The translations under genes and the position numbers were made by a program. Positions 1-64,000 of a stretch of 64,000 nucleotides of DNA are shown piece by piece. Origin of the DNA: Nitrospira sp. (GTDB lineage: Bacteria > Nitrospirota > Thermodesulfovibrionia > UBA6902); assembly GCA_016784355.1 (NCBI GenBank), contig JADHUV010000008.1:1-64000 (forward strand), given 5' to 3'. The notes beneath the pieces are model-generated. The model ran no database searches. It was given only the letters and a program-made list of their open reading frames with translations, and had not been told where the DNA came from. Each line of letters starts with the position of its first letter. The stretch's first letter is position 1.

Positions 1-687
1 TGTATGAGGTTTTAATATGCCGGACTTCAGGTTATCCAGTATTATCCTCTTCGGCACACCACCGAAACACTCAAAGGCATTGATGTGACACTTCACCCAT
101 GTTGCCTGCCCCTGATCAAATACAAACTCCACGTAATGGACACGACTGTATGACAGGGTTATAACAAAGGCATGGGCTCTACTCATCCTCTTTTGCTCAG
201 GATCGTACATTAATCCGGCCGATCCGAAATCCACCTGTGCCTCATCCGCTGCCAATACTTCCATACGCAGACAATTGCGCGGCGGCTTCGGATATTTCAC
301 ATTCATATACCGATTAAAACTGCTGTAACTTAATGGATATTCATACTGCCGCTTCAATATCCGGTATATCTGCTTAGGATTCATATGCTCTTTCGGCATA
401 AGTTTCTCTATAATGTTTTGATATCCCGATGTGCTTTTGTATGACGGTGAGATATCAAGTGGAGTTTTCAGTCCCCGCTGAATCTTTCCCGCCAGCTCCA
501 GATAATACGTGTACGGCTGCTCAGGCTGCTCCCGCTGAAATCCCTGCTTCTGTGCCAATGTTATGTATTTCCGGATTGTTTTGCGGGTTAATCCTACCGC
601 ACGCTTAATCTAGCTGATGTTACGCCACTTCTGCCACTGGTACAGTACTTCTACTAATTCCTCCATCCGTATCTCCTTTCTTGCCAT
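1..687 (-). pseudogene. istA: IS21-family transposase IstA, interrupted and cut by window edge
   Basis: Reading the minus strand from an ATG at 687, with GGAGGT just upstream, gives a short N-terminal helix-turn-helix region, then an in-frame TAG at codon 24 (about 616-618). The same frame then stays open to the window edge. It carries typical IS21 transposase text, including DEAQVDFG and FGGVPKRIILDNLKSG, which fit a DDE-type integrase core. IstA normally works with the ATPase IstB, which would lie beyond position 1. The nonsense codon (probably CAG to TAG) and the missing remainder make this a likely inactive copy, unless the stop is read through. The family call rests on motif resemblance only. 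Confidence 0.75.
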
Positions 688-734
688 AATACCTCCAGGC
701 TTAATGATTTCGTCTGGCATATTACAGCATTGTG

Positions 735-835
735 GATAAAGTGGGGAATTACTCTGAAACTAACTGGGTAATTCTTCTGATTCCTACTGGGGAATTAATT
801 TGAAACTACCTGGGGATTTATGCTGGAACTCGACA
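735..835. repeat. IS21-type terminal repeats
   Basis: Three tandem imperfect repeats follow the istA start: GTGGGGAATTACTCTGAAAC, then CTGGGGAATTAATTTGAAAC, then a partial CTGGGGATTTATGCTGGAAC. IS21-family ends carry repeated transposase-binding sites of this sort. The block stops at about 835 with CGACA, which reads TGTCG inward and is probably the element's outer end. The other end of the element is outside the window. Confidence 0.6.
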
Positions 836-864
836 TATCTGATTTATTTATTTTTATGCATATC

Positions 865-989
865 GGGGGATCAATGACGAGTGCCGATGAAGTATGTCGG
901 TATGCCCTCAAACTGTTTTGCACATCTCAAAACACTGCATGCTGAAAAAGTGCCCTGCGGTACTCGTTTATGTGCAGCGTCTGGTTATC
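865..989 (-). repeat. attC-like integron recombination site 1
   Basis: Read on the minus strand, this starts with ATAAC and continues AGACGCTGCAC...AAACGAGTACCGC. It ends with a complementary arm CGGCACTCGTCA. The arms pair imperfectly with one unpaired A in the 5' arm, the layout expected of a folded attC. It is a close relative of the site at 1720-1843 and shares its arm consensus with those near 3417, 5038 and 5704. It sits just 3' of the PIN toxin/antitoxin cassette, as attC sites do. The 3' core is degenerate. Confidence 0.6.
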
Positions 990-999
990 TGCTGTTTTT

Positions 1000-1218
1000 T
1001 TATCTTTCTCGAACTTCTCGAATTATATCAACAATTTCATCAGCTTTAAGATTAATATTAACTCCGGAAACATCCAATGGTGATCGCTTTGATGAAACTG
1101 GTTTAACTACAAATAATGATCCATCTTTTCGTTTTATCAAAACTTCTCCATGATCTTTAGCCTGTTCAAGAACGGATGATAATTTCTGTCGTGCTTCCGA
1201 AAAAGTATATGTTGTCAT
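1000..1218 (-). CDS. Phd/YefM-family antitoxin
   Basis: This 72-residue protein has the Phd/YefM N-terminal pattern: a short strand and helix (TFSEARQKLSSVLEQAK), then VLIKRKDGSLFVV, which forms the dimeric DNA-binding fold in this family. The C-terminal tail would wrap around and neutralise the toxin. It starts 2 bases after the stop of the upstream PIN toxin, so the two are translationally coupled, with the toxin first. That order is the reverse of most vapBC operons. Three TGTACA motifs in the upstream promoter fit autoregulation. The family call is firm; the exact partner chemistry is inferred. Confidence 0.85.
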   Translation of the reverse strand: MTTYTFSEARQKLSSVLEQAKDHGEVLIKRKDGSLFVVKPVSSKRSPLDVSGVNINLKADEIVDIIREVRER

Positions 1219-1220
1219 CT

Positions 1221-1613
1221 CTATACCTCTCTGGTTTTTACCCCAGCTTTTTTTGCTGCTTTTAACAATCCTTCATCAAGTGATATCAAAGCAGCATTAT
1301 GCTTTAATGCACAGCCAATTACATATGCATCATAGGCATAAATATTTAAGTTGTGAGACAGTTCTAAAGCAATGCCAAGCTCTATATCGCTAAAGCGAAT
1401 AGGGATTTGATGATAAGCTTCCAATGCAGCAATTGCCTGATTTATATTAATTTTTTTTCGCTTAAACATTGCCGAGAAGGCATTGCCAATTTCCCAATGA
1501 AGAGACGAAGGTGCAATTAAGTCAACACCTGTAGTTGCTTTAATCAATGATTTCTTATGCTTCTCATTTGTTATTACTGCTATGATTATTGATGTGTCTA
1601 TAATTAAATTCAT
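1221..1613 (-). CDS. vapC: PIN-domain ribonuclease toxin (VapC family)
   Basis: The 130-residue length is typical of VapC. The conserved acidic residues of the PIN active site are visible at D6 (LIIDTS), E41 (HWEIGN), D95 (AYDAYV) and D113 (ISLDEG). These bind metal and cleave RNA in VapC toxins, commonly initiator tRNA or ribosomal RNA; the target here is unknown. It is the first gene of a two-gene unit whose antitoxin is of Phd/YefM type rather than AbrB or RHH type. The unit lies between two attC-like sites, so it looks like an integron cassette, here on the minus strand. Confidence 0.9.
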   Translation of the reverse strand: MNLIIDTSIIIAVITNEKHKKSLIKATTGVDLIAPSSLHWEIGNAFSAMFKRKKININQAIAALEAYHQIPIRFSDIELGIALELSHNLNIYAYDAYVIGCALKHNAALISLDEGLLKAAKKAGVKTREV

Positions 1614-1627
1614 ACTCCCTCATCTAT

Positions 1628-1682
1628 TGTACAATTGTACATTTAGCATAACTCATGATACTGTACATTGCAAGAGGGTCAA
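1628..1682 (-). promoter_or_regulatory. Promoter and TGTACA operator of the PIN toxin pair
   Basis: On the minus strand a -35 TTGACC (1682-1677) and a -10 TATCAT (1660-1655) are 16 bases apart. TGTACA occurs at 1662-1667 inside the spacer, and at 1628-1633 and 1636-1641 downstream, the latter two forming a palindrome. TGTACA is the core recognised by YefM in E. coli, and the encoded antitoxin is of that family, so autorepression is likely. Confidence 0.65.
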
Positions 1683-1719
1683 CCGTCTTGATTTTTTGCT
1701 TGACATGCGGGAAGTATTC

Positions 1720-1843
1720 GAGCTCACTGACGAGTGCCGCTGAAGTACGTCAGCGTGCGCCGAAACTGATTTGCACATCTCAAAACACGGCATGCTCAAA
1801 AAGCGACCTGCGGTACTCGTTCAAGTGCAGCGTCGTGTTAGAT
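1720..1843 (-). repeat. attC-like integron recombination site 2
   Basis: Read on the minus strand this begins with ATCTAAC, a perfect RYYYAAC inverse core. The arm GAACGAGTACCGCAGG follows, then a spacer, then the complementary arm GCGGCACTCGTCAGTGAG. One A in the first arm has no partner, as in genuine attC sites. The site lies just 3' of the DUF2703 gene and is the sister of the site at 865-989. A clear GTTRRRY core at the other end is not visible. Confidence 0.65.
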
Positions 1844-1858
1844 GATTCTTTTTTTATT

Positions 1859-2251
1859 CTATTTCTTATAAAGATCCGATGCAGCAAGAAGCCCGGCTCT
1901 TATAATTAATTTTTCTGGTACTGCTTCAAATGTGTTTCTACCGATTAATATAGTTCTGCAATCACTATCACCACAAACATCGCAACACTGACTCTGACCA
2001 ATAGTACCTCCAATCCATTCTTCCAAAAGCTTTCCATTTATCCAGACTTGATTTGACTGAAGGGGATCACTTTTGAATGATTCATAATCAATGTCCTCTT
2101 TTTCTAAACTTACCTTAACACTTAATTCCGATAGTGCTTTTTGAAGTTTCTTAAATGCGGCTTCAACAGACTCTCCGGTATTGCTACATCGCGCGCATGT
2201 CCTTCCCGATTCACTTATAAGTCTTCGCCAACGAATCTTTAATCCATCCAT
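1859..2251 (-). CDS. DUF2703 family protein
   Basis: This 130-residue protein begins LKIRWRRLI, then has a CARC pair near residue 20 and a second cysteine group, CCDVCGDSDC, near residues 89-98. The text VWINGKLLEEWIGG and FEAVPEKLIIRAGL matches what I recall of DUF2703, a thioredoxin-like or metal-linked family of unknown function. The paired cysteines suggest metal or thiol chemistry; no substrate can be named. It occupies its own cassette-like interval with an attC-like site at its 3' side. Confidence 0.75.
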   Translation of the reverse strand: MDGLKIRWRRLISESGRTCARCSNTGESVEAAFKKLQKALSELSVKVSLEKEDIDYESFKSDPLQSNQVWINGKLLEEWIGGTIGQSQCCDVCGDSDCRTILIGRNTFEAVPEKLIIRAGLLAASDLYKK

Positions 2252-2338
2252 GTTATCTTTTATCTTTCATTTAGATATCTATACTACGTAAAAAGTTATT
2301 CCTGCCTGGAAATAGACAGATAATTATAAACTTCCTTG

Positions 2339-2605
2339 TCAGACATCCAAGATATCATCAGCTGATGAAAAAGAAACTTTACCTTTCTTTTCCTTTGCTT
2401 CAAATTTACTTATTTCATTTAGATCTTGTACGTTCTCATACAAGTCAATCAGTGATTTTTTTATCAGTGTCGATTTATCTTCATGAAAATGATCTGACAA
2501 TTTTTTCAATATTTTCTCTTCGTCTTTGTTGAATTTACTGATATCACTCCCATTTCTGGTAAACCTCCTCTCGCTTAGCAATTGAGATGACATAATAATC
2601 ATCAT
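2339..2605 (-). CDS. Probable antitoxin of a RelE-type pair
   Basis: This small protein (up to 88 residues) is charged and helical, with a KFNKDEEKILKKLSDHF segment followed by KSTLIKKSLIDLYENV, which looks like a ribbon-helix-helix or RelB-type DNA-binding region. The C-terminal acidic tail would bind the toxin. The gene overlaps the end of the upstream RelE-like toxin by about 60 bases. The start is uncertain; an internal methionine at residue 5 is also possible. Toxin-first order matches the neighbouring PIN pair. The role is inferred mainly from context. Confidence 0.6.
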   Translation of the reverse strand: MMIIMSSQLLSERRFTRNGSDISKFNKDEEKILKKLSDHFHEDKSTLIKKSLIDLYENVQDLNEISKFEAKEKKGKVSFSSADDILDV

Positions 2606-2813
2606 TCTCTATATAAAATATAGCTCTTAATTTCCCCTTACGCAATCGATAATATGATCGCTCATCGCTTGTTTTTAATCTCTTAACATCAAACAACCCC
2701 AAGTCATGTGTGGTATCTAATGATATAAATACATTATTGAATCTCTTGAAAATATCTTTGGGTAGAGCCCCTTTTTTTACAGCCTTGTTTATGCTGCCTT
2801 CATAATAGACCAT
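2544..2813 (-). CDS. RelE/ParE-superfamily toxin
   Basis: The frame is open from 2864, but the first 17 codons run towards attC-like debris and do not look like a RelE N-terminus. I therefore place the start at 2813 (MVYYEGSINKAVKKG), giving 89 residues. The middle DVKRLKTSDERSYYRLRKG and the end RAIFYIENDDYYVISIAKREEVY match the RelE/ParE fold, in which basic residues contact mRNA or gyrase. Which of these is the target is unknown. It is translated ahead of its probable antitoxin. Confidence 0.75.
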   Translation of the reverse strand: MVYYEGSINKAVKKGALPKDIFKRFNNVFISLDTTHDLGLFDVKRLKTSDERSYYRLRKGKLRAIFYIENDDYYVISIAKREEVYQKWE

Positions 2814-2871
2814 GAAGCACAACCAAGAGCAATAAAGGTAATTTGCACACTGTAAAATATACACAGCCTAA

Positions 2872-2915
2872 AAAGATATCGCTGGTCTGCATTCGAATGC
2901 ATCGGTTTGTTAGCT
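2872..2915 (-). repeat. Half attC-like site (remnant)
   Basis: On the minus strand this reads GCTAACAAACCGATGCATTC then GAATGCAGACCAGCG, which is nearly the 5' arm of the sites at 3417 and 5038. The matching 3' arm is missing, so this is probably a site broken by deletion next to the IS3 debris that begins at 2935. Confidence 0.45.
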
Positions 2916-2934
2916 TTTGTTTATTCTTTTATTT

Positions 2935-3416
2935 TTATAAACCTTTAGACGGCTTTCTGCTTAGCCATGCATAGTAACTACTTGATGATACATTCAATAT
3001 ATTCTTTAAAAATGGCAATGGATATGTGGGCCTCATTTGCTTTATCATCGCGCACCTCACAGAGAGCCCTTCGCAAAGTACGCTGTTGCTTTTTTTAATA
3101 TATCACGCTCCATCTTCACCTCTGCCAACTCGCGCTTTAGCTTATGCAGCTCTAGTTCCTGATCACTCAATTGACGGTGATTTTTGCCAACTGACTCCAA
3201 CTCCCCGGCTTTATTCTTTTTTACCCAGGTGCTTAATGTTGACGGAGCCAATGATAATCGCTTGCTCGCTTCAAGCACACTTAACCCGCCTTCTGTTACC
3301 AGTATCACTGCTTCCACCCTGAACTCCTTCGTGTGCTTCCCATATGGTATCTTTTCCATTCTTTCACCTCCATTAAGTTATTGTACTTAATTTTGGTGTC
3401 CACTTTTTTCAGCTTA
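2935..3416 (-). mobile_element. Truncated IS3-family element
   Basis: The element is on the minus strand. Its outer end, at 3387-3416, contains GTGTCCACTTTTTTCAGC, which recurs at two other places in the window. It holds a complete orfA and only the first 42 codons of orfB (2935-3060), which read MRPTYPLPFLKNILNV then SSSSYYAWLSR, followed by a stop. The catalytic DDE region is absent, so the element cannot move by itself. It separates two halves of the cassette array that point in opposite directions. Confidence 0.75.
3057..3359 (-). CDS. IS3-family transposase OrfA (helix-turn-helix subunit)
   Basis: This 100-residue protein has the standard OrfA layout: a basic N-terminus with YTKEFRVEAV-like text, a helix-turn-helix around LEASKRLSLAPSTLSTWVKK, and a C-terminal leucine-rich coiled coil, LHKLKRELAEVKMERDILKK. 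In intact IS3 elements OrfA binds the ends and is fused to OrfB by frameshift. Here OrfB is truncated after 42 codons, so the gene is a relic with an intact first frame. Confidence 0.85.
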   Translation of the reverse strand: MEKIPYGKHTKEFRVEAVILVTEGGLSVLEASKRLSLAPSTLSTWVKKNKAGELESVGKNHRQLSDQELELHKLKRELAEVKMERDILKKATAYFAKGSL

Positions 3417-3549
3417 CCTCAAACAAACGGATGCACTCGAATGAGTGCCAGCGGTGCTCTTTTTGGTTTTGAACAGTTTTCGTATTCAGACTGCTGTATT
3501 GCTTGTAAGTGTCATTCATGGCACTCATCGGTGATCCTGATCGTTAGAC
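3417..3549 (+). repeat. attC-like integron recombination site 3
   Basis: The 5' arm GATGCACTCGAATGAGTGCC pairs with the 3' arm GGCACTCATCGGTGATC, leaving one A unpaired in the 5' arm. The site ends in GTTAGAC (3543-3549), a perfect GTTRRRY core. The 5' core is only AACAAAC because the IS3 end abuts it at 3416. Its orientation is opposite to that of sites 1 and 2. Confidence 0.65.
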
Positions 3550-4015
3550 TCAAAGAATAACCGACTCTGCTTGCAAGTAAGCTATATTGTTTGATATAGT
3601 TGAGCACAAAAATAATTGAAGGGAGGTGAACCAGATTGAATACAGTCTTAGATGCGAGAAGTTATAAAATGGGATTTGGCTGAGGAAGCGCAAAAAGCCT
3701 GGTCGAGGTTTTCCGGCTGATGGGACTGTGCTATCTGTTGTTCATGCTCTTTAATTCTTCGCAGAACTTCTGATTTCCTCACAGATATTTATCTCATCGT
3801 ATATTTTCTATCAGCTGGCAATAACCATATCTGAATTACAAACATAAGGCAGGGAAATTGATTTATTATACCCTGCAATAGAACGCTTACTGTTTGAGAG
3901 GTGCTGAACTGACTATTCCGCATAGTCTGCAAAACCGTGCTCAGTGGCAAAGGAAATGCTCTGCTGAATTCGATTGTCACTACCTCTTTTCATTAAAAAA
4001 TAAAATGGAGAGAAA
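3550..4015. other. Intergenic stretch without a recognisable gene
   Basis: No convincing coding frame was found. A good GGGAGGTGA sequence near 3620 leads only to very short frames that stop within about 25 codons, so a decayed small gene is possible. The last 35 bases form the leader of the transglutaminase gene, with AGAG just upstream of its ATG. Confidence 0.4.
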
Positions 4016-5020
4016 ATGAAAATAAAAATAACCATCTTAATATTAATTCTTTTACTAGTATCAGGTCTATCATATGCTAAGGATAGGCAAGGGATCGTAA
4101 CATTCAAAATCAACTTAGATGCTCAAGCAGGTTCAAGCAATACCAGGTTGTGGCTCCCATACCCACTATCAGAGGAACATCAGAGGATTGATAATTTAAA
4201 GATTGAAGGCAACTTTGATAATTCATCAATATATCGTGAGCAAGAAAGTGGAGCTATCTATCACTTTAGCGAATGGCAGGGTAATTCAGACAGTAAAATT
4301 CTGGAGATGAGTTTCAAGGTGAAGGCAGAAGAAAGAATTGTAAAGGATTTGAAAGATACAAAGGACCCGGTGCCGGACGAAGTCAAAAAGTATCTTAAAT
4401 CGAACTTCTGGATACCGACAGATGGCGATATCAAAGAGATTGCTAACACAATAACAAAAGACAAAACTGGCATCCTTCAGAAATCCAGAGCAGTATATGA
4501 TTGGGTTGTTGAAAATACACATAGAGACCCGAGAGTAAAAGGATGCGGTCATGGCATAGTTGAACAGATGCTGGTTAAGCGCGGCGGGAAATGTGTTGAT
4601 ATAAGTTCAGTATACATTGCACTTGCAAGGGCTGCCGGAGTTCCTGCGAGGGAAGTGTTTGGCATAAGGCTCGGTAAAAAGGCTGAACAGGACATAACTG
4701 GTGGTTATCATTGTTGGGCGGAGTTCTTTCTCCCTGGTACTGGCTGGATACCAGTAGATCCAGCCGATGTAAGAAAGCTGATGTTAGTTGAAAATTTGAA
4801 TTTGAAAGAAGCAAAAAAATACAGAGAATACTATTTTGGTGCAGTTGATGAGTTCAGGATTGCCCTTGAGAGAAGCGGGAGGGGAATAAAGCTATTACCA
4901 TTGCAGAAAAGCGGCCCTTTAAATTATCTTATGTACCCGTATGCAGAAGTAGATGGAAAGCCTCTTGATTATCTCGACTCAAAGAGCTTTAATTATACTG
5001 TCACATTTAAAGCTATTTGA
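4016..5020 (+). CDS. Exported transglutaminase-like protein
   Basis: The 334-residue protein has a clear signal peptide (hydrophobic residues 5-20, then SYA). After a beta-rich N-terminal half it has a transglutaminase-like core with a plausible Cys-His-Asp triad: C193 in GGKCVD, H232 in GGYHCWAE and D248 in PVDPAD. Such papain-fold proteins act as cell-envelope amidohydrolases or proteases; the substrate cannot be told from sequence. The gene is followed 18 bases later by an attC-like site in the same direction, so it appears to be a cassette gene. It is unusually long and exported for such a cassette. Confidence 0.8.
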   Translation: MKIKITILILILLLVSGLSYAKDRQGIVTFKINLDAQAGSSNTRLWLPYPLSEEHQRIDNLKIEGNFDNSSIYREQESGAIYHFSEWQGNSDSKILEMSFKVKAEERIVKDLKDTKDPVPDEVKKYLKSNFWIPTDGDIKEIANTITKDKTGILQKSRAVYDWVVENTHRDPRVKGCGHGIVEQMLVKRGGKCVDISSVYIALARAAGVPAREVFGIRLGKKAEQDITGGYHCWAEFFLPGTGWIPVDPADVRKLMLVENLNLKEAKKYREYYFGAVDEFRIALERSGRGIKLLPLQKSGPLNYLMYPYAEVDGKPLDYLDSKSFNYTVTFKAI

Positions 5021-5037
5021 ATATTGACAGTAAAACA

Positions 5038-5124
5038 GCCTAACAGCAGAGTGCAGTGAATGCAGACCAGCGGTGCCTTTTTAATATGCATAATGGTCTG
5101 CATCACTGACTCAGGCGTTATAAC
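5038..5124 (+). repeat. attC-like integron recombination site 4
   Basis: This is the clearest site. It starts with GCCTAAC (RYYYAAC), continues GCAGTGAATGCAGACCA, and after a short loop has the complementary arm TGGTCTGCATCACTGACTC. One A in the first arm is unpaired. It ends in GCGTTATAAC, and the same GTTATAAC also starts the next site at 5704. That repetition of the core on both sides of yefM-yoeB is what cassette insertion by an integron integrase produces. Confidence 0.75.
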
Positions 5125-5139
5125 TAAAAAAGAAAGTAA

Positions 5140-5181
5140 TTGACATTCCTCCTTGACTGTACAGTAATAAGTACGTGTACA
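5140..5181 (+). promoter_or_regulatory. yefM-yoeB promoter and TGTACA operator
   Basis: TTGACA (5140-5145) or TTGACT (5153-5158) can serve as the -35 box. TGTACA occurs at 5158-5163 and 5176-5181, spaced 18 bases centre to centre, overlapping the likely -10 region. TGTACA is the known core of YefM-YoeB operators in E. coli, so the pair is probably autorepressed. The cassette therefore carries its own promoter. Confidence 0.65.
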
Positions 5182-5194
5182 GCATTGAGGAGGA

Positions 5195-5452
5195 TTGGAA
5201 ATGAAAGCACTTACTTATACCGCAGTGCGTAGCAACCTGGCAAAAATAATGAAAGACGTATGTGATGACCATGATCCTGTGATTATCAAACGGAAACAAA
5301 ACGATGCTGTTGTCATGATGTCGCTGGAGGACTACGAAGCATTAAATGAAACAGCGTACTTATTGCACAGTCCTAAGAACACAAAACGACTACTTGAATC
5401 AATAGAGGAACTTGAAAAAGGTAAGGGAATAGAACGGAAGTTGGCCGGATGA
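5195..5452 (+). CDS. yefM: YefM antitoxin
   Basis: This 85-residue protein begins MKALTYTAVRSNLAKIMKDV and continues PVIIKRKQNDAVVMMSLEDY then EALNETAYLLHSPKN, which is the standard YefM N-terminal DNA-binding domain and hinge. The tail (LLESIEELEKGK) would bind and block YoeB. It has a GGAGGA ribosome-binding site 8 bases upstream and overlaps yoeB by four bases (ATGA). Two TGTACA operator cores lie upstream. Confidence 0.92.
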   Translation: MEMKALTYTAVRSNLAKIMKDVCDDHDPVIIKRKQNDAVVMMSLEDYEALNETAYLLHSPKNTKRLLESIEELEKGKGIERKLAG

Positions 5453-5703
5453 AACTGATATTTTCTGAACATGCATGGGAAGACTATATTTACTGGCAAC
5501 TTACTGATAAAAAAACTTTAAAAAGAATAAACGAATTAATGAAGGACATTCAGAAAAATAAATATCAGGGCATTGGAAAACCAGAGCCATTAAAACATAG
5601 CTTAGCCGGATATTGGTCAAGGCGAATAACAACTGAACTCAGAATAGTCTATAAAATTAACGATAACCAAGTGCTAATTGTACAGTTACGATATCACTAC
5701 TGA
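5449..5703 (+). CDS. yoeB: YoeB ribosome-dependent mRNA interferase toxin
   Basis: The 84-residue length is standard for YoeB. It opens MKLIFSEHAWEDYIYW and has LKRINELMKDIQ, then GKPEPLKHSLAGYWSRRI, then ELRIVYKI, and ends VQLRYHY. E47-type, R-type and the terminal His-Tyr residues used for catalysis in YoeB are all present in the expected places. In the family the toxin cuts mRNA at the ribosomal A site. The stop codon is immediately followed by the next attC-like core (GTTATAAC at 5704). Confidence 0.93.
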   Translation: MKLIFSEHAWEDYIYWQLTDKKTLKRINELMKDIQKNKYQGIGKPEPLKHSLAGYWSRRITTELRIVYKINDNQVLIVQLRYHY

Positions 5704-5830
5704 GTTATAACAAGACGATGGAGATTAAACGAGTACCAGTGGAGACCTTTTTTGCTCTGGATATTCTAGGGAGTACAAATCAGATTTTGCAGGTGATATT
5801 ATTGCTGGTACTCGTCACTCAACTCGCCTA
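5704..5830 (+). repeat. attC-like integron recombination site 5
   Basis: It begins GTTATAACAAGACG, the same core as at 5117-5124. The arm AAACGAGTACCAG pairs with CTGGTACTCGTCA at 5805-5817, with one A unpaired. The arm sequence is nearly that of sites 1 and 2 but on the other strand. The 3' core is not a clear GTTRRRY, so the distal boundary is uncertain. Confidence 0.6.
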
Positions 5831-6164
5831 CTTCCCATGATGTCAAGTAAAAAACAAGCTAGATCCAAAAAATATCACTTAAATATTATCAAAATATTTG
5901 CAAATCAACCTATGATATTGCAGTAGCGAGACGTAGGTATCCTGTTGATTCAGGAGTAAGGCTTCAATGCCGGAACGGAAATCCCGTTTCTTAAGTCTTC
6001 AGATCTACGCTTACTTGCATTACAATATAACCAATATTCTGATTCGATCCGTGAAGACCAGGTCGAGTCGACTCAATATTGAGACGGGCCTGGAAATCTG
6101 TTAGGCGAAGTGTATCTTTATGATACCTTTAACAATGATGACCGCCGTGCCGCTCCGGGAGTCC
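5831..6164. other. Non-coding stretch after the cassette array
   Basis: I see no supported gene. The stretch includes a 12-base palindrome CTCAATATTGAG near 6070-6081 inside a longer pair CCAGG...CCTGG. A GTTAGGC, which would fit an attC core, follows near 6100. This could be a further decayed site, but arm pairing is weak. Confidence 0.3.
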
Positions 6165-6377
6165 GTTAGGGTTAGCAGGTGTCTCTGCCAACTCGCGCTT
6201 TAGCCTGTGCAGCTTTAGTTCCCGATCACTCAATTGACGGTGATTTTTACCCACTGCTTCCAGCTTTACAGCTTCCACCCTGAACTCCTTCGTGTGCTTC
6301 CCATATGGTATCCTTTCCATTCTTTCACCTCCATTAAGTTATTGTACTTAATTTTGGTGTCCACTTTTTTCAGCTTA
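6165..6377 (-). mobile_element. Internally deleted IS3-family remnant
   Basis: The outer end (GTGTCCACTTTTTTCAGC near 6358) and the first 18 codons of orfA match the copy at 2935-3416. The helix-turn-helix part of orfA is deleted, and the reading joins LEAVGKNHRQLSDRELKLHR directly before running into unrelated sequence at about 6180. It is a dead fragment. Confidence 0.75.
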
Positions 6378-6475
6378 ACTCACTTTTCCTAAACACTTCA
6401 AAAAGTCCCAAAAATGTTATTCTATCAAGCAATAGCAGTATCCTGAAACTTAAAATATTAGGAGAGGCATGTAAG

Positions 6476-6814
6476 ATGGAAAGACGTCAATCAGGCCGAA
6501 TATCTGTAGACATTCCCCTGACTTTTTCAGATGGCATCATAAAGGTGCAGGGAATGTCCTCTGACTTTTCGCATGAAGGCCTGTTTATTATTACAAAGAA
6601 ACCTTTCAAGGCTGGCACAGATATTAGTATGTTGCTTGAGGTATCAGCCAATGATAAGATATACACGCTGGGCAAGGTTATACGGGTTATACAATCCGGG
6701 GCAGACAATATCAAAGACGGGATGGGCATTAAAATTACAAGAATGACTGCAGCATATCAGAAATTTATCAGGGATTTGGCCTATGATAAACTGGCTGTAG
6801 ATGACTCAGAATAA
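6476..6814 (+). CDS. PilZ domain protein
   Basis: This 112-residue single-domain protein carries both hallmarks of a cyclic-di-GMP-binding PilZ domain: an N-terminal ERRQSGRISVDIPL (RxxxR type) and a D-F-S-H-E-G motif (SSDFSHEGLFI) about 25 residues later. It probably acts as a c-di-GMP receptor affecting motility or surface polymers. It starts 9 bases after AGGAGAGG. Its 3' end overlaps the converging cysteine synthase gene by 34 bases. Two further PilZ-like genes lie at 7907 and 8287. Confidence 0.85.
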   Translation: MERRQSGRISVDIPLTFSDGIIKVQGMSSDFSHEGLFIITKKPFKAGTDISMLLEVSANDKIYTLGKVIRVIQSGADNIKDGMGIKITRMTAAYQKFIRDLAYDKLAVDDSE

Positions 6815-7722
6815 ATTCCTGTACTCAAATATCTATCTCCACGATCAGGAAATATAACAACGACGTTTTTTCCACTGCCCAGTCTTGCGGCTACCTGCAG
6901 TGCTGCTACAGCGGCGGCACCTGAAGAGATGCCGACTAGCAGACTCTCTTCTTTGGCCAGTCTGCGGGCCATTGTAAACGCGGCTTCATCGCTTATCGGA
7001 ATTACTTCATCATATATTTTTGTATTTAATATCCCAGGATAAAAACCGGCTCCAAGCCCGGCAAGTTGATGCGGGCCCGGATCTCCACCGGAAAGAACTG
7101 GTGACCCCTCAGGCTCGACCGCGGTAATCCAGATCCCGGGATTATGCTGCCTCAACACTTCTCCAACACCGGTAATAGTACCACCTGTACCGACACCTGC
7201 TACAAAGCTGTCAATTGCATTGCCCCGATCATTGATAATCTCCAGCGCGGTTGTTTTTCTGTGCATATCCGGATTAGCAGGATTTTCAAACTGCATCGGC
7301 ATATAATAATCAGGATGTTTTTTCAATATTCGCTCGGCTTCCTCCACTGCGCCCAGCATTCCCCTTTCTCCGGGAGTAAGCACGAGTTCGGCCCCATAAG
7401 CGCAGAGCAGTTGACGCCTCTCAATGGACATTGTCTCCGACATAGTCAGAATCAGACGGTAACCCTTCAATGCAGCCACCAGAGCAAGTCCTATGCCGGT
7501 ATTCCCGCTGGTTGGTTCTATTATTGTACCCCCGGATTTCAGAGTACCCTGAAGTTCCGCGACCTCAATCATGTTGAGGGCAATACGGTCTTTCACTGAA
7601 CCCCCGGGATTGAAACCCTCAATTTTGGCCCATACCCATGCACTTTCAGATCCTGGCAGATGCCTTAACCTTACAAGCGGAGTATTGCCAATCGACTTAA
7701 GAATACCTGATGCTGATTTCAT
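6781..7722 (-). CDS. cysK: Cysteine synthase (O-acetylserine sulfhydrylase)
   Basis: This 313-residue enzyme would make cysteine from O-acetylserine and sulfide using PLP. Visible motifs are IGNTPLVRL at the N-terminus, the PLP-lysine in NPGGSVKDR (about residue 44), TSGNTG, the phosphate-binding GVGTGGTITG and the C-terminal GISSGAAA. CysM-type sulfhydrylases have a similar layout, so the exact donor is not certain. The start at 7722 has no obvious ribosome-binding site but is preceded by a tandem TTAATTAAG repeat at 7723-7742. Confidence 0.9.
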   Translation of the reverse strand: MKSASGILKSIGNTPLVRLRHLPGSESAWVWAKIEGFNPGGSVKDRIALNMIEVAELQGTLKSGGTIIEPTSGNTGIGLALVAALKGYRLILTMSETMSIERRQLLCAYGAELVLTPGERGMLGAVEEAERILKKHPDYYMPMQFENPANPDMHRKTTALEIINDRGNAIDSFVAGVGTGGTITGVGEVLRQHNPGIWITAVEPEGSPVLSGGDPGPHQLAGLGAGFYPGILNTKIYDEVIPISDEAAFTMARRLAKEESLLVGISSGAAAVAALQVAARLGSGKNVVVIFPDRGDRYLSTGIYSESSTASLS

Positions 7723-7906
7723 CTTAATTAACCTTAATTAAATTTCATGAATTATAACACAGGATTTCCTGATATCCTCAATAATATGCTCTTTAGGTCT
7801 TGAATTCTGTGTAGAAAAATATGGATATAAGATTTATTTTATTGACACCAGTTATTAATCATGTTATAAACCTGTACAAAGTCCATTAACGGAGGGGGGG
7901 AATATT
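7723..7906. other. Divergent intergenic region
   Basis: The minus-strand side carries two tandem copies of TTAATTAAG directly before cysK, a possible regulator site. The plus-strand side ends in ACGGAGGGGGGAATATT, an over-long purine-rich ribosome-binding site for the gene at 7907. No convincing -35/-10 pair stands out. Confidence 0.3.
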
Positions 7907-8218
7907 ATGAGTCCACTTTCAAAAAAGATAGTAAAATATCAGGCAAGTATAGTTTTAAATGATAAATGCTGCAGAGGAACCATAGAAAATCTATCTGCAA
8001 AAAACATCTATCTCAACACCGCTTCCAATATTCAGGAAATAATGAATGCTACTGAATTTAAGCTTGAGTTTCAGCCTGATTCAGGAGAAAAAATGGATCT
8101 GAACTGTAGAGTCACAAATGCCTATCGCATACCTCCTTACGGCATTACTAGCAGTGTTTCCATGGAGATTATAGAGCCATCGTCCTCTTACCGGGATTTT
8201 TTTAACGCTCTTATTTAG
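7907..8218 (+). CDS. PilZ-like small protein
   Basis: The 103-residue protein has the size and strand pattern of a single PilZ domain (GTIENLSAKNIYLNTAS; MDLNCRVTNAYR; SVSMEIIEP). The usual RxxxR and DxSxxG motifs are weak: an N-L-S pattern occurs at the second motif, while the first is missing. It may be a degenerate PilZ that no longer binds c-di-GMP. The ribosome-binding site GGAGGGGGG is strong. It forms a tandem pair with the gene at 8287. Confidence 0.6.
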   Translation: MSPLSKKIVKYQASIVLNDKCCRGTIENLSAKNIYLNTASNIQEIMNATEFKLEFQPDSGEKMDLNCRVTNAYRIPPYGITSSVSMEIIEPSSSYRDFFNALI

Positions 8219-8286
8219 AATCTCCTCTAGCAGCGCTATTTTTTTGGCGTATCTTTTTCCCCGCTAAATCAGGTAAATTATCACCT

Positions 8287-8592
8287 GTGAAAACACGAGC
8301 CCACAAAAGAATAAATATAAATCAGGATGTACATTTTAGACATCGTGATAAAACTCATGTAGGAAGTATAATGAACATTTCAGAAAACGGCATGCTTATA
8401 AAGACACATGACAATGTACTTCCGCTTGACCTTGAGATGGACATAGTCATAGCTAACAGAGACAGCACTATGTCGATACCAGTAAAGCTTAATAAATTTA
8501 TTATCTCCCCGGACTATAATGACTCTATCGGAGTTGAGATCCTGAATCCACCGGAGGAATTTCTGGATTTCGTACGGAGCTTTAGCATTTAA
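8287..8592 (+). CDS. PilZ domain protein
   Basis: This 101-residue protein begins at GTG (8287) with KTRAHKRININQDVHF, an RxxxR-like motif, and has NISENGMLIKT as the second PilZ motif (N-x-S-x-x-G). It likely binds c-di-GMP. No clear ribosome-binding site precedes the GTG, so the start could be wrong by a few codons. It lies 68 bases after the weaker PilZ-like gene, and both precede the haem sensor at 8742. Confidence 0.75.
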   Translation: MKTRAHKRININQDVHFRHRDKTHVGSIMNISENGMLIKTHDNVLPLDLEMDIVIANRDSTMSIPVKLNKFIISPDYNDSIGVEILNPPEEFLDFVRSFSI

Positions 8593-8741
8593 TTCAGCAT
8601 CCCTAACTCTTCCCAACCTCATCTGAACGACTATCTCAATGGGCAGAAACACCTGCTGATCTCAGAGAAGATTTACTTATCAAAATCAAGAGTACTATTT
8701 TATTACATGAGTGGTTACTATTTAAATGGGCAAAAGAATCA

Positions 8742-9728
8742 GTGAAAAAGCCAATAATACTGGTAATAATCTTGTGGACTACTGTAGTGAGCAGTACTTA
8801 TTTCTGGATTCAGCTGGAAAAAAAGCAGGAACGTGAAACACTTGCACATGATACTGCACATGCATTTTTTCAGCAACTAGTTCATACAAGACTATGGAAT
8901 GCCAATCATGGCGGGGTATATGTTCCTGTTACTGATACGCTAAAACCAAATCCCTACCTCACAGACGATCCTTTGAGGGATCTCTCTACTATGCAGGGCC
9001 TGCGCCTTACCAAGATAAACCCTGCCTATATGACCCGATTAATAGCAGAAATAGCGGCTGTCAGCGACGGAGTTAAATTTCATATAACTAGTCTTAACCC
9101 CATCAGGCCGGAAAACAGGGCTATGGAGTGGGAAGCAGAGTGGCTCAGGTCATTTGAAGATGGTAAATTAGAGCAGGGCGCATTCTTCAATACTGAAAAG
9201 GGTCATGAGTTTAGATATATGGCGCCACTGTTTGTTAAGGATGCATGTATGAAGTGCCATGCGAAACAGGGCTATAAGTCCGGAGATGTCAGAGGCGGCA
9301 TTAGTGTAACGTTACCTTATATTGCTCCGTCAGGACTTGCGAACCTGTCTGCAAGCTACAGCATAGTTCTTCTAAGCGGCATATTGCTTATAGGGCTAGG
9401 AGGGGGCATCATTGATAAAAAACATACTCGTTTAATTCAGACAAACAAAAAACTGAATTATGAGATCGAAGAAAGAAAAAAGGTTGAAGCGGAAAAATCC
9501 TTGATCATTGAGGACCTTACGCTTGCCGTTGAAAAGATCAAAGCCTTAAGCGGTATAGTTCCTATCTGTATGTACTGCAAGCAGATTAGAGATGATAAAG
9601 GCTACTGGAATCAACTGGAAGCTTTCATTTCTGAACACTCAAAAGCAGAATTCAGCCACAGCATCTGCCCCTCCTGCATGGAGATTCACTATCCGGATAT
9701 TGCCGGGGAGGCACAAGAAAAAGATTGA
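8742..9728 (+). CDS. Membrane sensor with DUF3365 haem domain and C-terminal cysteine domain
   Basis: The 328-residue protein starts at GTG. It has an N-terminal membrane segment (residues 4-20) and then a periplasmic Tll0287-like DUF3365 region ending in a c-type haem motif, CMKCH, near residue 168. A second membrane segment (about 206-224) and a coiled coil follow. The final 55 residues (GIVPICMYCKQIRDDKGYW to HSICPSCMEIHYPD) form the CxxC...CxxC domain often found at the C-terminus of response regulators and kinases. No kinase or cyclase domain is present, so output must go through a partner. It may sense redox state or a diatomic ligand. Confidence 0.8.
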   Translation: MKKPIILVIILWTTVVSSTYFWIQLEKKQERETLAHDTAHAFFQQLVHTRLWNANHGGVYVPVTDTLKPNPYLTDDPLRDLSTMQGLRLTKINPAYMTRLIAEIAAVSDGVKFHITSLNPIRPENRAMEWEAEWLRSFEDGKLEQGAFFNTEKGHEFRYMAPLFVKDACMKCHAKQGYKSGDVRGGISVTLPYIAPSGLANLSASYSIVLLSGILLIGLGGGIIDKKHTRLIQTNKKLNYEIEERKKVEAEKSLIIEDLTLAVEKIKALSGIVPICMYCKQIRDDKGYWNQLEAFISEHSKAEFSHSICPSCMEIHYPDIAGEAQEKD

Positions 9729-9731
9729 CGG

Positions 9732-10757
9732 TCAGATGTTTTCAGCGATCTCTTTTACCAGTTTTTCAGTATCTTCCCACCCGAGACAAGGATCAGTGAT
9801 TGACTGCCCGAAAACACCGCCGGCTATATCCTGCCGTCCCTCCACAAGATAACTCTCAATCATAAAGCCCTTTACAATCTTACCGATTTCCTTATTATCT
9901 TTCATTAACTTCAAGACATGCATGGCGATACTCGGCTGTTTATGGTAGTCTTTGCCGGAATTGGCATGATTTGTATCAATAATGATTGCAGGATTCTCAA
10001 GACCGCGTTTTTCGTATCTCCTTATGACTGCCATAATATTTTTCTCATCATAATTGGATATGTTGTTTCCTTGATAATCTACAGCACCTCTAAGTATACA
10101 ATGCGTATAAGCATTGCCTGATGTTTCTACCTCAAAACCATTATATGCAAACACATGCGAGGACTGAGCCGCCTCAACCGCATTAAGCATTACACTGAAA
10201 TCTCCACCTGTAGGGTTTTTCATGCCTACGGGCACAGCAGCTCCGCTGCATGTAAGGCGATGCTGCTGGTTTTCAACCGACCTGGCCCCTACTGCAACAT
10301 AACTCAGAACATCATCCACATATGGATAATTGCCGGGGTAAAGCATTTCATCAGCAATCGGCAGTCCGCATTCCTCCAGAACCCTTATATGAAGATGCCT
10401 GATGGCCTTGATTCCCTCACACATATCAGGCTTCTGCTGCGGATCAGGCTGATACAGCATTCCCTTGTAGCCCTTACCTGTAGTTCTTGGTTTATTGGTA
10501 TATATGCGGGCCATTAATATCAGCCTGTCTTTGACCTCTGCCTGCAATGCCGAGAGTCTCTTAACATATTCCATTATAGCCTCTTCATTATCAGCGGAAC
10601 AGGGGCCTATAACAAGAATAAATTTTTCGCTCCTTCCATCAAAGACCATCTTGACTTCGTCATCAATTTTTTTCTTGACTGCAATGCCCTTCTGCGAAAG
10701 AGGCAACGTTTTTTTAATCTCTTCAGGTTCAGGCAGTTTCCGTATATATTTCAGCAT
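9732..10757 (-). CDS. aroG: 3-deoxy-7-phosphoheptulonate synthase (DAHP synthase)
   Basis: This 341-residue enzyme matches class I AroFGH DAHP synthases. It condenses phosphoenolpyruvate and erythrose 4-phosphate in the first step of the shikimate pathway. Motifs include VIGPCSADN, ARIYTNKPRTTGKGYKG, ARSVENQQHR, VGMKNPTGG and IIDTNHANSGKD. Feedback specificity for Phe, Tyr or Trp cannot be read safely. It converges on the haem-sensor gene with a gap of three bases, so no separate terminator is evident between them. Confidence 0.93.
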   Translation of the reverse strand: MLKYIRKLPEPEEIKKTLPLSQKGIAVKKKIDDEVKMVFDGRSEKFILVIGPCSADNEEAIMEYVKRLSALQAEVKDRLILMARIYTNKPRTTGKGYKGMLYQPDPQQKPDMCEGIKAIRHLHIRVLEECGLPIADEMLYPGNYPYVDDVLSYVAVGARSVENQQHRLTCSGAAVPVGMKNPTGGDFSVMLNAVEAAQSSHVFAYNGFEVETSGNAYTHCILRGAVDYQGNNISNYDEKNIMAVIRRYEKRGLENPAIIIDTNHANSGKDYHKQPSIAMHVLKLMKDNKEIGKIVKGFMIESYLVEGRQDIAGGVFGQSITDPCLGWEDTEKLVKEIAENI

Positions 10758-10894
10758 TACTTATCCCTTCCTTCTAAATTGTGTGACTCTCGTACCAGGC
10801 CGCTTCTGCAGTTGATCATAAAGTACTGAGTTAGCAAGTTAATCACGACAGGTCTTTAATTTTAAACGAGATGAAAAAATATTGCCCGTCACTA

Positions 10895-10929
10895 ATAAAA
10901 AAAACCCCTGCTAATTTGCAGGGGGTTTG
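10895..10929 (-). terminator. Rho-independent terminator of the PEP-CTERM gene
   Basis: A stem of AACCCCCTGC/GCAGGGGTT type with loop AAATTA is followed on the minus strand by a run of eight T. It lies 43 bases beyond the stop of the PEP-CTERM gene and on the same strand. Confidence 0.85.
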
Positions 10930-10971
10930 AAATGAATTGAATTGAAAATCCTGAATCAATACAAAAGTAAA

Positions 10972-11850
10972 TCAGCTTCTACGACTTCTTCTAAGCACGC
11001 CCAGTCCTGCCAGTCCTGCACCGAGCAGTATAATTGTGCCCGGCTCCGGCACAGGGTTTACGCTGCTGCCGCCATTAATTGCAGGAATAACCATATCAAG
11101 AGTTATTTGGTCATTACCGCATTCCATTGTCCAAACCATATGCAGCGCGTCCCATTCATTTAAATCCATTAAGGATAAATCAATAATCATCTCTATTGCA
11201 TAGCGACCCTGAAATTCGGAATAGCTGAAGTTCGAACCGAGATCCACTGAATCATCATATGATTTTACAGCCCATGGATCTGACACATGGTTCCAGTCTT
11301 CTGTCACATCATTGTAATTCCAGGTAAGCGGGTCTTCCCACTGCAGGTTGCCGCTGACAAGAAGCCCGGCACCGGGAGTCGGATTATAAGTACTATGCAC
11401 ATCGGTGTTACGTGTTGTCACGGCATACTCATAGGTGCCGTCACCGCCTATATCAAAACCGACATCTCCAGAATCATACCAGTATTTTTCCTTACTCTGA
11501 TTCCAGTCATCGTAGCCGTATGAGCTGTTGTTGTATCTCCAGGGATCTTTTGAACCGGCCTGAGAAAGGCCTGTCACTATAGCCGCATACAACTTGCTGC
11601 TGCCACCCGTAGTGACTATGGACATATATGCGGCCTCAGCATCAAACGCCTGGCCGCCATAACCAGGACCAACCTGCCCGGCATCGTTCAGCAAATAATC
11701 TTCTTCAACATACTGAGTACCAGCCGGTGCGGATGTGGGTGACCAGGCACCAGGTCTTACCCCCCAGTCATCCAGAAATAAAGCTGCATCAGCTCCAGTG
11801 GCCATCAAAAGTATCATAGCGGCTATCATTAACATTTTATATTTTTTCAC
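10972..11850 (-). CDS. PEP-CTERM sorting-domain protein
   Basis: The 292-residue protein has a signal peptide (residues 1-22, ending ADA) and a C-terminal VPEPGTIILLGAGLAGLGVL helix followed by RRSRR. This is the PEP-CTERM signal recognised by exosortase in bacteria making exopolysaccharide. The body is rich in Asp, Tyr, Trp, Gly and Ser with repeated Y-W and D-D patches and shows no known enzyme motif. It probably ends up at the cell surface or in the matrix. No exosortase is in the window. Confidence 0.88.
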   Translation of the reverse strand: MKKYKMLMIAAMILLMATGADAALFLDDWGVRPGAWSPTSAPAGTQYVEEDYLLNDAGQVGPGYGGQAFDAEAAYMSIVTTGGSSKLYAAIVTGLSQAGSKDPWRYNNSSYGYDDWNQSKEKYWYDSGDVGFDIGGDGTYEYAVTTRNTDVHSTYNPTPGAGLLVSGNLQWEDPLTWNYNDVTEDWNHVSDPWAVKSYDDSVDLGSNFSYSEFQGRYAIEMIIDLSLMDLNEWDALHMVWTMECGNDQITLDMVIPAINGGSSVNPVPEPGTIILLGAGLAGLGVLRRSRRS

Positions 11851-12075
11851 TTGTAACCTCCAGTTTCCATTTATGAATCAAATTGCTTACAGCTATATAG
11901 TATGCAATTTCTTTGCCAGACATCAAGTGCATGTATTTTAACGATTCTGCTTTTTATACGGCGCATAAAAGTGTAAATAAATTCGACACCATGCTTTGTT
12001 TGTCGATAATCATTACACACGATGGGTTTTGCTAACGCATACTGTACATATAATATGCTTGTACATCTAGATTAG
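11851..12075. other. Intergenic, upstream of the PEP-CTERM gene
   Basis: A GGAGGT sequence (minus strand, about 11855) precedes the PEP-CTERM start. The rest is AT-rich and shows no further supported feature. Confidence 0.3.
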
Positions 12076-12792
12076 TTACTTCGCTAATATTCCCAGCACT
12101 TCATCCGTATATTGATCGTTACTATTATATATGCAAAGAGGACTGATAATCTTTAACCATACACCTGAACCCTTTACAGCCTCAACTAAAACCATTTTGG
12201 CCTCTTCCCCCGCCCTTGAATGAATAAACTGCATTCTTTTCGGCTCCAGGTTTACGCTTCGCAGCTCAGTGATTAGCTCTGCAAGCCTGAACGGATGATA
12301 TACTATAAAAAACCTTCCGGAATGATTCAAGAGATATGCAGCACTCTCTACCAGTTCAGCAAGCGTAATCTCAATCTCATGTCTTGCGATAGATCTTTCA
12401 CTGCCCACACTTATACGACCTGTTGTAACTTGTCTGAAAGGCGGGTTTGAATAAACAAAATCAAAACTGTTTGTGGGATATAAATCCCTGAGATCTTTTA
12501 TGTTTTTCCTTAGAACCTCTATGCGACTCTCAAGTCCATTCAGGCATATATTGCGAGATGCTCGCTCGGCAAGGGCATCCTGAAGCTCAATGGCTGTCAA
12601 CCTGACACCCTTGAGTCTTCGTGCAAGAAGTATTGATATTACCCCTGAACCAGTTCCGAACTCTATTCCTCTGGCATCTTTACGCACCCTTATAAAGTTC
12701 TCAAGCAGGACCGCATCAATACTGAACCGGTATCCGCTTCTTGCCTGGTATATTTCGGCACCCTTTATTGTATCAAGCGTTTCCCTTTTCAT
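12076..12792 (-). CDS. TrmN6-like tRNA adenine-N6 methyltransferase
   Basis: This 238-residue SAM-dependent methyltransferase has GIEFGTGSGVISILLA (motif I, SAM binding), AIEL (motif II) and the NPPF catalytic tetrapeptide in YSNPPFRQ that marks N6-adenine or amino-group methylation. The N-terminal text YRFSIDAVLLENFI matches the YfiC/TrmN6 family, which modifies A37 of tRNA-Val; the tRNA target here is inferred. It lies downstream of the atp operon and gph in the same direction. Confidence 0.75.
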   Translation of the reverse strand: MKRETLDTIKGAEIYQARSGYRFSIDAVLLENFIRVRKDARGIEFGTGSGVISILLARRLKGVRLTAIELQDALAERASRNICLNGLESRIEVLRKNIKDLRDLYPTNSFDFVYSNPPFRQVTTGRISVGSERSIARHEIEITLAELVESAAYLLNHSGRFFIVYHPFRLAELITELRSVNLEPKRMQFIHSRAGEEAKMVLVEAVKGSGVWLKIISPLCIYNSNDQYTDEVLGILAK

Positions 12793-12836
12793 TATTTTTT
12801 ATATTGAAATGCGCTTGCACGCTAATAAAAGACTTC

Positions 12837-13481
12837 TCACAGTTGATTTATGATCTCTGAAATTGCATCGAACCGGTCAAGCACGTAAGTCGCATTCATA
12901 AGCATTTCCCGAGGCCTGAATCCATAAGTCACGGCTATCACATTGACCCCTGCGGCTAGTCCCGCCTCGACATCAAATTCACTGTCGCCAACCATAACCG
13001 CCTGCTCAGGCCGAATCTCATATTTTTTTAGAAGCATTTGGATTGGTACCGGTGATGGCTTTTTCTTTGTCACACTGTCACTTCCGTACACGAGATCGAA
13101 ATATCCCTGCAGGCCAAGATGCGCGATGACCCTTTTAGAATAAACCTCCCGTTTATTTGAGACTACTGCCATTTTATAATCGCTTAATTTCGCAAGAGTG
13201 GCTGTCACACCCGGATACGCAACGGTATTATCAACAAGATGGTGATCATAATACTTCAGGAATCTATCCGTCACTATCTTAATGGCCTGTGGGTTAGAGC
13301 TTTCGGGAGGAAGCAGGGACTCAAGGAGTTTTGATATACCCGACCCTACCATTGCCATTGTCTGCTGCACCGAATAGGGGGTTACTGCAAAGGGCTCAAG
13401 TGCATAATTAATTGCATTGGTTATATCAATTGATGTATCAGCAAGCGTGCCGTCAAGGTCAAATATTATAAGCTTAATCAT
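12837..13481 (-). CDS. gph: HAD-family phosphoglycolate phosphatase-like hydrolase
   Basis: The 214-residue protein shows the HAD motifs in order: IFDLDGTLADT (motif I, nucleophile D8), VVSNK (motif II), the Lys in KKKPSP (motif III) and MVGDSEFDVEAG (motif IV). The cap region is of the small alpha-helical kind seen in phosphoglycolate phosphatases and pyrophosphatases. The substrate is therefore only likely. It starts 27 bases after atpC and may be read through from the atp operon. Confidence 0.8.
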   Translation of the reverse strand: MIKLIIFDLDGTLADTSIDITNAINYALEPFAVTPYSVQQTMAMVGSGISKLLESLLPPESSNPQAIKIVTDRFLKYYDHHLVDNTVAYPGVTATLAKLSDYKMAVVSNKREVYSKRVIAHLGLQGYFDLVYGSDSVTKKKPSPVPIQMLLKKYEIRPEQAVMVGDSEFDVEAGLAAGVNVIAVTYGFRPREMLMNATYVLDRFDAISEIINQL

Positions 13482-13508
13482 ATGAACCGGGCTATCTGCA
13501 GCAAATCA

Positions 13509-13916
13509 TTATGACTGGCGTTTCTCAGCTATCTGAACCCGCTGAAGAGCTCTTTCAAGGGCAGCAGTTGAGCGTGCCTCATCATATTTCCCGGTTTTAT
13601 GCAGGCGGTCTTCTGCTCTTTTCATTGATGCCATGGCCCGCTCTATATCGATATCATCGGATTTCTCAGCGCTGTCAGCAAGAATAACAACCTTATCCGG
13701 ACCAACCTCTGCATATCCCCAGTTGATAAAGAAGTAGCCTGTCTCAGATCCTTTTTTATAACTGAGCATGCCAATGTTCAGGGTAGCAAGAAACGGTATG
13801 TGTTCAGGCAGGACACCGAATTCACCCTCGGTACCTTCGGCCGTTACCTCATCAACCTCGTCAGTGAAAATATGCCCGTCAGGCGTTACAATATCCAGTA
13901 TTAATTTATTCGCCAT
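13509..13916 (-). CDS. atpC: ATP synthase epsilon subunit
   Basis: The 135-residue protein matches AtpC: an N-terminal beta sandwich (LDIVTPDGHIFTDEVDEVTA; GEFGVLPEHIPFLATL) and a C-terminal helical hairpin rich in Ala, Arg and Glu. It is the central-stalk inhibitor and coupling subunit of F1. It is the last atp gene of the operon, 23 bases after atpD. Confidence 0.95.
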   Translation of the reverse strand: MANKLILDIVTPDGHIFTDEVDEVTAEGTEGEFGVLPEHIPFLATLNIGMLSYKKGSETGYFFINWGYAEVGPDKVVILADSAEKSDDIDIERAMASMKRAEDRLHKTGKYDEARSTAALERALQRVQIAEKRQS

Positions 13917-13939
13917 ATTATGTTATTCCCAAAATAGTG

Positions 13940-15358
<1,419 letters not shown>

Positions 15359-15393
15359 CTATATCCTCCAGCATATTTTTCCATATTACTTTT

Positions 15394-16263
15394 CTAATCC
15401 TTTAAGGCCTCTACACCCCCGACAATATCCATTAACTCTCTTGTAATCGTAGCCTGTCTTGCCTTGTTGTAATCAAGGGTAAGAGTGCCGATCATTTCAT
15501 CCGCGTTCTGGGTTGCATTCTCCATAGCCGTCATGCGTGCGGCCTCTTCAGAGGCCTGAGACTCCAGCAGTGCCCTGTAAATCTGGACCTCCACATTTTT
15601 AGGTAGAAGCTGATCAAGGATCGCCTGCTGTGACGGTTCATATAAGTAGATCGGGACAGGTTCATCAGTCTTAACCTGCTCCTCTGAAGCGGCCAGAGGC
15701 ATAAGTCCGGCAACCGTCACATCCTGAATCATGACCGATCTGAAGGTGTTATACACTATCATGACCTCATCTGATTCCTCATTCATATAATGGTTCGCAA
15801 TATCAGCAGCAATCTTCCGGACATCTGCATATACAAGATTACCCGACATGCCGGTCCAAGCCTGACGAACTTTTATATTACGGCGCTTAAAATACTCAGC
15901 GGCCTTTTTCCCAACCGTACATACGCTGACATTAAAACTCTCCGCCCTACGCTCAAGAATCAGCCGCTCAGCAGCCTTCATCACATTAGTATTAAAGGCC
16001 CCGCACAAACCCCTGTCACTGGTAAGGACAAATACCTCAATATTATTCCTCGGGCGCTGGACAAGCATTGGATGCAGGTCTTCAGCATCACCGGATAGAC
16101 CGGCAATTACCTGGGCCATTTTATCAGCATAAGGCCTCATATCCAGCATGCGTGACTGAGCCTTACGGAGCTTTGACGCCGCAACCATCTTCATGGCCTT
16201 GGTAATCTGCCGGGTATTCTTTACGGCGTTGATTCGCCTTTTTATATCACTCAGTGTTGGCAT
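15394..16263 (-). CDS. atpG: ATP synthase gamma subunit
   Basis: The 289-residue protein has both signature ends of the rotor shaft: N-terminal DIKRRINAVKNTRQITKAMK then MVAASKLRKAQ, and C-terminal ASEEAARMTAMENATQNA then LTLDYNKARQATITRE. The middle contains the TSDRGLCGAFN strand. It forms the central stalk of F1 and is transcribed after atpA. Confidence 0.97.
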   Translation of the reverse strand: MPTLSDIKRRINAVKNTRQITKAMKMVAASKLRKAQSRMLDMRPYADKMAQVIAGLSGDAEDLHPMLVQRPRNNIEVFVLTSDRGLCGAFNTNVMKAAERLILERRAESFNVSVCTVGKKAAEYFKRRNIKVRQAWTGMSGNLVYADVRKIAADIANHYMNEESDEVMIVYNTFRSVMIQDVTVAGLMPLAASEEQVKTDEPVPIYLYEPSQQAILDQLLPKNVEVQIYRALLESQASEEAARMTAMENATQNADEMIGTLTLDYNKARQATITRELMDIVGGVEALKD

Positions 16264-16312
16264 ATATTATTTTGAAACACCATCAATTAACATTCGATAT
16301 ATAGCATCTGTC

Positions 16313-17830
16313 TTATGCCTGAAAACCTTTCTTAAATTCTTCTATCGCCTTTGTCAGTCTGTCTATTAATTCATCATCCAGCTTTTTCTTCTCCCGTATG
16401 TCCTGCCTTATGTCATCTTTGGTACCGTGCATAAAGCTTAAAAGCCCTTTCTCAAACTTTTGCACGGACTCAACAGGCACATCATCAAGGAACCCTCTGG
16501 TACCGGCAAAGAGAGCTATTATCTGATCCTCAACAGGGAGTGGCACATACTGATCCTGCTTTAAAAGCTCAACCATCCTGCGCCCTCTCTCGATCTGGGC
16601 TAATGTGGTCTTATCAAGGTCAGATCCAAACTGTGCAAATGCGGCCATCTCTCTGAACTGAGCAAGGTCAAGTCTCAAGGTGCCAGCAACCTGCTTCATT
16701 GCCTTGGTCTGCGCTGCTCCGCCGACCCTGCTGACAGAAAGGCCAACATTGACGGCAGGACGAACACCTGCATAAAAAAGCTCCGGCTCAAGATATATCT
16801 GTCCATCCGTAATAGAAATAACATTTGTGGGAATATAGCCGGATACATCACCGGCCTGTGTCTCAATGATAGGAATAGCTGTAAGCGATCCACCGCCAAG
16901 CTCATCAGAAAGTTTGGCCGACCTCTCAAGAAGCCTGGAATGAAGATAAAAAACATCACCGGGATAGGCCTCACGTCCCGGCGGACGCCTCAGAAGCAGT
17001 GACAACTGCCTGTAGGCTGTAGCCTGCTTACTCAGATCATCATATATAATAAGCGCATGTTTTCCATTGTCACGGAAATACTCGCCTATAGCGCATCCTG
17101 TATAAGGCGCAATGTACTGAAGCGGGGCCGGCTCACTCGCGGTTGAGGAAACAATGATGGTATGTTCAAGCGCCCCTGCCTCTTCAAGCTTTTTGACTGT
17201 ACGTACAACATTCGAGCGTTTCTGACCGATTGCAACGTAAATGCAAATTACGCCACTGCCCTTTTGGTTAATAATGGCATCAAGGGCTATAGCTGTCTTG
17301 CCGGTCTGACGGTCACCGATTATTAACTCACGCTGCCCCCGTCCTATAGGGATCATGGCATCAACCGCCTTCAACCCGGTCTGAAGCGGCTCTCCCACCG
17401 GCTGCCTGTCAATTATACCCGGGGCTATGACATCAACCATCCGGGATTCACTGGAATTAATGGGGCCCTTTCCATCAATAGGCTGTCCGATTGCATTGAC
17501 CGTCCTTCCAAGCAATGCCTCACCGACCGGCACCTCCATAATTTTTCCCGTACGCTTTACTATATTGCCTTCTTTAATAAGCGTATCTTCACCAAAAAGT
17601 ACGGCGCCCACTGAGTCCTGCTCAAGGTTAAGTGCCATTCCAAAGACATTATTAGGGAACTCCAGAAGTTCAGAGGCCATGACATTGTCCAGTCCATAAA
17701 TCTTGGCAATACCATCGCCTACCTTTACTACTGTTCCCACTTCGCTGACATCTACACGTTTTTCAAAATCAGCAATCTGCTTTTTTATAAGTTCACTTAT
17801 CTCTTCCGATTTTAGATCTGTTACATCCAT
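16313..17830 (-). CDS. atpA: ATP synthase alpha subunit
   Basis: This is about 505 residues with the P-loop [11 protein letters not shown] and the alpha signature [14 protein letters not shown]. The frame is open to 17869, but the protein normally begins [11 protein letters not shown]. The ATG at 17830 encodes exactly that and has GGGGGTGA a few bases upstream, so I use it. It forms the non-catalytic nucleotide sites of F1. Confidence 0.97.
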
Positions 17831-17908
17831 CAATTCACCCCCGGTATATAACCAAAACTTAAGAGCCAAACAAAGCGCTTCGCCTAATTATCAGCTCTAA
17901 ATTCCAAT

Positions 17909-18448
17909 CTACCCGCTTTTCACAAGTCTATCACGCAAAAGCCTGAGCTGGCCTTTTACACTGCTGTCATAAGTTGTACTGCCTACATTTACAACAAAGC
18001 CGCCCAATAAATCCGGGTCGATCCTGCTTTCGATGTCCACTTCTTTACTCGTCATATTTTCAATCACTATCTTGAGTTTGTCAATATATTGTATGTCCAG
18101 TTTCACAGGCGCTGTCACTGTTGCTACAACCCTGTTTTGTTGTCTGTTAAAAGCTGCCTCCGACGCATGTACAATCTCTTTAAACGCTGCCAGCTGACCG
18201 TGAGCAATAACCAGCTTAATAAATTTTCCAGAAGCAGACCCAAATTCCAGTCTCTGAAGCAGTGAGTCCAGCGCAGCGAGCTGCTCATCGTCCGTAAATA
18301 TCCTGCCCGCAAACAACAGTTTAAGCTGCCGGTGTATTTCCAGAAGCTTACTAAATGATTGAAGTTCCTTAAGCACTAAAGGCATATCCGCAATTGTCAT
18401 ACTCATAAGTGCATGGCTGTATTTTTTTGCGATCTGGTTATTGGTCAT
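17909..18448 (-). CDS. atpH: ATP synthase delta subunit
   Basis: The 179-residue protein matches AtpH (OSCP): an N-terminal helical domain starting NNQIAKKYSHALMSM and the conserved C-terminal IDPDLLGGFVVNVGSTTYDS then SVKGQLRLLRDRL. It links the peripheral stalk to the top of F1. It sits between atpF and atpA, the usual order. Confidence 0.95.
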   Translation of the reverse strand: MTNNQIAKKYSHALMSMTIADMPLVLKELQSFSKLLEIHRQLKLLFAGRIFTDDEQLAALDSLLQRLEFGSASGKFIKLVIAHGQLAAFKEIVHASEAAFNRQQNRVVATVTAPVKLDIQYIDKLKIVIENMTSKEVDIESRIDPDLLGGFVVNVGSTTYDSSVKGQLRLLRDRLVKSG

Positions 18449-18472
18449 ATTTTATGCTTAGACAAGAAAATT

Positions 18473-19072
18473 TCAATTTCCAGACTCCAGCTGTTTAATG
18501 TAATCGCTGATAATCCCCTCTTGTTCTTTATGTCCGAGCTTTTCCTTTATCTGTTTTTCAGCGGCCTCAAGCGCGAGCAGGGCAGCCTCTGACTTTAAAT
18601 TTTCCTTGGCCTTCTGAAGCTCAAAGTCTATATTGTCTTTTGCCTGCTGAATTATCTTATCTCTCAGTCTATGCCCTTCCTCTATCAGCGCCTCTTTTTC
18701 CCTGTGGCCCGACTTCCTGGCTGCCTCGACAATCTGCTCTATTTCTGAATCACTGCTTTTTAATTTTTCTCTAACCTCATCCAGAGCCTTCTGGGCCGTC
18801 TCCCTTGCAATTGAAGCCTCTCGAAGAGATTTTTCTATCATCTCGGTCCGCTTCCTGAAATATTCTGCAGCAGGCCTGCGTCCATAGTGATATAGGATGA
18901 AAAATAAGATCGCAAAATTAATTACAGGCCATACCCAGTCCTTCCATGTAAAGCCGCCGGACTCATGCCCGCCACCTGTTGCTGCAAAAGCAACTGAGGC
19001 CGTTATCAGCAGTAATGCCATAAAAGTCAGACTCGCAAAGACTCTATATGTTTTACTGATCCGTATGCTCAT
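18473..19072 (-). CDS. atpF: ATP synthase b subunit
   Basis: The 199-residue protein has an N-terminal signal-like hydrophobic stretch (residues 11-30, ending AFA) and then the membrane anchor WPVINFAILFFILYHYGRRP. A long charged coiled coil follows up to the end. It forms the peripheral stalk. The extra N-terminal leader is seen in several deltaproteobacterial b subunits. It overlaps the upstream b' gene by four bases. Confidence 0.92.
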   Translation of the reverse strand: MSIRISKTYRVFASLTFMALLLITASVAFAATGGGHESGGFTWKDWVWPVINFAILFFILYHYGRRPAAEYFRKRTEMIEKSLREASIARETAQKALDEVREKLKSSDSEIEQIVEAARKSGHREKEALIEEGHRLRDKIIQQAKDNIDFELQKAKENLKSEAALLALEAAEKQIKEKLGHKEQEGIISDYIKQLESGN

Positions 19073-19488
19073 GCCCCTACCAGTTTATTCATTATCTGTG
19101 TTGAAAACTTTTCAATGTCTTTTGAAAGTGAGGCCCGTGCATCCCTGACCGCCGCATCAAGCTCGGCCCCGGCAGCACTGCTGATTTTGGCAGACTCAGC
19201 ATAGGCTGATTCAAGCATTTCTTTATGTGCATCTACCCCTGCATTTCTCATTTCTTCATAAGCAGACTGTGCCTTAGAACGAGCCTCAACCAGCATGACT
19301 TCATACTGGATAAGCGCTTCATCTTTGTCAGCATACAAAGCCTTTGAGGCTTCAAGGGCTCCACGCGTACGGCTGTCCCTCTCTTTAAACAGGGCCAGCA
19401 TAGGTTTAAATAAAATTATATTCAGAAGAAACAGAAGAATCAGGAAATTAGCAAGCTGAACAAAAAACCAGTTGTTGAGTTCAAGCAT
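19069..19488 (-). CDS. atpF2: ATP synthase b' subunit
   Basis: The 139-residue protein has one N-terminal membrane helix (LANFLILLFLLNIILFKPML) and then a coiled coil rich in Ala, Glu and Arg. It is shorter than the b subunit that follows and would pair with it as a b/b' heterodimer. It is the first gene of the atp cluster here. The membrane rotor genes atpB and atpE are not next to it and must be elsewhere. Confidence 0.9.
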   Translation of the reverse strand: MLELNNWFFVQLANFLILLFLLNIILFKPMLALFKERDSRTRGALEASKALYADKDEALIQYEVMLVEARSKAQSAYEEMRNAGVDAHKEMLESAYAESAKISSAAGAELDAAVRDARASLSKDIEKFSTQIMNKLVGA

Positions 19489-19859
19489 TTAAGCTCCACA
19501 CGCACAGGTCGCATTTGAGAGTTAAGTACGGCTAAATTAAGGAAAATTAACATAGCGGTACGATTTTGTCAATACGGTTTCATAGTAAAAGACCCAAAGA
19601 AACAATTAACCGCCTTATTTTAATGATCTTTTCATTATTTATCTACTAATGAGCCTATGACAATAAGGGTCGGCAACTTACATGTCTCGTCTAAACATAC
19701 AATTATGTCTTCATCGTTTAGGCGATAGATTTTAATCTGAATGGAGAGTTGACCTGAAAAATCAATCTCCCTATAATAACTTCGGGACATGGATTGAAGT
19801 GAAAAGCACATTCCAATCTAAAATTTAAACTTATTTTTTAAAGCACCGAGGGGGCTCGA
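19489..19859. other. Divergent intergenic region between atp operon and Asp-box gene
   Basis: The 371-base AT-rich gap contains the promoter listed at 19749-19777. The minus-strand promoter of the atp operon should also be here, but I cannot pick it out confidently. Confidence 0.4.
19749..19777 (+). promoter_or_regulatory. Promoter of the Asp-box gene
   Basis: TTGACC (19749-19754) and a perfect TATAAT (19772-19777) are 17 bases apart. An inverted repeat, GGAGA-n-TTGA against TCAA-TCTCC, spans the spacer from about 19743 to 19770, so a repressor could bind there. The start codon is 82 bases after the -10 box, leaving a moderate leader. Confidence 0.7.
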
Positions 19860-21503
19860 ATGGGGAAAGTTACGTTTGCAGTATTATTGTTTCTGGTATT
19901 CACAATTGTATCAGGTATTTATTTGCCTGTATATACAGAGGCAGTCGCACGGTCCGGGCAAATTAATAACGGCATTCAGGAAAGAGATATCCTGAGTGTT
20001 ATAACCAGCAGCAACCACTCAGCGATATATGCTGCGTCATCAAGATCAGTGTACATCCTGCAGCATTCTGAAAATCGTTGGGAAAAAGTTTATTCTGAAG
20101 AAAATCCTCACAGCTACATTAAGACAATTCATGTAGACCCTGATGATCCGGAAGTGCTGTATATCGGCTCAGGCAGAGGACTTTTTGCAGGAAATATAAA
20201 AACAGGTATATGGACAAGGATTTTTGCCGGAAGAAGCGCTTCAGAGAAAAGCGTCCTATCAGTATATGTTCAGCCCGGAGATAACAGTAAAATAGCGGTG
20301 GGTACAGAATCGGGCATTTATTGGACTGAAGATAGAGGGAAAATGTGGCATAGAAGCATTAATTTGTCTTCTTCACATATTATACGTCTTAAAACAGACG
20401 GTATAAAAAGCGGCACGGTTTATGCTGTAACCTCTACGGGGCTACACAAAAGTATTGACAGCGGGCAGACATGGATCCTCTTGGCCGGTAACAGCGTGCA
20501 GTCCAATGATGAGAACCTCGATGATCCTGAGGCCGCACCAGAGTATGAAAGTGAGATGTCTATACGTCAATTCTACTGCATTACTGCAGACCCTGATGAT
20601 AGCAAACGTCTCTTCGCCGGTACATCTTATGGTATGCTCTACTCCGGCGACAGCGGAAAATCATGGTCTCTTACATCAAACTCCGGCCTAACCGGTCTGC
20701 AGATCAGGGATCTGGTATTTGATACCACAGGAGATAAAAGGATTTTTGCCGCAACTAACAAGGGTGTCTTCACTTATCTCATAAAGACTGAAACATGGGA
20801 GAAGTTTTTCATGGAAAACTCTCCAGAAGATTTACACAGTCTGGTAATATCGAGCAATACTCCTCCTGCTTTATGGGCCGCCGCTGAAGGCGGTATCTAT
20901 AAGTCCGCAATGTATCCGGAGTATCAAACTGCCGGGCATGTCAATGCTCAGGAAGCCCTTGCAGAAGTTCAGCACGAACCCTCGATTGCAGAGATCAGAG
21001 ATGCCGCAATCCGCTATGCCGAGGTCTCACCGCAAAAAATCAGCAAATGGCGTAAGTCAGCCGCCAAAAGCGCATGGCTCCCTGATCTCAGGTTTGCCTA
21101 TGATAAAAATAAAGACTGGCAGAGCAGTAAATATTTCTACAGCACTGCCAAAGAGAAATACAATGATGATGATATAACAAAAGGAAATGATCATGGCTGG
21201 TCCGTCTCAATGACATGGCAGCTTGGAGAATTGATCTGGAACAGTGACCAGACCTCCATTGATTCCAGATCACGATATATGGTGCAGCTCCGAGATGAAA
21301 TTCTCAATGAGGTAACAAGACTTTATTTTGAGAGAAAACGCCTTAAAATCAATATGAAGATTCTCCCCTCAGAGCACCTTAAAGAACAGTTGGAAGATGA
21401 ACTGCGATTACAGGAATTAACAGCTCAGATAGATGCCCTTACAGGATCCTACCTCACTCGAAGACTTATGCAGTCAAATGCCGGAGAGATACCTAAATCA
21501 TGA
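19860..21503 (+). CDS. Exported Asp-box (BNR-type) propeller protein with helical C-terminal domain
   Basis: This 547-residue protein has a signal peptide (about residues 1-27). Repeated beta-propeller blades follow, with Asp-box motifs such as TEDRGKMWH, SIDSGQTW and SGDSGKSWSL, as in Ycf48-like or sortilin-like propellers. From about residue 360 the sequence changes to a helical region (IAEIRDAAIRYAEVSPQKIS; WRKSAAKSAWLPDLRFAYDK) that resembles the start of a TolC-type outer-membrane module. It ends in a coiled coil. Propellers of this type usually act as assembly or binding scaffolds; no enzyme motif is seen. Confidence 0.7.
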   Translation: MGKVTFAVLLFLVFTIVSGIYLPVYTEAVARSGQINNGIQERDILSVITSSNHSAIYAASSRSVYILQHSENRWEKVYSEENPHSYIKTIHVDPDDPEVLYIGSGRGLFAGNIKTGIWTRIFAGRSASEKSVLSVYVQPGDNSKIAVGTESGIYWTEDRGKMWHRSINLSSSHIIRLKTDGIKSGTVYAVTSTGLHKSIDSGQTWILLAGNSVQSNDENLDDPEAAPEYESEMSIRQFYCITADPDDSKRLFAGTSYGMLYSGDSGKSWSLTSNSGLTGLQIRDLVFDTTGDKRIFAATNKGVFTYLIKTETWEKFFMENSPEDLHSLVISSNTPPALWAAAEGGIYKSAMYPEYQTAGHVNAQEALAEVQHEPSIAEIRDAAIRYAEVSPQKISKWRKSAAKSAWLPDLRFAYDKNKDWQSSKYFYSTAKEKYNDDDITKGNDHGWSVSMTWQLGELIWNSDQTSIDSRSRYMVQLRDEILNEVTRLYFERKRLKINMKILPSEHLKEQLEDELRLQELTAQIDALTGSYLTRRLMQSNAGEIPKS

Positions 21504-21516
21504 GTGTGAAAAAAGC

Positions 21517-21690
21517 TCAGCTATCGATAGTCTCTGCTTCGTCTATGAGCATCACTGGAATATCATCTGTAATTCGGTATAAAAGTCTGCAGTTACCGCA
21601 TGCAAGACCATCGCCTGTCTCATTAAGTTTAACGGTGCCCTTGCACTTCGGACAGGCAATGATATCGAGTAGTTCCTGTTTTACAGCCAT
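21517..21690 (-). CDS. Trm112-like zinc-ribbon protein
   Basis: The protein is 57 residues from the ATG at 21690, which has GGAGGTG just upstream; the longer open frame to 21702 begins inside that ribosome-binding site. It matches the Trm112/YcaR family: LLDIIACPKCKG and LACGNCRLLYRI supply two CxxC pairs for zinc, and DDIPVML is the conserved end. Such proteins activate methyltransferases in eukaryotes and archaea; the bacterial role is unclear. It converges with the Asp-box gene. Confidence 0.85.
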   Translation of the reverse strand: MAVKQELLDIIACPKCKGTVKLNETGDGLACGNCRLLYRITDDIPVMLIDEAETIDS

Positions 21691-21763
21691 ATACACCTCC
21701 ATTATTTAAAGATTCGTCTGATTATATCAGCTATAACAAATTCCGACAATTGTGATATAGGGG

Positions 21764-22150
21764 CTATGTCCCTATTATCTTGACCAGTACCCTTTTCTTA
21801 CGCCGCCCGTCAAATTCTCCATAAAATATCTGCTCCCATGTCCCGAAATCCAGCCTTCCTTCCGTTACCGCAACCATCACCTCTCTGCCCATCACCTGGC
21901 GCTTAAGATGTGCATCCCCATTATCTTCGCCAGTCCTGTTGTGCTGATATTGAGTTATCGGCTCATGGGGGGCAAGCCTTTCAAGCCATGCCTCATAATC
22001 TTTATGAAGGCCTGATTCATTGTCATTTATAAATACAGAAGCCGTAATATGCATTGCATTACAAAGCAAGAGCCCCTCTTGTATACCGCTCTCCCTGAGA
22101 CATGCCTCGACATCAGACGTAATATTGATAAAGGCCCTCCTGGTCGGCAC
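21764..22150 (-). CDS. YjbQ / UPF0047 family protein
   Basis: This 128-residue protein has the family core: [46 protein letters not shown] and [20 protein letters not shown]. The conserved His residues in MHITAS and DAHLKR probably bind metal or substrate. Some members complement thiamine-phosphate synthase mutants, but the physiological reaction is not established. It may be cotranscribed with the CysC-like gene 30 bases upstream. Confidence 0.88.
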
Positions 22151-22179
22151 ATTAAACCAGAGTTCTTTTCTATAAGTTT

Positions 22180-22731
22180 TTATAAACCCTCCTTCCCCCT
22201 AACACCTAACCCCCCCCTTTTTTGAAGCATCTTAATAATCATAACAGCAGCCTCATCCGGTCCCAGTTTTTCTGTATCAATAATCAACTCCGGGTCCTCA
22301 GGTACCTCATACTCAACATTGACCCCCGGCACGGAAGCGCCTTGCCCTGCCTTATCGTAAATATCCGCCGGAGCACCATGGGTATCCCGCCTTGCACGCT
22401 CTCTTTCCATGCACAACTGAAGCGGGCAGGCAAGATACACCTCAAAGAACTCGGGAATCAGCTTTCTCGCGACACTTCGCCATACCTTTCTGTTACCCGT
22501 AGCATCCAAAATAACATTATGTCCCAATTCGCTAACCGTCTTAGCGAGATACGTAAGCGACCTGTATACATAGTCCCGTTCAGACCCTGAATAATTAGGC
22601 TCAGGAGTCACCACTTCTCTAAGCCTGTCCATATTCAAGATCACCGTATCGGGAAGCCTGTCTTTAACACTCAAGGCAACCGTGCTTTTCCCGCAACCTG
22701 GCAGACCTGTAATCCATATTACCCATGACAT
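22180..22731 (-). CDS. CysC-like adenylylsulfate kinase
   Basis: The 183-residue protein has a clear P-loop, [11 protein letters not shown] (residues 7-17), then [20 protein letters not shown] and [13 protein letters not shown], matching the adenylylsulfate-kinase-like branch of P-loop kinases. CysC phosphorylates APS to PAPS. However, the FISPF/RDP-type residues of true CysC are altered here, so another small-molecule kinase is possible. It is followed by the YjbQ gene. Confidence 0.7.
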
Positions 22732-22870
22732 ATCAATATTATATATCAGAATTATATATCAGAAACCAATCCATTATTTCTGCACCGTTCGGCAAATCAT
22801 TTTCAACTGAACATTCTTATTATGCTACCCTGAAACTTTTCAAATTATTTCAGTTCTGTTAGAATGTCTA

Positions 22871-24196
22871 ATGCAAAATCTACATCGAAAAAACAATCTC
22901 CCGCTCATTCAGGATGCCGATCTAAATGGTAAAGTCGTGCTCATCAGATTCGATCACAATGTCGTTAAAAACGGCATAATAAAGGATCCCTTCCGGATAG
23001 ACAAGACACTCGGAACACTTTATTACATCATCGACAGGGGCGGCAGGCCCATATTAATGACTCATGTAGGAAGGCCGAGAGACAAGAAGACCGGACAGAT
23101 TACCTGCAATGACGAAAACTCTGTCCAGTCTATAGTTGATTACCTTCACCGTAAACTTAATGTTGAGTTTTATGTCCCGGAATGCGAGGCCGATGAAGAA
23201 TTTGGAATCTCCGGCCTTTGCAGTACAATTTACAGGGCTATCGGAGAATTAAAAGACAGGAAGATTGGCGGCATTTACCTTCCAAACACCCGCTGGTTTC
23301 GCGGGGAGGAAGAGGAAAAAGGATTTTTCAGGGACAACTTTGCAGTACTTTTATCAGACCTGGCCGATGTATATGTAAATGATGCCTTCGGTTCGTGGCA
23401 GCCGCATGTTTCAACATACGACATCACAAAATTTATGCCGTCATACGCAGGATTTCTAATGCAGCATGAAATAGAAAACCTCAACAGCGTTCTTAATCCG
23501 GAGAAACCCTTTCTTGCAGTTATTGCCGGCTCTAAATATGACACCAAGATAGGTCCGCTGTATGCAATATACGAAAAAGCAGACCACTTGATTCTTGGAG
23601 GTGTGTTATACAACGCTTATCTTTGCGCTAAATACGGTATCTCTATAAAAGGCATTTCTGATGAGGATATCGAAGCGGCAAAAAAACTCGCTGCAATAGA
23701 CAATACTAAAAAGAAGATTCTCGAGATGCCTTACATTGTAGAATCCGATACTCTTGATGGAAAACTCGAGGGCAAATATAGAACTATTGCGGTTTCTGAT
23801 TTTAAAGAAGGTGATCAGTACGAATATATACTGGATATAGACCCGAAATCCTTTACAGTTGCACAGGTAGAAAGCGCCCTGATGGGGGCAAAAATAATCT
23901 TTGTAAATGCTGTCATGGGTTTTACACCTCACTTCTCCAATGGATCAAAGGCCCTTGACGAAGCGATTGACCGAAACAAAACCGCTTTTAAAATGTATGG
24001 CGGTGGAGATACACTGCAGGAGTTTAAAAACCTATGTCCAGGTCTTTATCTCTCCGTACTTGATGACAAACAATATTATTTCTTAACAGGTGGAGGCACT
24101 GTACTGAAGGCAATTGAAGAGGGTTCTCCATACCGTCTTAAGCCGATACAGGCATTAATAGAAAACAAAGAGCATATGGGGAATATCAGAAAGTGA
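22871..24196 (+). CDS. pgk: Divergent phosphoglycerate kinase
   Basis: This 441-residue protein follows the phosphoglycerate kinase plan: RFDHNVVKNG (normally RVDFNVP), MTHVGRP (SHLGRP), LPNTRWFRGEEEEKG, LADVYVNDAFG, VIAGSKYDTKIG (LGGAKVSDKI), NAVMG, GGGDTLQ and LTGGGTVLKAIEEG. Almost every motif differs at a residue that is nearly invariant in ordinary Pgk, and GGGDS has become GGGDT. It may be a second paralog with another acyl-phosphate substrate or a lineage-specific glycolytic enzyme. It overlaps the DUF3187 gene by four bases. Confidence 0.75.
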   Translation: MQNLHRKNNLPLIQDADLNGKVVLIRFDHNVVKNGIIKDPFRIDKTLGTLYYIIDRGGRPILMTHVGRPRDKKTGQITCNDENSVQSIVDYLHRKLNVEFYVPECEADEEFGISGLCSTIYRAIGELKDRKIGGIYLPNTRWFRGEEEEKGFFRDNFAVLLSDLADVYVNDAFGSWQPHVSTYDITKFMPSYAGFLMQHEIENLNSVLNPEKPFLAVIAGSKYDTKIGPLYAIYEKADHLILGGVLYNAYLCAKYGISIKGISDEDIEAAKKLAAIDNTKKKILEMPYIVESDTLDGKLEGKYRTIAVSDFKEGDQYEYILDIDPKSFTVAQVESALMGAKIIFVNAVMGFTPHFSNGSKALDEAIDRNKTAFKMYGGGDTLQEFKNLCPGLYLSVLDDKQYYFLTGGGTVLKAIEEGSPYRLKPIQALIENKEHMGNIRK

Positions 24197-25155
24197 AATT
24201 ACTAATAGCCCTCTTATCCCTGACAATCCTTGCAAGTGCAACCATTTCTTCGGCTGCTACTGCCGGTCCTTTACAGGTAAAAAATCTCTATCCGGTATTT
24301 CTTCATGCCTATCAGCCAGTCATGGAAAAAGCCGCACTTGAAAATTCTATGTCATACAGTCTGTCCCATTCCAGCACATACACTGTGCAGGCGTCCGGCA
24401 GGTGGCTCATCAGTCTTGATATAGAAGCCACTGAATTAAATTTCAGATATAAAAGAATCATACTGGACATGTTCGAAATTGGCATAGACCTGCCTGTCTT
24501 AATGCTGGGCGGGGGAATATTTGATGGGTTTCTTGAGTCGTACCATGATTCATTCGGGTTCCCTGACTACGGTCGCAAAAACAGACCGCATAACGCTTTT
24601 CTCTATGAAATACGACACGACGGCAAGTTGATAATCCGTGGGCAAAGCGGCATTGGACTGGGGGATATAGGCTTATCCCTTAAAAAAGAACTGTCCAAAT
24701 CTGAGCGATTTACACTTAGCATAAAGGGTGGAATAGAACTGCCGACAGGAAATGCGGATGATGGATTCGGCAATGGTTCTCTTGATGCAGCCGCTTCTAT
24801 GCTGGCCGACCTTAAGCTAAGTGATAAAATTACTATATACCTCAATGCCGGGGCCGTTTTCCCCGGAGACCTGAAGGCCTCGCAGACGCTGAATCTTGAT
24901 AATTTTATTTTTGCCGGGGCCGGTATCGAGGGCGATGCAGGCAAGGGATTCAGCCTGCTCTTGCAAGTGCTTGGACAATCAGCAATTTTTCCTGACACTG
25001 GCCTGAAGGCTGTTGATCGTAACTCTGTAATGATTGCATTCGGGGGAAGATACAGCAAAGGTCAAAGGACATTCGATCTTTCCCTTACAGAAGATCTAAG
25101 TGAAGCTGGGGCTCCTGACTTTATAATTAATCTGACGTACAAAGTGAAATTATGA
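24193..25155 (+). CDS. DUF3187 outer-membrane protein
   Basis: The 320-residue protein begins at GTG (24193), overlapping the stop of the pgk-like gene. A signal peptide (residues 1-24) is followed by VKNLYPVFLHAYQP and by alternating beta strands with aromatic ends, finishing NLTYKVKL. That terminal pattern, together with ELPTGNADDGFGNGS, fits DUF3187, a family of predicted outer-membrane barrels. The function is unknown. Coupled translation with the kinase is unexpected. Confidence 0.75.
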   Translation: MKLLIALLSLTILASATISSAATAGPLQVKNLYPVFLHAYQPVMEKAALENSMSYSLSHSSTYTVQASGRWLISLDIEATELNFRYKRIILDMFEIGIDLPVLMLGGGIFDGFLESYHDSFGFPDYGRKNRPHNAFLYEIRHDGKLIIRGQSGIGLGDIGLSLKKELSKSERFTLSIKGGIELPTGNADDGFGNGSLDAAASMLADLKLSDKITIYLNAGAVFPGDLKASQTLNLDNFIFAGAGIEGDAGKGFSLLLQVLGQSAIFPDTGLKAVDRNSVMIAFGGRYSKGQRTFDLSLTEDLSEAGAPDFIINLTYKVKL

Positions 25156-25514
25156 TCAATGAGCAATTAATACATGATTGGATGGTAGTTTATCTCAAGG
25201 AGAAGCTATCGAGAAGTTATGATAAAGTTCTCATTAATCTTGCGGATAAAAAGGAAAATGAGTTCAACGGCATCTATCCGGACCTGATCCTTTCAAATCA
25301 TGGTCTCGTTATGTCCATCATACAGGTAGAAACCGATCAGGGTATTACTGAAGCGAACTCGGAAACATGGAAAGGCCTTGCAGGAAAGGGAGCCAAACTT
25401 ATACTTATGGTGCCAAAAAAACATAAGGCTCGCACCATAGATCTACTATGGCATAGCGGTCTTGCGGACAAGGCATCCATTGGAAGTTACGAACTCAATG
25501 TAACCATGCCCTAA
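25152..25514 (+). CDS. Small protein with PD-(D/E)xK-like core
   Basis: I do not recognise the family of this 120-residue protein. The segment YPDLILSNHG followed by IIQVETDQGI, with TWKGLAGKGAKLILMVPKKH after it, resembles the PD...ExE arrangement of the restriction-endonuclease-like fold. In that case D43 and E57 would bind metal. It overlaps the DUF3187 gene by four bases, so it is part of the same operon. A nuclease activity is only a guess. Confidence 0.5.
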   Translation: MINEQLIHDWMVVYLKEKLSRSYDKVLINLADKKENEFNGIYPDLILSNHGLVMSIIQVETDQGITEANSETWKGLAGKGAKLILMVPKKHKARTIDLLWHSGLADKASIGSYELNVTMP

Positions 25515-25524
25515 TGTATTAAAG

Positions 25525-26403
25525 TCAGACTGTAATATCGATTACTTTTCCCGTTGAAGAAGGCATTGATGAATAGGCAAAGGCCGGAGAGCTTAATGCA
25601 AGCGAACTGGAAGCTTTCAGATGTCCCGTCTTATAATGAACTGCCTCTATACTGCTATCAACGTCCAGTTCTGTATTAACACTAACAGGAGTACCCGTAG
25701 CCGTATTTTCACTAATAGTACCTGCCGCCTGCTGAACACTTCCATTTGATTTAGTCTCATGTTGAGACTGTGCTTCTTCAAGTTTTGCAGACCTTGCATC
25801 AGCCTCCATTCTGGATGCCGACACTGCAACTGACCTGTCCTGACTTGAAGGATGTGCCGGTGCATTTGCTGCACGCTGAATCGCACGTGCCTTAGCTATA
25901 GTGGCGTCCGGATTGCCGCGCACCTCCGATGTGTCTATCGCCACCTCGCCACCCACGGCATATGCCTGCCCGTCGGGACCGATCTCAAAATCATACGATA
26001 CACCCTTTGCATATTGTCCGGCTGCGGCTAGATGTGCCTGCTCATGCTGACGTACTTCGCTATCTCTTTCCTTGAGCCTGGTTACTTCTTCTTTTTCTTC
26101 TTCAGACAGTTCGAGTTGATTATTGCTCCGGTCTTCAATCTCAGCCTGCTCTTTATCAATTACCTGAGCTTCAGGACGTGTTGCTACACTATTGTCATTG
26201 TCAGAAACAGAAGGCACTGCTTTTACTTCGAGGTTTGTGGCGGCAGGTTCTTTATGTGACAGATTAATAACATCTTCAACAACAAAAAAAGACGATTGGA
26301 TATCGCCCTCATTCTTTTTCTGATCCTTGTCAGACGCAACCTGAGATATGGACTTTTTATTCTGCCCAAGTAATGCGTTTATGTTATTAAGCTCACTTAA
26401 CAT
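25525..26403 (-). CDS. SprA-related putative metalloprotease (HExxH)
   Basis: This 292-residue protein has a low-complexity, acidic N-terminal half. Its central block contains VRQHEQAHLAAAGQYAKG, with HEQAH at residues 120-124 as the zinc motif, followed by YDFEIGPDGQAYAVGGEV and IDTSEVRGNPDATIAKARAI. This block is the conserved core of the SprA-related family (annotated in some genomes as a putative metalloprotease). No signal peptide is seen. The target is unknown. Confidence 0.75.
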   Translation of the reverse strand: MLSELNNINALLGQNKKSISQVASDKDQKKNEGDIQSSFFVVEDVINLSHKEPAATNLEVKAVPSVSDNDNSVATRPEAQVIDKEQAEIEDRSNNQLELSEEEKEEVTRLKERDSEVRQHEQAHLAAAGQYAKGVSYDFEIGPDGQAYAVGGEVAIDTSEVRGNPDATIAKARAIQRAANAPAHPSSQDRSVAVSASRMEADARSAKLEEAQSQHETKSNGSVQQAAGTISENTATGTPVSVNTELDVDSSIEAVHYKTGHLKASSSLALSSPAFAYSSMPSSTGKVIDITV

Positions 26404-26628
26404 AATTATTCCATTCTTGAGTTCACGTCCATTGTAAACTTATTTTACAGCTGTATTAACAGTATCGGTTTTTTTTAAAAAACTTTAGCTAAAAAAATAA
26501 TAACATTACGAAAAAATACTTATATCTGTATAAGCACCACATGGTAAGGACCAAAACATATATACAATAAGCACATTTCATTAAAGTCCGGACACTGAAA
26601 GCCGATAATAATAGTCAGGGTTATTGCC
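26404..26628. other. AT-rich divergent intergenic region
   Basis: This holds the upstream regions of the HExxH gene (minus) and the zinc-ribbon gene (plus). Runs of T and A are present but no clear promoter pair or hairpin. Confidence 0.3.
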
Positions 26629-27228
26629 ATGAATGAAAAAAACAATGTAAAGCAGTGTACATGTTGCCAGAAAGCGATCAATGAGACATATGATACATGC
26701 CCACTTTGCGGTGGCACTCAGACCTCTGAGTATCTTTTTGCTGCAGAAGAATGTCCAAAGTGTAAGTCAGAGCTTAAGATAGAGATTGTCGATGGGGAAG
26801 AGTACGATATCTGCACAACCTGTGGTGGGATGTGGCTTGACCGCGATGAATTTCACCGGGCAACCAGTCAATGCAATATATATAAAAAGCTTGAGATCAA
26901 AAGAAAGTTTACCAGGGCTCCTCTCGTTGAAGACATAGAGTACGTAAGTTGTCTGAGATGCGGCAAATTAATGAATCGTCATAACTTCGGAACAATATCA
27001 GGCGTTATAATAGATAAGTGCAGTAAACATGGAGTCTGGCTTGATGCTGGCGAGCTGAAAAAAATACAATACTTCATTGCAGACGGTGGACTTGATAGAA
27101 GCAGAGACAGGGACATTGAGGCTAACCGTGCACAGATCAAGGATATTGCCTCCCAGGTTGATTCGATCGACTTCACCCAGAAAATTCTACACTTCTGGAA
27201 CTTCAAGCGCTGGCTATTCAGAGGGTAA
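26629..27228 (+). CDS. Zinc-ribbon protein with two TFIIB-like zinc fingers
   Basis: The 199-residue protein starts with a CTCC...CPLC ribbon (residues 10-27). It then has two zf-TFIIB-type modules: ECPKCKSEL...DICTTCGGMWLDRDEF and SCLRCGKLMNR...DKCSKHGVWLDAGEL. In this family the CxxC pairs bind zinc and the WLDxxEL end is diagnostic. The role is unknown, perhaps protein or nucleic-acid binding. It converges with and overlaps the IMPase gene by 15 bases. Confidence 0.8.
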   Translation: MNEKNNVKQCTCCQKAINETYDTCPLCGGTQTSEYLFAAEECPKCKSELKIEIVDGEEYDICTTCGGMWLDRDEFHRATSQCNIYKKLEIKRKFTRAPLVEDIEYVSCLRCGKLMNRHNFGTISGVIIDKCSKHGVWLDAGELKKIQYFIADGGLDRSRDRDIEANRAQIKDIASQVDSIDFTQKILHFWNFKRWLFRG

Positions 27229-28011
27229 ATTTAGAGCATCCAGAGCTCTTCTATGCATTTCAGGCGATGCTGTGACCAGCAGTGAGACCGATCTTTTCAC
27301 TCCAATCTCTGTGTCTTTTATTGAATTACCCTCCAGATCCGTTACAATCCCGCCGGCCTCTTTAACCAGTAAATATCCGGCCGCAAAATCAAAACTCCGT
27401 GAAGGGGACGGCATCACAAAAAGGCTAAGTGAACCTTTTGCCAAAAAAGCCAAGTCAAGTGCTGTAGACCCAAAACACCGCACCCTGTTAAACATAGAAA
27501 TAAGGGGCATAATGCGCGGCAAATCCTTACCCGGCACCTGGGTTTCATATCCTGCAATCATAAATGCATTTTCCTGCTGAACACGGATGTTTTGCCCATT
27601 ACAAAAACTCCCGCCGCCACTTACAGCCCAATATTCATCCCCACTTATAATATCAACAACATATCCCGCCTGAATATCGGACATACATTTCCCCTCGATA
27701 AGCGCAATGGAACAGGAAAAAAGAGGTATCCCGCTAATAGCATTTCTACTACCATCTATAGGATCTACAAGCAGTATGGGCCCACCACCATTTATCTCCC
27801 TGATGCCACATTCCTCAGAAACAAGTGTTACAGGCGCATCAAGCTTTATCAATTCCTCGAGAATAATATCCTCTGCCCGTCTGTCTATGCAATGGGTAAT
27901 ATCTCCCCCGGCTCCTGGTCCAAACGACTCCCCGGCAAGCAGAACATGTAAATGATCCGCTATTTCACGTTGCATTCTTTGTCCTATTTTCTTTATCTCA
28001 TCTAACCACAT
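27214..28011 (-). CDS. Inositol-monophosphatase-family phosphatase
   Basis: This 265-residue protein has the family's metal-binding motifs: SEECG (E in motif one), LVDPIDGSRNAISG (motif two) and SFDFAAGYLLVKEAGG (motif three). Members dephosphorylate inositol phosphates, fructose 1,6-bisphosphate, histidinol phosphate or PAP; the substrate cannot be told apart here. The usual W-D-x-A-A signature is F-D-F-A-A, a mild change. Confidence 0.85.
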   Translation of the reverse strand: MWLDEIKKIGQRMQREIADHLHVLLAGESFGPGAGGDITHCIDRRAEDIILEELIKLDAPVTLVSEECGIREINGGGPILLVDPIDGSRNAISGIPLFSCSIALIEGKCMSDIQAGYVVDIISGDEYWAVSGGGSFCNGQNIRVQQENAFMIAGYETQVPGKDLPRIMPLISMFNRVRCFGSTALDLAFLAKGSLSLFVMPSPSRSFDFAAGYLLVKEAGGIVTDLEGNSIKDTEIGVKRSVSLLVTASPEMHRRALDALNLPSE

Positions 28012-28178
28012 GCGAAAGCCTCCACCTAAGCAAAATTATTGTTTAATAGTTTATTCTATTCAAAATTATTTATTACTCTGCAACTATGCACTGAGTGAGC
28101 TTAACTTATAACAGAATGGGACGATTTTTAACTTTATTGAAATATCGGCCCGATGCACTGACAGAGGAATTTTATACC

Positions 28179-28586
28179 ATGACCGACAAAACTACACAGT
28201 TTCAAATAAATGATATGAAGGGTTTACATGAAAAACTTTTTGGTGAATTCCTGGTTAAGGTTGGACTCGTCACCGAAACAGATATTGTTGAAGCGCTAAA
28301 CATTCAAAAACAAAAGACCCCGCCGGTAGGGGAGATTGCGCTTAAACAAAAAATGCTGAACATGCAAAAAATATTTCAGATATTAAATCATCAGGTAGGA
28401 TCGGGGAAACGCTTTGGAGAAATTGCAGTGGAACTCGGTTTCATGTCAGAGCAGTCTGCAGTGTTGCTGCTGCAAATTCAGGATGATTGCCGTCCGAGGA
28501 TAGGCGATATTTTGGTTGAGCAGAAAAAACTTGACAGGGATATTCTGGAGATTGCTCATAGAAAGTTTAGCAGTAAAGAGGTATGA
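28179..28586 (+). CDS. Stand-alone MshEN/GspE N-terminal-like protein
   Basis: I place the start at the ATG at 28179 because AGAGGAA lies about 9 bases upstream, although the frame is open from 28095. The 135-residue product repeats the short unit GEFLVKVGLVTETDIVEAL, FGEIAVELGFMSEQSAVLLL and IGDILVEQKKLDRDILEIA. This is the hallmark of MshEN-type N-terminal domains of type II secretion and pilus ATPases, which can bind c-di-GMP. No ATPase domain follows. With three PilZ-like genes in the window, a c-di-GMP link is plausible. Confidence 0.6.
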   Translation: MTDKTTQFQINDMKGLHEKLFGEFLVKVGLVTETDIVEALNIQKQKTPPVGEIALKQKMLNMQKIFQILNHQVGSGKRFGEIAVELGFMSEQSAVLLLQIQDDCRPRIGDILVEQKKLDRDILEIAHRKFSSKEV

Positions 28587-28639
28587 AATTTGAGGTCGGA
28601 CATCAATTGTAGTGAGGACACAAATTCAGTCATGCTGAT

Positions 28640-28842
28640 ATACTTGTTTCATAGAATTGCTTTTCATGAACTGCCGGCGACAAAAACCCCAACCGCTTCT
28701 GCTGCTTTTACCGATTATAGAAAATCGCATCTACTCTGTAACAACCTGAATTCTCTCGTGTGCTTTCCGTATGGTATCTTTTTATGCTTTCACCGCGATA
28801 AAGATATGGTGCATAATTTTGGTGTCCACTTTTTTCAGCTTA
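28640..28842 (-). mobile_element. Degenerate IS3-family fragment
   Basis: Positions 28753-28842 keep the start of orfA (TCGTGTGCTTTCCGTATGG) and the outer end GTGTCCACTTTTTTCAGC, as in the copies at 3416 and 6377. The preceding bases are heavily decayed and resemble the fragment at 47990-48090. It has no usable frame. Confidence 0.65.
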
Positions 28843-28967
28843 CCTCAAATACTATGATGCTAAAATAATTCTCGTGATAAGTGTAGAAAAAAGAAATTTG
28901 TACTATTTGTGTACCAATATCTGATGGTGTAATGGGTGCTAACCTTTGGAGAGTAAGTCTAATTTAA

Positions 28968-29044
<77 letters not shown>

Positions 29045-29103
29045 AGCCATAAATTGTAATAAATATGTTCTACCACTCGTTTTTCTGTGTCAGCAGAAAA
29101 AAA

Positions 29104-29179
29104 TGGTAGGCGGAACAGGGCTCGAACCTGTGACCCTCGCCTTGTAAGGGCGATGCTCTCCCAACTGAGCTACCCGCCC
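29104..29179 (-). tRNA. tRNA-Val (TAC)
   Basis: The minus strand gives a 76-base cloverleaf with encoded CCA. The acceptor starts GGGCGGGTAGCTCAGTTGGG, the anticodon loop is CTTACAA with anticodon TAC, and the T arm is CAGGTTCGAGCCCTG. It is the first of the two tRNAs. Confidence 0.96.
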
Positions 29180-29332
29180 GATCCATTCACCGACAATAAT
29201 TCTATCGAGCGTAATAATATAACAGATAAGAATGGAAAATTAAAAGTACCCATCCGTTATTTGATAAATAATATTAATTTGCTATAAAATTACTCAATTC
29301 ACGTATCTAATATGTTTCTCGGAGATTAATAA

Positions 29333-30148
29333 ATGAAGCGAATTATTCAGTTGATGTTTATATTTATCATTGGCCTTTCTGTTACAGGCTGTTCGACTTT
29401 TAATGCTACCTCATTGACGCCGGACTGGTTTTCTAAGGATGAAGAAGAAAAAGTGCTTGGCCCTGAGGGTTCACTGGAAAAGGCTACTCAGCTTACAAAG
29501 GATGGTTATTATGAGGAGGCCCGGGAGGTACTTGAGAAGGTTGAGGCCGAGAGCGATTCCAGGGAATATTCTACGCTTGCTAAGATAAGGATAGCGGATA
29601 CCTATTATGATGATGAACTGTATGCCGAGGCGGCTATTGAATACGCAAGTTTTCTGGATATTCAGTCGTACAGTAAGTATGCCGCTTATGCACAGTATAA
29701 ACTGGCGATGAGTTATTTCAAGAGGATTAAGACGATCGATGTAAGTTATCACTGGGCCCGTCTTGCGATACAGGAGTTTGAGGTCCTGCGAAGAAATTAT
29801 CCGAGAAATCCCTATATGGATATCACGGAGAGTCGTATTAAGATGTGCAGAAGGGTATTGGCAGAATACGAGTTTTATGTGGGTAAGTTTTATTTTGAGA
29901 AGGGCTCTTATGCGGCGGCTATAGGCAGGTTTAATAACATGCTTGAAAATTATCCGGAATCAAAGAGCGAATCTGAGGCCTTGTATTATCTTGGAATGTC
30001 TTATGATAATAGCGGGCAGAAGTTTAAGGCCATTGAATATTTCAATGCGCTTGTTGAGAAATTTCCTACCAATGAGCTTTCTGTTAAGGCAAGAGAACTG
30101 ATAGTCTCCATTGATTCACAGACCCCTCGATTGATTATTGCAGAGTGA
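29333..30148 (+). CDS. bamD: Outer-membrane assembly lipoprotein BamD
   Basis: The 271-residue protein has a lipoprotein signal with the lipobox cysteine at C20 (LSVTGC). TPR-like helical repeats follow, such as YYEEAREVLEKVEA, LYAEAAIEYASFLDI, YAAYAQYKLAMSYFKRI, AAIGRFNNMLENYP and ALYYLGMSYDNSG. This is the BamD/YfiO scaffold that helps BamA insert beta barrels. It overlaps the next gene by four bases (GTGA), an unusual pairing with tetrapyrrole metabolism. Confidence 0.9.
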   Translation: MKRIIQLMFIFIIGLSVTGCSTFNATSLTPDWFSKDEEEKVLGPEGSLEKATQLTKDGYYEEAREVLEKVEAESDSREYSTLAKIRIADTYYDDELYAEAAIEYASFLDIQSYSKYAAYAQYKLAMSYFKRIKTIDVSYHWARLAIQEFEVLRRNYPRNPYMDITESRIKMCRRVLAEYEFYVGKFYFEKGSYAAAIGRFNNMLENYPESKSESEALYYLGMSYDNSGQKFKAIEYFNALVEKFPTNELSVKARELIVSIDSQTPRLIIAE

Positions 30149-30789
30149 AGTATTATCCCGCATACCTGGACCTTAATGAAAAAAAAGTAATGGTTATCGG
30201 TGGTGGTAAAGTCGCAGAGAGAAAGGTTCGTTTGCTTTTGAAGGCCGGGGCAGTAGTAACTATCATAAGCCCTGAGTTAAGTCCAGGATTGCATAAGCTG
30301 CAGGATAGCGGCTTGGTGAGGTACAAAGCCAGGCCATATCGCAGGGGCGATCTGACGGGGGTGTTTCTTGTCATTGCCTGCACCTCTTCTAAAGAGGTAA
30401 ATGCAAGGGTAGCCGCCGCCGCTGAGAATCTTATTAATGTGATTGATGATCCTGCCCTCGGCAATTTCATAGTCCCCTCTGTTGTAAAAAAAGGCCCTTT
30501 GACAGTTGCTGTTTCTACTGAAGGCGCGAGTCCTGCAGTATCAAAAGCAATAAGGAAAGAAATCGAGCTCATGTATGATGCTGAGTTTGGACAGTTTCTG
30601 AAATTTACGGCCGGGTTAAGGCAAGAGGCGGTAGAGCAGATAACTGACCGGAAGCAAAGAGAGCGATTTCTTAAGTCCCTTGCATCGGCCGGCTTGCTGA
30701 AGATATTGAAAACTCAGGGGGTGCTCGCTGCAGAGACGCATGTCCTGGATAAGCTGAACGGTATTCTTAATAAAAAAGGGGCACGCTGA
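30145..30789 (+). CDS. Precorrin-2 dehydrogenase / sirohydrochlorin ferrochelatase
   Basis: This 214-residue protein matches the N-terminal half of CysG (also Met8, SirC): YYPAYLDLNEKKVMVIGGGK then VAERKVRLLLKAGA is the NAD-binding start. The text DPALGNFIVPSVVKKGPLTV then AVSTEGASPAVSKAIRKEIE is the conserved catalytic and dimer region. It oxidises precorrin-2 to sirohydrochlorin, the substrate of CbiX in the cobalamin cluster downstream, and may insert iron for sirohaem. It starts at GTG inside the end of bamD. Confidence 0.9.
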   Translation: MKYYPAYLDLNEKKVMVIGGGKVAERKVRLLLKAGAVVTIISPELSPGLHKLQDSGLVRYKARPYRRGDLTGVFLVIACTSSKEVNARVAAAAENLINVIDDPALGNFIVPSVVKKGPLTVAVSTEGASPAVSKAIRKEIELMYDAEFGQFLKFTAGLRQEAVEQITDRKQRERFLKSLASAGLLKILKTQGVLAAETHVLDKLNGILNKKGAR

Positions 30790-30800
30790 ACGCGTACCCC
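30772..30800 (-). terminator. Terminator of the DUF3568 gene
   Basis: GGGGTACGC pairs with GCGTGCCCC (one mismatch) across a five-base loop, and on the minus strand the stem is followed by six T. It overlaps the 3' end of the precorrin-2 dehydrogenase gene on the other strand. Confidence 0.75.
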
Positions 30801-30826
30801 GCAGTTATTGATAGTATTATTTAATC

Positions 30827-31225
30827 TTAACGTATACCGGCATTAGAGGCTATCTCATCATGAATCCTCGTGGCCTCGTCCCTGTCTCCCAATACTCCAA
30901 CCCTGACAATAATGGTTGTTACTCCCTGTCCTCGGTCTTTAAGCATGATGCTCACCTTTGATCCGTCCCGCCTGACCGCTTCAATGGTAGCCTTATCCAC
31001 ATCATTAAGGCTGTCGGTTATGCTTATCTGAAGATTGCTAAGGGCATTGTTGGCAGCGTCCCAGGCCTTGGGCATCTCTACAGGGTATTCTCTGGAGAGC
31101 TGGCCGTCAATATATTTGTATGCCCCTATGCCCATGCCGGCACCAACACCGATCAGTGCAGCGGCACATCCATAACACATGGACACTGCTGCTAAAATAA
31201 TAATAAGTCTCTTTAAACCTTTCAT
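30827..31225 (-). CDS. DUF3568 lipoprotein
   Basis: The 132-residue protein has a lipoprotein signal (SMCYGCAAAL, cysteine at 20) and a short Gly/Ala-rich segment. It continues AYKYIDGQLSREYPVEMPKA and NALSNLQISITDSLNDV, which matches DUF3568. The function is unknown. A ribosome-binding site GGAGGT precedes the start, and a terminator overlaps the convergent gene's end. Confidence 0.8.
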   Translation of the reverse strand: MKGLKRLIIILAAVSMCYGCAAALIGVGAGMGIGAYKYIDGQLSREYPVEMPKAWDAANNALSNLQISITDSLNDVDKATIEAVRRDGSKVSIMLKDRGQGVTTIIVRVGVLGDRDEATRIHDEIASNAGIR

Positions 31226-31335
31226 ATGACCTCCGGTATATATTCAACATTTATAAGTAATTGGAACGTCTCTATTTAAACACCATTTTCATTAGTTTTT
31301 CAACAAAAAAGAGATATCCATGGCGGAAGCAGGTT

Positions 31336-31953
31336 ATGGTAAAATTATGCATGTCCGTAATTAAATATACAAAAGACGGGGCCGGGGCTTTATTGCGTCA
31401 AGCCTGTGCTGTGCTGAATAATGGCGGCATTGTTGCATATCCCACGGAAAGTTTCTATGCATTGGGAGTATGTGCGCTTAAGGAGGAGGCCTTAAATAGA
31501 CTCTATGAGCTTAAAAAAAGACCTTATGAAAAGCCCCTGCCGCTTATTGTGGATACGGAAGAGACCTTGCAGCGGATTGCTCGGGTCGTGCCTAAAGAAG
31601 CGAGAGAGTACATGGGAAAATACTGGCCGGGTCCGCTTACAATAATTTTTGAGGCATTTGAAGGTATTTCGACAATGCTGACCGCTGGCACAGGCAGTAT
31701 TGCGGTCCGCATTCCAGGAGAGGGTCCCGCTCTTCAGTTGGTCAGATCAATTAAGGAGCCTTTGACCGCTACGAGTGCTAATCCTTCCTCCCTGCCTCCT
31801 GCTGACTCGGCTGAGATGGTGAGGTCTTATTTTGGTGATACTATAGACATGGTTATAGACGGTGGAATGACATCCGGCGGGCTGCCTTCCACAATAATTG
31901 ATCTGCGCAGCGGGATTCTGAAGGTTCTTCGGCAGGGAAGAGTTGAGCTTTGA
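31336..31953 (+). CDS. Sua5/YciO/YrdC-family L-threonylcarbamoyladenylate synthase
   Basis: The frame is open from 31261, but similarity begins near SVIKYTKDGAGALLRQACAV, so I choose the ATG at 31336 (206 residues). The YrdC core is clear: GGIVAYPTESFYALGVCA, LKKRPYEKPLPLIV, KYWPGPLTIIFE, SIAVRIPGEGPA, TATSANPSSLPPA. The KRP and SAN residues bind the threonylcarbamoyl-AMP intermediate used for tRNA t6A synthesis. A YciO-type relative with uncertain function is possible. Confidence 0.85.
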   Translation: MVKLCMSVIKYTKDGAGALLRQACAVLNNGGIVAYPTESFYALGVCALKEEALNRLYELKKRPYEKPLPLIVDTEETLQRIARVVPKEAREYMGKYWPGPLTIIFEAFEGISTMLTAGTGSIAVRIPGEGPALQLVRSIKEPLTATSANPSSLPPADSAEMVRSYFGDTIDMVIDGGMTSGGLPSTIIDLRSGILKVLRQGRVEL

Positions 31954-32059
31954 TGTTGTACTTACTGTGAAAACTTATTTATTTATTGATACCTGCCCCT
32001 TTTTTATGCAATAAAATAGAATGGTTATCATTTAAGTACTGGTTTACTGCCACTAATCC

Positions 32060-32090
32060 TTGACTATTGGCAAGCTGAATCAGGTATAAT
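32060..32090 (+). promoter_or_regulatory. Probable promoter of cobalamin block 1
   Basis: TTGACT (32060-32065) and TATAAT (32085-32090) are 19 bases apart, rather long. The -10 box is perfect and lies about 14 bases before the start of the riboswitch, as expected for its transcript. Confidence 0.5.
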
Positions 32091-32102
32091 TCAGAAGATT
32101 AT

Positions 32103-32280
32103 TATTCAGGTGTCCTAACAGACTTAATGGGGAATCCAGTTAAAAACTGGAGCGGACCCGCCGCTGTAATCCCGATTTCCGCTTACTAAGGAATTCACAG
32201 TCTCTAAACATGTACGCCACTTGTCCTGTGACAGGGAAGGCAATTAGAGATCGGGAGAGCCAGAAGACCTGCCTGAATGT
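32103..32280 (+). ncRNA. Adenosylcobalamin riboswitch 1
   Basis: Conserved parts of the cobalamin aptamer are present in order: GGTGTCC, TTAATGGGGAAT, GAGCGGACCCGCCGCTGTAA and the B12 box AGCCAGAAGACCTGCC. P1 is formed by ATTCAGG (32104-32110) and CCTGAAT (32272-32278). It stands before the nine-gene biosynthesis block beginning with cobU. With the terminator at 32342 it should lower transcription when cobalamin is plentiful. Confidence 0.95.
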
Positions 32281-32341
32281 GACCTCACGTGATGACCTTC
32301 GAGGGAAGAGGTTGTGAGGGTAAAGGTGTTTTTGCTTTTAT

Positions 32342-32378
32342 CCCCCGGCCTTCTTTAATAGAAGGCCGGGGTTTTTTA
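32342..32378 (+). terminator. Riboswitch-linked intrinsic terminator
   Basis: CCCCGGCCTTC pairs with GAAGGCCGGGG over a short TTTAATA loop and is followed by six T. It lies between riboswitch 1 and cobU and is the likely expression platform. A competing pairing CCTCAC (32283) with GTGAGG (32314) lies between aptamer and terminator. Confidence 0.9.
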
Positions 32379-32383
32379 TTTGG

Positions 32384-32447
32384 GGCAATAAGGCAATAAG
32401 GCAATAAGGCAATAAGGCAATAAGGCACAGAGGCACAGAGGCACAGA
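32384..32447 (+). repeat. Tandem octanucleotide repeat before cobU
   Basis: Five copies of GGCAATAA are followed directly by three copies of GGCACAGA, eight units in 64 bases. The array ends one step before GGAAAGAATG, the cobU ribosome-binding site and start. Slippage would change leader length between terminator and start codon by multiples of eight. Confidence 0.95.
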
Positions 32448-32454
32448 GGAAAGA

Positions 32455-32982
32455 ATGAAAATAATATTTGTAACAGGTGGTGCGCGTAGCGGAAAAAGTG
32501 CTTTTGCTCTTAAGAGTGCGAATGCGGTTTCCGGGTTGAAGCTTTATATTGCAACGGCTGAGGAACTTGATGCTGAGATGAAGGATCGTGTGCAGAGACA
32601 TCGGAAAGAGCGCGGACATGATTGGGATACGCGGGAAGAGCCTTTAAATATAGTGGGCATACTGCCTGAAGTGATGGATCAGTATGGGGCAGTGCTTCTG
32701 GATTGCCTCACGCTGTGGCTATCGAATGTAATGCTTCAGGAGGATAAGGGCAGTCCGGTGGATTATTATATTGACAAGCTGGTTGCGCAGCTTAAATCAC
32801 TTCGGGATTCCGGCACAGGCACACTTCTTATTGTATCTAATGAAGTTGGGATGGGGATAGTCCCTGAAAATAAATTGGCCCGCAGGTTCAGGGATTATGC
32901 AGGGACGCTTAATCAGAGAATAGCAGAACTTGCAAATGAGGTATACATGGTGATATCCGGTATACCGGTAAAGATAAAATAA
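32455..32982 (+). CDS. cobU: Adenosylcobinamide kinase / guanylyltransferase
   Basis: The 175-residue protein has the P-loop GGARSGKS (residues 8-15), the conserved RVQRHRKERGHDWDTREEP block with the guanylylated His region, and LLDCLTLWLSN and SNEVGMGIVP. It phosphorylates adenosylcobinamide and attaches GMP in nucleotide-loop assembly. It is the first gene after riboswitch 1. The ribosome-binding site AGAGGAAAG follows the octamer repeats directly. Confidence 0.95.
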   Translation: MKIIFVTGGARSGKSAFALKSANAVSGLKLYIATAEELDAEMKDRVQRHRKERGHDWDTREEPLNIVGILPEVMDQYGAVLLDCLTLWLSNVMLQEDKGSPVDYYIDKLVAQLKSLRDSGTGTLLIVSNEVGMGIVPENKLARRFRDYAGTLNQRIAELANEVYMVISGIPVKIK

Positions 32983-33033
32983 ACGGCTGTTTGCATTGAT
33001 CAGGCGGCGTAATAGATTATTCAGGAGGATAAG

Positions 33034-34092
33034 ATGAGTCTCGATTCTGTTGTGAAAAGCATTAATAATACAAATGGCAAATTTGCCGAGCAGGCCCAGC
33101 AGAGACTGGACAGCCTTACCAAGCCGCAGGGCAGTATGGGCCGGCTTGAAGATTTTGCGAAACAACTTGTTGCGATTACCGAGAACACCATGCCTGAGTT
33201 GGATAAGAAGGTAATTTTTACTTTTGCGGGTGATCACGGGGTTGCAGATGAAGGTGTGTCTGCATTTCCAAAAGAGGTGACCCCTCAGATGGTATTGAAT
33301 TTTGTTCATGGCGGTGCCGGCATAAATGTCCTGGCACGTCATTCGGGTTCTGATGTGGTCGTGGTAGATATCGGTGTTGATTACGATTTTGGTGATCTTA
33401 AGAAGGATGGCTTTGTATCAAGGAAAATAGTGTCAGGCACAAAAAATATACGGAAGGGTCCCGCAATGACGCGTGAAGAGGCGGAAAAGTGTATACAGGT
33501 AGGTATTGATCTTGCGGATGAATATGCCAAAAAGGGCTATAAGATTTTTGGAACCGGCGAGATGGGCATTGCAAATACTACTCCGACCAGTGTTATTACT
33601 TCAGTGGTTACTGGTAAGAGTGTTGAAGAGATTACAGGCCGGGGCACGGGCATTAATGATGAAGCACTTCAAAATAAGGTGCAGGTTATAAAGGATATTA
33701 TTGCCGTAAATAAGCCCGATCCTGCGGATCCAATTGATATGCTTGCAAAGGTAGGCGGTGCGGAGATAGCGGGTATTGCCGGTCTGGTGCTGGGAGCGGC
33801 GGCAAATAAAGTGCCGGTAGTGATCGATGGTTTTATATCTACTGCCGGTGCGCTGATTGCATTTCTTATTGAACCAAAGACTAGGGATTACATGTTTGCG
33901 GCCCATATGTCTCAGGAGATAGGGCACAGGTCATTACTTGAAATGATGAACCTCAGACCTATACTGGATCTTGATATGAGACTGGGAGAGGGCACCGGTG
34001 CTGCGCTTGCCATATCTGTAATAGAGGCAGGACTGAAGGTCTATAAAGAGATGGCAACCTTTGCAGAAGCAGCAGTATCGGAGCAGCATTAA
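33034..34092 (+). CDS. cobT: Nicotinate-nucleotide-dimethylbenzimidazole phosphoribosyltransferase
   Basis: This 352-residue enzyme makes alpha-ribazole phosphate from a lower-ligand base. Recognisable text includes [60 protein letters not shown] and, near the C-terminus, [11 protein letters not shown] with the catalytic Glu. AGGAGG precedes the start. It ends one base before cobS. Which base it activates cannot be read from sequence. Confidence 0.96.
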
Positions 34093-34863
34093 GTGAGACG
34101 TTTTTTGCTGGCAGTACAGTTTCTAACGATCATTCCTTTCCGTGATATGGGTGAGGTATCTGATGAGGAGATTGGAAAGACTACCTCCATATTTCCTGCT
34201 GTCGGTTTTGTGGAGGGCCTGATACTGGCAATGAGTGCGGCCCTGCTGCTGAAACTCTTTCCTGCTGAACTTGTCAATGCCCTGCTGGTGCTGGTGCTGG
34301 TGGCAGGCAATGGGGGGCTTCACATGGACGGCCTCTCAGATACTTTTGATGCGCTTGCCTCACGTGGAGATATGGAAAAAAAGTATGCGATAATGAAAGA
34401 CAGCACGGTCGGGCCTTTCGGGGTTATGGCGATCGTTATGGCACTGCTTTTAAAATATGCTTGTCTTAATGCGGTGTATCAGAATGCATCAGGCAGCGGC
34501 TATTTCGCCGTGGTCTTTCTTTTGCCTGTAGCCGCAAGGTGGACAATGAGTGCTGCCGCGCTGTACGGCAGGTCGGCAAAGAAGGAAGGACTGGGCCGCT
34601 TGTTTCTGAATAATACCGAGCCGGCTGATCTAATGACTGCAACGATCATAACGCTTATATCATTTATTATTATCCCGATGTTTACCGGAACACTTTCAAG
34701 CATGTTTTATTTCATAATGGTGTCTCTGCCGCTGCTTTTTGGTTTTACATTGCTGGCCGTGAAGTTTTTTAAGCGTCATTTTGAGGGTATGAACGGAGAT
34801 TCATTGGGGGCAGTCTATGAGATAGCTTCTATAGTTTTTTTGATGACGGCGGCCGTGAGTTAA
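34093..34863 (+). CDS. cobS: Adenosylcobinamide-GDP ribazoletransferase
   Basis: The 256-residue membrane protein begins at GTG directly after the cobT stop. It has MRRFLLAVQFLTIIPF at the start, the conserved GGLHMDGLSDTFDALAS and STVGPFGVMA motifs and several hydrophobic helices. It joins adenosylcobinamide-GDP to alpha-ribazole (phosphate), the last assembly step. Confidence 0.95.
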   Translation: MRRFLLAVQFLTIIPFRDMGEVSDEEIGKTTSIFPAVGFVEGLILAMSAALLLKLFPAELVNALLVLVLVAGNGGLHMDGLSDTFDALASRGDMEKKYAIMKDSTVGPFGVMAIVMALLLKYACLNAVYQNASGSGYFAVVFLLPVAARWTMSAAALYGRSAKKEGLGRLFLNNTEPADLMTATIITLISFIIIPMFTGTLSSMFYFIMVSLPLLFGFTLLAVKFFKRHFEGMNGDSLGAVYEIASIVFLMTAAVS

Positions 34864-34866
34864 GTT

Positions 34867-35484
34867 ATGGCGACACGAATTTTTCTTATAAGGCATGGCG
34901 AGACTGAGGGTTTTGAATCTCGTCGCTACAAAGGGCATATAGATGTACCTCTCTCGGCCAACGGGGTTGAGCAGGTCAGGCGTACAGCAGCATTTATGGC
35001 GGAGTCTATAGGTGTTAGTTCGCAACACGCTCTGACAACGGTTTACTGTTCAGACCTTATCAGGGCCGTCAGGAGCGCTGAGATTATAGCAGAACCCTTC
35101 GGGCTGAAGCCTGTTATAGAGGCGGAGTTAAAGGAAAGAGGATTTGGCGAGTGGGAGGGTATGACCTTTGAGGAGATAGAGGAAAAATGGCCTGAGGCCT
35201 TTCGTGCGTGGGCGGACAATCCTCTTGAATTCAGTCCTCTGAAAGGTGAGAGCACTCTGGATGTAAAGACAAGGGCTCTCAGTATATTTACAAAAATAAT
35301 CGCAAGGCACAAGGATGAGAATATAGCCATTGTGGCGCATGGCGGGATTAACCGCGTGATGCTTTGTGAATTTCTCGGTGTGCCGCTGCAGAACATTTTC
35401 AGGATAGAGCAGGATTTTGCTGCATTAAATGAGATTGAGATCTGGGACTATCCGGTTATTAAAACATTAAACAGGACATTCTGA
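34867..35484 (+). CDS. cobC: Alpha-ribazole phosphatase / histidine phosphatase family
   Basis: The 205-residue protein carries the phosphohistidine motif LIRHGETEG (H10) and the second catalytic histidine in AIVAHGGINR. Its place between cobS and cbiP supports CobC, which removes phosphate from alpha-ribazole or adenosylcobalamin 5'-phosphate. Substrate assignment rests on context. Confidence 0.85.
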   Translation: MATRIFLIRHGETEGFESRRYKGHIDVPLSANGVEQVRRTAAFMAESIGVSSQHALTTVYCSDLIRAVRSAEIIAEPFGLKPVIEAELKERGFGEWEGMTFEEIEEKWPEAFRAWADNPLEFSPLKGESTLDVKTRALSIFTKIIARHKDENIAIVAHGGINRVMLCEFLGVPLQNIFRIEQDFAALNEIEIWDYPVIKTLNRTF

Positions 35485-35494
35485 TCGGTTTATT

Positions 35495-37075
35495 ATGAGC
35501 AAAGCAATAATGATACAGGGAACAGGTTCGGGTGCGGGCAAGAGCGCGGTGGTTGCGGGACTGTGCAGAATATTCAGAGATATGGGTATAAAGGTTGCAC
35601 CCTTTAAGTCTCAGAACATGGCCCTGAATTCCTACATTACCCTGGACGGCGGTGAGATAGGACGTGCTACTGCTTTTCAGGCGGAGGCCGCGGGTATTGA
35701 GCCTGAGACTGATATGAACCCGGTACTTCTTAAGGCTACGGGAGAGTCCGGGTGCCAGGTGATTTTAAACGGCAGGGTTTATGACACTATGAAGGCGCAT
35801 GAGTATTATGCCATCAAGAAAATGGTATGGCAGGAAATTACGGCTGCCTATGATCGGTTATCTGAGAAATATGACCTCATAATAATAGAGGGTGCGGGCA
35901 GTCCGGCCGAGATCAATCTCAGAAATGAAGAAGTCGTAAATATGAAGGTCGCGCGTTATGCAGATGCGGCCGTTATTCTGGTAGGGGATATAGACCGGGG
36001 CGGTGTGTTTGCCCAGTTTTACGGTACTGTTGAATTATTGAAAGATCCGATAGACGGCTTCAGCGATTCTGATAAAACAGATTCTGATTATATTAAGGCC
36101 TTTATCATTAATAAATTTCGTGGAGACATGGAAATATTGAGACCGGGCTTAAGGATGATAGAGGACAAGACTAACATACCTGTAATCGGTACCCTTTACT
36201 GGCAGGGAAATATCGGCCTTGATGAAGAGGATGGTTTATCGATAGAGGAGTTTAAAAAGGCGGATCCGTCTGAGTGCTTTGAACCATTGAAGGTTGTAGT
36301 TTTAAGGCTTAAGTATATAGCTAATTTTACGGACTTTGCTCCGTTTATGTATGAAAAGGATATTGAGTTTAAATATTCGATGAGGGAGGAAGACATTATT
36401 AATGCTGACCTCATTATTATTCCCGGCTCGAAAAATACCGTGGCCGATCTGATGCTTCTCAGGCAGAGCGGAATGGAGCAGTGTATTAAAAAGACGGTTG
36501 CCAAAGGAACTCCGCTTATCGGTATCTGCGGTGGTTATCAAATGCTTGGACAGAAGATCTTAGATCCGGAAAATGTAGAAAGTAATTTTCAGGAGATTGA
36601 GGGTATGGGTCTTCTTGATACGATTACCACGATGGATAGTAAAAAGACTACCTGCAGGGTGACGGCTAAAGTAACGGGCCCGATGTGGTTTAAAGCGGTT
36701 CCCGGGGGCTGCGGCTGTCGCTGGAACCAGTTGAAGGGTTATGAGATACATATGGGACAAACGACCGGTGATCTGGGGCTTTTTGAGATTGAGCGTTCAA
36801 GCGGCTCTTTGGCCGATGGCTCTGCAAAAGGCAATGTCTGGGGTACATATCTGCATGGTATTTTTGATAATGACGGCTTGCGAACGGACATGCTTAATTC
36901 CTTAAGAAAGCAGAAAGGCCTTGTTGAACGGAGCACGGTTAATTACAAGGCTATACGTGAGAGTTCCATTGATCATTGGGCAAAAATTCTCGGTGAGAGC
37001 GTGGATATCTGTTTTATGCTCAGGCAGGTCGGCATGGAGAGCTGTATGAACAGGTTTCAGGAGGAGTTAGCATGA
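35495..37075 (+). CDS. cbiP: Cobyric acid synthase
   Basis: This 526-residue enzyme amidates four carboxylates of adenosylcobyrinate diamide using glutamine and ATP. The N-terminal ATP domain has MIQGTGSGAGKSAVVAGLCR and FKSQNMALNS; IEGAGSPAEINL and VGDIDRGGVFAQ follow. The C-terminal glutaminase has the nucleophile in GICGGYQMLGQ and the histidine in YLHGIFDN. It overlaps cbiB by four bases. Confidence 0.96.
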   Translation: MSKAIMIQGTGSGAGKSAVVAGLCRIFRDMGIKVAPFKSQNMALNSYITLDGGEIGRATAFQAEAAGIEPETDMNPVLLKATGESGCQVILNGRVYDTMKAHEYYAIKKMVWQEITAAYDRLSEKYDLIIIEGAGSPAEINLRNEEVVNMKVARYADAAVILVGDIDRGGVFAQFYGTVELLKDPIDGFSDSDKTDSDYIKAFIINKFRGDMEILRPGLRMIEDKTNIPVIGTLYWQGNIGLDEEDGLSIEEFKKADPSECFEPLKVVVLRLKYIANFTDFAPFMYEKDIEFKYSMREEDIINADLIIIPGSKNTVADLMLLRQSGMEQCIKKTVAKGTPLIGICGGYQMLGQKILDPENVESNFQEIEGMGLLDTITTMDSKKTTCRVTAKVTGPMWFKAVPGGCGCRWNQLKGYEIHMGQTTGDLGLFEIERSSGSLADGSAKGNVWGTYLHGIFDNDGLRTDMLNSLRKQKGLVERSTVNYKAIRESSIDHWAKILGESVDICFMLRQVGMESCMNRFQEELA

Positions 37076-38088
37076 CAGAGGCTATGGTCCTGACTCTCGC
37101 ATATATTATTGATCTTATAATCGGGGATCCAAGGCAACTTCCCCATCCTGTCAGGCTGATAGGGTTGGCCATTGAAAAGATCGAGGTGTTTCTTAATACG
37201 TCCGGACCTGCCGGTAAAGCGGTAGACCCGGGCCGGCAGAAGTGGTCAGGCCTTGCACTGGTAGTTATTATTGCAGGAGCAGTATTTTTAATTTCTTTGC
37301 TGGTTACTCAGATTCTAATGAACCCGCACCTTCCTGCTGCTGCCTCGTATTTTGCAGGGGCAATATTTCTTTATTTAGTTGCCAGCACCATTGCGACAAG
37401 AGAATTGCTGTCAGCGGCCCGGGGGGTCATTCAATCCGTTAGTCAGGATAATATCACTCAGGCACGTGAAAGGCTGTCCATGATTGTAGGAAGGGACACT
37501 GGTAAACTCGACAAAAAAGAAATTCTCAGGGCGACCATTGAGACACTTGCCGAAAATATCTCGGACGGTATTGTTGCGCCCATGTTTTATTTTGCCCTGG
37601 GAGGATTCCCGCTGGCGATGGCCTATAAGGCCGTAAACACCCTTGATTCAATGGTCGGATATAAAAATGAAAAGTATATTTATTACGGCAGGGCCTCGGC
37701 TAAGCTGGATGATTTTCTGAATTATATACCCGCCCGCCTGACCGGTGGGCTTATAGTAGCTGCAGCATTCGTAATGGGTTCTTTCAGCAATATAAGCGGC
37801 CGGGATGCCTTTGCAATTATGAAGAGGGATGGTCGTAATCATTCAAGTCCGAACAGCGGGATACCCGAGGCCGCTATGGCGGGAGCCCTGGGTATTATGC
37901 TTGGCGGGCCGTCGGTGTACGGCGGGGTTGTTATTGAAAAGCCATTTATCGGGGAAGATAAAAATAATGCTGAAGATTATTTTACTAAGGTCTCTGAGAC
38001 CTGTCTGTCTATGACCAGAATGACCTCATTTATAGGCTTTCTGTTTGCTCTGGGAATTCTTTACGGGAGGAACCTCTTGTGGAGATGA
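37072..38088 (+). CDS. cbiB: Adenosylcobinamide-phosphate synthase CbiB
   Basis: The 338-residue membrane protein has the family text AYIIDLIIGDPRQLPHPVRL, ETLAENISDGIVAPMFYFAL, MVGYKNEKYIYYGRASAKLD and NSGIPEAAMAGALGI. It attaches the aminopropanol arm to cobyric acid, working with CobD. It overlaps both cbiP and cobD. Confidence 0.95.
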   Translation: MTEAMVLTLAYIIDLIIGDPRQLPHPVRLIGLAIEKIEVFLNTSGPAGKAVDPGRQKWSGLALVVIIAGAVFLISLLVTQILMNPHLPAAASYFAGAIFLYLVASTIATRELLSAARGVIQSVSQDNITQARERLSMIVGRDTGKLDKKEILRATIETLAENISDGIVAPMFYFALGGFPLAMAYKAVNTLDSMVGYKNEKYIYYGRASAKLDDFLNYIPARLTGGLIVAAAFVMGSFSNISGRDAFAIMKRDGRNHSSPNSGIPEAAMAGALGIMLGGPSVYGGVVIEKPFIGEDKNNAEDYFTKVSETCLSMTRMTSFIGFLFALGILYGRNLLWR

Positions 38089-39173
38089 TGAAGGTAAAGG
38101 CGACAGCCGTCAGTCATGGTGGAAACGTTTATAGGGCCGCCGCGGAACTTGGGCTCAATTGCGAGAGTCTGATAGATTTCAGCGCCTCGATAAACCCTCT
38201 GGGTGTGTCTGATAGGGTGAGAGAGGCAATAACCAGCGGGGTGAAGCAGCTGGTTAATTATCCTGATCCGGAGAGTTTTGAGCTTAAGAATAAAATAGCG
38301 GCCTTGCACGGAATAGACCCGGATATGGTTATGTGCGGCAATGGAAGTACTGAACTGATATATCTTCTTCCAAGGGTGATCAGACCGGAGACAGTGCTTA
38401 TTACGGCACCGGCCTTTGCTGAATATGAGAGGGCCGTAAAAATCTCGGAGACGAAAGGGCATCCTGTGCAGATCAGGGAATATGCACCTTTGCGCGAGAA
38501 TTTATTTCAGATCAACACGGCAGCATTTAAGGCGTCCATGAAGGGTTGCGATATGGCCTTTCTGTGTAACCCCGGTAATCCGAGCGGGGTTTTGACCAGG
38601 AAAGAAGCAGTGCTTGAGATTGCAGCGGCTGCCAGAGATTCGAGATGCTACCTTGTAGTTGATGAGGCCTTTATTGATTGTATGCCGGAAGAGTCGGTTG
38701 TCACCGATGTAAGGGATAATCCATATCTTATAGTGCTGCGATCGCTTACAAAGTTTTATGCCCTCGCAGGTCTCAGGGCGGGTTATGCCGTTTTTCATGC
38801 CGATCTTGCGGACAGGGTTACGGCGATGAAAGAACCCTGGACGGTAAACAGTCTTGCTCAGAGGGCATCACTTGCGGCGCTTGCTGATAGTGAATACGCT
38901 GAAAGATCTATCTCTTTGATGAACGGGGAAAAGATATTTATGGAGGAAGGACTTCAAGATTTGGGCATTGAGTATTTCCCTTCCTTGGCCAATTATTATC
39001 TGCTTAAACTGGATAATGCACAGGCAGTGATATCGCATTTAAAACAGAGGGGAATCCTTGTACGGGATTGCTCAAATTTCAAGGGGCTTGATAGTACGTA
39101 TATAAGGGTAGCGGTAAAATCACGGGCAGATAATGAAAAGCTTCTAAGGGAGATGAAATTATGCGCGGAGTAG
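38079..39173 (+). CDS. cobD: Threonine-phosphate decarboxylase CobD
   Basis: This 364-residue PLP enzyme of the histidinol-phosphate aminotransferase fold has SHGGNVYRAAAELGL at the N-terminus (typical of CobD), IDFSASINPLG, FLCNPGNPSGVLT and the PLP-lysine in LRSLTKFYALAGLRAGY. It makes aminopropanol phosphate for CbiB. I use the GTG at 38079 because GGGAGG is 8 bases before it; ATG codons at 38085 and 38088 are alternatives. Confidence 0.92.
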   Translation: MEMMKVKATAVSHGGNVYRAAAELGLNCESLIDFSASINPLGVSDRVREAITSGVKQLVNYPDPESFELKNKIAALHGIDPDMVMCGNGSTELIYLLPRVIRPETVLITAPAFAEYERAVKISETKGHPVQIREYAPLRENLFQINTAAFKASMKGCDMAFLCNPGNPSGVLTRKEAVLEIAAAARDSRCYLVVDEAFIDCMPEESVVTDVRDNPYLIVLRSLTKFYALAGLRAGYAVFHADLADRVTAMKEPWTVNSLAQRASLAALADSEYAERSISLMNGEKIFMEEGLQDLGIEYFPSLANYYLLKLDNAQAVISHLKQRGILVRDCSNFKGLDSTYIRVAVKSRADNEKLLREMKLCAE

Positions 39174-40558
39174 TGATTGCCGGTACGCATAGCGGAAGCG
39201 GAAAGACCACCATAACGCTCGGTATGCTCGCGGCGCTTAGAAAAAAAGGTATGAAGGTTCAACCATTTAAGACTGGCCCTGATTTTATAGATACCGGCCT
39301 GCATGCAGTTATGGCAGGGCAGGTTTCCCGTAATCTTGATTTATGGATGTGCGGTGAAAACTATGTTCGGGAGTGTTTCAGGGAAAATTCGGCGGATGCC
39401 GATATAGCGGTGATCGAGGGAGTCATGGGCATGTTTGATGGTAATCTCAGTACCGCAAACCTTGCTTCCGTTTTAGGTCTGCCGGTTATTCTGGTGGTGG
39501 ACGCTTACGGGATGGCCGAGAGTGCCGGGGCCGTGGTGCAGGGATTTGTCGCTCAGGCCGGACAGGCCGGGACGAATATTGCAGGTGTGATCTTTAATCG
39601 TATCGGCTCTGAGAGGCATTTTAAGAGAGTCAAAGACAGCATACGGGATGTTCGGGTTTTAGGTTATCTTCCCCGCAGTCTGGATTTCAGTATTCCTGAA
39701 AGACATCTGGGTCTGACTATTGCGGAAGAAAATCCGATAGCTGAAAAAGAGATAGTAAAACTCGCGGATGCAATTATTCAGTATATTGATCTTGATTATA
39801 TCGTGCATGAAATTGCCTGCGCAGGGGTGGGTGCTCATCCTGAAATAACTTCAAAAGCACAATCTGTTAACCGTACTCCGCTGCGCATAGGCATTGCCCG
39901 TGATAGTGCGTTTTGTTTTTATTATGAAGACAATCTGGATTTGCTTAAGGCCGGCGGTGTTGAGCTTGTAAGGTTCAGTCCTATAAACGATGAAAAAATT
40001 CCTGAGGATATTGATGCCCTTTATTTCGGTGGTGGTTATCCGGAGCTTCATGCAGAAAAGCTTTCCGGGAATGAGTCTATGCTGAGAGCCATTAAAAGTT
40101 TTTCCGATGCAGGTGGCAGTATTTATGCGGAGTGCGGCGGGTTTATGTATCTCATGCAGGGTATCCATAATTTTAAAGGGGAGTACTTCCCTCTGGCCGG
40201 TGTGTTTCCTTTTAAGGCAAAGATGAAAAAGGGAAGATCCAGTCTGGGATACCGGGAGGCAGAGATGAAGGAAGGCGGTATTTTCGGTGTTTCTGAAAAG
40301 GTGCGCGGGCATGAGTTTCATTATTCAGAAATAGAAAAGACAGGTTTTAGGGATCAGGGATCAGGGGTTAGGGCAGAGCGAGTATATTTGGTCAGGGATG
40401 GTGAGGGGAATCCACTGGCAGATGAGGGTTATAAGGTGAATAACACTTTTGGAAGTTATGTTCATATACATTTTGGGAGTAATGTAAACGCAGTCACTAA
40501 TTTAATTCAATATATAAAGGAGCGCCATGGAACTTATTCTTCTTGCAGGACACGGTAG
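39161..40558 (+). CDS. cbiA: Cobyrinate a,c-diamide synthase
   Basis: The 465-residue enzyme has the ATP site IAGTHSGSGKTTITLG, KTGPDFID, EGVMGMFDG and the glutaminase nucleophile in YAECGGFMYL. It amidates the a and c side chains of cobyrinate. Near residue 400 there is an in-frame low-complexity insert (RDQGSGVRAE) made by the repeat at 40348-40373. It overlaps cobD by 13 bases and the next gene by 32. Confidence 0.95.
   Translation: MRGVVIAGTHSGSGKTTITLGMLAALRKKGMKVQPFKTGPDFIDTGLHAVMAGQVSRNLDLWMCGENYVRECFRENSADADIAVIEGVMGMFDGNLSTANLASVLGLPVILVVDAYGMAESAGAVVQGFVAQAGQAGTNIAGVIFNRIGSERHFKRVKDSIRDVRVLGYLPRSLDFSIPERHLGLTIAEENPIAEKEIVKLADAIIQYIDLDYIVHEIACAGVGAHPEITSKAQSVNRTPLRIGIARDSAFCFYYEDNLDLLKAGGVELVRFSPINDEKIPEDIDALYFGGGYPELHAEKLSGNESMLRAIKSFSDAGGSIYAECGGFMYLMQGIHNFKGEYFPLAGVFPFKAKMKKGRSSLGYREAEMKEGGIFGVSEKVRGHEFHYSEIEKTGFRDQGSGVRAERVYLVRDGEGNPLADEGYKVNNTFGSYVHIHFGSNVNAVTNLIQYIKERHGTYSSCRTR
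40348..40373 (+). repeat. In-frame GGGATCA-type repeat in cbiA
   Basis: AGGGATCAGGGATCAGGGG followed by TTAGGG is a short tandem repeat encoding RDQGSGVR. Related inserts occur in cbiET and cbiL. Confidence 0.85.
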
Positions 40559-41507
40559 TCCTAAAAAAGACGCTAACAGTTTAGACCATATAGCAGCTTT
40601 GCTGCATGAGATGATTCACCCGGATTGTACGGAGCAGTGTGTTAAGGTCGCTTATCTTCAGTTTGCTAAGCCCGATATTACAGAGGCGCTTGAGGCGGCT
40701 GTGAAAGAGGGAGCGAAAAAAATTATTGTGCATCCTTACTTTCTCAGCGGCGGCATGCATGTAACCAGTGATATACCGGAGATCATAAATGAGATAAGGG
40801 GTAAGAATCCTGAGGTAGAGATTGTTTACACAGAGCCTCTTGGTATTCATAAAAAAATGGCGGAGGTTGTTCATGAACGGATTAATGCTGCGGGCGGACT
40901 TAAGCCTGCAGAGATAGAGCAGCGGAGTTTTGAGATTATAGGCGATGAGGCAGATTTTATTGATGTGCCTGAAGAAATTCAGCCGATTGTCAAACGGGTC
41001 ATACATACTACTGCTGATTTTGACTTCAAGAAAAGCCTCGTGTTTCATCCCGATGCGGTAAAGGCCGGGGTAGTTGCCATTAAGGCCGGCAAGGATATCC
41101 TTACGGACGTTGAGATGGTCAAAACAGGTATTAATAAAAAGCTCCTTCAAAAGTGGGGCGGTAAGGTAATATGCAGGATTCCCGATGCAGGCTTAGAGGA
41201 TTCAGAGGCGGGCAATCAGACAAGGTCCGAGCTTGGTATTGAACGGGCTTTGAAAGAGAACAGCAATATCGGTATTATCGCTATAGGTAATGCCCCTACG
41301 GCTTTATTTAAGGCTATTGATATGGCAGGTGTTTCTGAGACTCCCCCTCTGGTTATCGGTGTGCCGGTAGGTTTTGTAAAGGCCATTGAATCTAAGTCAT
41401 ACCTGGCAAAGCAGTCATTCCCTTTTATTACTAATATAAGCAGGAAGGGCGGTTCTACGGTCGCGGTGGCGATCGTAAATGCCCTTTTGAAAATCGCTGA
41501 GGAGTAG
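40527..41507 (+). CDS. cbiXC: Fusion of sirohydrochlorin cobaltochelatase and cobalt-precorrin-8 methylmutase
   Basis: This 326-residue protein joins two enzymes. Residues 1-120 match short CbiX (LLAGHGSPKKDANSLDHIA with H9, IIVHPYFLSGGMHVTSDIPE). They would insert cobalt into sirohydrochlorin. Residues from about 130 match CbiC: SFEIIGDEADF, VKRVIHTTADFDF, GIIAIGNAPTALF and GVPVGFVKAIESK. CbiC moves the C11 methyl to C12 near the end of ring modification. The enzymes act at the first and last ring steps, so channelling is not the obvious reason for the fusion. AGGAG precedes the ATG. Confidence 0.93.
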   Translation: MELILLAGHGSPKKDANSLDHIAALLHEMIHPDCTEQCVKVAYLQFAKPDITEALEAAVKEGAKKIIVHPYFLSGGMHVTSDIPEIINEIRGKNPEVEIVYTEPLGIHKKMAEVVHERINAAGGLKPAEIEQRSFEIIGDEADFIDVPEEIQPIVKRVIHTTADFDFKKSLVFHPDAVKAGVVAIKAGKDILTDVEMVKTGINKKLLQKWGGKVICRIPDAGLEDSEAGNQTRSELGIERALKENSNIGIIAIGNAPTALFKAIDMAGVSETPPLVIGVPVGFVKAIESKSYLAKQSFPFITNISRKGGSTVAVAIVNALLKIAEE

Positions 41508-41570
41508 CGAACTATTTTTAAATATAAGGAGGTGGGTCAGCACAGCAAATAATTAACTAAATCAATAATA

Positions 41571-41717
41571 CGGGAGCAGGAACGTGGAATGGGGTGTAAA
41601 TCCTCAACTGTCGCGCAACTGTGATGGAAACGAAAACCTGACAGGCCACTGTGCTGATTTTACGGCATGGGAAGGCGGGTTAGTAGGATGTCCAGAGTCA
41701 GGATACCGACTGCTCCT
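41571..41717 (+). ncRNA. Cobalamin riboswitch 2
   Basis: P1 pairs GGAGCAG (41573) with CTGCTCC (41710). Between them are GTGGAATGGGGTGTAAATCC, CAACTGTCGCGCAACTGTGA and a variant B12 box GAGTCAGGATACCGAC. It precedes the outer-membrane and cobalt-transporter genes. No terminator hairpin follows. Instead AAGGAGATG, the ribosome-binding site of the next gene, lies 14 bases away and could pair with the CTCCT of P1, so control is probably at translation. Confidence 0.9.
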
Positions 41718-41743
41718 AAAACCTCGAAAGAAGGAGATGAAAT

Positions 41744-42370
41744 ATGAGAAATATTGCGTTTGCAATAATCGCGGTGTTGGTTTTCAGCATTACGGCATCA
41801 GCCTCTCATCCACTTATAACGGATGATCCAGATACTCTGGGAATGGGCAATTATCAGGTGGAAGTAACAGGTGAGTATTCAGCCGAGGGTGGAGACAGAG
41901 AGACAGAGGCAGGTATAGAGCTTAAATGGAAATTTTATGAACATAATGAATATAGTTTGGCCATTAAGCCGGGAGTGACCCTGGCGACCGGGGATGAAGA
42001 TAAAGGATTCGGAGAAGGCAAGCCGGCTTACAGCGTGGTTATCATTGGGGCAAAGGCAATAGGTGAAGCAGAGATATATATGAATATTGGTTACGTAATA
42101 AACAGGATTGAGCTTAGAGATATGTGGAATTATTCTCTTGCGGGGATTTACGGTATAAGTGAGCATCTAACACTTGTCGTCAATGCAGGAGGAGAAACTA
42201 ACCCGGATATGGCTTCTAATGACCATCCCCTTTTTATTCTTGGAGGGCTGATTTATTCACTCAGTCGCAGCCTGGATATTGATGCCGGGATAAAAGCCGG
42301 ACTTACAGAAGCCGAAAATGATTATTCCTTTCTTGCCGGAATGACATTGAAATTTGGGAGGACACAATGA
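41744..42370 (+). CDS. Putative outer-membrane protein of the cobalt-uptake operon
   Basis: The 208-residue protein has a signal peptide (residues 1-20) and starts its mature part SHPLITDDPDTLGMGNYQVE. It has repeated amphipathic strands and ends LKFGRTQ. It resembles the MetA-pathway/transporter-type outer-membrane barrels (PF13557-like), though short for that group. Lying directly between a cobalamin riboswitch and cbiM, it may let cobalt cross the outer membrane. That role is inferred from position. Confidence 0.65.
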   Translation: MRNIAFAIIAVLVFSITASASHPLITDDPDTLGMGNYQVEVTGEYSAEGGDRETEAGIELKWKFYEHNEYSLAIKPGVTLATGDEDKGFGEGKPAYSVVIIGAKAIGEAEIYMNIGYVINRIELRDMWNYSLAGIYGISEHLTLVVNAGGETNPDMASNDHPLFILGGLIYSLSRSLDIDAGIKAGLTEAENDYSFLAGMTLKFGRTQ

Positions 42371-43113
42371 TAGAAAAAATACTCTTTATAATGCTCATTT
42401 TTATTTCCTTGCCTGAGAAGGCATTTTCGATGCACATATCGGAAGGCATATTGCCGTTTAACTGGGCGGTGATCTGGTTTGCGGTTGCCCTGCCGTTTGT
42501 TGCATACGGGTTAAAGAGGTTCAGGGAACTCTCAAAGGATGATCTGTCCTTTAAGCCGCTTATAGGGCTGCTGGCGGCAATCGTGTTTGTGATATCGCTT
42601 ATGCCTATACCTGTCCCAACTGCTGGTACATGTTCTCATCCGGGCGGTACGGCAATACCTGCAATACTGGTGGGACCTACAGTAAGTATCTTGATTACCG
42701 GGGTTGCCCTTTTAATTCAGGCACTGTTTTTTGCGCATGGCGGACTCAGCACCTGGGGGGCGGATGTTGTATCTATGGGCGTGGTTGGCTCTTTTGTGGG
42801 CATCGGTGTGTTTCGGGGTTTGCGTAAGATGAAGGCAAGTCTCGGGGTCTCTGCTTTTTGTGCCGGTATGTTATCGGACTGGGGAATTTATTTGACGACC
42901 TCTGTTGAATTAGCTGCCGGTATCAGAGGCGATGAGCCTTTCTGGTCGCTTTTCAGTAAAATACTCATAGCCTTTGTACCGACTCAGCTGCCGCTTGGTA
43001 TTGTGGAGGGTGCAATGACGGCCGGTATGGTCACTCTTTTGTTTAAGAGAAGACCGGATATTCTGGCGAAACTCGGTGTTATAAAGCCGGAAGAAGCGGG
43101 GGCGACAGTATGA
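42367..43113 (+). CDS. cbiM: Cobalt ECF transporter S component CbiM
   Basis: The 248-residue membrane protein has an N-terminal signal-like stretch (1-21). The mature start MHISEGILPFNW follows. In CbiM/NikM the freed Met-His N-terminus enters the metal site, so cleavage before that Met fits the known mechanism. Conserved PVPTAGTCSHPGGTAIPAIL and FAHGGLSTWGADV loops are present. It overlaps the upstream gene by four bases. Confidence 0.94.
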   Translation: MIEKILFIMLIFISLPEKAFSMHISEGILPFNWAVIWFAVALPFVAYGLKRFRELSKDDLSFKPLIGLLAAIVFVISLMPIPVPTAGTCSHPGGTAIPAILVGPTVSILITGVALLIQALFFAHGGLSTWGADVVSMGVVGSFVGIGVFRGLRKMKASLGVSAFCAGMLSDWGIYLTTSVELAAGIRGDEPFWSLFSKILIAFVPTQLPLGIVEGAMTAGMVTLLFKRRPDILAKLGVIKPEEAGATV

Positions 43114-43442
43114 TATATCAAATGATAAACGGGGAATTCCCAAAAGCAGGAATTTTGCTTATAGCTGTTTTTTTACTTGTAACGATTTATTCGCCAATGC
43201 TTAATACAGCATCAGCTGCAAAGTGGGGCGGGGTGGATGAAAGCATTGTTGAGAAGTATGCAGAGGAGCACGGAAGACCCCCGAGAGATCCCTTTATCAA
43301 TACGGATCAAGGTGATTTGTTGCTGTTCATGTTTTTGTTGGGCGGCTCAGTAGGAGGTTTTTTTGCAGGTTATTACTGGAGAAAGCTTACAGAAGGCGGA
43401 CCGCGTGCAGCAGAGACCGGTAAGCATCCGGGGGTTAGTTGA
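43110..43442 (+). CDS. cbiN: CbiN-like small membrane component
   Basis: This 110-residue protein has two membrane segments (about 13-35 and 70-88) joined by AKWGGVDESIVEKYAEEHGR and PPRDPFINTDQGD. Small two-helix proteins sit between CbiM and CbiQ in cobalt transporters and help metal loading. Similarity to classical CbiN is weak, so the name rests on position and topology. It overlaps cbiM by four bases. Confidence 0.7.
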   Translation: MIYQMINGEFPKAGILLIAVFLLVTIYSPMLNTASAAKWGGVDESIVEKYAEEHGRPPRDPFINTDQGDLLLFMFLLGGSVGGFFAGYYWRKLTEGGPRAAETGKHPGVS

Positions 43443-44203
43443 TGTCATCGTGTGAATGTTTTTCAGATAATTTCAATCAGGACCATTTTTTGGCCGGAGT
43501 TGATGCCAGGGTTAAATTGCTGGTGGTCTTTGCCCTAATTATAATGGTGCTGAGTTACGGCGGAATATTGTTTCCACTTGTGATTGCAGCAGGTTCGCTT
43601 GCAGCATGTCTGAAAATGAAAGTTCCATATCGGCTTTTGCTGCTGAGATTTGCGCAGCCGCTGTTTATTGCTGTTGTTCTGTTAGTCCTGAAATTATTGT
43701 TTTCAGGACAGGAGGTTTTGTTTTCTGTAAACCTGTTTGGCCTTGAACTTGTTGGGCACAGGGACGGTCTGATGGCTGGTCTGACAATTGCCGCAAGGAT
43801 ATTGGGGGGTGTGTCACTGGTGATTGCGCTGGGTTTTGCGACTCCGTTTCTTCAGTTTGTCAGCGCGCTTTCCTGGCTGCGGGTGCCTCGGGAGTTTATT
43901 GAGATTATGATGTTTGCGTATCGCTACCTGTTCGTTTTTCTTGAGGATGGTATGACAATATATAGTGCCCAGAAAAATCGCCTTGGATATGTCGGTGTGC
44001 GGAAGGGTCTACATTCCTTTGGCATCCTGACAGGTTCGCTGGTCTTGAGAGGTTTTGAACAAAGCCAGAAGACATCAGAGGCAATGATTCAGAGAGGCTA
44101 TACCGGTGATATGCCTTTGATAGAAAGTGTGAAATTTCGGGTGCGTGAGGTCATGATGGCAATGGCCTGTGTGGTTTGTGCGGGGGCTATATGGATAGTG
44201 TAG
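43439..44203 (+). CDS. cbiQ: ECF transporter T component CbiQ
   Basis: The 254-residue protein has five or so membrane helices, the N-terminal DARVKLLVVFALIIMV and the coupling-helix pattern around QSQKTSEAMIQRGYTGDMP near the C-terminus, which contacts the ATPase. It energises CbiM together with CbiO. It overlaps the next gene. Confidence 0.93.
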   Translation: MMSSCECFSDNFNQDHFLAGVDARVKLLVVFALIIMVLSYGGILFPLVIAAGSLAACLKMKVPYRLLLLRFAQPLFIAVVLLVLKLLFSGQEVLFSVNLFGLELVGHRDGLMAGLTIAARILGGVSLVIALGFATPFLQFVSALSWLRVPREFIEIMMFAYRYLFVFLEDGMTIYSAQKNRLGYVGVRKGLHSFGILTGSLVLRGFEQSQKTSEAMIQRGYTGDMPLIESVKFRVREVMMAMACVVCAGAIWIV

Positions 44204-45048
44204 CCAGGATATCTGTTCAGGATGTATTTTATAGATATGCTGATGGTACGGACGCACTTGCGGATATTAATCTAAATATCAGCAGGGGTGCATTTGTCGG
44301 ACTGCTGGGTGCAAATGGCTCGGGAAAGACAACGCTCCTGAGGACGATGGACGGCCTGATTAAATGTTCTTCCGGTACAGTCCTGCTTGATGGTCAGGAT
44401 ATACGCAAGTTGACTCCTAAGGAGATTTACAGCAAGGTCGGTCTTGTATTTCAGAGTCCTGATGATCAGCTCTTTGCACCAACTTTATTTGAGGATGTCG
44501 CCTTCGGACCCTTGAATATGGGCTTAAGTCCGGCAGATGTAGAGTGCAGGGTTTTGCAGGCCCTGGAGGATGTCGAGTTAAGCGGTCTGCAGAAGAAAAA
44601 TGTTCATAACCTCAGTTACGGTCAGCGGAAGCGGGCATGTATAGCAGGTCTGCTTGCAATGGGGCATGAGGTGCTTTTACTGGATGAGCCCACGGCCGGG
44701 CTTGATCCTATGGGAGAGTACCGTATGATGCGGCTTCTGCAAAAGCTGAATAAAGAAAGCGGGGTAACGATCGTTATGGCAACTCATAGTGTTGATCTCG
44801 TGCCTGTATTTCTGGATGAGCTTTCTATACTGAGCAAAGGCAGGATTACACGCGGCGGAACACCTGAAGAGGTCTTTGATGCGCCCGATGATATGGCAGA
44901 TGTAAAGCTTCGGCTGCCTCATATAGCCGAGCTTATATATAAATTGAAGCACGAGGATAAGATGGATTTTGAGCGAGTACCCCTCACCATTGGTGAGGCC
45001 AGACGGGAGATCTTAAGATCTCTCGAATCTTCATTGAAAAGGAGGTGA
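44191..45048 (+). CDS. cbiO: Cobalt ECF transporter ATPase CbiO
   Basis: This is about 285 residues from the ATG at 44191, preferred over the longer frame from 44176 because similarity starts at ISVQDVFYRYADGTDAL. It has Walker A GANGSGKTT, Q-loop VFQSPDDQLFAPT, signature LSYGQRKRACIAG and Walker B VLLLDEPTAGLDP. It powers cobalt uptake. Its last codons contain the AGGAGGTGA that serves as the ribosome-binding site of the peptide gene at 45053. Confidence 0.95.
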   Translation: MDSVARISVQDVFYRYADGTDALADINLNISRGAFVGLLGANGSGKTTLLRTMDGLIKCSSGTVLLDGQDIRKLTPKEIYSKVGLVFQSPDDQLFAPTLFEDVAFGPLNMGLSPADVECRVLQALEDVELSGLQKKNVHNLSYGQRKRACIAGLLAMGHEVLLLDEPTAGLDPMGEYRMMRLLQKLNKESGVTIVMATHSVDLVPVFLDELSILSKGRITRGGTPEEVFDAPDDMADVKLRLPHIAELIYKLKHEDKMDFERVPLTIGEARREILRSLESSLKRR

Positions 45049-45052
45049 CATC

Positions 45053-45193
45053 TTGAAAAAAGTTGCAAAGGTTGAAAAAAAGGTGGCTACCAAAAGCGCT
45101 ATCTCCTACCACATGAAATGTGCCAAGACTGCAAACGGTCTTACTCATTTTGTGATGTATGGTGATGTGCCGAAGAAGAAAATGCCTCTTTGA
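45053..45193 (+). CDS. cbpA: 46-residue peptide precursor (CbpA-like), likely substrate of the adjacent radical SAM enzyme
   Basis: The TTG at 45053 lies 7 bases after AGGAGGTGA, an excellent ribosome-binding site, and four bases after the cbiO stop. The product is Lys-rich at the N-terminus (KKVAKVEKKVATKS) and has a core AISYHMKCAKTANGLTHFVM ending YGDVPKKKMPL. It holds one Cys (C23), two His (H20, H32) and four non-initiator-type Met. A radical SAM/SPASM gene follows 189 bases later. I recall NCBI protein-family models for a cobalamin-gene-linked modified peptide (CbpA) with its enzyme CbpB; this pair fits that description. The modification and role are unknown. The frame is too short for ordinary gene callers. 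Confidence 0.75.
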   Translation: MKKVAKVEKKVATKSAISYHMKCAKTANGLTHFVMYGDVPKKKMPL

Positions 45194-45199
45194 TCAATG

Positions 45200-45240
45200 G
45201 AGACACAGGGTCGGGCGGTATTGCCCGTCCGGCCCGCCTT
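45200..45240 (+). promoter_or_regulatory. GC-rich hairpin between peptide and maturase genes
   Basis: GGTCGGGC and GCCCGTCCGGCC can pair imperfectly about 15 bases after the peptide stop. There is no strong T run, so it may be a partial terminator or mRNA-stabilising hairpin that keeps peptide output above enzyme output. Confidence 0.4.
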
Positions 45241-45381
45241 CTTACAGAGCGTAGCGATTGACGGGTGATGTGTGATGAGTCAGCGTCAGGAAAAAGCTAA
45301 TGCTGCTCTTCAGGCCTAACCCGTTACTTGTAACTGTAAAAAAACAGCAGTACATTAAATGAAAAGGAGACTATAGAAAGA

Positions 45382-46743
45382 ATGAGTTCCAAAAGTAAGA
45401 GCAGTAACGACAAGAATAATACAGGAAGAGGTCTTACATTTTCCAACGTAGATGAAAACTGGAAGTTGGCCCTTGATCCCGAAAATATTTTCTGGAGCAT
45501 CCTGCCCAAGAACGACGGCGAGTTTATGCTTCCTGCAGACCTGATTGATCTTTATAAGAAAGAGATGGATCACTTAAATAAGAAGATGCATGACTTCAGG
45601 TTTAATGAACCGTTGAACTGTGTCTACATTGACCCTACCGACAGGTGCAATGCAAACTGCCCGTACTGCTACATCCCGTCAAAGATCCGGACAGATGGTA
45701 CCCAGATGACCTGGGAGCAGCTTGATCTGGCTTTGAGCAAGGTGGCGGATCATTTCAAAGATGTTAAGAAAAAGCCGGTTATTGTTTATCATGCGGCAGA
45801 GCCTCTGATGGTCAAGGATCTTCTTTTTAAGAGTATCAAAAAATATCATAAGAAGATGCTTTTTGGTATTCAGACCAATGCCCTCCTGCTTGAAAGAGAA
45901 GATGTGGATTTCATCAAGAAATACCGCGTGGGTATCGGCATCTCTTTGGATGCTGCTACAGCAGTTGATAATAATAAATCACGCGTATCCCGTGACGGCG
46001 GCGGTAATTACAAAAAAGCTGTTCAGGCAATTGACTGGTTTAAAAATTATCCAGGCCTGAATGTTATCTGTACCGTGACCAATCTGAATGTTACCAAGCT
46101 TTCGCAGTTGGTGAAATTTCTTCACAAAAAAGAAGTGCCGATGGTTCTGCTGAATCCTGTACGTCTGACTCAAAAGCGTACCGACAAGCTTAAGGCTGAA
46201 GATTCGGAGTATGCAGAGAATCTTATCAAGGCGGTCAACACTTCTATGGAGCTTACCAGGAAGACAGGCAGGCAGATCGTGATCGGCAATTTCGCAAATG
46301 TACTGCTTGCGATTATCTCTCCCACAGCCAGAAGGATGATGTGTGATATCTCTCCCTGCGGCGGCGGTCGGACATTCCTTACGGTAACTGCTGATGGAGC
46401 CATGGTTCCCTGTGGTGAGTTTATCGGGTTTAAGGAATTCTCCGGTGGTAATATTTACAAGACTTCTATTGAAACAGCTATGAACTCCAAGCCGTTTAAA
46501 GAGATCAGGGCCAGAATGGTAGAAAATATCGATGAGTGCGATGTCTGTGATTTTAGACATATATGCGGCTCACCCTGTCCGGCAGAGATGTACGGAAGGG
46601 GAGATATAAATAAAAAGGCCGTGTTCTGTGATTTTTATAAAGAGATTATAAAATATGCCTTTAAGATGATCGCTGAGGATAATGTGAAGTATCTCCTGCG
46701 TGACGATTCTTTGGAGCAGATGCAGTATGAGTATCAGTATTAA
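45382..46743 (+). CDS. cbpB: Radical SAM/SPASM peptide-modifying enzyme (CbpB-like)
   Basis: The 453-residue protein has the radical SAM cluster motif CNANCPYC (C89, C93, C96), followed by a TIM-barrel pattern (YHAAEPLMV, GIQTNALLL, GIGISLDAAT). A SPASM-type C-terminal region with many cysteines follows: MMCDISPCGGGR, VPCGEF, CDVCDFRHICGSPCP and AVFCDF. Enzymes of this layout make thioether or carbon cross-links in ribosomal peptides. The small peptide at 45053 is the obvious substrate. It lies within the cobalt-uptake block just before cbiD, so the product may serve cobalt handling. That link is inferred from position. Confidence 0.85.
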   Translation: MSSKSKSSNDKNNTGRGLTFSNVDENWKLALDPENIFWSILPKNDGEFMLPADLIDLYKKEMDHLNKKMHDFRFNEPLNCVYIDPTDRCNANCPYCYIPSKIRTDGTQMTWEQLDLALSKVADHFKDVKKKPVIVYHAAEPLMVKDLLFKSIKKYHKKMLFGIQTNALLLEREDVDFIKKYRVGIGISLDAATAVDNNKSRVSRDGGGNYKKAVQAIDWFKNYPGLNVICTVTNLNVTKLSQLVKFLHKKEVPMVLLNPVRLTQKRTDKLKAEDSEYAENLIKAVNTSMELTRKTGRQIVIGNFANVLLAIISPTARRMMCDISPCGGGRTFLTVTADGAMVPCGEFIGFKEFSGGNIYKTSIETAMNSKPFKEIRARMVENIDECDVCDFRHICGSPCPAEMYGRGDINKKAVFCDFYKEIIKYAFKMIAEDNVKYLLRDDSLEQMQYEYQY

Positions 46744-46814
46744 AGAAACCGTAAGCAGTTGTTAGTCTTAAATTAAAGCATCCTCTCCCTTTGGGGAGGG
46801 GATGTCATTTTTTA

Positions 46815-47909
46815 ATGAGAGAAAAGAAAAAACTCAGATCAGGATATACAACTGGAGCGTGTGCCGCCGCGGCTGCAAAGGCAGCGTCCATGCTTGCTAT
46901 TGGGCATATCTCTAGCGTTACGTCCATTGATATTCCTTTTCCCGATGGAAGCCGCCACGAATTTCATATACATGCATCAGGTCTGAATAGAGATGGCCGC
47001 TCCGCCTGGGCTTCTGTAATTAAGGATGCCGGAGATGATCCTGATATCACGAACGGGGCCGAGATAAGGGCGGATGCTGTAATGATTGAAAGTGCAGGAC
47101 TCTTGATAAAGGGCGGTAAGGGTGTAGGCACTGTAACGAAACCGGGTCTGGCGATAGCACCCGGAGAACCTGCTATAAATCCTATACCACGAAAGATGAT
47201 CGCGGCAGCAATTGCAGAAGTTGCTGGCCCTGGATCTCCCGGAGCTGATATAGCAGGAATTGAAATAACCATTTCCGTAGCTGATGGTGAAAGACTTGCC
47301 GAGAAAACCCTGAACAGACGCTTAGGCATCATCGGCGGGATCTCGATTTTAGGTTCCACAGGCATTGTAAAGCCTGTCTCTACGGAGGCCTGGACTGCCA
47401 CAATTACTTCTTCGATGGATGTAGCAAAGGCCGCGGGCTTAAGTGAAATCGTAGTATCTGCCGGCCGTGCTTCAGAGCGCGCTCATATGGAAAAGTTTCA
47501 TATGCCGGAGGAGGCCTATGTGCTTATGGGTGATTACCTTGAGTACTCTATAAAGGATGCAGTGAAGCATGGTTTTAAGAAAATTCATCTTTGCGCTCAG
47601 TGGGCAAAAATGGTGAAGATCGCAATGGCTACTCCGCAGACACATGTAAGGTTCGGGGCTATAGATATTGCACAGGCTGTGGAATTTTTCAATTTAAATG
47701 GTATTGCAGTACCGCGTGACCGGGAGTTTAATACTGCCCGCGAGATATTTGATTTTATCCGGGCCGGAAATACAGGGCCTGATCTGGACGCACCCCTGCA
47801 AGCCGCCTGCACAGCGGCAAAGTTGTATGCTGAGCAGATAGCAGAAAAGGTTACAGTGCAGACGTATCTTGTTTCTTATGACAATAAAATAATTATGCAG
47901 AGCAATTAA
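46815..47909 (+). CDS. cbiD: Cobalt-precorrin-5B C1-methyltransferase
   Basis: The ATG at 46815 gives MREKKKLRSGYTTGACAAAA, the diagnostic CbiD start. The longer frame begins at a TTG inside a GC-rich hairpin and purine run. The 364-residue enzyme methylates C1 after ring contraction and has GGKGVGTVTKPGLAI, NPIPRKMI and LGSTGIVKPVS. The last 90 bases are partly duplicated at 49655-49740. Confidence 0.95.
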   Translation: MREKKKLRSGYTTGACAAAAAKAASMLAIGHISSVTSIDIPFPDGSRHEFHIHASGLNRDGRSAWASVIKDAGDDPDITNGAEIRADAVMIESAGLLIKGGKGVGTVTKPGLAIAPGEPAINPIPRKMIAAAIAEVAGPGSPGADIAGIEITISVADGERLAEKTLNRRLGIIGGISILGSTGIVKPVSTEAWTATITSSMDVAKAAGLSEIVVSAGRASERAHMEKFHMPEEAYVLMGDYLEYSIKDAVKHGFKKIHLCAQWAKMVKIAMATPQTHVRFGAIDIAQAVEFFNLNGIAVPRDREFNTAREIFDFIRAGNTGPDLDAPLQAACTAAKLYAEQIAEKVTVQTYLVSYDNKIIMQSN

Positions 47910-47989
47910 AGCGCTGCCCGCACTTACTCTGCGTGCCCGTCAACCTTGAGATCCGATGTCAATAGTGGACAGCAATTCACTCACGTCGA

Positions 47990-48090
47990 CAACCTCTTTT
48001 CATAGAACTGTTTTTCATAAACAGCTGAAGATATATATCCCAACCGCCTTTTTCACCCAGTTGGTTAATGTTGATGGAGCCATTTGACCC
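47990..48090 (-). mobile_element. Decayed IS3-family orfA fragment
   Basis: CACCCAGTTGGTTAATGTTG and ATGGAGCCATT match the helix-turn-helix part of orfA at 3222-3253 with several changes. The flanking TCATAGAACTGTTTTTCAT matches the fragment at 28650. No frame survives. Confidence 0.6.
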
Positions 48091-48110
48091 CAGCCAATGA
48101 AAACACCACA

Positions 48111-48189
48111 TGTCATTCCCCGACGTGATCGGGGAATCCAGTCTTTTCAGCTTTTTCCGGATGCCCGCTTAAGGACTGCGGGCATGACA
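48111..48189. repeat. REP-like palindromic element A
   Basis: The 79-base element starts TGTCAT and ends ATGACA. It contains two hairpins, CCCCGACGTGATCGGGG and GCCCGCTTAAGGACTGCGGGC, arranged as in bacterial interspersed REP pairs. Confidence 0.8.
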
Positions 48190-48354
48190 ACTGAAGGGAA
48201 CTTAATTTTGAGACAGGTTCTAGTAAAAAATGGGTTGCTTTATTTGTTATGGCTTATCTTTTGCGTAATGCGTAGACCCGACACCGCCCGTTTGAGTAAT
48301 TTGGTGCTTTTCTTTTGGGGGTGCAGCGGGAATCCCCCTGCTTTGCTTTAAGTC

Positions 48355-48410
48355 TGTCATGCCCGAAGTTCTTAATCGGGCATCCATGGTTCGACAGGCT
48401 CACCATGACA
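48355..48410. repeat. REP-like palindromic element B
   Basis: This 56-base element also has TGTCAT and ATGACA ends, with a hairpin GCCCGAAGTTCTTAATCGGGC. The second hairpin is decayed. Confidence 0.7.
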
Positions 48411-48438
48411 TATGTAACCCTCAGTCCTTCGGCATATA

Positions 48439-48757
48439 ATGGGTGCTGTCAAAGCTCCATTAGAATATGCGGGATCATATTATCATAATACCTCAAGAGG
48501 TAACGAAAGAAAGAGCATCTATAGAAGCAATAAAGATAGAGAGCAGTTTCTCTCATATCTAAAGTCCGCTTACCTGAAATATGGGGCACTCATTTTGCAT
48601 AAATATAGTGATAAACGGCTAAAGGAAATAGGGGGAATACTTCAGCATTGGCGAGTCTGCGGTATCAGAGGCAAGCAGACAATTCAGTATTAATTTGAAA
48701 AAGAATAAAAAGCTGCGAGGAACAGTAGAAGTGATTTGCAAACAATTAAATTACTGA
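48439..48757 (+). pseudogene. REP-associated tyrosine transposase (RAYT) remnant
   Basis: The N-terminal part reads YAGSYYHNTSRGNERKSIYR and SNKDREQFLSYLKSAY, the RAYT/IS200-like start, but the His-x-His and catalytic Tyr region is deleted. After HKYSDKRLKEIGG the frame shifts, and the original C-terminus, FSIGESAVSEASRQFS then LKKNKKLRGTVEVICKQLNY, is found in another frame ending at 48757. The remnant is flanked by 21-base inverted repeats and sits next to REP-like palindromes, the structures these enzymes handle. Confidence 0.8.
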
Positions 48758-48780
48758 AGAATGGAGCTTTGACACCACCC
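48441..48780. repeat. Inverted repeats flanking the RAYT remnant
   Basis: The left copy GGGTGCTGTCAAAGCTCCAT (48441-48460) matches the reverse complement of 48761-48780 at all but one position. A further copy of the right repeat lies in the tandem duplication ending at 48823. Confidence 0.85.
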
Positions 48781-48823
48781 GCAAACAATTAAATTACTGA
48801 AGAATGGAGCTTTGACACCACCC
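48738..48823 (+). repeat. Exact 43-base tandem duplication
   Basis: Positions 48738-48780 and 48781-48823 are identical. The unit covers the last codons of the RAYT remnant and the right inverted repeat. Identity suggests a recent event, in contrast to the decayed surroundings. Confidence 0.95.
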
Positions 48824-48836
48824 GCTAGTTAATTCA

Positions 48837-48866
48837 TTGACATTAACTAATGTGATACTTTAGTAT
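48837..48866 (+). promoter_or_regulatory. Promoter and operator of the 48874 toxin-antitoxin pair
   Basis: TTGACA (48837-48842) and TAGTAT (48861-48866) are 18 bases apart. The palindrome ATACTTTAGTAT at 48855-48866 overlaps the -10 box and is a likely autorepression site. The start codon follows 7 bases later, leaving almost no leader. Confidence 0.65.
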
Positions 48867-48873
48867 TACAATT

Positions 48874-49131
48874 ATGAAAACAGAATTAGTGACAACACTA
48901 AAAAGACAGGCAACAAAAATACTTTCTGAGCTACATGAAACGAAAGAAACAGTATTAATTACTGAGCACGGAAGGCCTTCTGCTTACCTGGTGGATGCAG
49001 ATGCATATGAGATGATGGAAAATCGTATGAAGATCCTGGAAGGTATAGCAAGGGGTGAGCTGGCTATATTGGAAAATCGAGTTATAAAGCATTCCGATGC
49101 GAAGAAAATTATGAATAAATGGCTCGGTTGA
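48874..49131 (+). CDS. Phd/YefM-family antitoxin
   Basis: The 85-residue protein has LKRQATKILSELHETKETVL then ITEHGRPSAYLVDADAYEMM, the Phd/YefM fold with the conserved G-R-P-x-A-Y-L turn. The C-terminal part (IKHSDAKKIMNKWLG) should bind the toxin. It overlaps the ParE/RelE toxin gene by 13 bases. There is no good ribosome-binding site, in line with a near-leaderless message. Confidence 0.88.
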   Translation: MKTELVTTLKRQATKILSELHETKETVLITEHGRPSAYLVDADAYEMMENRMKILEGIARGELAILENRVIKHSDAKKIMNKWLG

Positions 49132-49442
49132 TTTGGTCGGAGTCGGCACTTTCAGATCTTGATGAAATAGCGGAGTATATTGCATTAGATGATCTGAGTG
49201 CAGCAAAAAAGCTAGTTCAAACGATCTTCCAAAAGCTTGAACGCCTAGAGCAGCATCCTCAGTCAGGTCGCAGGCTTCCTGAGCTTAAGAAGACCTCATA
49301 TCGAGAAGTGATAGCTAATCCCTGTCGAATTATTTACAGAGTAGACAAAAAAGACATATATATATTGCATGTCATACGTGGGGAGAGCCAACTCAGGAAG
49401 TATATGCTGGAAGAAAGAGACAAAAAAACAAAGAAGAAATAA
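49119..49442 (+). CDS. ParE/RelE-superfamily toxin
   Basis: The 107-residue protein reads LIWSESALSDLDEIAEYIAL then DDLSAAKKLVQTIFQKLERL, EQHPQSGRRLPEL, YREVIANPCRIIYRVDKKDI and YILHVIRGE. That order is typical of ParE/RelE toxins. The Lys-rich end (DKKTKKK) is unusual. Target (gyrase or mRNA) is not decidable. The antitoxin is translated first, in contrast to the pairs near 1200 and 2600. Confidence 0.9.
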   Translation: MARLIWSESALSDLDEIAEYIALDDLSAAKKLVQTIFQKLERLEQHPQSGRRLPELKKTSYREVIANPCRIIYRVDKKDIYILHVIRGESQLRKYMLEERDKKTKKK

Positions 49443-49654
49443 ATCATACTCAACCTGCATTTTCGCTTCTTATTCCCATTTCACAATAAATCCAACTTCC
49501 TGTTTGCGGGTGACATAACTCACTAAAAGAGAATATCGAATAATGAACAAGGAATTTCGAATGTCGAACTTATTTGTTTCTTCGTAATCCGTCAATCGCT
49601 ATTCGTGAGTTGTCACTTTCTTTTATGCAGTGGCGTCAGTCTATGCATCACCAC
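49443..49654. other. Intergenic sequence without recognisable gene
   Basis: Nothing coding is supported. The stretch contains GAATATCGAATAATGAACAA and related short GAA/CGAA repeats near 49530-49575, of the type scattered in intergenic regions. Confidence 0.3.
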
Positions 49655-49740
49655 CCAGCTATATGCTGAGCAGATAGCTGGTAGACGTATCTTGTCTCTT
49701 ATGATGGCAAAATATTTATGCAGAGTACTTAAAGCGCTGC
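49655..49740 (+). repeat. Partial duplication of the cbiD 3' end
   Basis: TATGCTGAGCAGATAGC, GACGTATCTTGT, ATTTATGCAGAG and TTAAAGCGCTGC are found in the same order as in the last 90 bases of cbiD (47826-47919), with a short internal deletion and point changes. The copy overlaps the 3' end of the bcp gene. Confidence 0.85.
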
Positions 49741-50181
49741 AAGGACCTCTTCAGCATGGCCGTCGACTTTTACCTTGCTGAATATTTTTTTTATCTTTCC
49801 CATTTCATTTATTATGAAAGTACTGCGCTCGATTCCCATGACCTTGCGTCCGTACATATTTTTTTCTTTCAGAACATCATATTTTTTGCAGACGGTCTGA
49901 TCTTCATCTGAAAGCAGAATGAATTTAATGCCCAGCGCTTCCCTGAATTTAAGGTGGGACTTAAGGCCGTCTTTGCTGATACCAACAATAAGGGTGTTTT
50001 TCTTCTTGAATGAGTTAAGCTTCGAACCGAAGCCTTCTGCCTCCTTGATTCAACCGGAGGTGTTGTCTTTTGGGTAAAAATATAGAACAATGTTCGTGCC
50101 TGTCTTTTTACTTAATTCGAAAACAGTACCGTCATCTGAGGGCAGTGTGAAATCCGGGGCCTTATCACCTTCTTTAAGCAT
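49729..50181 (-). CDS. bcp: Bcp-type peroxiredoxin, probable selenoprotein (UGA at catalytic position)
   Basis: From the ATG at 50181 the minus strand reads MLKEGDKAPDFTLPSDDGTV and VLYFYPKDNTSG. There is then a TGA (50052-50050, codon 44), and the frame continues IKEAEGFGSKLNSFKKKNTL, LSDEDQTVCKKYDVL, ERSTFIINEMGKIKKIFSKV to a TAA at 49729, 150 residues in all. In Bcp peroxiredoxins the sequence PKDxTPGC places the peroxidatic Cys exactly at this codon. After the TGA, GCTTC-GGTTC-GAAGC forms a hairpin whose GGU loop starts 22 bases downstream, like a bacterial SECIS. Selenocysteine insertion is therefore likely. The resolving Cys is Glu. A plain nonsense mutation is the alternative. Confidence 0.8.
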
Positions 50182-50328
50182 CTTAATTCCTCCATTTTAG
50201 TAGATAGATTGTACTATATGAATACCATATTTTTTGTTATGAAGCAAAATTCTAATCTCCCATGAACAGTATTTATGGGCAAATTTCCGATGAAATTTCC
50301 AACTCTGGTATAATATACGGTCTTAGAT

Positions 50329-51609
50329 ATGAATAAAATTACTGTCATAGGAATCGGGTTTAGACCCCTTGAGGAAGCTTCATCAGAAATTCTGCGGAAT
50401 GCGGATGTTGTGTTGTCCAACAGCAGGCTTACTGATGTTTTTAAGACATATCGTGAATATGGGGATGTTCGTGAGAGAATCATTGTTCATGCCACTGTGT
50501 ACGATATGATGGACTATATTGCTGAAAATTATGAAAGTAAGAAAATAGCTCTGCTTGCTGCCGGTGATCCCATGTTTTTCGGGATCGGAAGGTTGGCGGT
50601 GGAGCGATTCGGACGTGATGCGGTCGAGGTTTTTCCTGATTTATCCAGCCTGCAGGTAGCATTTTCAAGAGTAAGGGAGACCTCTAATAATGCATTTCTT
50701 GTGAGTCTGCATGGCGGACCTGATCCTGAAAAAAGGAGACGTCTTGAATATGAGATTTCCGATATTCCTGACCTGCTTGAAAGGCATGGAAAACTGGCTA
50801 TACTTACTGACAAGGTCAATAGTCCTGAGAAGATAGCAGAAACTTTGCGGAAGGGATCAGGGGGCAGGGGTCAGGGATTAGAAGTTAAAATGTATGTTTG
50901 TGAAAAACTCGGTTATCCGGATGAAAGGGTTTTTGAGGGATCTGTAGATGAGGCTGTTTCCGGTAATTTTGAGCACCCCAATGTGGTCATTGTAAAGAAG
51001 GATTATGATCGGGAAGATAGGACTCAGGAAGAGCCAACGAGTTTTCAATTGGGGCTTCAGGAATTTGAGATTCAGCATTCAAAGGGTCTTATAACTAAAG
51101 ATGAAGTCAGGGCGGTCAGTCTGCATAAACTTAGGCTTCCATCTGATGGAGTGCTATGGGATATCGGGGCAGGGTCTGGTTCGGTATCTATAGAAGCAGG
51201 CAGAATGTGTGCAGGGTTGAAGGTTTATGCTTTAGAGCGTAATGATGAAAGACTTGGCTTGATAGAAAGTAATAAAAAGAAATTCCGTCTTGATAATATG
51301 CAGGTCATAAGCGGTTCGGCTCCGGACTCAATGGCTGGACTGCCCGTACCTGATAGGGTGTTTATAGGGGGCAGTGCCGGCAGGATGCAGGAAATTGTTG
51401 GTCATATATCAGAGAAAATGAATAAAGGAATTATAGTGATTAATTCAACGACTATTGAGACATTGAGCGAGGCGATTACGGCCCTGAAATCTGCGGGCTA
51501 TGAGATAGATATTTCAGAAGTGACTGTAGCAAGGTCCAAAGGTATTGCGGGCAAGACTCACATGAGCGCTCTGAACCCTGTTTTTGTAATAAGGGGGGTA
51601 CGACAATAA
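50329..51609 (+). CDS. cbiET: Cobalt-precorrin-7 C5-methyltransferase / precorrin-6B C15-methyltransferase fusion
   Basis: The 426-residue protein is a CbiE-CbiT (CobL-type) fusion. The CbiE half has KITVIGIGFRPLEEA and LAAGDPMFFGIGR. The CbiT half begins near residue 240 (GLITKDEVRAVSLHKLRLPS) and has the SAM site LWDIGAGSGSVSIEAGR, and it decarboxylates C12 while methylating C15. At about residues 176-182 the repeat at 50852-50879 encodes a Gly-rich insert. It is 4 bases from a possible overlapping start of cbiL. Confidence 0.94.
   Translation: MNKITVIGIGFRPLEEASSEILRNADVVLSNSRLTDVFKTYREYGDVRERIIVHATVYDMMDYIAENYESKKIALLAAGDPMFFGIGRLAVERFGRDAVEVFPDLSSLQVAFSRVRETSNNAFLVSLHGGPDPEKRRRLEYEISDIPDLLERHGKLAILTDKVNSPEKIAETLRKGSGGRGQGLEVKMYVCEKLGYPDERVFEGSVDEAVSGNFEHPNVVIVKKDYDREDRTQEEPTSFQLGLQEFEIQHSKGLITKDEVRAVSLHKLRLPSDGVLWDIGAGSGSVSIEAGRMCAGLKVYALERNDERLGLIESNKKKFRLDNMQVISGSAPDSMAGLPVPDRVFIGGSAGRMQEIVGHISEKMNKGIIVINSTTIETLSEAITALKSAGYEIDISEVTVARSKGIAGKTHMSALNPVFVIRGVRQ
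50852..50879 (+). repeat. In-frame GGGATCA-type repeat in cbiET
   Basis: AGGGATCAGGGGGCAGGGG and TCAGGGAT encode GSGGRGQG within the CbiE half. It has the same unit as inserts in cbiA and cbiL. Confidence 0.8.
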
Positions 51610-52352
51610 TGCTGGGTACTTTGTATGTGATTGGTGTCGGCCCGGGTGATCCTGAGCTTATGACCTTAAAGGCCGTGAGAATTATAAAAGAGACAGAGGT
51701 TATTTGTGCCCCGAAAGGACGGGAGGAGGGTGTGAGTCTTGCAATGGCTATTGTCGGGAAGGTCGTGGATCTTCAGGGTAAGGACATTATAGAGGGGCAC
51801 TTTCCTATGATGAAGACTAAGAGACAGGGATCAGGGATCAGGGGACAGGGGGCAGGTCAGGCTGATGAATTGGATAGTAAATGGAAGCTTACAGGGACTG
51901 CCATTTCTGAGAGGCTGCAGCAGGGGAAGGATGTAGTTTTTATTACCCTTGGAGATCCGACAATATACAGCACATTTTTTTACTTGCATGAGAGGTTGGT
52001 AGCCTTGCATCCGGGCTTGCAGGTTCAGCTGATTCCGGGGGTGTCTTCTGTAAATGCCTCGGCTGCGAGGGCAGGGGTGTCTCTTGCCCTGGCAGATGAG
52101 AAAATCGCGATATTGCCGGCCAATTACCTTGGCGATCTCAGGGAGATTTTTACGCGATTTGATTCTGTAGTTTTGATGAAGGTCAATAAGGTGTGGGACA
52201 AGGTCTATGAGATCCTGAAGGAGATGGGGCTGGTTGAAAAATCTGTCTGTGTCTCCCGGGCGGCCATGGAAGATGAAGAGATATTTTATGATATAAATAA
52301 TATAAAGCAGGATGAGCTGAATTATTTTTCCATCCTGATAGTGAGGAAATAA
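51609..52352 (+). CDS. cbiL: Cobalt-precorrin-2 C20-methyltransferase
   Basis: The 247-residue protein starts MLGTLYVIGVGPGDPELMTL, the SAM-binding motif of this methyltransferase class, and contains TLGDPTIYSTFFYLHERL and IPGVSSVNASAARAGVSLAL. It methylates C20 of cobalt-sirohydrochlorin. The segment KRQGSGIRGQGAGQ (residues 73-86) is encoded by the repeat at 51823-51860 and is probably a surface loop expansion. Confidence 0.94.
   Translation: MLGTLYVIGVGPGDPELMTLKAVRIIKETEVICAPKGREEGVSLAMAIVGKVVDLQGKDIIEGHFPMMKTKRQGSGIRGQGAGQADELDSKWKLTGTAISERLQQGKDVVFITLGDPTIYSTFFYLHERLVALHPGLQVQLIPGVSSVNASAARAGVSLALADEKIAILPANYLGDLREIFTRFDSVVLMKVNKVWDKVYEILKEMGLVEKSVCVSRAAMEDEEIFYDINNIKQDELNYFSILIVRK
51823..51860 (+). 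repeat. In-frame GGGATCA-type repeat in cbiL
   Basis: GACAGGGATCAGGGATCAGG followed by GGACAGGGGGCAGG encodes a Gly/Gln/Arg-rich loop. It is the longest of three related inserts in cobalamin genes. Confidence 0.85.
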
Positions 52353-52354
52353 AT

Positions 52355-53119
52355 ATGGACAGCAGGCAGAAAGTCTGGTTCGTCGGGGCGGGTCCCGGAG
52401 ATCCTGATCTTATAACAGTCAAGGGCCGTAAACTTTTAGAACGGGCGGATGTTGTAATCTATGCCGGAAGCCTTGTGCATCCTGATGTTATGCAGGGTAT
52501 AAGCGCGGAGAAGCTTGATTCTGCGGGTATGGATCTTGATGATATTATAGGACATATAAAGTCCGCCTTAGATGGTAATAAAATGGTAGTGAGACTTCAC
52601 ACAGGAGATACATCATTTTACAGTGCGATATGTGAACAGATAGAGAGATTGCGTGATCTGGACGTGGATTATGAAGTCGTCCCTGGAGTGTCTTCCGCTA
52701 TGGCTGGCGCTGCTTTGCTGGGACAGGAACTGACCCTGCCCGAGGTTACGCAGACGGTTATAATTACCCGGATGGAGGGCAGGACTCCTGTGCCTGAAAA
52801 AGAGAAACTTGCTTCACTTGCACAGCATCGCGCCACCATGGTTATTTTTCTAAGTGTGGGCATGATAGATAAGGTCAGGGATGAACTCCTTACAGCATAT
52901 CCTGAGAGTACGCCGGTTGTCGTGGCTGAAAAGATATCATGGCCTGAGCAGCGTATTATTAGAGGCACGCTTGCTGATATTGCTGAAAAAGTTAAGGCTG
53001 CTGAAATAAAAAAGACCGCTCTTATATATGTAGGCGATGCGTTAGAGGCATCGGAAAAACAGCTGGGCAGAGAGTCACGGTTGTATCACAGGGAGTTTAA
53101 GCATGAGTACAGGAAGTAA
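52355..53119 (+). CDS. cbiF: Cobalt-precorrin-4 C11-methyltransferase
   Basis: This 254-residue enzyme shows VWFVGAGPGDPDLITVKGRK, DVVIYAGSLV, RLHTGDTSFYSAICEQIERL and VPGVSSAMAGAALLGQELTL, all typical of CbiF/CobM. It methylates C11 before ring contraction. It starts three bases after the cbiL stop and overlaps cbiG by 17 bases. Confidence 0.96.
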   Translation: MDSRQKVWFVGAGPGDPDLITVKGRKLLERADVVIYAGSLVHPDVMQGISAEKLDSAGMDLDDIIGHIKSALDGNKMVVRLHTGDTSFYSAICEQIERLRDLDVDYEVVPGVSSAMAGAALLGQELTLPEVTQTVIITRMEGRTPVPEKEKLASLAQHRATMVIFLSVGMIDKVRDELLTAYPESTPVVVAEKISWPEQRIIRGTLADIAEKVKAAEIKKTALIYVGDALEASEKQLGRESRLYHREFKHEYRK

Positions 53120-54134
53120 GACTGACAACAGGCTTGTTATATTTTATATCACCAGGGAAGGGTTTAATCTGGCCGGACGCATAGCCGTGAATTATACCGA
53201 GGTGGAAGTTTCGCGCTTTGATATCAGGTCATTTGCGGACAGATGGTCCACAGAAAAAAATATTATATGTATAATGGCTGCCGGCATCGTTGTTCGGACT
53301 GCTGCCCCGCTTTTACAGGATAAAAAAACAGATCCTGCGGTCGTGGTGCTGGATGAAAAAGGGGAGTTTGCGATCAGCCTGATAAGTGGACATCTGGGCG
53401 GGGCAAATCAGCTTGCCCGGGATATTGCGGGTCACCTGGGCGGGACGCCTGTTATTACGACGGCTTCTGATGTGCAGGGAAAGATTGCGCTTGACCTGTG
53501 GGCCAGAGATCATGGTTTGTTCGTTGAGGACTTCAGAGCTCTGAAAAATTTAAGCACTAAAATAGTTAATGGCGAAAAGATTAATGTTTATTCTGAGTAC
53601 AGCTATGAAAAAGGTGTGCCTGAGGAGTTTCAGGTGCAGGGTTCTTATGAGGGTGCTGATCTGATTATCTCCCCGCGAGATCTCAATACAGAGGCGTTAT
53701 GCATGAGGCCACCTGTTTTTTTTGCCGGCATAGGGTGCAACAGGGGGACGACTAAAGAAGAAATATATGAGGTTGTCAGGTCTGTTATGAAAGAGGCCGG
53801 CTTTGCCCTGCATTCGCTCTGCGGACTTGCTTCAATTGATCTGAAATCAGATGAACAGGGAATGCTTCAATATGCGGAAGAAAGCGGTCTGAATATTGTT
53901 TTTTACAGCAAGGAGGAACTCAACAGGATTGTAGATGTATGCAGTCTTGAGGTGTCTGATGCTGTGATGAAGGCGACAGGAGCCAAGGCGGTGGCAGAGC
54001 CCGCAGCGCTTATAAGTGCCATGTCTTCTCAGGGACTGATCAGCTCCCTGTCAGAATATTGCGAATTGGCGGTTAATAAACAGAAAAGGGGGAACGTAAC
54101 ATTAGCGATAGCAAAGGTGAAATATACGTTGTAG
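53103..54134 (+). CDS. cbiG: Cobalt-precorrin-5A hydrolase
   Basis: The 343-residue protein opens the delta-lactone of precorrin-5A, releasing acetaldehyde. It has IMAAGIVVRTAAPLLQDKKT, ISLISGHLGGANQLARDIAG and, in the C-terminal domain, FFAGIGCNRGTTKEEIYEVV then LHSLCGLASIDLKSDE. The C-terminal domain ends close to the start of cbiH, which lies in another frame inside it. Confidence 0.95.
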   Translation: MSTGSKTDNRLVIFYITREGFNLAGRIAVNYTEVEVSRFDIRSFADRWSTEKNIICIMAAGIVVRTAAPLLQDKKTDPAVVVLDEKGEFAISLISGHLGGANQLARDIAGHLGGTPVITTASDVQGKIALDLWARDHGLFVEDFRALKNLSTKIVNGEKINVYSEYSYEKGVPEEFQVQGSYEGADLIISPRDLNTEALCMRPPVFFAGIGCNRGTTKEEIYEVVRSVMKEAGFALHSLCGLASIDLKSDEQGMLQYAEESGLNIVFYSKEELNRIVDVCSLEVSDAVMKATGAKAVAEPAALISAMSSQGLISSLSEYCELAVNKQKRGNVTLAIAKVKYTL

Positions 54135-54883
54135 GAATAGGGCCCGGTGGCCTGGAGCATATGACTCCTGCGGCAAGACAGGCGGTTGAGGATGCAGAGA
54201 TAATAATTGGTTATAAGACTTATCTCGATCTCATAGCATCATTGATTGATGAAAAAAAGATTATGTCATCCGGCATGCGGCAGGAAGTGGACAGGTGCGC
54301 TAAGGCCGTTGATCTTGCAGCTGCAGGTAAAAAGGTCGCGATAATATGCAGTGGCGACCCGGGCATTTATGCTATGGCCGGTCTGGCCTTTGAGGTCTTG
54401 CGTGCGAAGGCGGCAGAGGGCGATATGGATGAACTGCCTGAGATTATCGTAGTGCCGGGGATACCGGCTTTAAGTGCTTCGGCATCACGGTTGGGGGCAC
54501 CTCTAATGCATGATTTTGCTGCAGTCAGCCTGAGTGATTTGCTTACACCATGGGAAGTGATTGAGAAAAGACTTGATGCAGCCGCCTCGGCTGATTTTGT
54601 AATCGCTATATACAACCCTAAGAGCAAGGGCCGTCCGGATCGTATAGACCGGGCACGCGATATACTGCTCCGGCACAAATCCGGAAGTACCCCGGTAGGA
54701 CTTGTCAGGGGCGCTACCAGGGAGAATGAAAAAATAGTCATAACCGATCTTGATAATATGCTTGATCATGAGATCGATATGCAGAGCACGGTCATAGTGG
54801 GTAATTCACAGACCTTTGTATGGAATGATAATATGGTAACCCCGAGAGGCTATTCTGGCAAGTACGAGTTAGGTGCAAAGTGA
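54101..54883 (+). CDS. cbiH: Cobalt-precorrin-3 C17-methyltransferase, apparent ATT start
   Basis: The first ATG of this frame (54161) falls after the SAM-binding motif. The codons before it read GEIYVVGIGPGGLEH, which every member of the family needs. Upstream the frame opens at 54081, and the only suitable initiation codon near a ribosome-binding site (AGGGGGA) is ATT at 54101, 8 bases downstream; no ATG, GTG or TTG is available. I therefore extend the gene to 54101 (260 residues). Further motifs are ICSGDPGIYAMAG, PGIPALSASASRLGAPLMHD and IAIYNPKSKGRPDRI. CbiH methylates C17 and contracts the ring. Confidence 0.9.
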   Translation: MSDSKGEIYVVGIGPGGLEHMTPAARQAVEDAEIIIGYKTYLDLIASLIDEKKIMSSGMRQEVDRCAKAVDLAAAGKKVAIICSGDPGIYAMAGLAFEVLRAKAAEGDMDELPEIIVVPGIPALSASASRLGAPLMHDFAAVSLSDLLTPWEVIEKRLDAAASADFVIAIYNPKSKGRPDRIDRARDILLRHKSGSTPVGLVRGATRENEKIVITDLDNMLDHEIDMQSTVIVGNSQTFVWNDNMVTPRGYSGKYELGAK

Positions 54884-54953
54884 TTGTCTTTAGATTACAT
54901 ATTAAACTGATCTTTGTGTCCGTGTCCCTCTGCCTGACGGCAGGCACGTCCGT

Positions 54954-56255
54954 ATGACTTCCAATAAAAAAAATAAAGCCGCCTTCCTCTGGGATGAATC
55001 CTTTTTATGGGGTCTTATGGCATATAAAGCCCTCTGCACCTCCGGCCTGCCGTTTGAATTAATCAGAGCTGAAGATATAAGAAAAGGTGCTCTGGATGAA
55101 TATCCGATGCTTTTTGTGCCGGGTGGATGGGCATCGAATAAGAGCGGTGCTCTTGGTGAAAAAGGTTTGGACGCCATCAGGCAGTTTGTTGAAAAAGGCG
55201 GAAGCTATCTTGGTTTCTGCGGTGGTGCCGGCCTTGCAACAAATGCCAGGGGTTGTCTGGGTCTGCTGGATGTAGACAGAAAGCCTACCAATGAAAGGGT
55301 CCCGAGTTTCAGCGGCAGGATAGAATTGAAGCTTCATGAGCATGAAATATGGACAGCAGACTCTCCCGCAGTTATATCAAAAGATAGCATAGAAGATGAT
55401 CTGCCAATCGTTACACATAAAACTTCCGGCATATATCATGCGTGGTGGCCTTCCCAGTTTACGATTAAAGACAGCAATATAAAGGTCCTGGCAAGTTATG
55501 GTAAGGCCATGCCTGATTCTTTTAGTTCTGACCTTAATGTCGGAGATGTCCGCAATAGCTGCAGTTGGCATGAGCTGGAGGAACAATATAAAATCAATCT
55601 TGACCCCGGAAAACTTTTTGATGAACCCGCGGTAATAGAGGGGAAATACGGCAGAGGCAGGGTCATGATCTCACTCGTCCATTTTGATACTCAAGGAGAT
55701 CCTGAAGGAGCTCAGGCTCTTGAAAGAATCTGGTCTTATCTGGGAGGTCTTGTCCCGGCCAGTGAAAAAAACACCGCTACTGTAGTGTCCTGTGGACGAG
55801 AGAAGGATGCTGTTCGAGTTGCCGGGGAACTATATGCTATATCACGCGAGCTTGTTTCCTTGGGAGAGAGGAATTTTCTCTGGTTTTGGCGAAATGCAAT
55901 GCTCCTTCATTGGCGGCGCGGGGTCCGGGGACTGGAATATAATACGTTGTTTATCATGATAAGAGAGATATTTGAGCAGGCCCGAAACGGTAGTGATATC
56001 AGTGTGGATGATCTTAAAATGATCCGGAGGCCTCTAAAGGAATTTGCCTTGAAGGCAGCCAAACTGTTAGTGCTGGAGCGGTTTGAGATGCAGAAAGGGA
56101 ATTTTATGACATTTGCCGATTGTGATAATCCTGAGGTCAGGGTCTTGCGAGGCGAGCTTTTTTCGGCATCGAAAAGTCATGGGGGCAGGTTTAAGGAGTT
56201 GCTTGATATTACCGACAGCTGCCTTATACGAATACTTACGGGGAATGAAGGTTGA
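54954..56255 (+). CDS. BPL-N (amidotransferase-like) domain protein
   Basis: The 433-residue protein begins with a class-I glutamine-amidotransferase-like domain of BPL-N type: AAFLWDESFLWGLMAYKALC, MLFVPGGWASNKSG and YLGFCGGAGLATN, with a possible nucleophile Cys in the last. It runs to about residue 270. The rest is helical, without recognised motif. BPL-N domains occur on biotin-protein ligases, but no ligase domain is present here. It follows cbiH by 70 bases on the same strand, so a role in corrinoid metabolism is possible but unproven. Confidence 0.65.
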   Translation: MTSNKKNKAAFLWDESFLWGLMAYKALCTSGLPFELIRAEDIRKGALDEYPMLFVPGGWASNKSGALGEKGLDAIRQFVEKGGSYLGFCGGAGLATNARGCLGLLDVDRKPTNERVPSFSGRIELKLHEHEIWTADSPAVISKDSIEDDLPIVTHKTSGIYHAWWPSQFTIKDSNIKVLASYGKAMPDSFSSDLNVGDVRNSCSWHELEEQYKINLDPGKLFDEPAVIEGKYGRGRVMISLVHFDTQGDPEGAQALERIWSYLGGLVPASEKNTATVVSCGREKDAVRVAGELYAISRELVSLGERNFLWFWRNAMLLHWRRGVRGLEYNTLFIMIREIFEQARNGSDISVDDLKMIRRPLKEFALKAAKLLVLERFEMQKGNFMTFADCDNPEVRVLRGELFSASKSHGGRFKELLDITDSCLIRILTGNEG

Positions 56256-56451
56256 TTTGCAGCTCAGTAGTGCAGTGCTGAACGCGGTTACTCTCCCGAC
56301 TTGTAGGATTCAACTCATACCGAGATCGGGAGATCAATTCGCCGCCTGTCATCCTGAACTTGATTCAGGATCCCCGGAATAACGAGATTCTGAATTAAAT
56401 TCAGAATGACAGTACATTCTTTTTGTATACGCTTTTGATAGTTCAGGACAG
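56256..56451. other. Intergenic with REP-like element
   Basis: The gap between two converging genes contains the palindromic element at 56347-56411 and a possible TACCGAGATCGGG short hairpin before it. No gene is seen. Confidence 0.4.
56347..56411. repeat. REP-like palindromic element C
   Basis: The 65-base element has TGTCAT and ATGACA ends and two hairpins, TCCTGAACTTGATTCAGGA and TTCTGAATTAAATTCAGAA. It has the same design as elements A and B near 48111 and 48355. Confidence 0.8.
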
Positions 56452-56967
56452 TTAAAGCCATTTCTCTATCATTGCGAGGGTCTCTTCACTGTCCCATTCT
56501 CCCGGGCCTACGATTTTTTCGCGGATTATGCCTTCTTTGTCTATGATAAAGGTCTCTGGTACACCGGTTATGCCGAACATCTTGGCCGACTCATTACCCG
56601 GACTTATGAGAGTAGGAGGGCTGACAGGCTGTTTCTTTTTATAATCAACGAGATTTGCAGGATCATCCCTGAAAAGCATGCCCAGCATCTGAAAGTCTCT
56701 GCCCTGCATTATTTTAAAGAGGGCCTCTTTTGAGGGCATCTCTGCCTTGCATGTTACGCACCAGGTCGCCCAGAAATTAATAAATACTACTTTGCCCTTA
56801 AGGTCGGTAAGCTTCCATAATTTACCGTCTGCATCATAAAGTTCAAATTTTGGCGCAGGATTGCCTATAGATGCTACTTCTTCATACTTCTTTGTTTCCG
56901 GCATTAAAAACATCGCGGCAACGGCCAGGGCTATAATAATTATCAGTATTGGTCCTTTGTTATTCAT
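56452..56967 (-). CDS. TlpA/ResA-like thioredoxin-fold protein
   Basis: I use the ATG at 56967, which has GGAGGAATA before it. The 171-residue protein has a membrane anchor (residues 6-22), then GNPAPKFELYDADGKLWKLT and the active-site INFWATWCVTCKAEMP (CVTC). It ends with TGVPETFIIDKEG, the cis-proline loop. Such proteins reduce disulfides in the periplasm, for example in cytochrome c maturation; the partner is not seen here. Confidence 0.88.
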   Translation of the reverse strand: MNNKGPILIIIIALAVAAMFLMPETKKYEEVASIGNPAPKFELYDADGKLWKLTDLKGKVVFINFWATWCVTCKAEMPSKEALFKIMQGRDFQMLGMLFRDDPANLVDYKKKQPVSPPTLISPGNESAKMFGITGVPETFIIDKEGIIREKIVGPGEWDSEETLAMIEKWL

Positions 56968-57086
56968 TATTCCTCCAGTCAATTAATAGTAAATGTAGTA
57001 TATATACTTTTTATGAAAAAACTATGAAGGCTAGTATAGCAATTCAGGGCAATATAATCATTAATAATAAGCGGTAGTTTTACAGC

Positions 57087-57563
57087 TTAAATAGCTTTTA
57101 AGGTGCATACCGCCTGCGCTGCAATACCCTCACCCCTGCCTGTAAATCCCATTCCCTCATTTGTCTTTGCTTTTATGTTGATACAATCTGCCGGGATTCC
57201 GGCTCGTGCGATATTAGTTTTTATCGAGGCTATATGCGGAAGCAGTTTTGGCTTTTCAAGAATCACCACTGCATCGACCCATTCTATGGAAAAACCTTTA
57301 TTCGCAGCCATTTTAATGATGGATTCGAGTAACATTATGCTTGAGGCATCTTTCCATTTACTATCGGTATCAGGGAAGTGTCTGCCTATATCTCCCTCGC
57401 CTAGGGCACCTATTATCGCATCGATTATTGCATGGCTAAGTACATCAGCATCAGAGTGTCCTGCAAGTCCCTTTTCAAACGGTATCTCTGTTCCTCCAAG
57501 GATTAGTTTTCGGTCAGGTACCAGTCTGTGGGAATCGTAACCTATTCCTATCCGCATAGTCAT
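57087..57563 (-). CDS. ispF: 2-C-methyl-D-erythritol 2,4-cyclodiphosphate synthase
   Basis: The 158-residue enzyme has MRIGIGYDSHRLVP with the metal-binding D and H, GHSDADVLSHAIIDAIIGAL, GDIGRHFPDTD and INIKAKTNEGMGFTGRGEGI. It closes the cyclic diphosphate in the MEP pathway. A start at the third codon is equally possible. It overlaps ispD by four bases. Confidence 0.96.
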   Translation of the reverse strand: MTMRIGIGYDSHRLVPDRKLILGGTEIPFEKGLAGHSDADVLSHAIIDAIIGALGEGDIGRHFPDTDSKWKDASSIMLLESIIKMAANKGFSIEWVDAVVILEKPKLLPHIASIKTNIARAGIPADCINIKAKTNEGMGFTGRGEGIAAQAVCTLKAI

Positions 57564-58276
57564 GATATTCCTTTGTGAAGAAGATAGGTAACAAGTCCTA
57601 TGTCCTCTGGTGTAGTGACCTTTATGTTCAGCGGACTTCCGGTAATCACCCTTACCCTGCCTCCCGCTTTCTCTACCAGAGCAGCATCATCTGTGGCATA
57701 AAAAGATTCTGCTCCTGCGGTTTCATAAGCGCTTAGTATCGTCTCAAGACGGAAGGCCTGAGGCGTCTGTATAGCCCTGAAGCTTTCACGGTTTACGGTT
57801 GAGATCACTATCCCTTCAGAATCTACTGTCTTTAAGGTATCCCTTGCGGTTACTCCGGGGATTGCCCCTTCAACTCCTTTGATACCTTCCAGCAGGCTTT
57901 CAATCGTGTGCCCAGGTATGATGGGGCGTGCACCGTCATGTATCAGGACTACGATATCTTTTCGGGATATCCCTTCAGGGCATTTCAGTTCTTGAAGGGC
58001 GTTGTATATTGAGTCCTGCCTCTCATTTCCGCCCGGTACAATCTGGGTGACCTTGTGAAGCTCATGCTGTTTTGTCAGTGCCCTGCAATGCTCTATATCT
58101 TCACTCCTGACAGAAAGTATGATCTGATTTATCAGTACTTGAGCCTGCAGGCTTTTAAGGGTATGAACTAAAAGTGGGATTCCCTCTATATCAAAGTACG
58201 TTTTAAGGTTTTCCTGTCCGAAACGCTTACCTGTACCGGCGGCGGGGACTATGGCCACTATGTACTGAATGCTCAA
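57560..58276 (-). CDS. ispD: 2-C-methyl-D-erythritol 4-phosphate cytidylyltransferase
   Basis: The frame is open to 58330, but the family start SIQYIVAIVPAAGTGKRFGQ coincides with a TTG at 58276 preceded by GGAGCAATA. I use that; longer versions would run into the preceding gene. The CTP-binding AAGTGKRFG, VLIHDGARP and IQTPQAFRLE motifs are present. It makes CDP-methylerythritol; the next gene ispF acts two steps later. Confidence 0.93.
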   Translation of the reverse strand: MSIQYIVAIVPAAGTGKRFGQENLKTYFDIEGIPLLVHTLKSLQAQVLINQIILSVRSEDIEHCRALTKQHELHKVTQIVPGGNERQDSIYNALQELKCPEGISRKDIVVLIHDGARPIIPGHTIESLLEGIKGVEGAIPGVTARDTLKTVDSEGIVISTVNRESFRAIQTPQAFRLETILSAYETAGAESFYATDDAALVEKAGGRVRVITGSPLNIKVTTPEDIGLVTYLLHKGIS

Positions 58277-58292
58277 TATTGCTCCATTTTTA

Positions 58293-59282
58293 TTAAGATG
58301 ACTTGTCCCCATCTTCTTTGAGTTTTGCAAATATCATCCGTCCGGCAGTTGTTTGCAGAACGCTGGTCACGGTTACATCGGCCTGATTATTGATGGACCT
58401 TCTGGCATTGTCTACCACGACCATAGTGCCGTCATCAAGGTATCCTACGCCCTGATTGGACTCTTTGCCTTCCTTGGCTATAAATATGCTCATTTTCTCG
58501 CCCGGCAGGACGACTGGTTTCAGGGCATTGGAAAGCTCATTCAGGTTTAAAACGGTAACACCTTGAAGTTCCGCGACTTTGTTGAGATTAAAGTCATTGG
58601 TAATGATCTTGGCACCATGAAGCCTGGCCAGCGCCACAAGTTTGGCATCGACCTCTTTTATCTTTGGAAAATCTTCATCTACGATCTTTACGGTTACTGT
58701 CGATATCTTCTGGATTTTATGAAGCATATCCAGTCCGCGCCGACCCCTGGCCCTTCTTAGAGAATCTGCTGAATCTGCGATAAGCTGAAGCTCATGTAAA
58801 ATAAACTGAGGGATTATAAACGTGCCTTCAATAAAGCCTGCTTCGCAGACATCCACTATCCTGCCGTCTATGATCACACTCGTATCTATAATTTTTATAA
58901 GACTTTCATCTGTCCTGCTTCGGAAGGCCTTTACTATATTTGAGAGAGTAAAGTCCTTGCCGGCCCTGAAGCCCAGAAGAAGGCCGCTGTACCCGAATAG
59001 GGCATTGAATGTCAGGGCGATGTAGGTACCGTCTATATTTGTGAAAATTTCCTTTATAGGCAGGTATATGAGTTTTGCAAACAATAGACCTATCCCCAGT
59101 CCTGCAAGTCCGCCTACGATCGTTCCAAAACCCAGCATGGTCGTAAGGTACTCAATGATAAGTGCAATTATGCCAATGCCTGCTCCCCAGAGGATGCCCT
59201 GTGATGCCATGGCCTCTCTAAGGCCGATTATATAACCGCCAGCCACAAAAACAAGGAAAAAGATAACTTTATAGAGCACCAT
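58293..59282 (-). CDS. PIN/TRAM membrane protein (YacL-type)
   Basis: The 329-residue protein has four membrane helices in the first 105 residues. A PIN nuclease domain with KIIDTSVIIDGRIVDVCEAG, FILHELQLIADS and IITNDFNLNKVA follows, and then a C-terminal TRAM domain (GVGYLDDGTMVVVDNARRSI). This is the Bacillus YacL arrangement. It commonly neighbours ispD, as here. RNA cleavage is likely but the target is unknown. Confidence 0.9.
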   Translation of the reverse strand: MVLYKVIFFLVFVAGGYIIGLREAMASQGILWGAGIGIIALIIEYLTTMLGFGTIVGGLAGLGIGLLFAKLIYLPIKEIFTNIDGTYIALTFNALFGYSGLLLGFRAGKDFTLSNIVKAFRSRTDESLIKIIDTSVIIDGRIVDVCEAGFIEGTFIIPQFILHELQLIADSADSLRRARGRRGLDMLHKIQKISTVTVKIVDEDFPKIKEVDAKLVALARLHGAKIITNDFNLNKVAELQGVTVLNLNELSNALKPVVLPGEKMSIFIAKEGKESNQGVGYLDDGTMVVVDNARRSINNQADVTVTSVLQTTAGRMIFAKLKEDGDKSS

Positions 59283-59294
59283 ATTAACGTCCTT

Positions 59295-60770
59295 TTAAGA
59301 ATAAATTTTAAATGTTATATAAAACTTGTTACCACTTCGGTTTATAAATAATAATAATGTATCACCCTCCCGGGTATTTTTGGTGAGCTTATTAAAAGTG
59401 GTCAGGTCGCTTACCCTTTTTTTATTTATTTCTTGAATGACATCGCCCTTTTTAAGACCTGCATTCTCTGCCGGGCTGCCATTTTCAATATTTACTACTA
59501 CCACCCCGGATTCGTTCCTTGAGAGGCCGAGTTGTTTAGCTATCTCGCGAGTCAGGTTCATAACGCTGAAGCCGGCAAGGCTGTTTTCTTCTTTTAAAGC
59601 AGGTTCCTCGTGAGAATCGGGCATGGTCCTGGCAATATCACTCGGGAATTCTGAGACCCTGGTAGTCAGTTCCACGGTTTTACCGTTTCTTATGACCTTT
59701 AGGATCATTTCGCTGTCGACTGTGCTTTGAGCAACCACGTTTCTCAACGTTTCTACGTTTTCAATCGTTTTGTCATTGACCTCAATAATTATATCACCCC
59801 TCTGCATGCCGGATTTCTCAGCAGGGCTGTTTTTAAATATATCGGTCACGATTGCTCCTGAGGGAGAGAGTAGGTGAAACTCATCTGCCAGCTCAGGTGT
59901 AAGGTTTTGTATGGTTATTCCCAGCCATCCACGGGTGACCTTGCCCTGCTTTATTAATTGAGTCATGACTGCGTGAGCCATATTGCTTGGTACCGCAAAC
60001 CCGATACCCTGGTATCCACCGGTGCGGGAGAATATGGCGGTGTTAATGCCTATAAGTTCACCTTTGGCGCTGACAAGCGGTCCCCCGGAATTCCCGGGGT
60101 TTATTGCAGCATCGGTCTGGATAAAGTCTTCATAATCCGCAATTCCGACATTGGCCCGGCCTACGGCGCTGACTATCCCCATGGTAACCGTATGCCCCAG
60201 ACTGTATGGGTTGCCGAATGCAAGTACGAACTCGCCTACCTGCAGGGTGTCGGAATCCCCCCAGTTTATGGCAGGCAGGTTTTCGGCCGAAATTTTTATG
60301 ACAGCCAGATCTGTTTTGGGATCGGTCCCGATTATTTTCCCAATGTACGTTTCCTTGTTGTACATCGTGACCTTTATCTTATCTGCCTTTTCTACTACAT
60401 GATTGTTGGTAATTATGAAGCCGTCAGGTGATACCAGTACCCCTGATCCAAGACTTTCTTCCTTCCATTGTCTCGGAGGTCGCTGAGAATCAGGGTTGTC
60501 ACTGAAAGGGCTCTCGAAAAAATGTGAAAAAGGGTTAAGCTCTTTTTTATCGACTATTTTTGATGAGGATATATTAACAACCAGCGGACTTATCACCTTG
60601 ACTATGCCGGAAAAAGCTGTACCTTTTCCTGCCGGAGCGTCCGGTAGCTGAATGCTGTATGTATAAGGTGGTGGATCTGTTTTTTTATTAAAGATATCAT
60701 ACCTGTCACCGGCGATAAGGCCAGCTGCAAGTGCGATAATAATGAAAAAAAAGGAAGTGATATTTTTCAT
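59295..60770 (-). CDS. HtrA/DegQ-family serine protease with two PDZ domains
   Basis: The 491-residue protein has a signal/anchor helix (residues 4-20). A trypsin-like domain follows with the triad His in ITNNHVVEKAD, Asp in DPKTDLAVIKI and Ser in DAAINPGNSGGPLVS. The two PDZ domains begin near GWLGITIQNLTPELADEF and FSVMNLTREIAKQLGLS. It is a periplasmic protease-chaperone. It lies upstream of the PIN/TRAM, ispD and ispF genes on the same strand. Confidence 0.94.
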   Translation of the reverse strand: MKNITSFFFIIIALAAGLIAGDRYDIFNKKTDPPPYTYSIQLPDAPAGKGTAFSGIVKVISPLVVNISSSKIVDKKELNPFSHFFESPFSDNPDSQRPPRQWKEESLGSGVLVSPDGFIITNNHVVEKADKIKVTMYNKETYIGKIIGTDPKTDLAVIKISAENLPAINWGDSDTLQVGEFVLAFGNPYSLGHTVTMGIVSAVGRANVGIADYEDFIQTDAAINPGNSGGPLVSAKGELIGINTAIFSRTGGYQGIGFAVPSNMAHAVMTQLIKQGKVTRGWLGITIQNLTPELADEFHLLSPSGAIVTDIFKNSPAEKSGMQRGDIIIEVNDKTIENVETLRNVVAQSTVDSEMILKVIRNGKTVELTTRVSEFPSDIARTMPDSHEEPALKEENSLAGFSVMNLTREIAKQLGLSRNESGVVVVNIENGSPAENAGLKKGDVIQEINKKRVSDLTTFNKLTKNTREGDTLLLFINRSGNKFYITFKIYS

Positions 60771-60922
60771 TAGTCAAATTATACATCTGATGGTTTAACC
60801 TTGTAAACCCCATTCAATAAATAATATTTTAGTAGTTAAATGTTGTATTTATAAATATGCTAAACTGGGACAGATCAGCAGTAAGTTTTTTTTAATAATA
60901 ATGATCGTTCTGTGTCCATAAT

Positions 60923-62284
60923 ATGTCAAAAATAATGTCATCAAAAAAGAAAATCGAGGAGCTGGACAGGAAGTTTATGTGGCATCCATTTACCCAGATG
61001 AGGGAGTGGGAAGAGGTAGAGCCTCTTATCATTACTGAGGGTCGGGGTGTGTTTATAAAGGATGTCACCGGCAAGTGGTATATGGACGGGGTATCTTCTC
61101 TTTGGGTCAATGTTCACGGTCACAGGAAGGCAGAGATAGATCTGGCAATAAAAGATCAGGTGGACAGGATCAGTCACTCAACCCTGCTTGGTCTGACCCA
61201 TCCTCTTGCAGCTGTTTTAGCTGAGAAGATCGTGAAGATTTCCCCTGCCGGCGCATCCAGGGTCTTTTATTCAGACAGCGGCTCAACTGCGGTGGAAATC
61301 GGGCTTAAAATGGCATACCAGTACTGGCAGCACAAACAGCAGGCGGACAGGACAAAATTTATTTACCTTGGAAACAGCTATCACGGTGATACTATAGGGG
61401 CCGTAAGCGTGGGGGGGATAGATCTTTTTCATAAAACCTTCTCTCATCTTCTGTTTGAGTCTTATAGATCGCCATCACCTTATTGTTACCGCTGTGAGCT
61501 CGGGAAGAAATATCCTTCCTGCAAAATGGGATGTCTTAAAGCGATGGAAGGCATTCTCAGGAGACATCATAAGGAAATTGCCGCTGTAATACTGGAACCT
61601 CTGGTTCAGGGTGCGGGGGGCATTATCACCTTTCCCGCAGGTTACCTTAAGGGGGTGAGGCAGTTATGTACTAAATATAAGCTCCTCATGATAGCGGACG
61701 AGGTAGCTACCGGAATCGGCAGGACCGGAAAGATGTTTGCATGTGAGCATGAGGGAGTAAGTCCTGATATCCTTTGCATGGCCAAGGGTCTTACCGGTGG
61801 ATATCTGCCGCTTGCTGCTACTGTGACGACCGAAAAAATCTATAAGGCATTTTTGGGTAACTATAAAGATCTGAAGACTTTTTTTCATGGTCATACATAT
61901 ACTGGTAATCAACTGGCCTGCGCTGCCGCAATTGCAAACCTTGATGTCATGAAAAAAGAGCAGACGATCAGGCGAATGCAGAAGAAGGTCAGAATATTGC
62001 AGTCTGAGCTGCAAAAGATCTCGGCATTTAAATATGTAGGAGAGGTCCGGCAAATGGGTTTAATGGCTGGTATAGAGTTAGTAAAAGACAAGGAAACCAG
62101 GGAGCCCTTTGCCCTTGAAGAAAAGACTGCGATCAAGGTGTGTCTGCGAGCTCGTGAAAAGGGTTTGATAATCAGGCCTCTTGGAAATGTTGTGGTGCTT
62201 ATGCCGCCGTTGGGGATATCTGTTGAGGAACTGAAAAGCCTCGGCAGTATAACTGCCGAGGCTTTGATGGAAATAACCGCGTAA
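60923..62284 (+). CDS. bioA: Adenosylmethionine-8-amino-7-oxononanoate aminotransferase
   Basis: The 453-residue PLP enzyme has FMWHPFTQM (substrate site), DGVSSLWVNVHGHRKAEIDL, GNSYHGDTIGAVSVGGI, ADEVATGIGRTGKMFA and the PLP-lysine in MAKGLTGGYLPLAATV. It makes 7,8-diaminononanoate in biotin synthesis. No other bio gene is adjacent. The last codons form a perfect 14-base hairpin (62235-62265). Confidence 0.95.
   Translation: MSKIMSSKKKIEELDRKFMWHPFTQMREWEEVEPLIITEGRGVFIKDVTGKWYMDGVSSLWVNVHGHRKAEIDLAIKDQVDRISHSTLLGLTHPLAAVLAEKIVKISPAGASRVFYSDSGSTAVEIGLKMAYQYWQHKQQADRTKFIYLGNSYHGDTIGAVSVGGIDLFHKTFSHLLFESYRSPSPYCYRCELGKKYPSCKMGCLKAMEGILRRHHKEIAAVILEPLVQGAGGIITFPAGYLKGVRQLCTKYKLLMIADEVATGIGRTGKMFACEHEGVSPDILCMAKGLTGGYLPLAATVTTEKIYKAFLGNYKDLKTFFHGHTYTGNQLACAAAIANLDVMKKEQTIRRMQKKVRILQSELQKISAFKYVGEVRQMGLMAGIELVKDKETREPFALEEKTAIKVCLRAREKGLIIRPLGNVVVLMPPLGISVEELKSLGSITAEALMEITA
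62235..62265 (+). terminator. Perfect hairpin in the last codons of bioA
   Basis: AAAGCCTCGGCAGT pairs without mismatch with ACTGCCGAGGCTTT across a three-base ATA loop. Only three or four T follow on either strand, so it may be a weak bidirectional terminator inside the coding end, or an mRNA-stabilising stem. Confidence 0.45.
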
Positions 62285-62298
62285 GATCTGCTTTTTAT

Positions 62299-62460
62299 TC
62301 AGTTTATTCTGCGCTCAATAAACTCCTCAAGATACTTCAGGAACTCAGGATGATCTATTGATACATAATAAAGGTCATCGCAGGAGCTTTTTTTGTAATA
62401 TGACATAAAATCTTTGTAGTACTTTCTGTCCGCCGAATTCATTACCATATAGTTATACAT
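62299..62460 (-). CDS. 53-residue small protein
   Basis: On the minus strand, with GCGAGGTAG upstream of an ATG at 62460, a 53-residue frame reads MYNYMVMNSADRKYYKDFMS, YYKKSSCDDLYYVSIDHPEF and LKYLEEFIERRIN. It is rich in Tyr, Asp and Lys and has one Cys. I do not recognise a family. The codon pattern and ribosome-binding site support a real gene; it converges with bioA. Confidence 0.5.
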   Translation of the reverse strand: MYNYMVMNSADRKYYKDFMSYYKKSSCDDLYYVSIDHPEFLKYLEEFIERRIN

Positions 62461-62734
62461 AATCTACCTCGCAGTTTTTAGTTCACTCTCTTGTTTATAT
62501 CATCGGCATTTACTGGTGTAAGCTTTAGAAAAGTTATGAAAATAAAATATCTTATCTGGCAGGGCGAACGTCTTACGGGTAAGTTCCTGAATTAAATATA
62601 TTGAAAAAGAGAGTATCCTGGCAGATGTGTTAAAGAGGCAGATCTATGGCATCTGGTGCACTGAAATTTAATGCGTATATTGAGACACCAGGCAAGGTGT
62701 AAAAAGGTAAGTAGACGTACTGGTTTTGAATCAG
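62461..62734. other. Intergenic between small protein and histidine kinase
   Basis: No gene is supported beyond frames of fewer than 20 codons. It would hold the promoter of the small protein on the minus strand. Confidence 0.3.
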
Positions 62735-64000
62735 TTATAACCCTGCAAAGGAAAATGTAAACTCTGCCCCGATGCTATCGGAAGATTTGCATACGAATCT
62801 GCCGTCGAGTTTACCTTCAACCAGTCTTTTAACCATTTTCAAGCCTATGGTCTCATTTTCAAGTTCAGTAATATTTGCGGGCATTCCCATCCCATTGTCC
62901 CTGACCCCTATATCATAGCCGCCTTGTCCCTCTTTCAGGTTAGCTGTTATCCATATTTTGCCGCTATTGCCCTTAGAAAAGGCATGTTTTAAGGAGTTTG
63001 AAACCAGCTCGCTTATTATGAGTCCGCATGGTATGGCAGTGTCTAGATTAAGAAAGATATCATTTATCTCATACTTAATATCTATCTTAGCCTGGGATAT
63101 TTTATAGACTCTTAGAATGCTCATGGTAAGCTCTTTTATATAGTCAAGGAAATTGATGCTTCCAAGGTTATCGGAGCGGTATAACATCTCGTGTATAAGT
63201 GACATTGATCGTATGCGGTTTTCGCTGTCTTTGAAAATGTTGCGAAGCTTTTCAGACTCTATATTATCACTATGCATTCTGAGCAGGCTCATTATGACCT
63301 GGAAATTATTTGTCACCCTATGGTGGATCTCCCTTAAGAGTACTTCCTTTTCATCATGGGCAGTTTGCAGCTTCTGTTCAGCGATCTTTCTTGCTGTAAT
63401 GTCCTGGGTGAAGTGGACAGAGCCTGTCAATTGACCATTTTTATTAAGGGGTGAGACTGTGATCAACAGATGTTTGGCAGAGGTGCTGTCATATAGCTCA
63501 GTTATAATCGGTTTGTCGGTAATAAGCAGTTTTTCGTATGAACAGTCATTCATATAAGCAGGTGGAATATCAAAGATGTCATGGCATGTCCTGCCAATAA
63601 GATCTTTGGGTTCAATTCCGGTAAATTCTGATAACGCCTTGTTTGCTCTTATGATTTTGGAGTCATTGTCATGGATGGATATGAAATCAGATATAGAGTT
63701 AAAGGTGCTTTGCCACTCATTAGCTGCATTTATCAGCCTGCCCTCAAAGTGGATTCTTTCGATTTCGGCAGCCGCCCTTTCTGCAAAAATTTTTAGTGTT
63801 GACTCTACCATTTCCCGATTTTTGATGGGAGATCTATACATCACTGTCATTAAACCGAGTTTTTTTCCGGAAGAACTCATAAGGGCCGTGCCTATGTAGC
63901 CCTCTACCTTCATAAGTGCGATCACCGAGGCATCAGGGAAGCGAGACTGTAATTTGTCTGTATATGTTGCTATTCCCTGTCTCATGACTTCTGCGCAGGG
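62735..64000 (-). CDS. Sensor histidine kinase (GAF-PAS-HWE/HisKA_2 type), truncated by window
   Basis: The frame is open through the window edge. The bases before the internal ATG at 63985 read PCAEV, a GAF-domain continuation, so the true start is outside. A partial GAF domain is followed by a PAS domain (EWQSTFNSISDFISIHDNDS; ELKDLIGRTCHDIF-like text), then a HisKA_2 phosphoacceptor LLREIHHRVTNNFQVIMSLL and a HATPase with ISELVSNSLKHAF and GVRDNGMGMP. These kinases often sense soluble or redox cues. No response regulator is visible. Confidence 0.88.
   Translation of the reverse strand, partial: PCAEVMRQGIATYTDKLQSRFPDASVIALMKVEGYIGTALMSSSGKKLGLMTVMYRSPIKNREMVESTLKIFAERAAAEIERIHFEGRLINAANEWQSTFNSISDFISIHDNDSKIIRANKALSEFTGIEPKDLIGRTCHDIFDIPPAYMNDCSYEKLLITDKPIITELYDSTSAKHLLITVSPLNKNGQLTGSVHFTQDITARKIAEQKLQTAHDEKEVLLREIHHRVTNNFQVIMSLLRMHSDNIESEKLRNIFKDSENRIRSMSLIHEMLYRSDNLGSINFLDYIKELTMSILRVYKISQAKIDIKYEINDIFLNLDTAIPCGLIISELVSNSLKHAFSKGNSGKIWITANLKEGQGGYDIGVRDNGMGMPANITELENETIGLKMVKRLVEGKLDGRFVCKSSDSIGAEFTFSFAGL

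What the first reader, a model, noticed from the sequence alone, without database searches (positions are those of the whole stretch)
45053..46743. Ribosomal peptide plus radical SAM maturase inside the cobalt-uptake operon
A TTG-started 46-residue frame with a near-perfect ribosome-binding site overlaps the end of cbiO and is followed by a radical SAM/SPASM enzyme with CNANCPYC and several Cys clusters. Both lie between cbiO and cbiD and downstream of a cobalamin riboswitch. The peptide has a single Cys, two His and several Met in its C-terminal half, which could form a metal-binding or cross-linked product. I recall an NCBI family naming for a cobalamin-linked peptide CbpA and enzyme CbpB; to my knowledge the product and its role are unknown. 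A cobalt chaperone, cobaltophore or regulator is possible.
Basis: partly seen in the sequence, partly recalled or inferred. Interest (0 to 1): 0.93.

Follow-up and report, generated by a model that had tools for sequence, protein, structure and literature searches.

The report
B12-regulated modified peptide and its maker
A tiny protein and the radical enzyme that most likely modifies it are conserved across bacteria and archaea, mostly inside vitamin B12 gene clusters and often directly under a B12-sensing RNA switch, which points to an undiscovered peptide factor in making or salvaging B12 rather than to cobalt uptake alone.

Summary
Window 45053-45193 encodes a 46-residue peptide (TTG start, strong ribosome-binding site inside the end of cbiO); 45382-46743 encodes a radical SAM/SPASM enzyme of NCBI family CbpB (498 bits, cut-off 375). 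The peptide has no NCBIfam or Pfam hit, but intermediates link it to family CbpA: it is a divergent, unannotated branch.

cbpA precedes cbpB in 79 of 85 distinct loci; the other six are contig ends or gaps. The core is under strong purifying selection (pN/pS 0.09); C23, G29, L30 and H32 are invariant from bacteria to archaea.

Cobalt uptake fails as the general link. Only 24 of 64 well-flanked loci follow cbiO, while 52 sit among B12 genes, including salvage operons. In seven genomes a cobalamin riboswitch lies directly before cbpA, three times as a stand-alone pair. Many carriers lack corrin-ring synthesis, some also CbiM.

Best reading: an intracellular modified peptide serving cobamide assembly or salvage, switched on when B12 is scarce. 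Chemistry and exact step are unknown. A hairpin after cbpA (43 of 50 loci) suggests more peptide than enzyme. No paper on the system was found in the open library.

The parts
41560..41728 (+). Cobalamin riboswitch aptamer upstream of the segment that holds cbpAB
   Evidence: Rfam RF00174, 70.4 bits, gathering 31.5
41744..42370 (+). 208-residue protein (Phenol_MetA_deg family, probable outer-membrane barrel), first gene after the riboswitch
   Evidence: Pfam PF13557 E 2.4e-10
42367..43113 (+). cbiM, cobalt ECF substrate component
   Evidence: TIGR00123 184.6 bits, PF01891
43110..43442 (+). divergent cbiN-like subunit
   Evidence: only a weak TIGR01165 match, E 0.01; position between cbiM and cbiQ
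43439..44203 (+). cbiQ
   Evidence: TIGR02454 151 bits over cut-off
44176..45048 (+). cbiO (ORF as listed; the true start may be further in)
   Evidence: TIGR01166 223 bits over cut-off
45037..45048 (+). Ribosome-binding site AAAAGGAGGTGA of cbpA, inside the last codons and stop of cbiO
   Evidence: sequence; same SD recurs in relatives
45053..45193 (+). cbpA: 46-residue precursor peptide, TTG start; variable Lys-rich leader and conserved core from about residue 17
   Evidence: homologues upstream of cbpB; pN/pS core 0.086, leader 0.49
45104..45190 (+). Conserved core SYHMKCAKTANGLTHFVMYGDVPKKKMPL; invariant C23 (45119-45121), G29, L30, H32 (45146-45148)
   Evidence: alignment A2 of 30 CbpA
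45208..45235 (+). Hairpin 15 nt after cbpA (11-bp stem GGGTCGGGCGG/CCGTCCGGCCC), probable mRNA-stabilising or processing element between cbpA and cbpB
   Evidence: stem of 9 bp or more in 43 of 50 loci against 15 of 84 control gaps
45382..46743 (+). cbpB: radical SAM/SPASM peptide maturase, 453 aa
   Evidence: TIGR04163 497.8 bits, cut-off 375; Pfam Radical_SAM and SPASM; model pLDDT 90.5
46778..46805 (+). Terminator-like hairpin with T tail between cbpB and cbiD
   Evidence: 12-pair stem followed by TTTTTT
46791..47909 (+). cbiD, next gene (ORF as listed from a TTG; first ATG at 46815)
   Evidence: TIGR00312 331 bits

Best explanation
Identity (shown): cbpA encodes a divergent CbpA-type precursor peptide and cbpB its radical SAM/SPASM maturase. 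Regulation: shown for the placement of cobalamin riboswitches, inferred for the effect; low B12 lets cbpAB be transcribed together with B12 genes. Chemistry (inferred): CbpB, with Cys ligands for two fully ligated auxiliary Fe-S clusters, acts on the invariant CxxxxxGLxH[FY] core, most likely at the single Cys, forming a thioether or another C-S or C-C cross-link. Role (inferred): the mature peptide stays in the cell and serves cobamide assembly and salvage in steps shared by de novo makers and salvagers, by holding or reducing a corrinoid (or its cobalt) through the modified Cys and the invariant His for adenosylation or nucleotide-loop assembly. It is not specific to the cobalt importer.
For: CbpB over the curated cut-off. 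CbpA next to CbpB in every locus with an intact upstream region. CbpA subtypes match CbpB clades. B12 genes within -5/+4 kb in 52 of 64 loci, ECF cobalt genes in 27, late or salvage genes in 41. Riboswitch directly before cbpA in seven genomes: L096, L078, L146, L149, L151, L153, L162; L096, L078 and L151 show a T-run hairpin between aptamer and cbpA. Stand-alone pairs in L096, L078, L153. Salvage operons such as CobT-CobS-CbiB-CobD-AsnB-CbpAB-DUF71-BtuF-BtuC. Carriers without CbiC: 6 of 47 in the class, 11 of 18 in Omnitrophota, some also without CbiM; CobS in 46 of 47 and 31 of 33. Eight invariant SPASM Cys as in anSME (PMC5682303); nearest folds CteB, anSME, ChlB. Hairpin after cbpA. No exporter or peptidase recurs next to the pair.
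Against: No biochemical evidence for any step. Neighbours do not single out one B12 reaction. Many B12 makers and salvagers lack CbpAB (68 CbiD-positive relatives without CbpB), so it is not essential to the pathway. The archaeal loci and the Methylovirgula plasmid show no B12 neighbours or riboswitch. Most genomes are MAGs, so absences are soft. cbiX is near 36 of 64 loci, which keeps a cobalt-insertion link alive.
Confidence: 0.5

Rival explanations
1. Cobalt chaperone or cobaltophore: the modified peptide binds Co(II) through Cys/His and delivers it from CbiMNQO to the cobaltochelatase CbiX.
For: Directly after cbiO in 24 of 64 loci and in the window; cbiX or cbiXC near 36 of 64 loci and beside cbpAB in L087, L090, L091, L104; invariant Cys and His.
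Against: Present in genomes without CbiC (6 of 47; 11 of 18 Omnitrophota) and in some without CbiM: G009, G024, G548, G511, G614. Leads salvage operons with no cobalt step. Placement after cbiO needs at least 6 changes on the tree; L032, the nearest relative by tree path (85% identity), sits after cobD. No export gene recurs.
Confidence: 0.2
2. Peptide-derived small molecule, as PQQ from PqqA: CbpB makes the first cross-link and proteases release a small redox cofactor or an unusual lower ligand used in cobamide metabolism.
For: Tiny, highly conserved core centred on C..GL.H[FY]; SPASM enzymes make PQQ and mycofactocin (established knowledge); a classical cbpAB lies near pqqADE on the Methylovirgula plasmid; between cobT and cobS in L013/L095.
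Against: No protease or further tailoring gene recurs; about 28 codons of the window-type core are conserved, more than a two-residue product needs.
Confidence: 0.15
3. B12-sparing factor: the product replaces a B12-dependent function when B12 is scarce, which is why riboswitches control it, and its place in B12 operons is only co-regulation.
For: Stand-alone riboswitch-cbpAB operons; many B12 makers lack it.
Against: Repeated insertion inside B12 synthesis and salvage operons of unrelated phyla; CobS present in nearly all carriers.
Confidence: 0.08
4. Ordinary secreted RiPP (bacteriocin or signal) that happens to sit in the operon.
For: Lys-rich leader and a radical SAM/SPASM maturase, as in many RiPPs.
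Against: Core nearly invariant across phyla, no transporter, immunity gene or peptidase, B12 riboswitch control.
Confidence: 0.02

Closest known systems
CbpB, peptide-modifying radical SAM enzyme (NCBIfam TIGR04163)
   Same: 498 bits over a cut-off of 375; all cluster Cys invariant; paired with a small precursor.
   Different: Window-type CbpB lies outside the clade of the classical members (660-706 bits); 37-41% identity to them.
CbpA, modified peptide precursor (NCBIfam TIGR04164 cobo_pep)
   Same: Same motif C-x5-G-L-x-H-[FY], same position before cbpB; intermediates score 14-30 bits.
   Different: Window peptide has no hit at E<=10; Ala-Asn in place of Gly-x before GL, extra C-terminal YGDVPKKKMPL, longer leader.
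CteB, SCIFF thioether maturase (PDB 5wgg, 5why)
   Same: Best sequence and fold match among solved structures.
   Different: CbpA has one Cys, not SCIFF's six; CbpB has the extra invariant C321 that CteB lacks in the alignment.
Anaerobic sulfatase-maturating enzyme (4k36-4k39)
   Same: Target-normalised TM 0.83-0.84, eight SPASM Cys (PMC5682303).
   Different: The substrate is not a sulfatase, no CxPxR motif; N-terminal extension of about 75 residues.
PapB ranthipeptide maturase (NF047865)
   Same: Second-best family match, 134.6 bits.
   Different: Far below its cut-off of 340; no CX3D motif in CbpA (PMC9413430 for the motif).
DUF71-B12 salvage proteins (PMC3541065)
   Same: Same kind of neighbourhood (BtuCDF, CbiB); DUF71 directly follows CbpB in L094, L145, L148, L160.
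   Different: Unrelated protein; no radical SAM or peptide partner found in the passages of that paper that I read.

Membership tests
CbpB (TIGR04163) | Score over curated cut-off of 375 bits | tested here: met
   497.8 bits
CbpB (TIGR04163) | Small precursor gene adjacent | tested here: met
CbpA (TIGR04164) | Score over curated cut-off of 35 bits | tested here: not met
   no hit for the window peptide; L013 15, L077 14, L082 30 bits; L001, L002, L083 47-49 bits
CbpA (TIGR04164) | Core motif C-x5-G-L-x-H-[FY] next to CbpB | tested here: met
   alignment of 30 CbpA
Radical SAM SPASM family | CxxxCxxC plus SPASM Cys C-x12-G-x4-C ... C-x2-C-x5-C-x3-C ... C | tested here: met
   invariant C89, C93, C96, C326, C344, C386, C389, C395, C399, C416, plus C321; Pfam
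RiPP system | Conserved core with variable leader | tested here: met
   pN/pS 0.086 against 0.49
RiPP system | Post-translational modification of the precursor | not testable with these tools
   needs mass spectrometry
RiPP system | Recognised RRE (PqqD-like) domain | tested here: not met
   only Radical_SAM and SPASM hits in CbpB; N-terminal part of the model is three strands and one long helix; many RiPP systems lack an RRE
Ranthipeptide (PapA/PapB) | CX3D/E motif and score over NF047865 cut-off | tested here: not met
   134.6 against 340 bits; no Asp/Glu at the fourth position after C23
SCIFF | Six Cys in the peptide and TIGR03974 maturase | tested here: not met
   one Cys; 86.6 against 425 bits
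Cobalt ECF uptake system component | Conserved linkage to cbiMNQO | tested here: not met
   27 of 64 loci; CbiM missing in some carriers
Cobamide metabolism regulon | Cobalamin riboswitch control or B12 gene cluster | tested here: met
   exceptions are the archaeal loci, the Methylovirgula plasmid and G558

The most novel reading that the evidence does not exclude
A ribosomally made, radical-SAM-modified peptide is a working part of cobamide (B12) assembly and salvage in bacteria and archaea, acting as an intracellular corrinoid-binding or redox peptide cofactor: a class of factor not known in B12 biology.
Probability: 0.4. Interest if true: 0.92.

Novelty: new variant of a known kind. Interest (0 to 1): 0.72.

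Why it matters
B12 synthesis and salvage are treated as a worked-out pathway of enzymes and transporters. A conserved modified peptide under direct B12-riboswitch control, spread over Nitrospirota, Omnitrophota, Planctomycetota, a proteobacterial plasmid and Bathyarchaeia-like archaea, would be a missing factor of that pathway. The pair is small (two genes), the core is 16-28 residues, and salvage-only carriers separate corrinoid handling from cobalt uptake, so the question can be tested directly.

Tried and rejected
Direct NCBIfam/Pfam identification of the peptide: no hit even at E<=10. Literature: eight searches for the CbpA/CbpB system or a cobalamin-linked radical SAM peptide found no paper on it; the CbpA/CbpB hits opened in three papers were DOI strings; the Haft and Basu 2011 paper is not held; one search on another radical SAM structure (ChlB) found nothing. 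Strict dependence on de novo corrin synthesis: rejected, since 6 of 47 carriers in the class and 11 of 18 in Omnitrophota lack CbiC. The hairpin after cbpA as a plain terminator: rejected for most loci, as no T-run follows. Co-folding CbpA with CbpB was not possible with a single-chain predictor. Laying the whole genome was not available, so lower-ligand genes (bza, bluB) in the own genome were not checked.

Full report
OBSERVATION. The peptide frame starts with TTG at 45053, five bases after the last base of cbiO (stop 45046-45048), so it does not overlap cbiO; its ribosome-binding site AAAAGGAGGTGA does. The enzyme at 45382-46743 matches NCBIfam TIGR04163 (CbpB) at 497.8 bits against a cut-off of 375. 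The recalled NCBI names are correct, but the window peptide is not recognised by the CbpA model TIGR04164 or by Pfam.

THE WIDER CLUSTER. The window holds a contiguous B12 supercluster: riboswitch 32091-32290, then cobU, cobT, cobS, cobC, cobQ, cbiB, cobD, cbiA, cbiXC; riboswitch 41560-41728, then an outer-membrane-like protein, cbiM, cbiN-like, cbiQ, cbiO, cbpA, cbpB; then cbiD and, after an interruption, cbiE/T, cbiL, cbiF, cbiG, cbiH and a BPL_N-like protein. Gene names beyond those scanned with NCBIfam/Pfam rest on my reading of the sequences and on blast labels between loci.

IS THE PEPTIDE REAL? Searching small frames around CbpB homologues found an orthologue upstream in nearly every locus. 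Of 85 distinct CbpB genes, 77 have the motif frame upstream and two more were read by eye (L107, L127); the rest are contig ends or an N gap. In window-type relatives the SD and often the TTG start are kept. The 28-codon core has pS 0.83 and pN 0.07 (ratio 0.086, 37 sequences), the classical core 0.18, the archaeal core 0.08, and the leader 0.49. The peptide is therefore translated and its C-terminal two thirds are strongly constrained.

FAMILY LINKS. Intermediates join the window peptide to TIGR04164: L013 (15 bits), L077 (14), L082 (30), then L001, L002 and L083 (47-49, cut-off 35). Across 30 peptides the invariant residues after Met1 are C23, G29, L30 and H32, with Arg/His at 20 and Phe/Tyr at 33. 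Three CbpB lineages (window-type, classical, archaeal) come out in the tree and carry matching CbpA subtypes.

DISTRIBUTION. CbpB over cut-off: 47 of 200 relatives, 18 of 145 Omnitrophota, 3 of 246 genomes of the Planctomycetota phylum, 11 of 23 genomes of an archaeal phylum, and one Methylovirgula plasmid annotated cbpA/cbpB.

CONTEXT. Of 64 distinct loci with at least 2.5 kb on both sides, 24 follow cbiO, 27 have any cobalt ECF gene within -5/+4 kb, 41 have a late or salvage gene, 36 have cbiX, and 52 have at least one B12 gene. The sample leans to Nitrospirota. Even close relatives differ: L032, 85% identical to the window enzyme, follows cobD, while L031 follows cbiO; the label 'after cbiO' needs 8 changes on the tree, at least 6 forced by supported branches. 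In salvage-type genomes the pair sits in CobT-CobS-CbiB-CobD-AsnB-CbpAB-DUF71-BtuF-BtuC operons (L145, L148), BtuFCD-CobC-CobU-CbpAB-CobT-CobS (L159), or CobU-CobT-CobS-CobC-CobQ-CbiB-CobD-CbiX-CbpAB (L091).

RIBOSWITCH CONTROL. A cobalamin riboswitch lies directly before cbpA in seven genomes: L096, L078 (also L103), L146, L149, L151, L153 and L162. In L096, L078 and L151 the sequence between aptamer and cbpA holds a hairpin with a T-run, as in a transcription-terminating expression platform (my reading). In L096, L078 and L153 no B12 gene was seen nearby, so cbpAB itself is the regulated unit. In L146, L149 and L151 cbpAB leads a cobC-cobU-cobT-cobS-cobD operon.

PHYLOGENETIC PROFILE. Among 69 tested relatives, CbiC is in 41 of 47 CbpB carriers and 7 of 22 others; CobS in 46 of 47 and 15 of 22 (the Fisher values there ignore kinship). 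G009 and G024 (98 and 97% complete) have CbpB and CobS but no CbiC, CbiD or CbiM. In Omnitrophota 11 of 18 carriers lack CbiC and three also lack CbiM; among these G548 is 1.6 Mb with a 1.55-Mb contig. CobS is in 31 of 33 carriers outside the class. Conversely many CbiD-positive relatives lack CbpB. CbpAB is thus an accessory of cobamide metabolism, not of cobalt uptake or insertion alone.

ENZYME. All radical SAM and SPASM Cys are invariant, and C321 makes eight SPASM Cys, the number that ligates two auxiliary clusters in anSME (PMC5682303). CteB lacks a Cys at the C321 position in the alignment. The AlphaFold2 model has pLDDT 90.5; its best solved matches are CteB, anSME, ChlB, TigE and SuiB, enzymes that act on peptides or proteins, several at Cys. 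No RRE was recognised. I infer chemistry at C23; the acceptor and bond type are open.

EXPRESSION RATIO. Just after cbpA a strong hairpin recurs with unrelated sequence in most loci: 43 of 50 loci with a spacer of 55 nt or more have a stem of at least 9 bp within 80 nt, against 15 of 84 co-directional control gaps from the same kind of loci (P 4e-15, not corrected for kinship). Mostly no T-run follows, which suggests mRNA stabilisation or processing and an excess of peptide over enzyme. In the window the 11-bp stem is at 45208-45235; the 200-nt region folds better than all 200 shuffles, though the first 80 nt alone do not stand out (z -0.88).

MECHANISM. No exporter, immunity gene or peptidase recurs, and stand-alone pairs exist, so I infer an intracellular product. 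Presence in both makers and salvagers points to shared steps (reduction and adenosylation, nucleotide loop). I commit to a corrinoid-handling modified peptide at moderate confidence and keep the cobalt chaperone, the PQQ-like small molecule and the B12-sparing factor as rivals. Shown: gene pair, conservation, family, riboswitch placement, context. Inferred: modification, site, intracellular fate, role.

KNOWN OR NEW. The families TIGR04163/04164 exist, and no study of them was found in the open-access library (most subscription journals and bioRxiv preprints are not held). New here: an unannotated CbpA branch, direct riboswitch control, salvage context and archaeal members, and the hairpin.

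Noticed in passing
L145:3815-7128, L148:3827-7025, L094:324-3541: An AsnB-like protein and a DUF71/COG2102 protein flank cbpAB in corrinoid-salvage operons; together they look like a conserved salvage module.
   Followed up: partly
L091:9832-11297, L102:6427-7904, L040:8353-10279: A stand-alone tetrapyrrole methylase (fused to CbiX in L040) and an HD-domain protein follow cbpB in Nitrospirota, including in G024, which lacks CbiC and CbiD.
   Followed up: partly
window 43110-43442: CbiN-like subunit with only a weak match to the CbiN models (E 0.01).
   Followed up: no
window 54954-56255: 433-residue protein with a BPL_N match that recurs at the end of cbi operons beside cbiH; role unknown to me.
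   Followed up: partly
window 48874-49442: Probable type II toxin-antitoxin pair (RelB/YefM-like then RelE/ParE-like) interrupting the cbi cluster; judged by eye only.
   Followed up: no
window 48439-48830: Possible remnant of a REP-type transposase followed by two copies of a direct repeat of about 45 bp.
   Followed up: no
L058:8844-9605, L098:10266-11024: A CobF-like methyltransferase appears where other loci have cbiD, suggesting replacement at the C-1 methylation step; named by eye.
   Followed up: no
L044:95-1054: A CbiK-like chelatase with an apparent signal peptide, near BtuC/D/F-like genes and cbpAB.
   Followed up: no
L078:6263-6760: The riboswitch region is partly repeated across an N gap before cbpA, either an assembly artefact or a tandem riboswitch.
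   Followed up: no
L105:11179-12711: On the Methylovirgula plasmid a classical cbpAB lies near pqqA, pqqD and pqqE, a second radical SAM RiPP-type locus.
   Followed up: no
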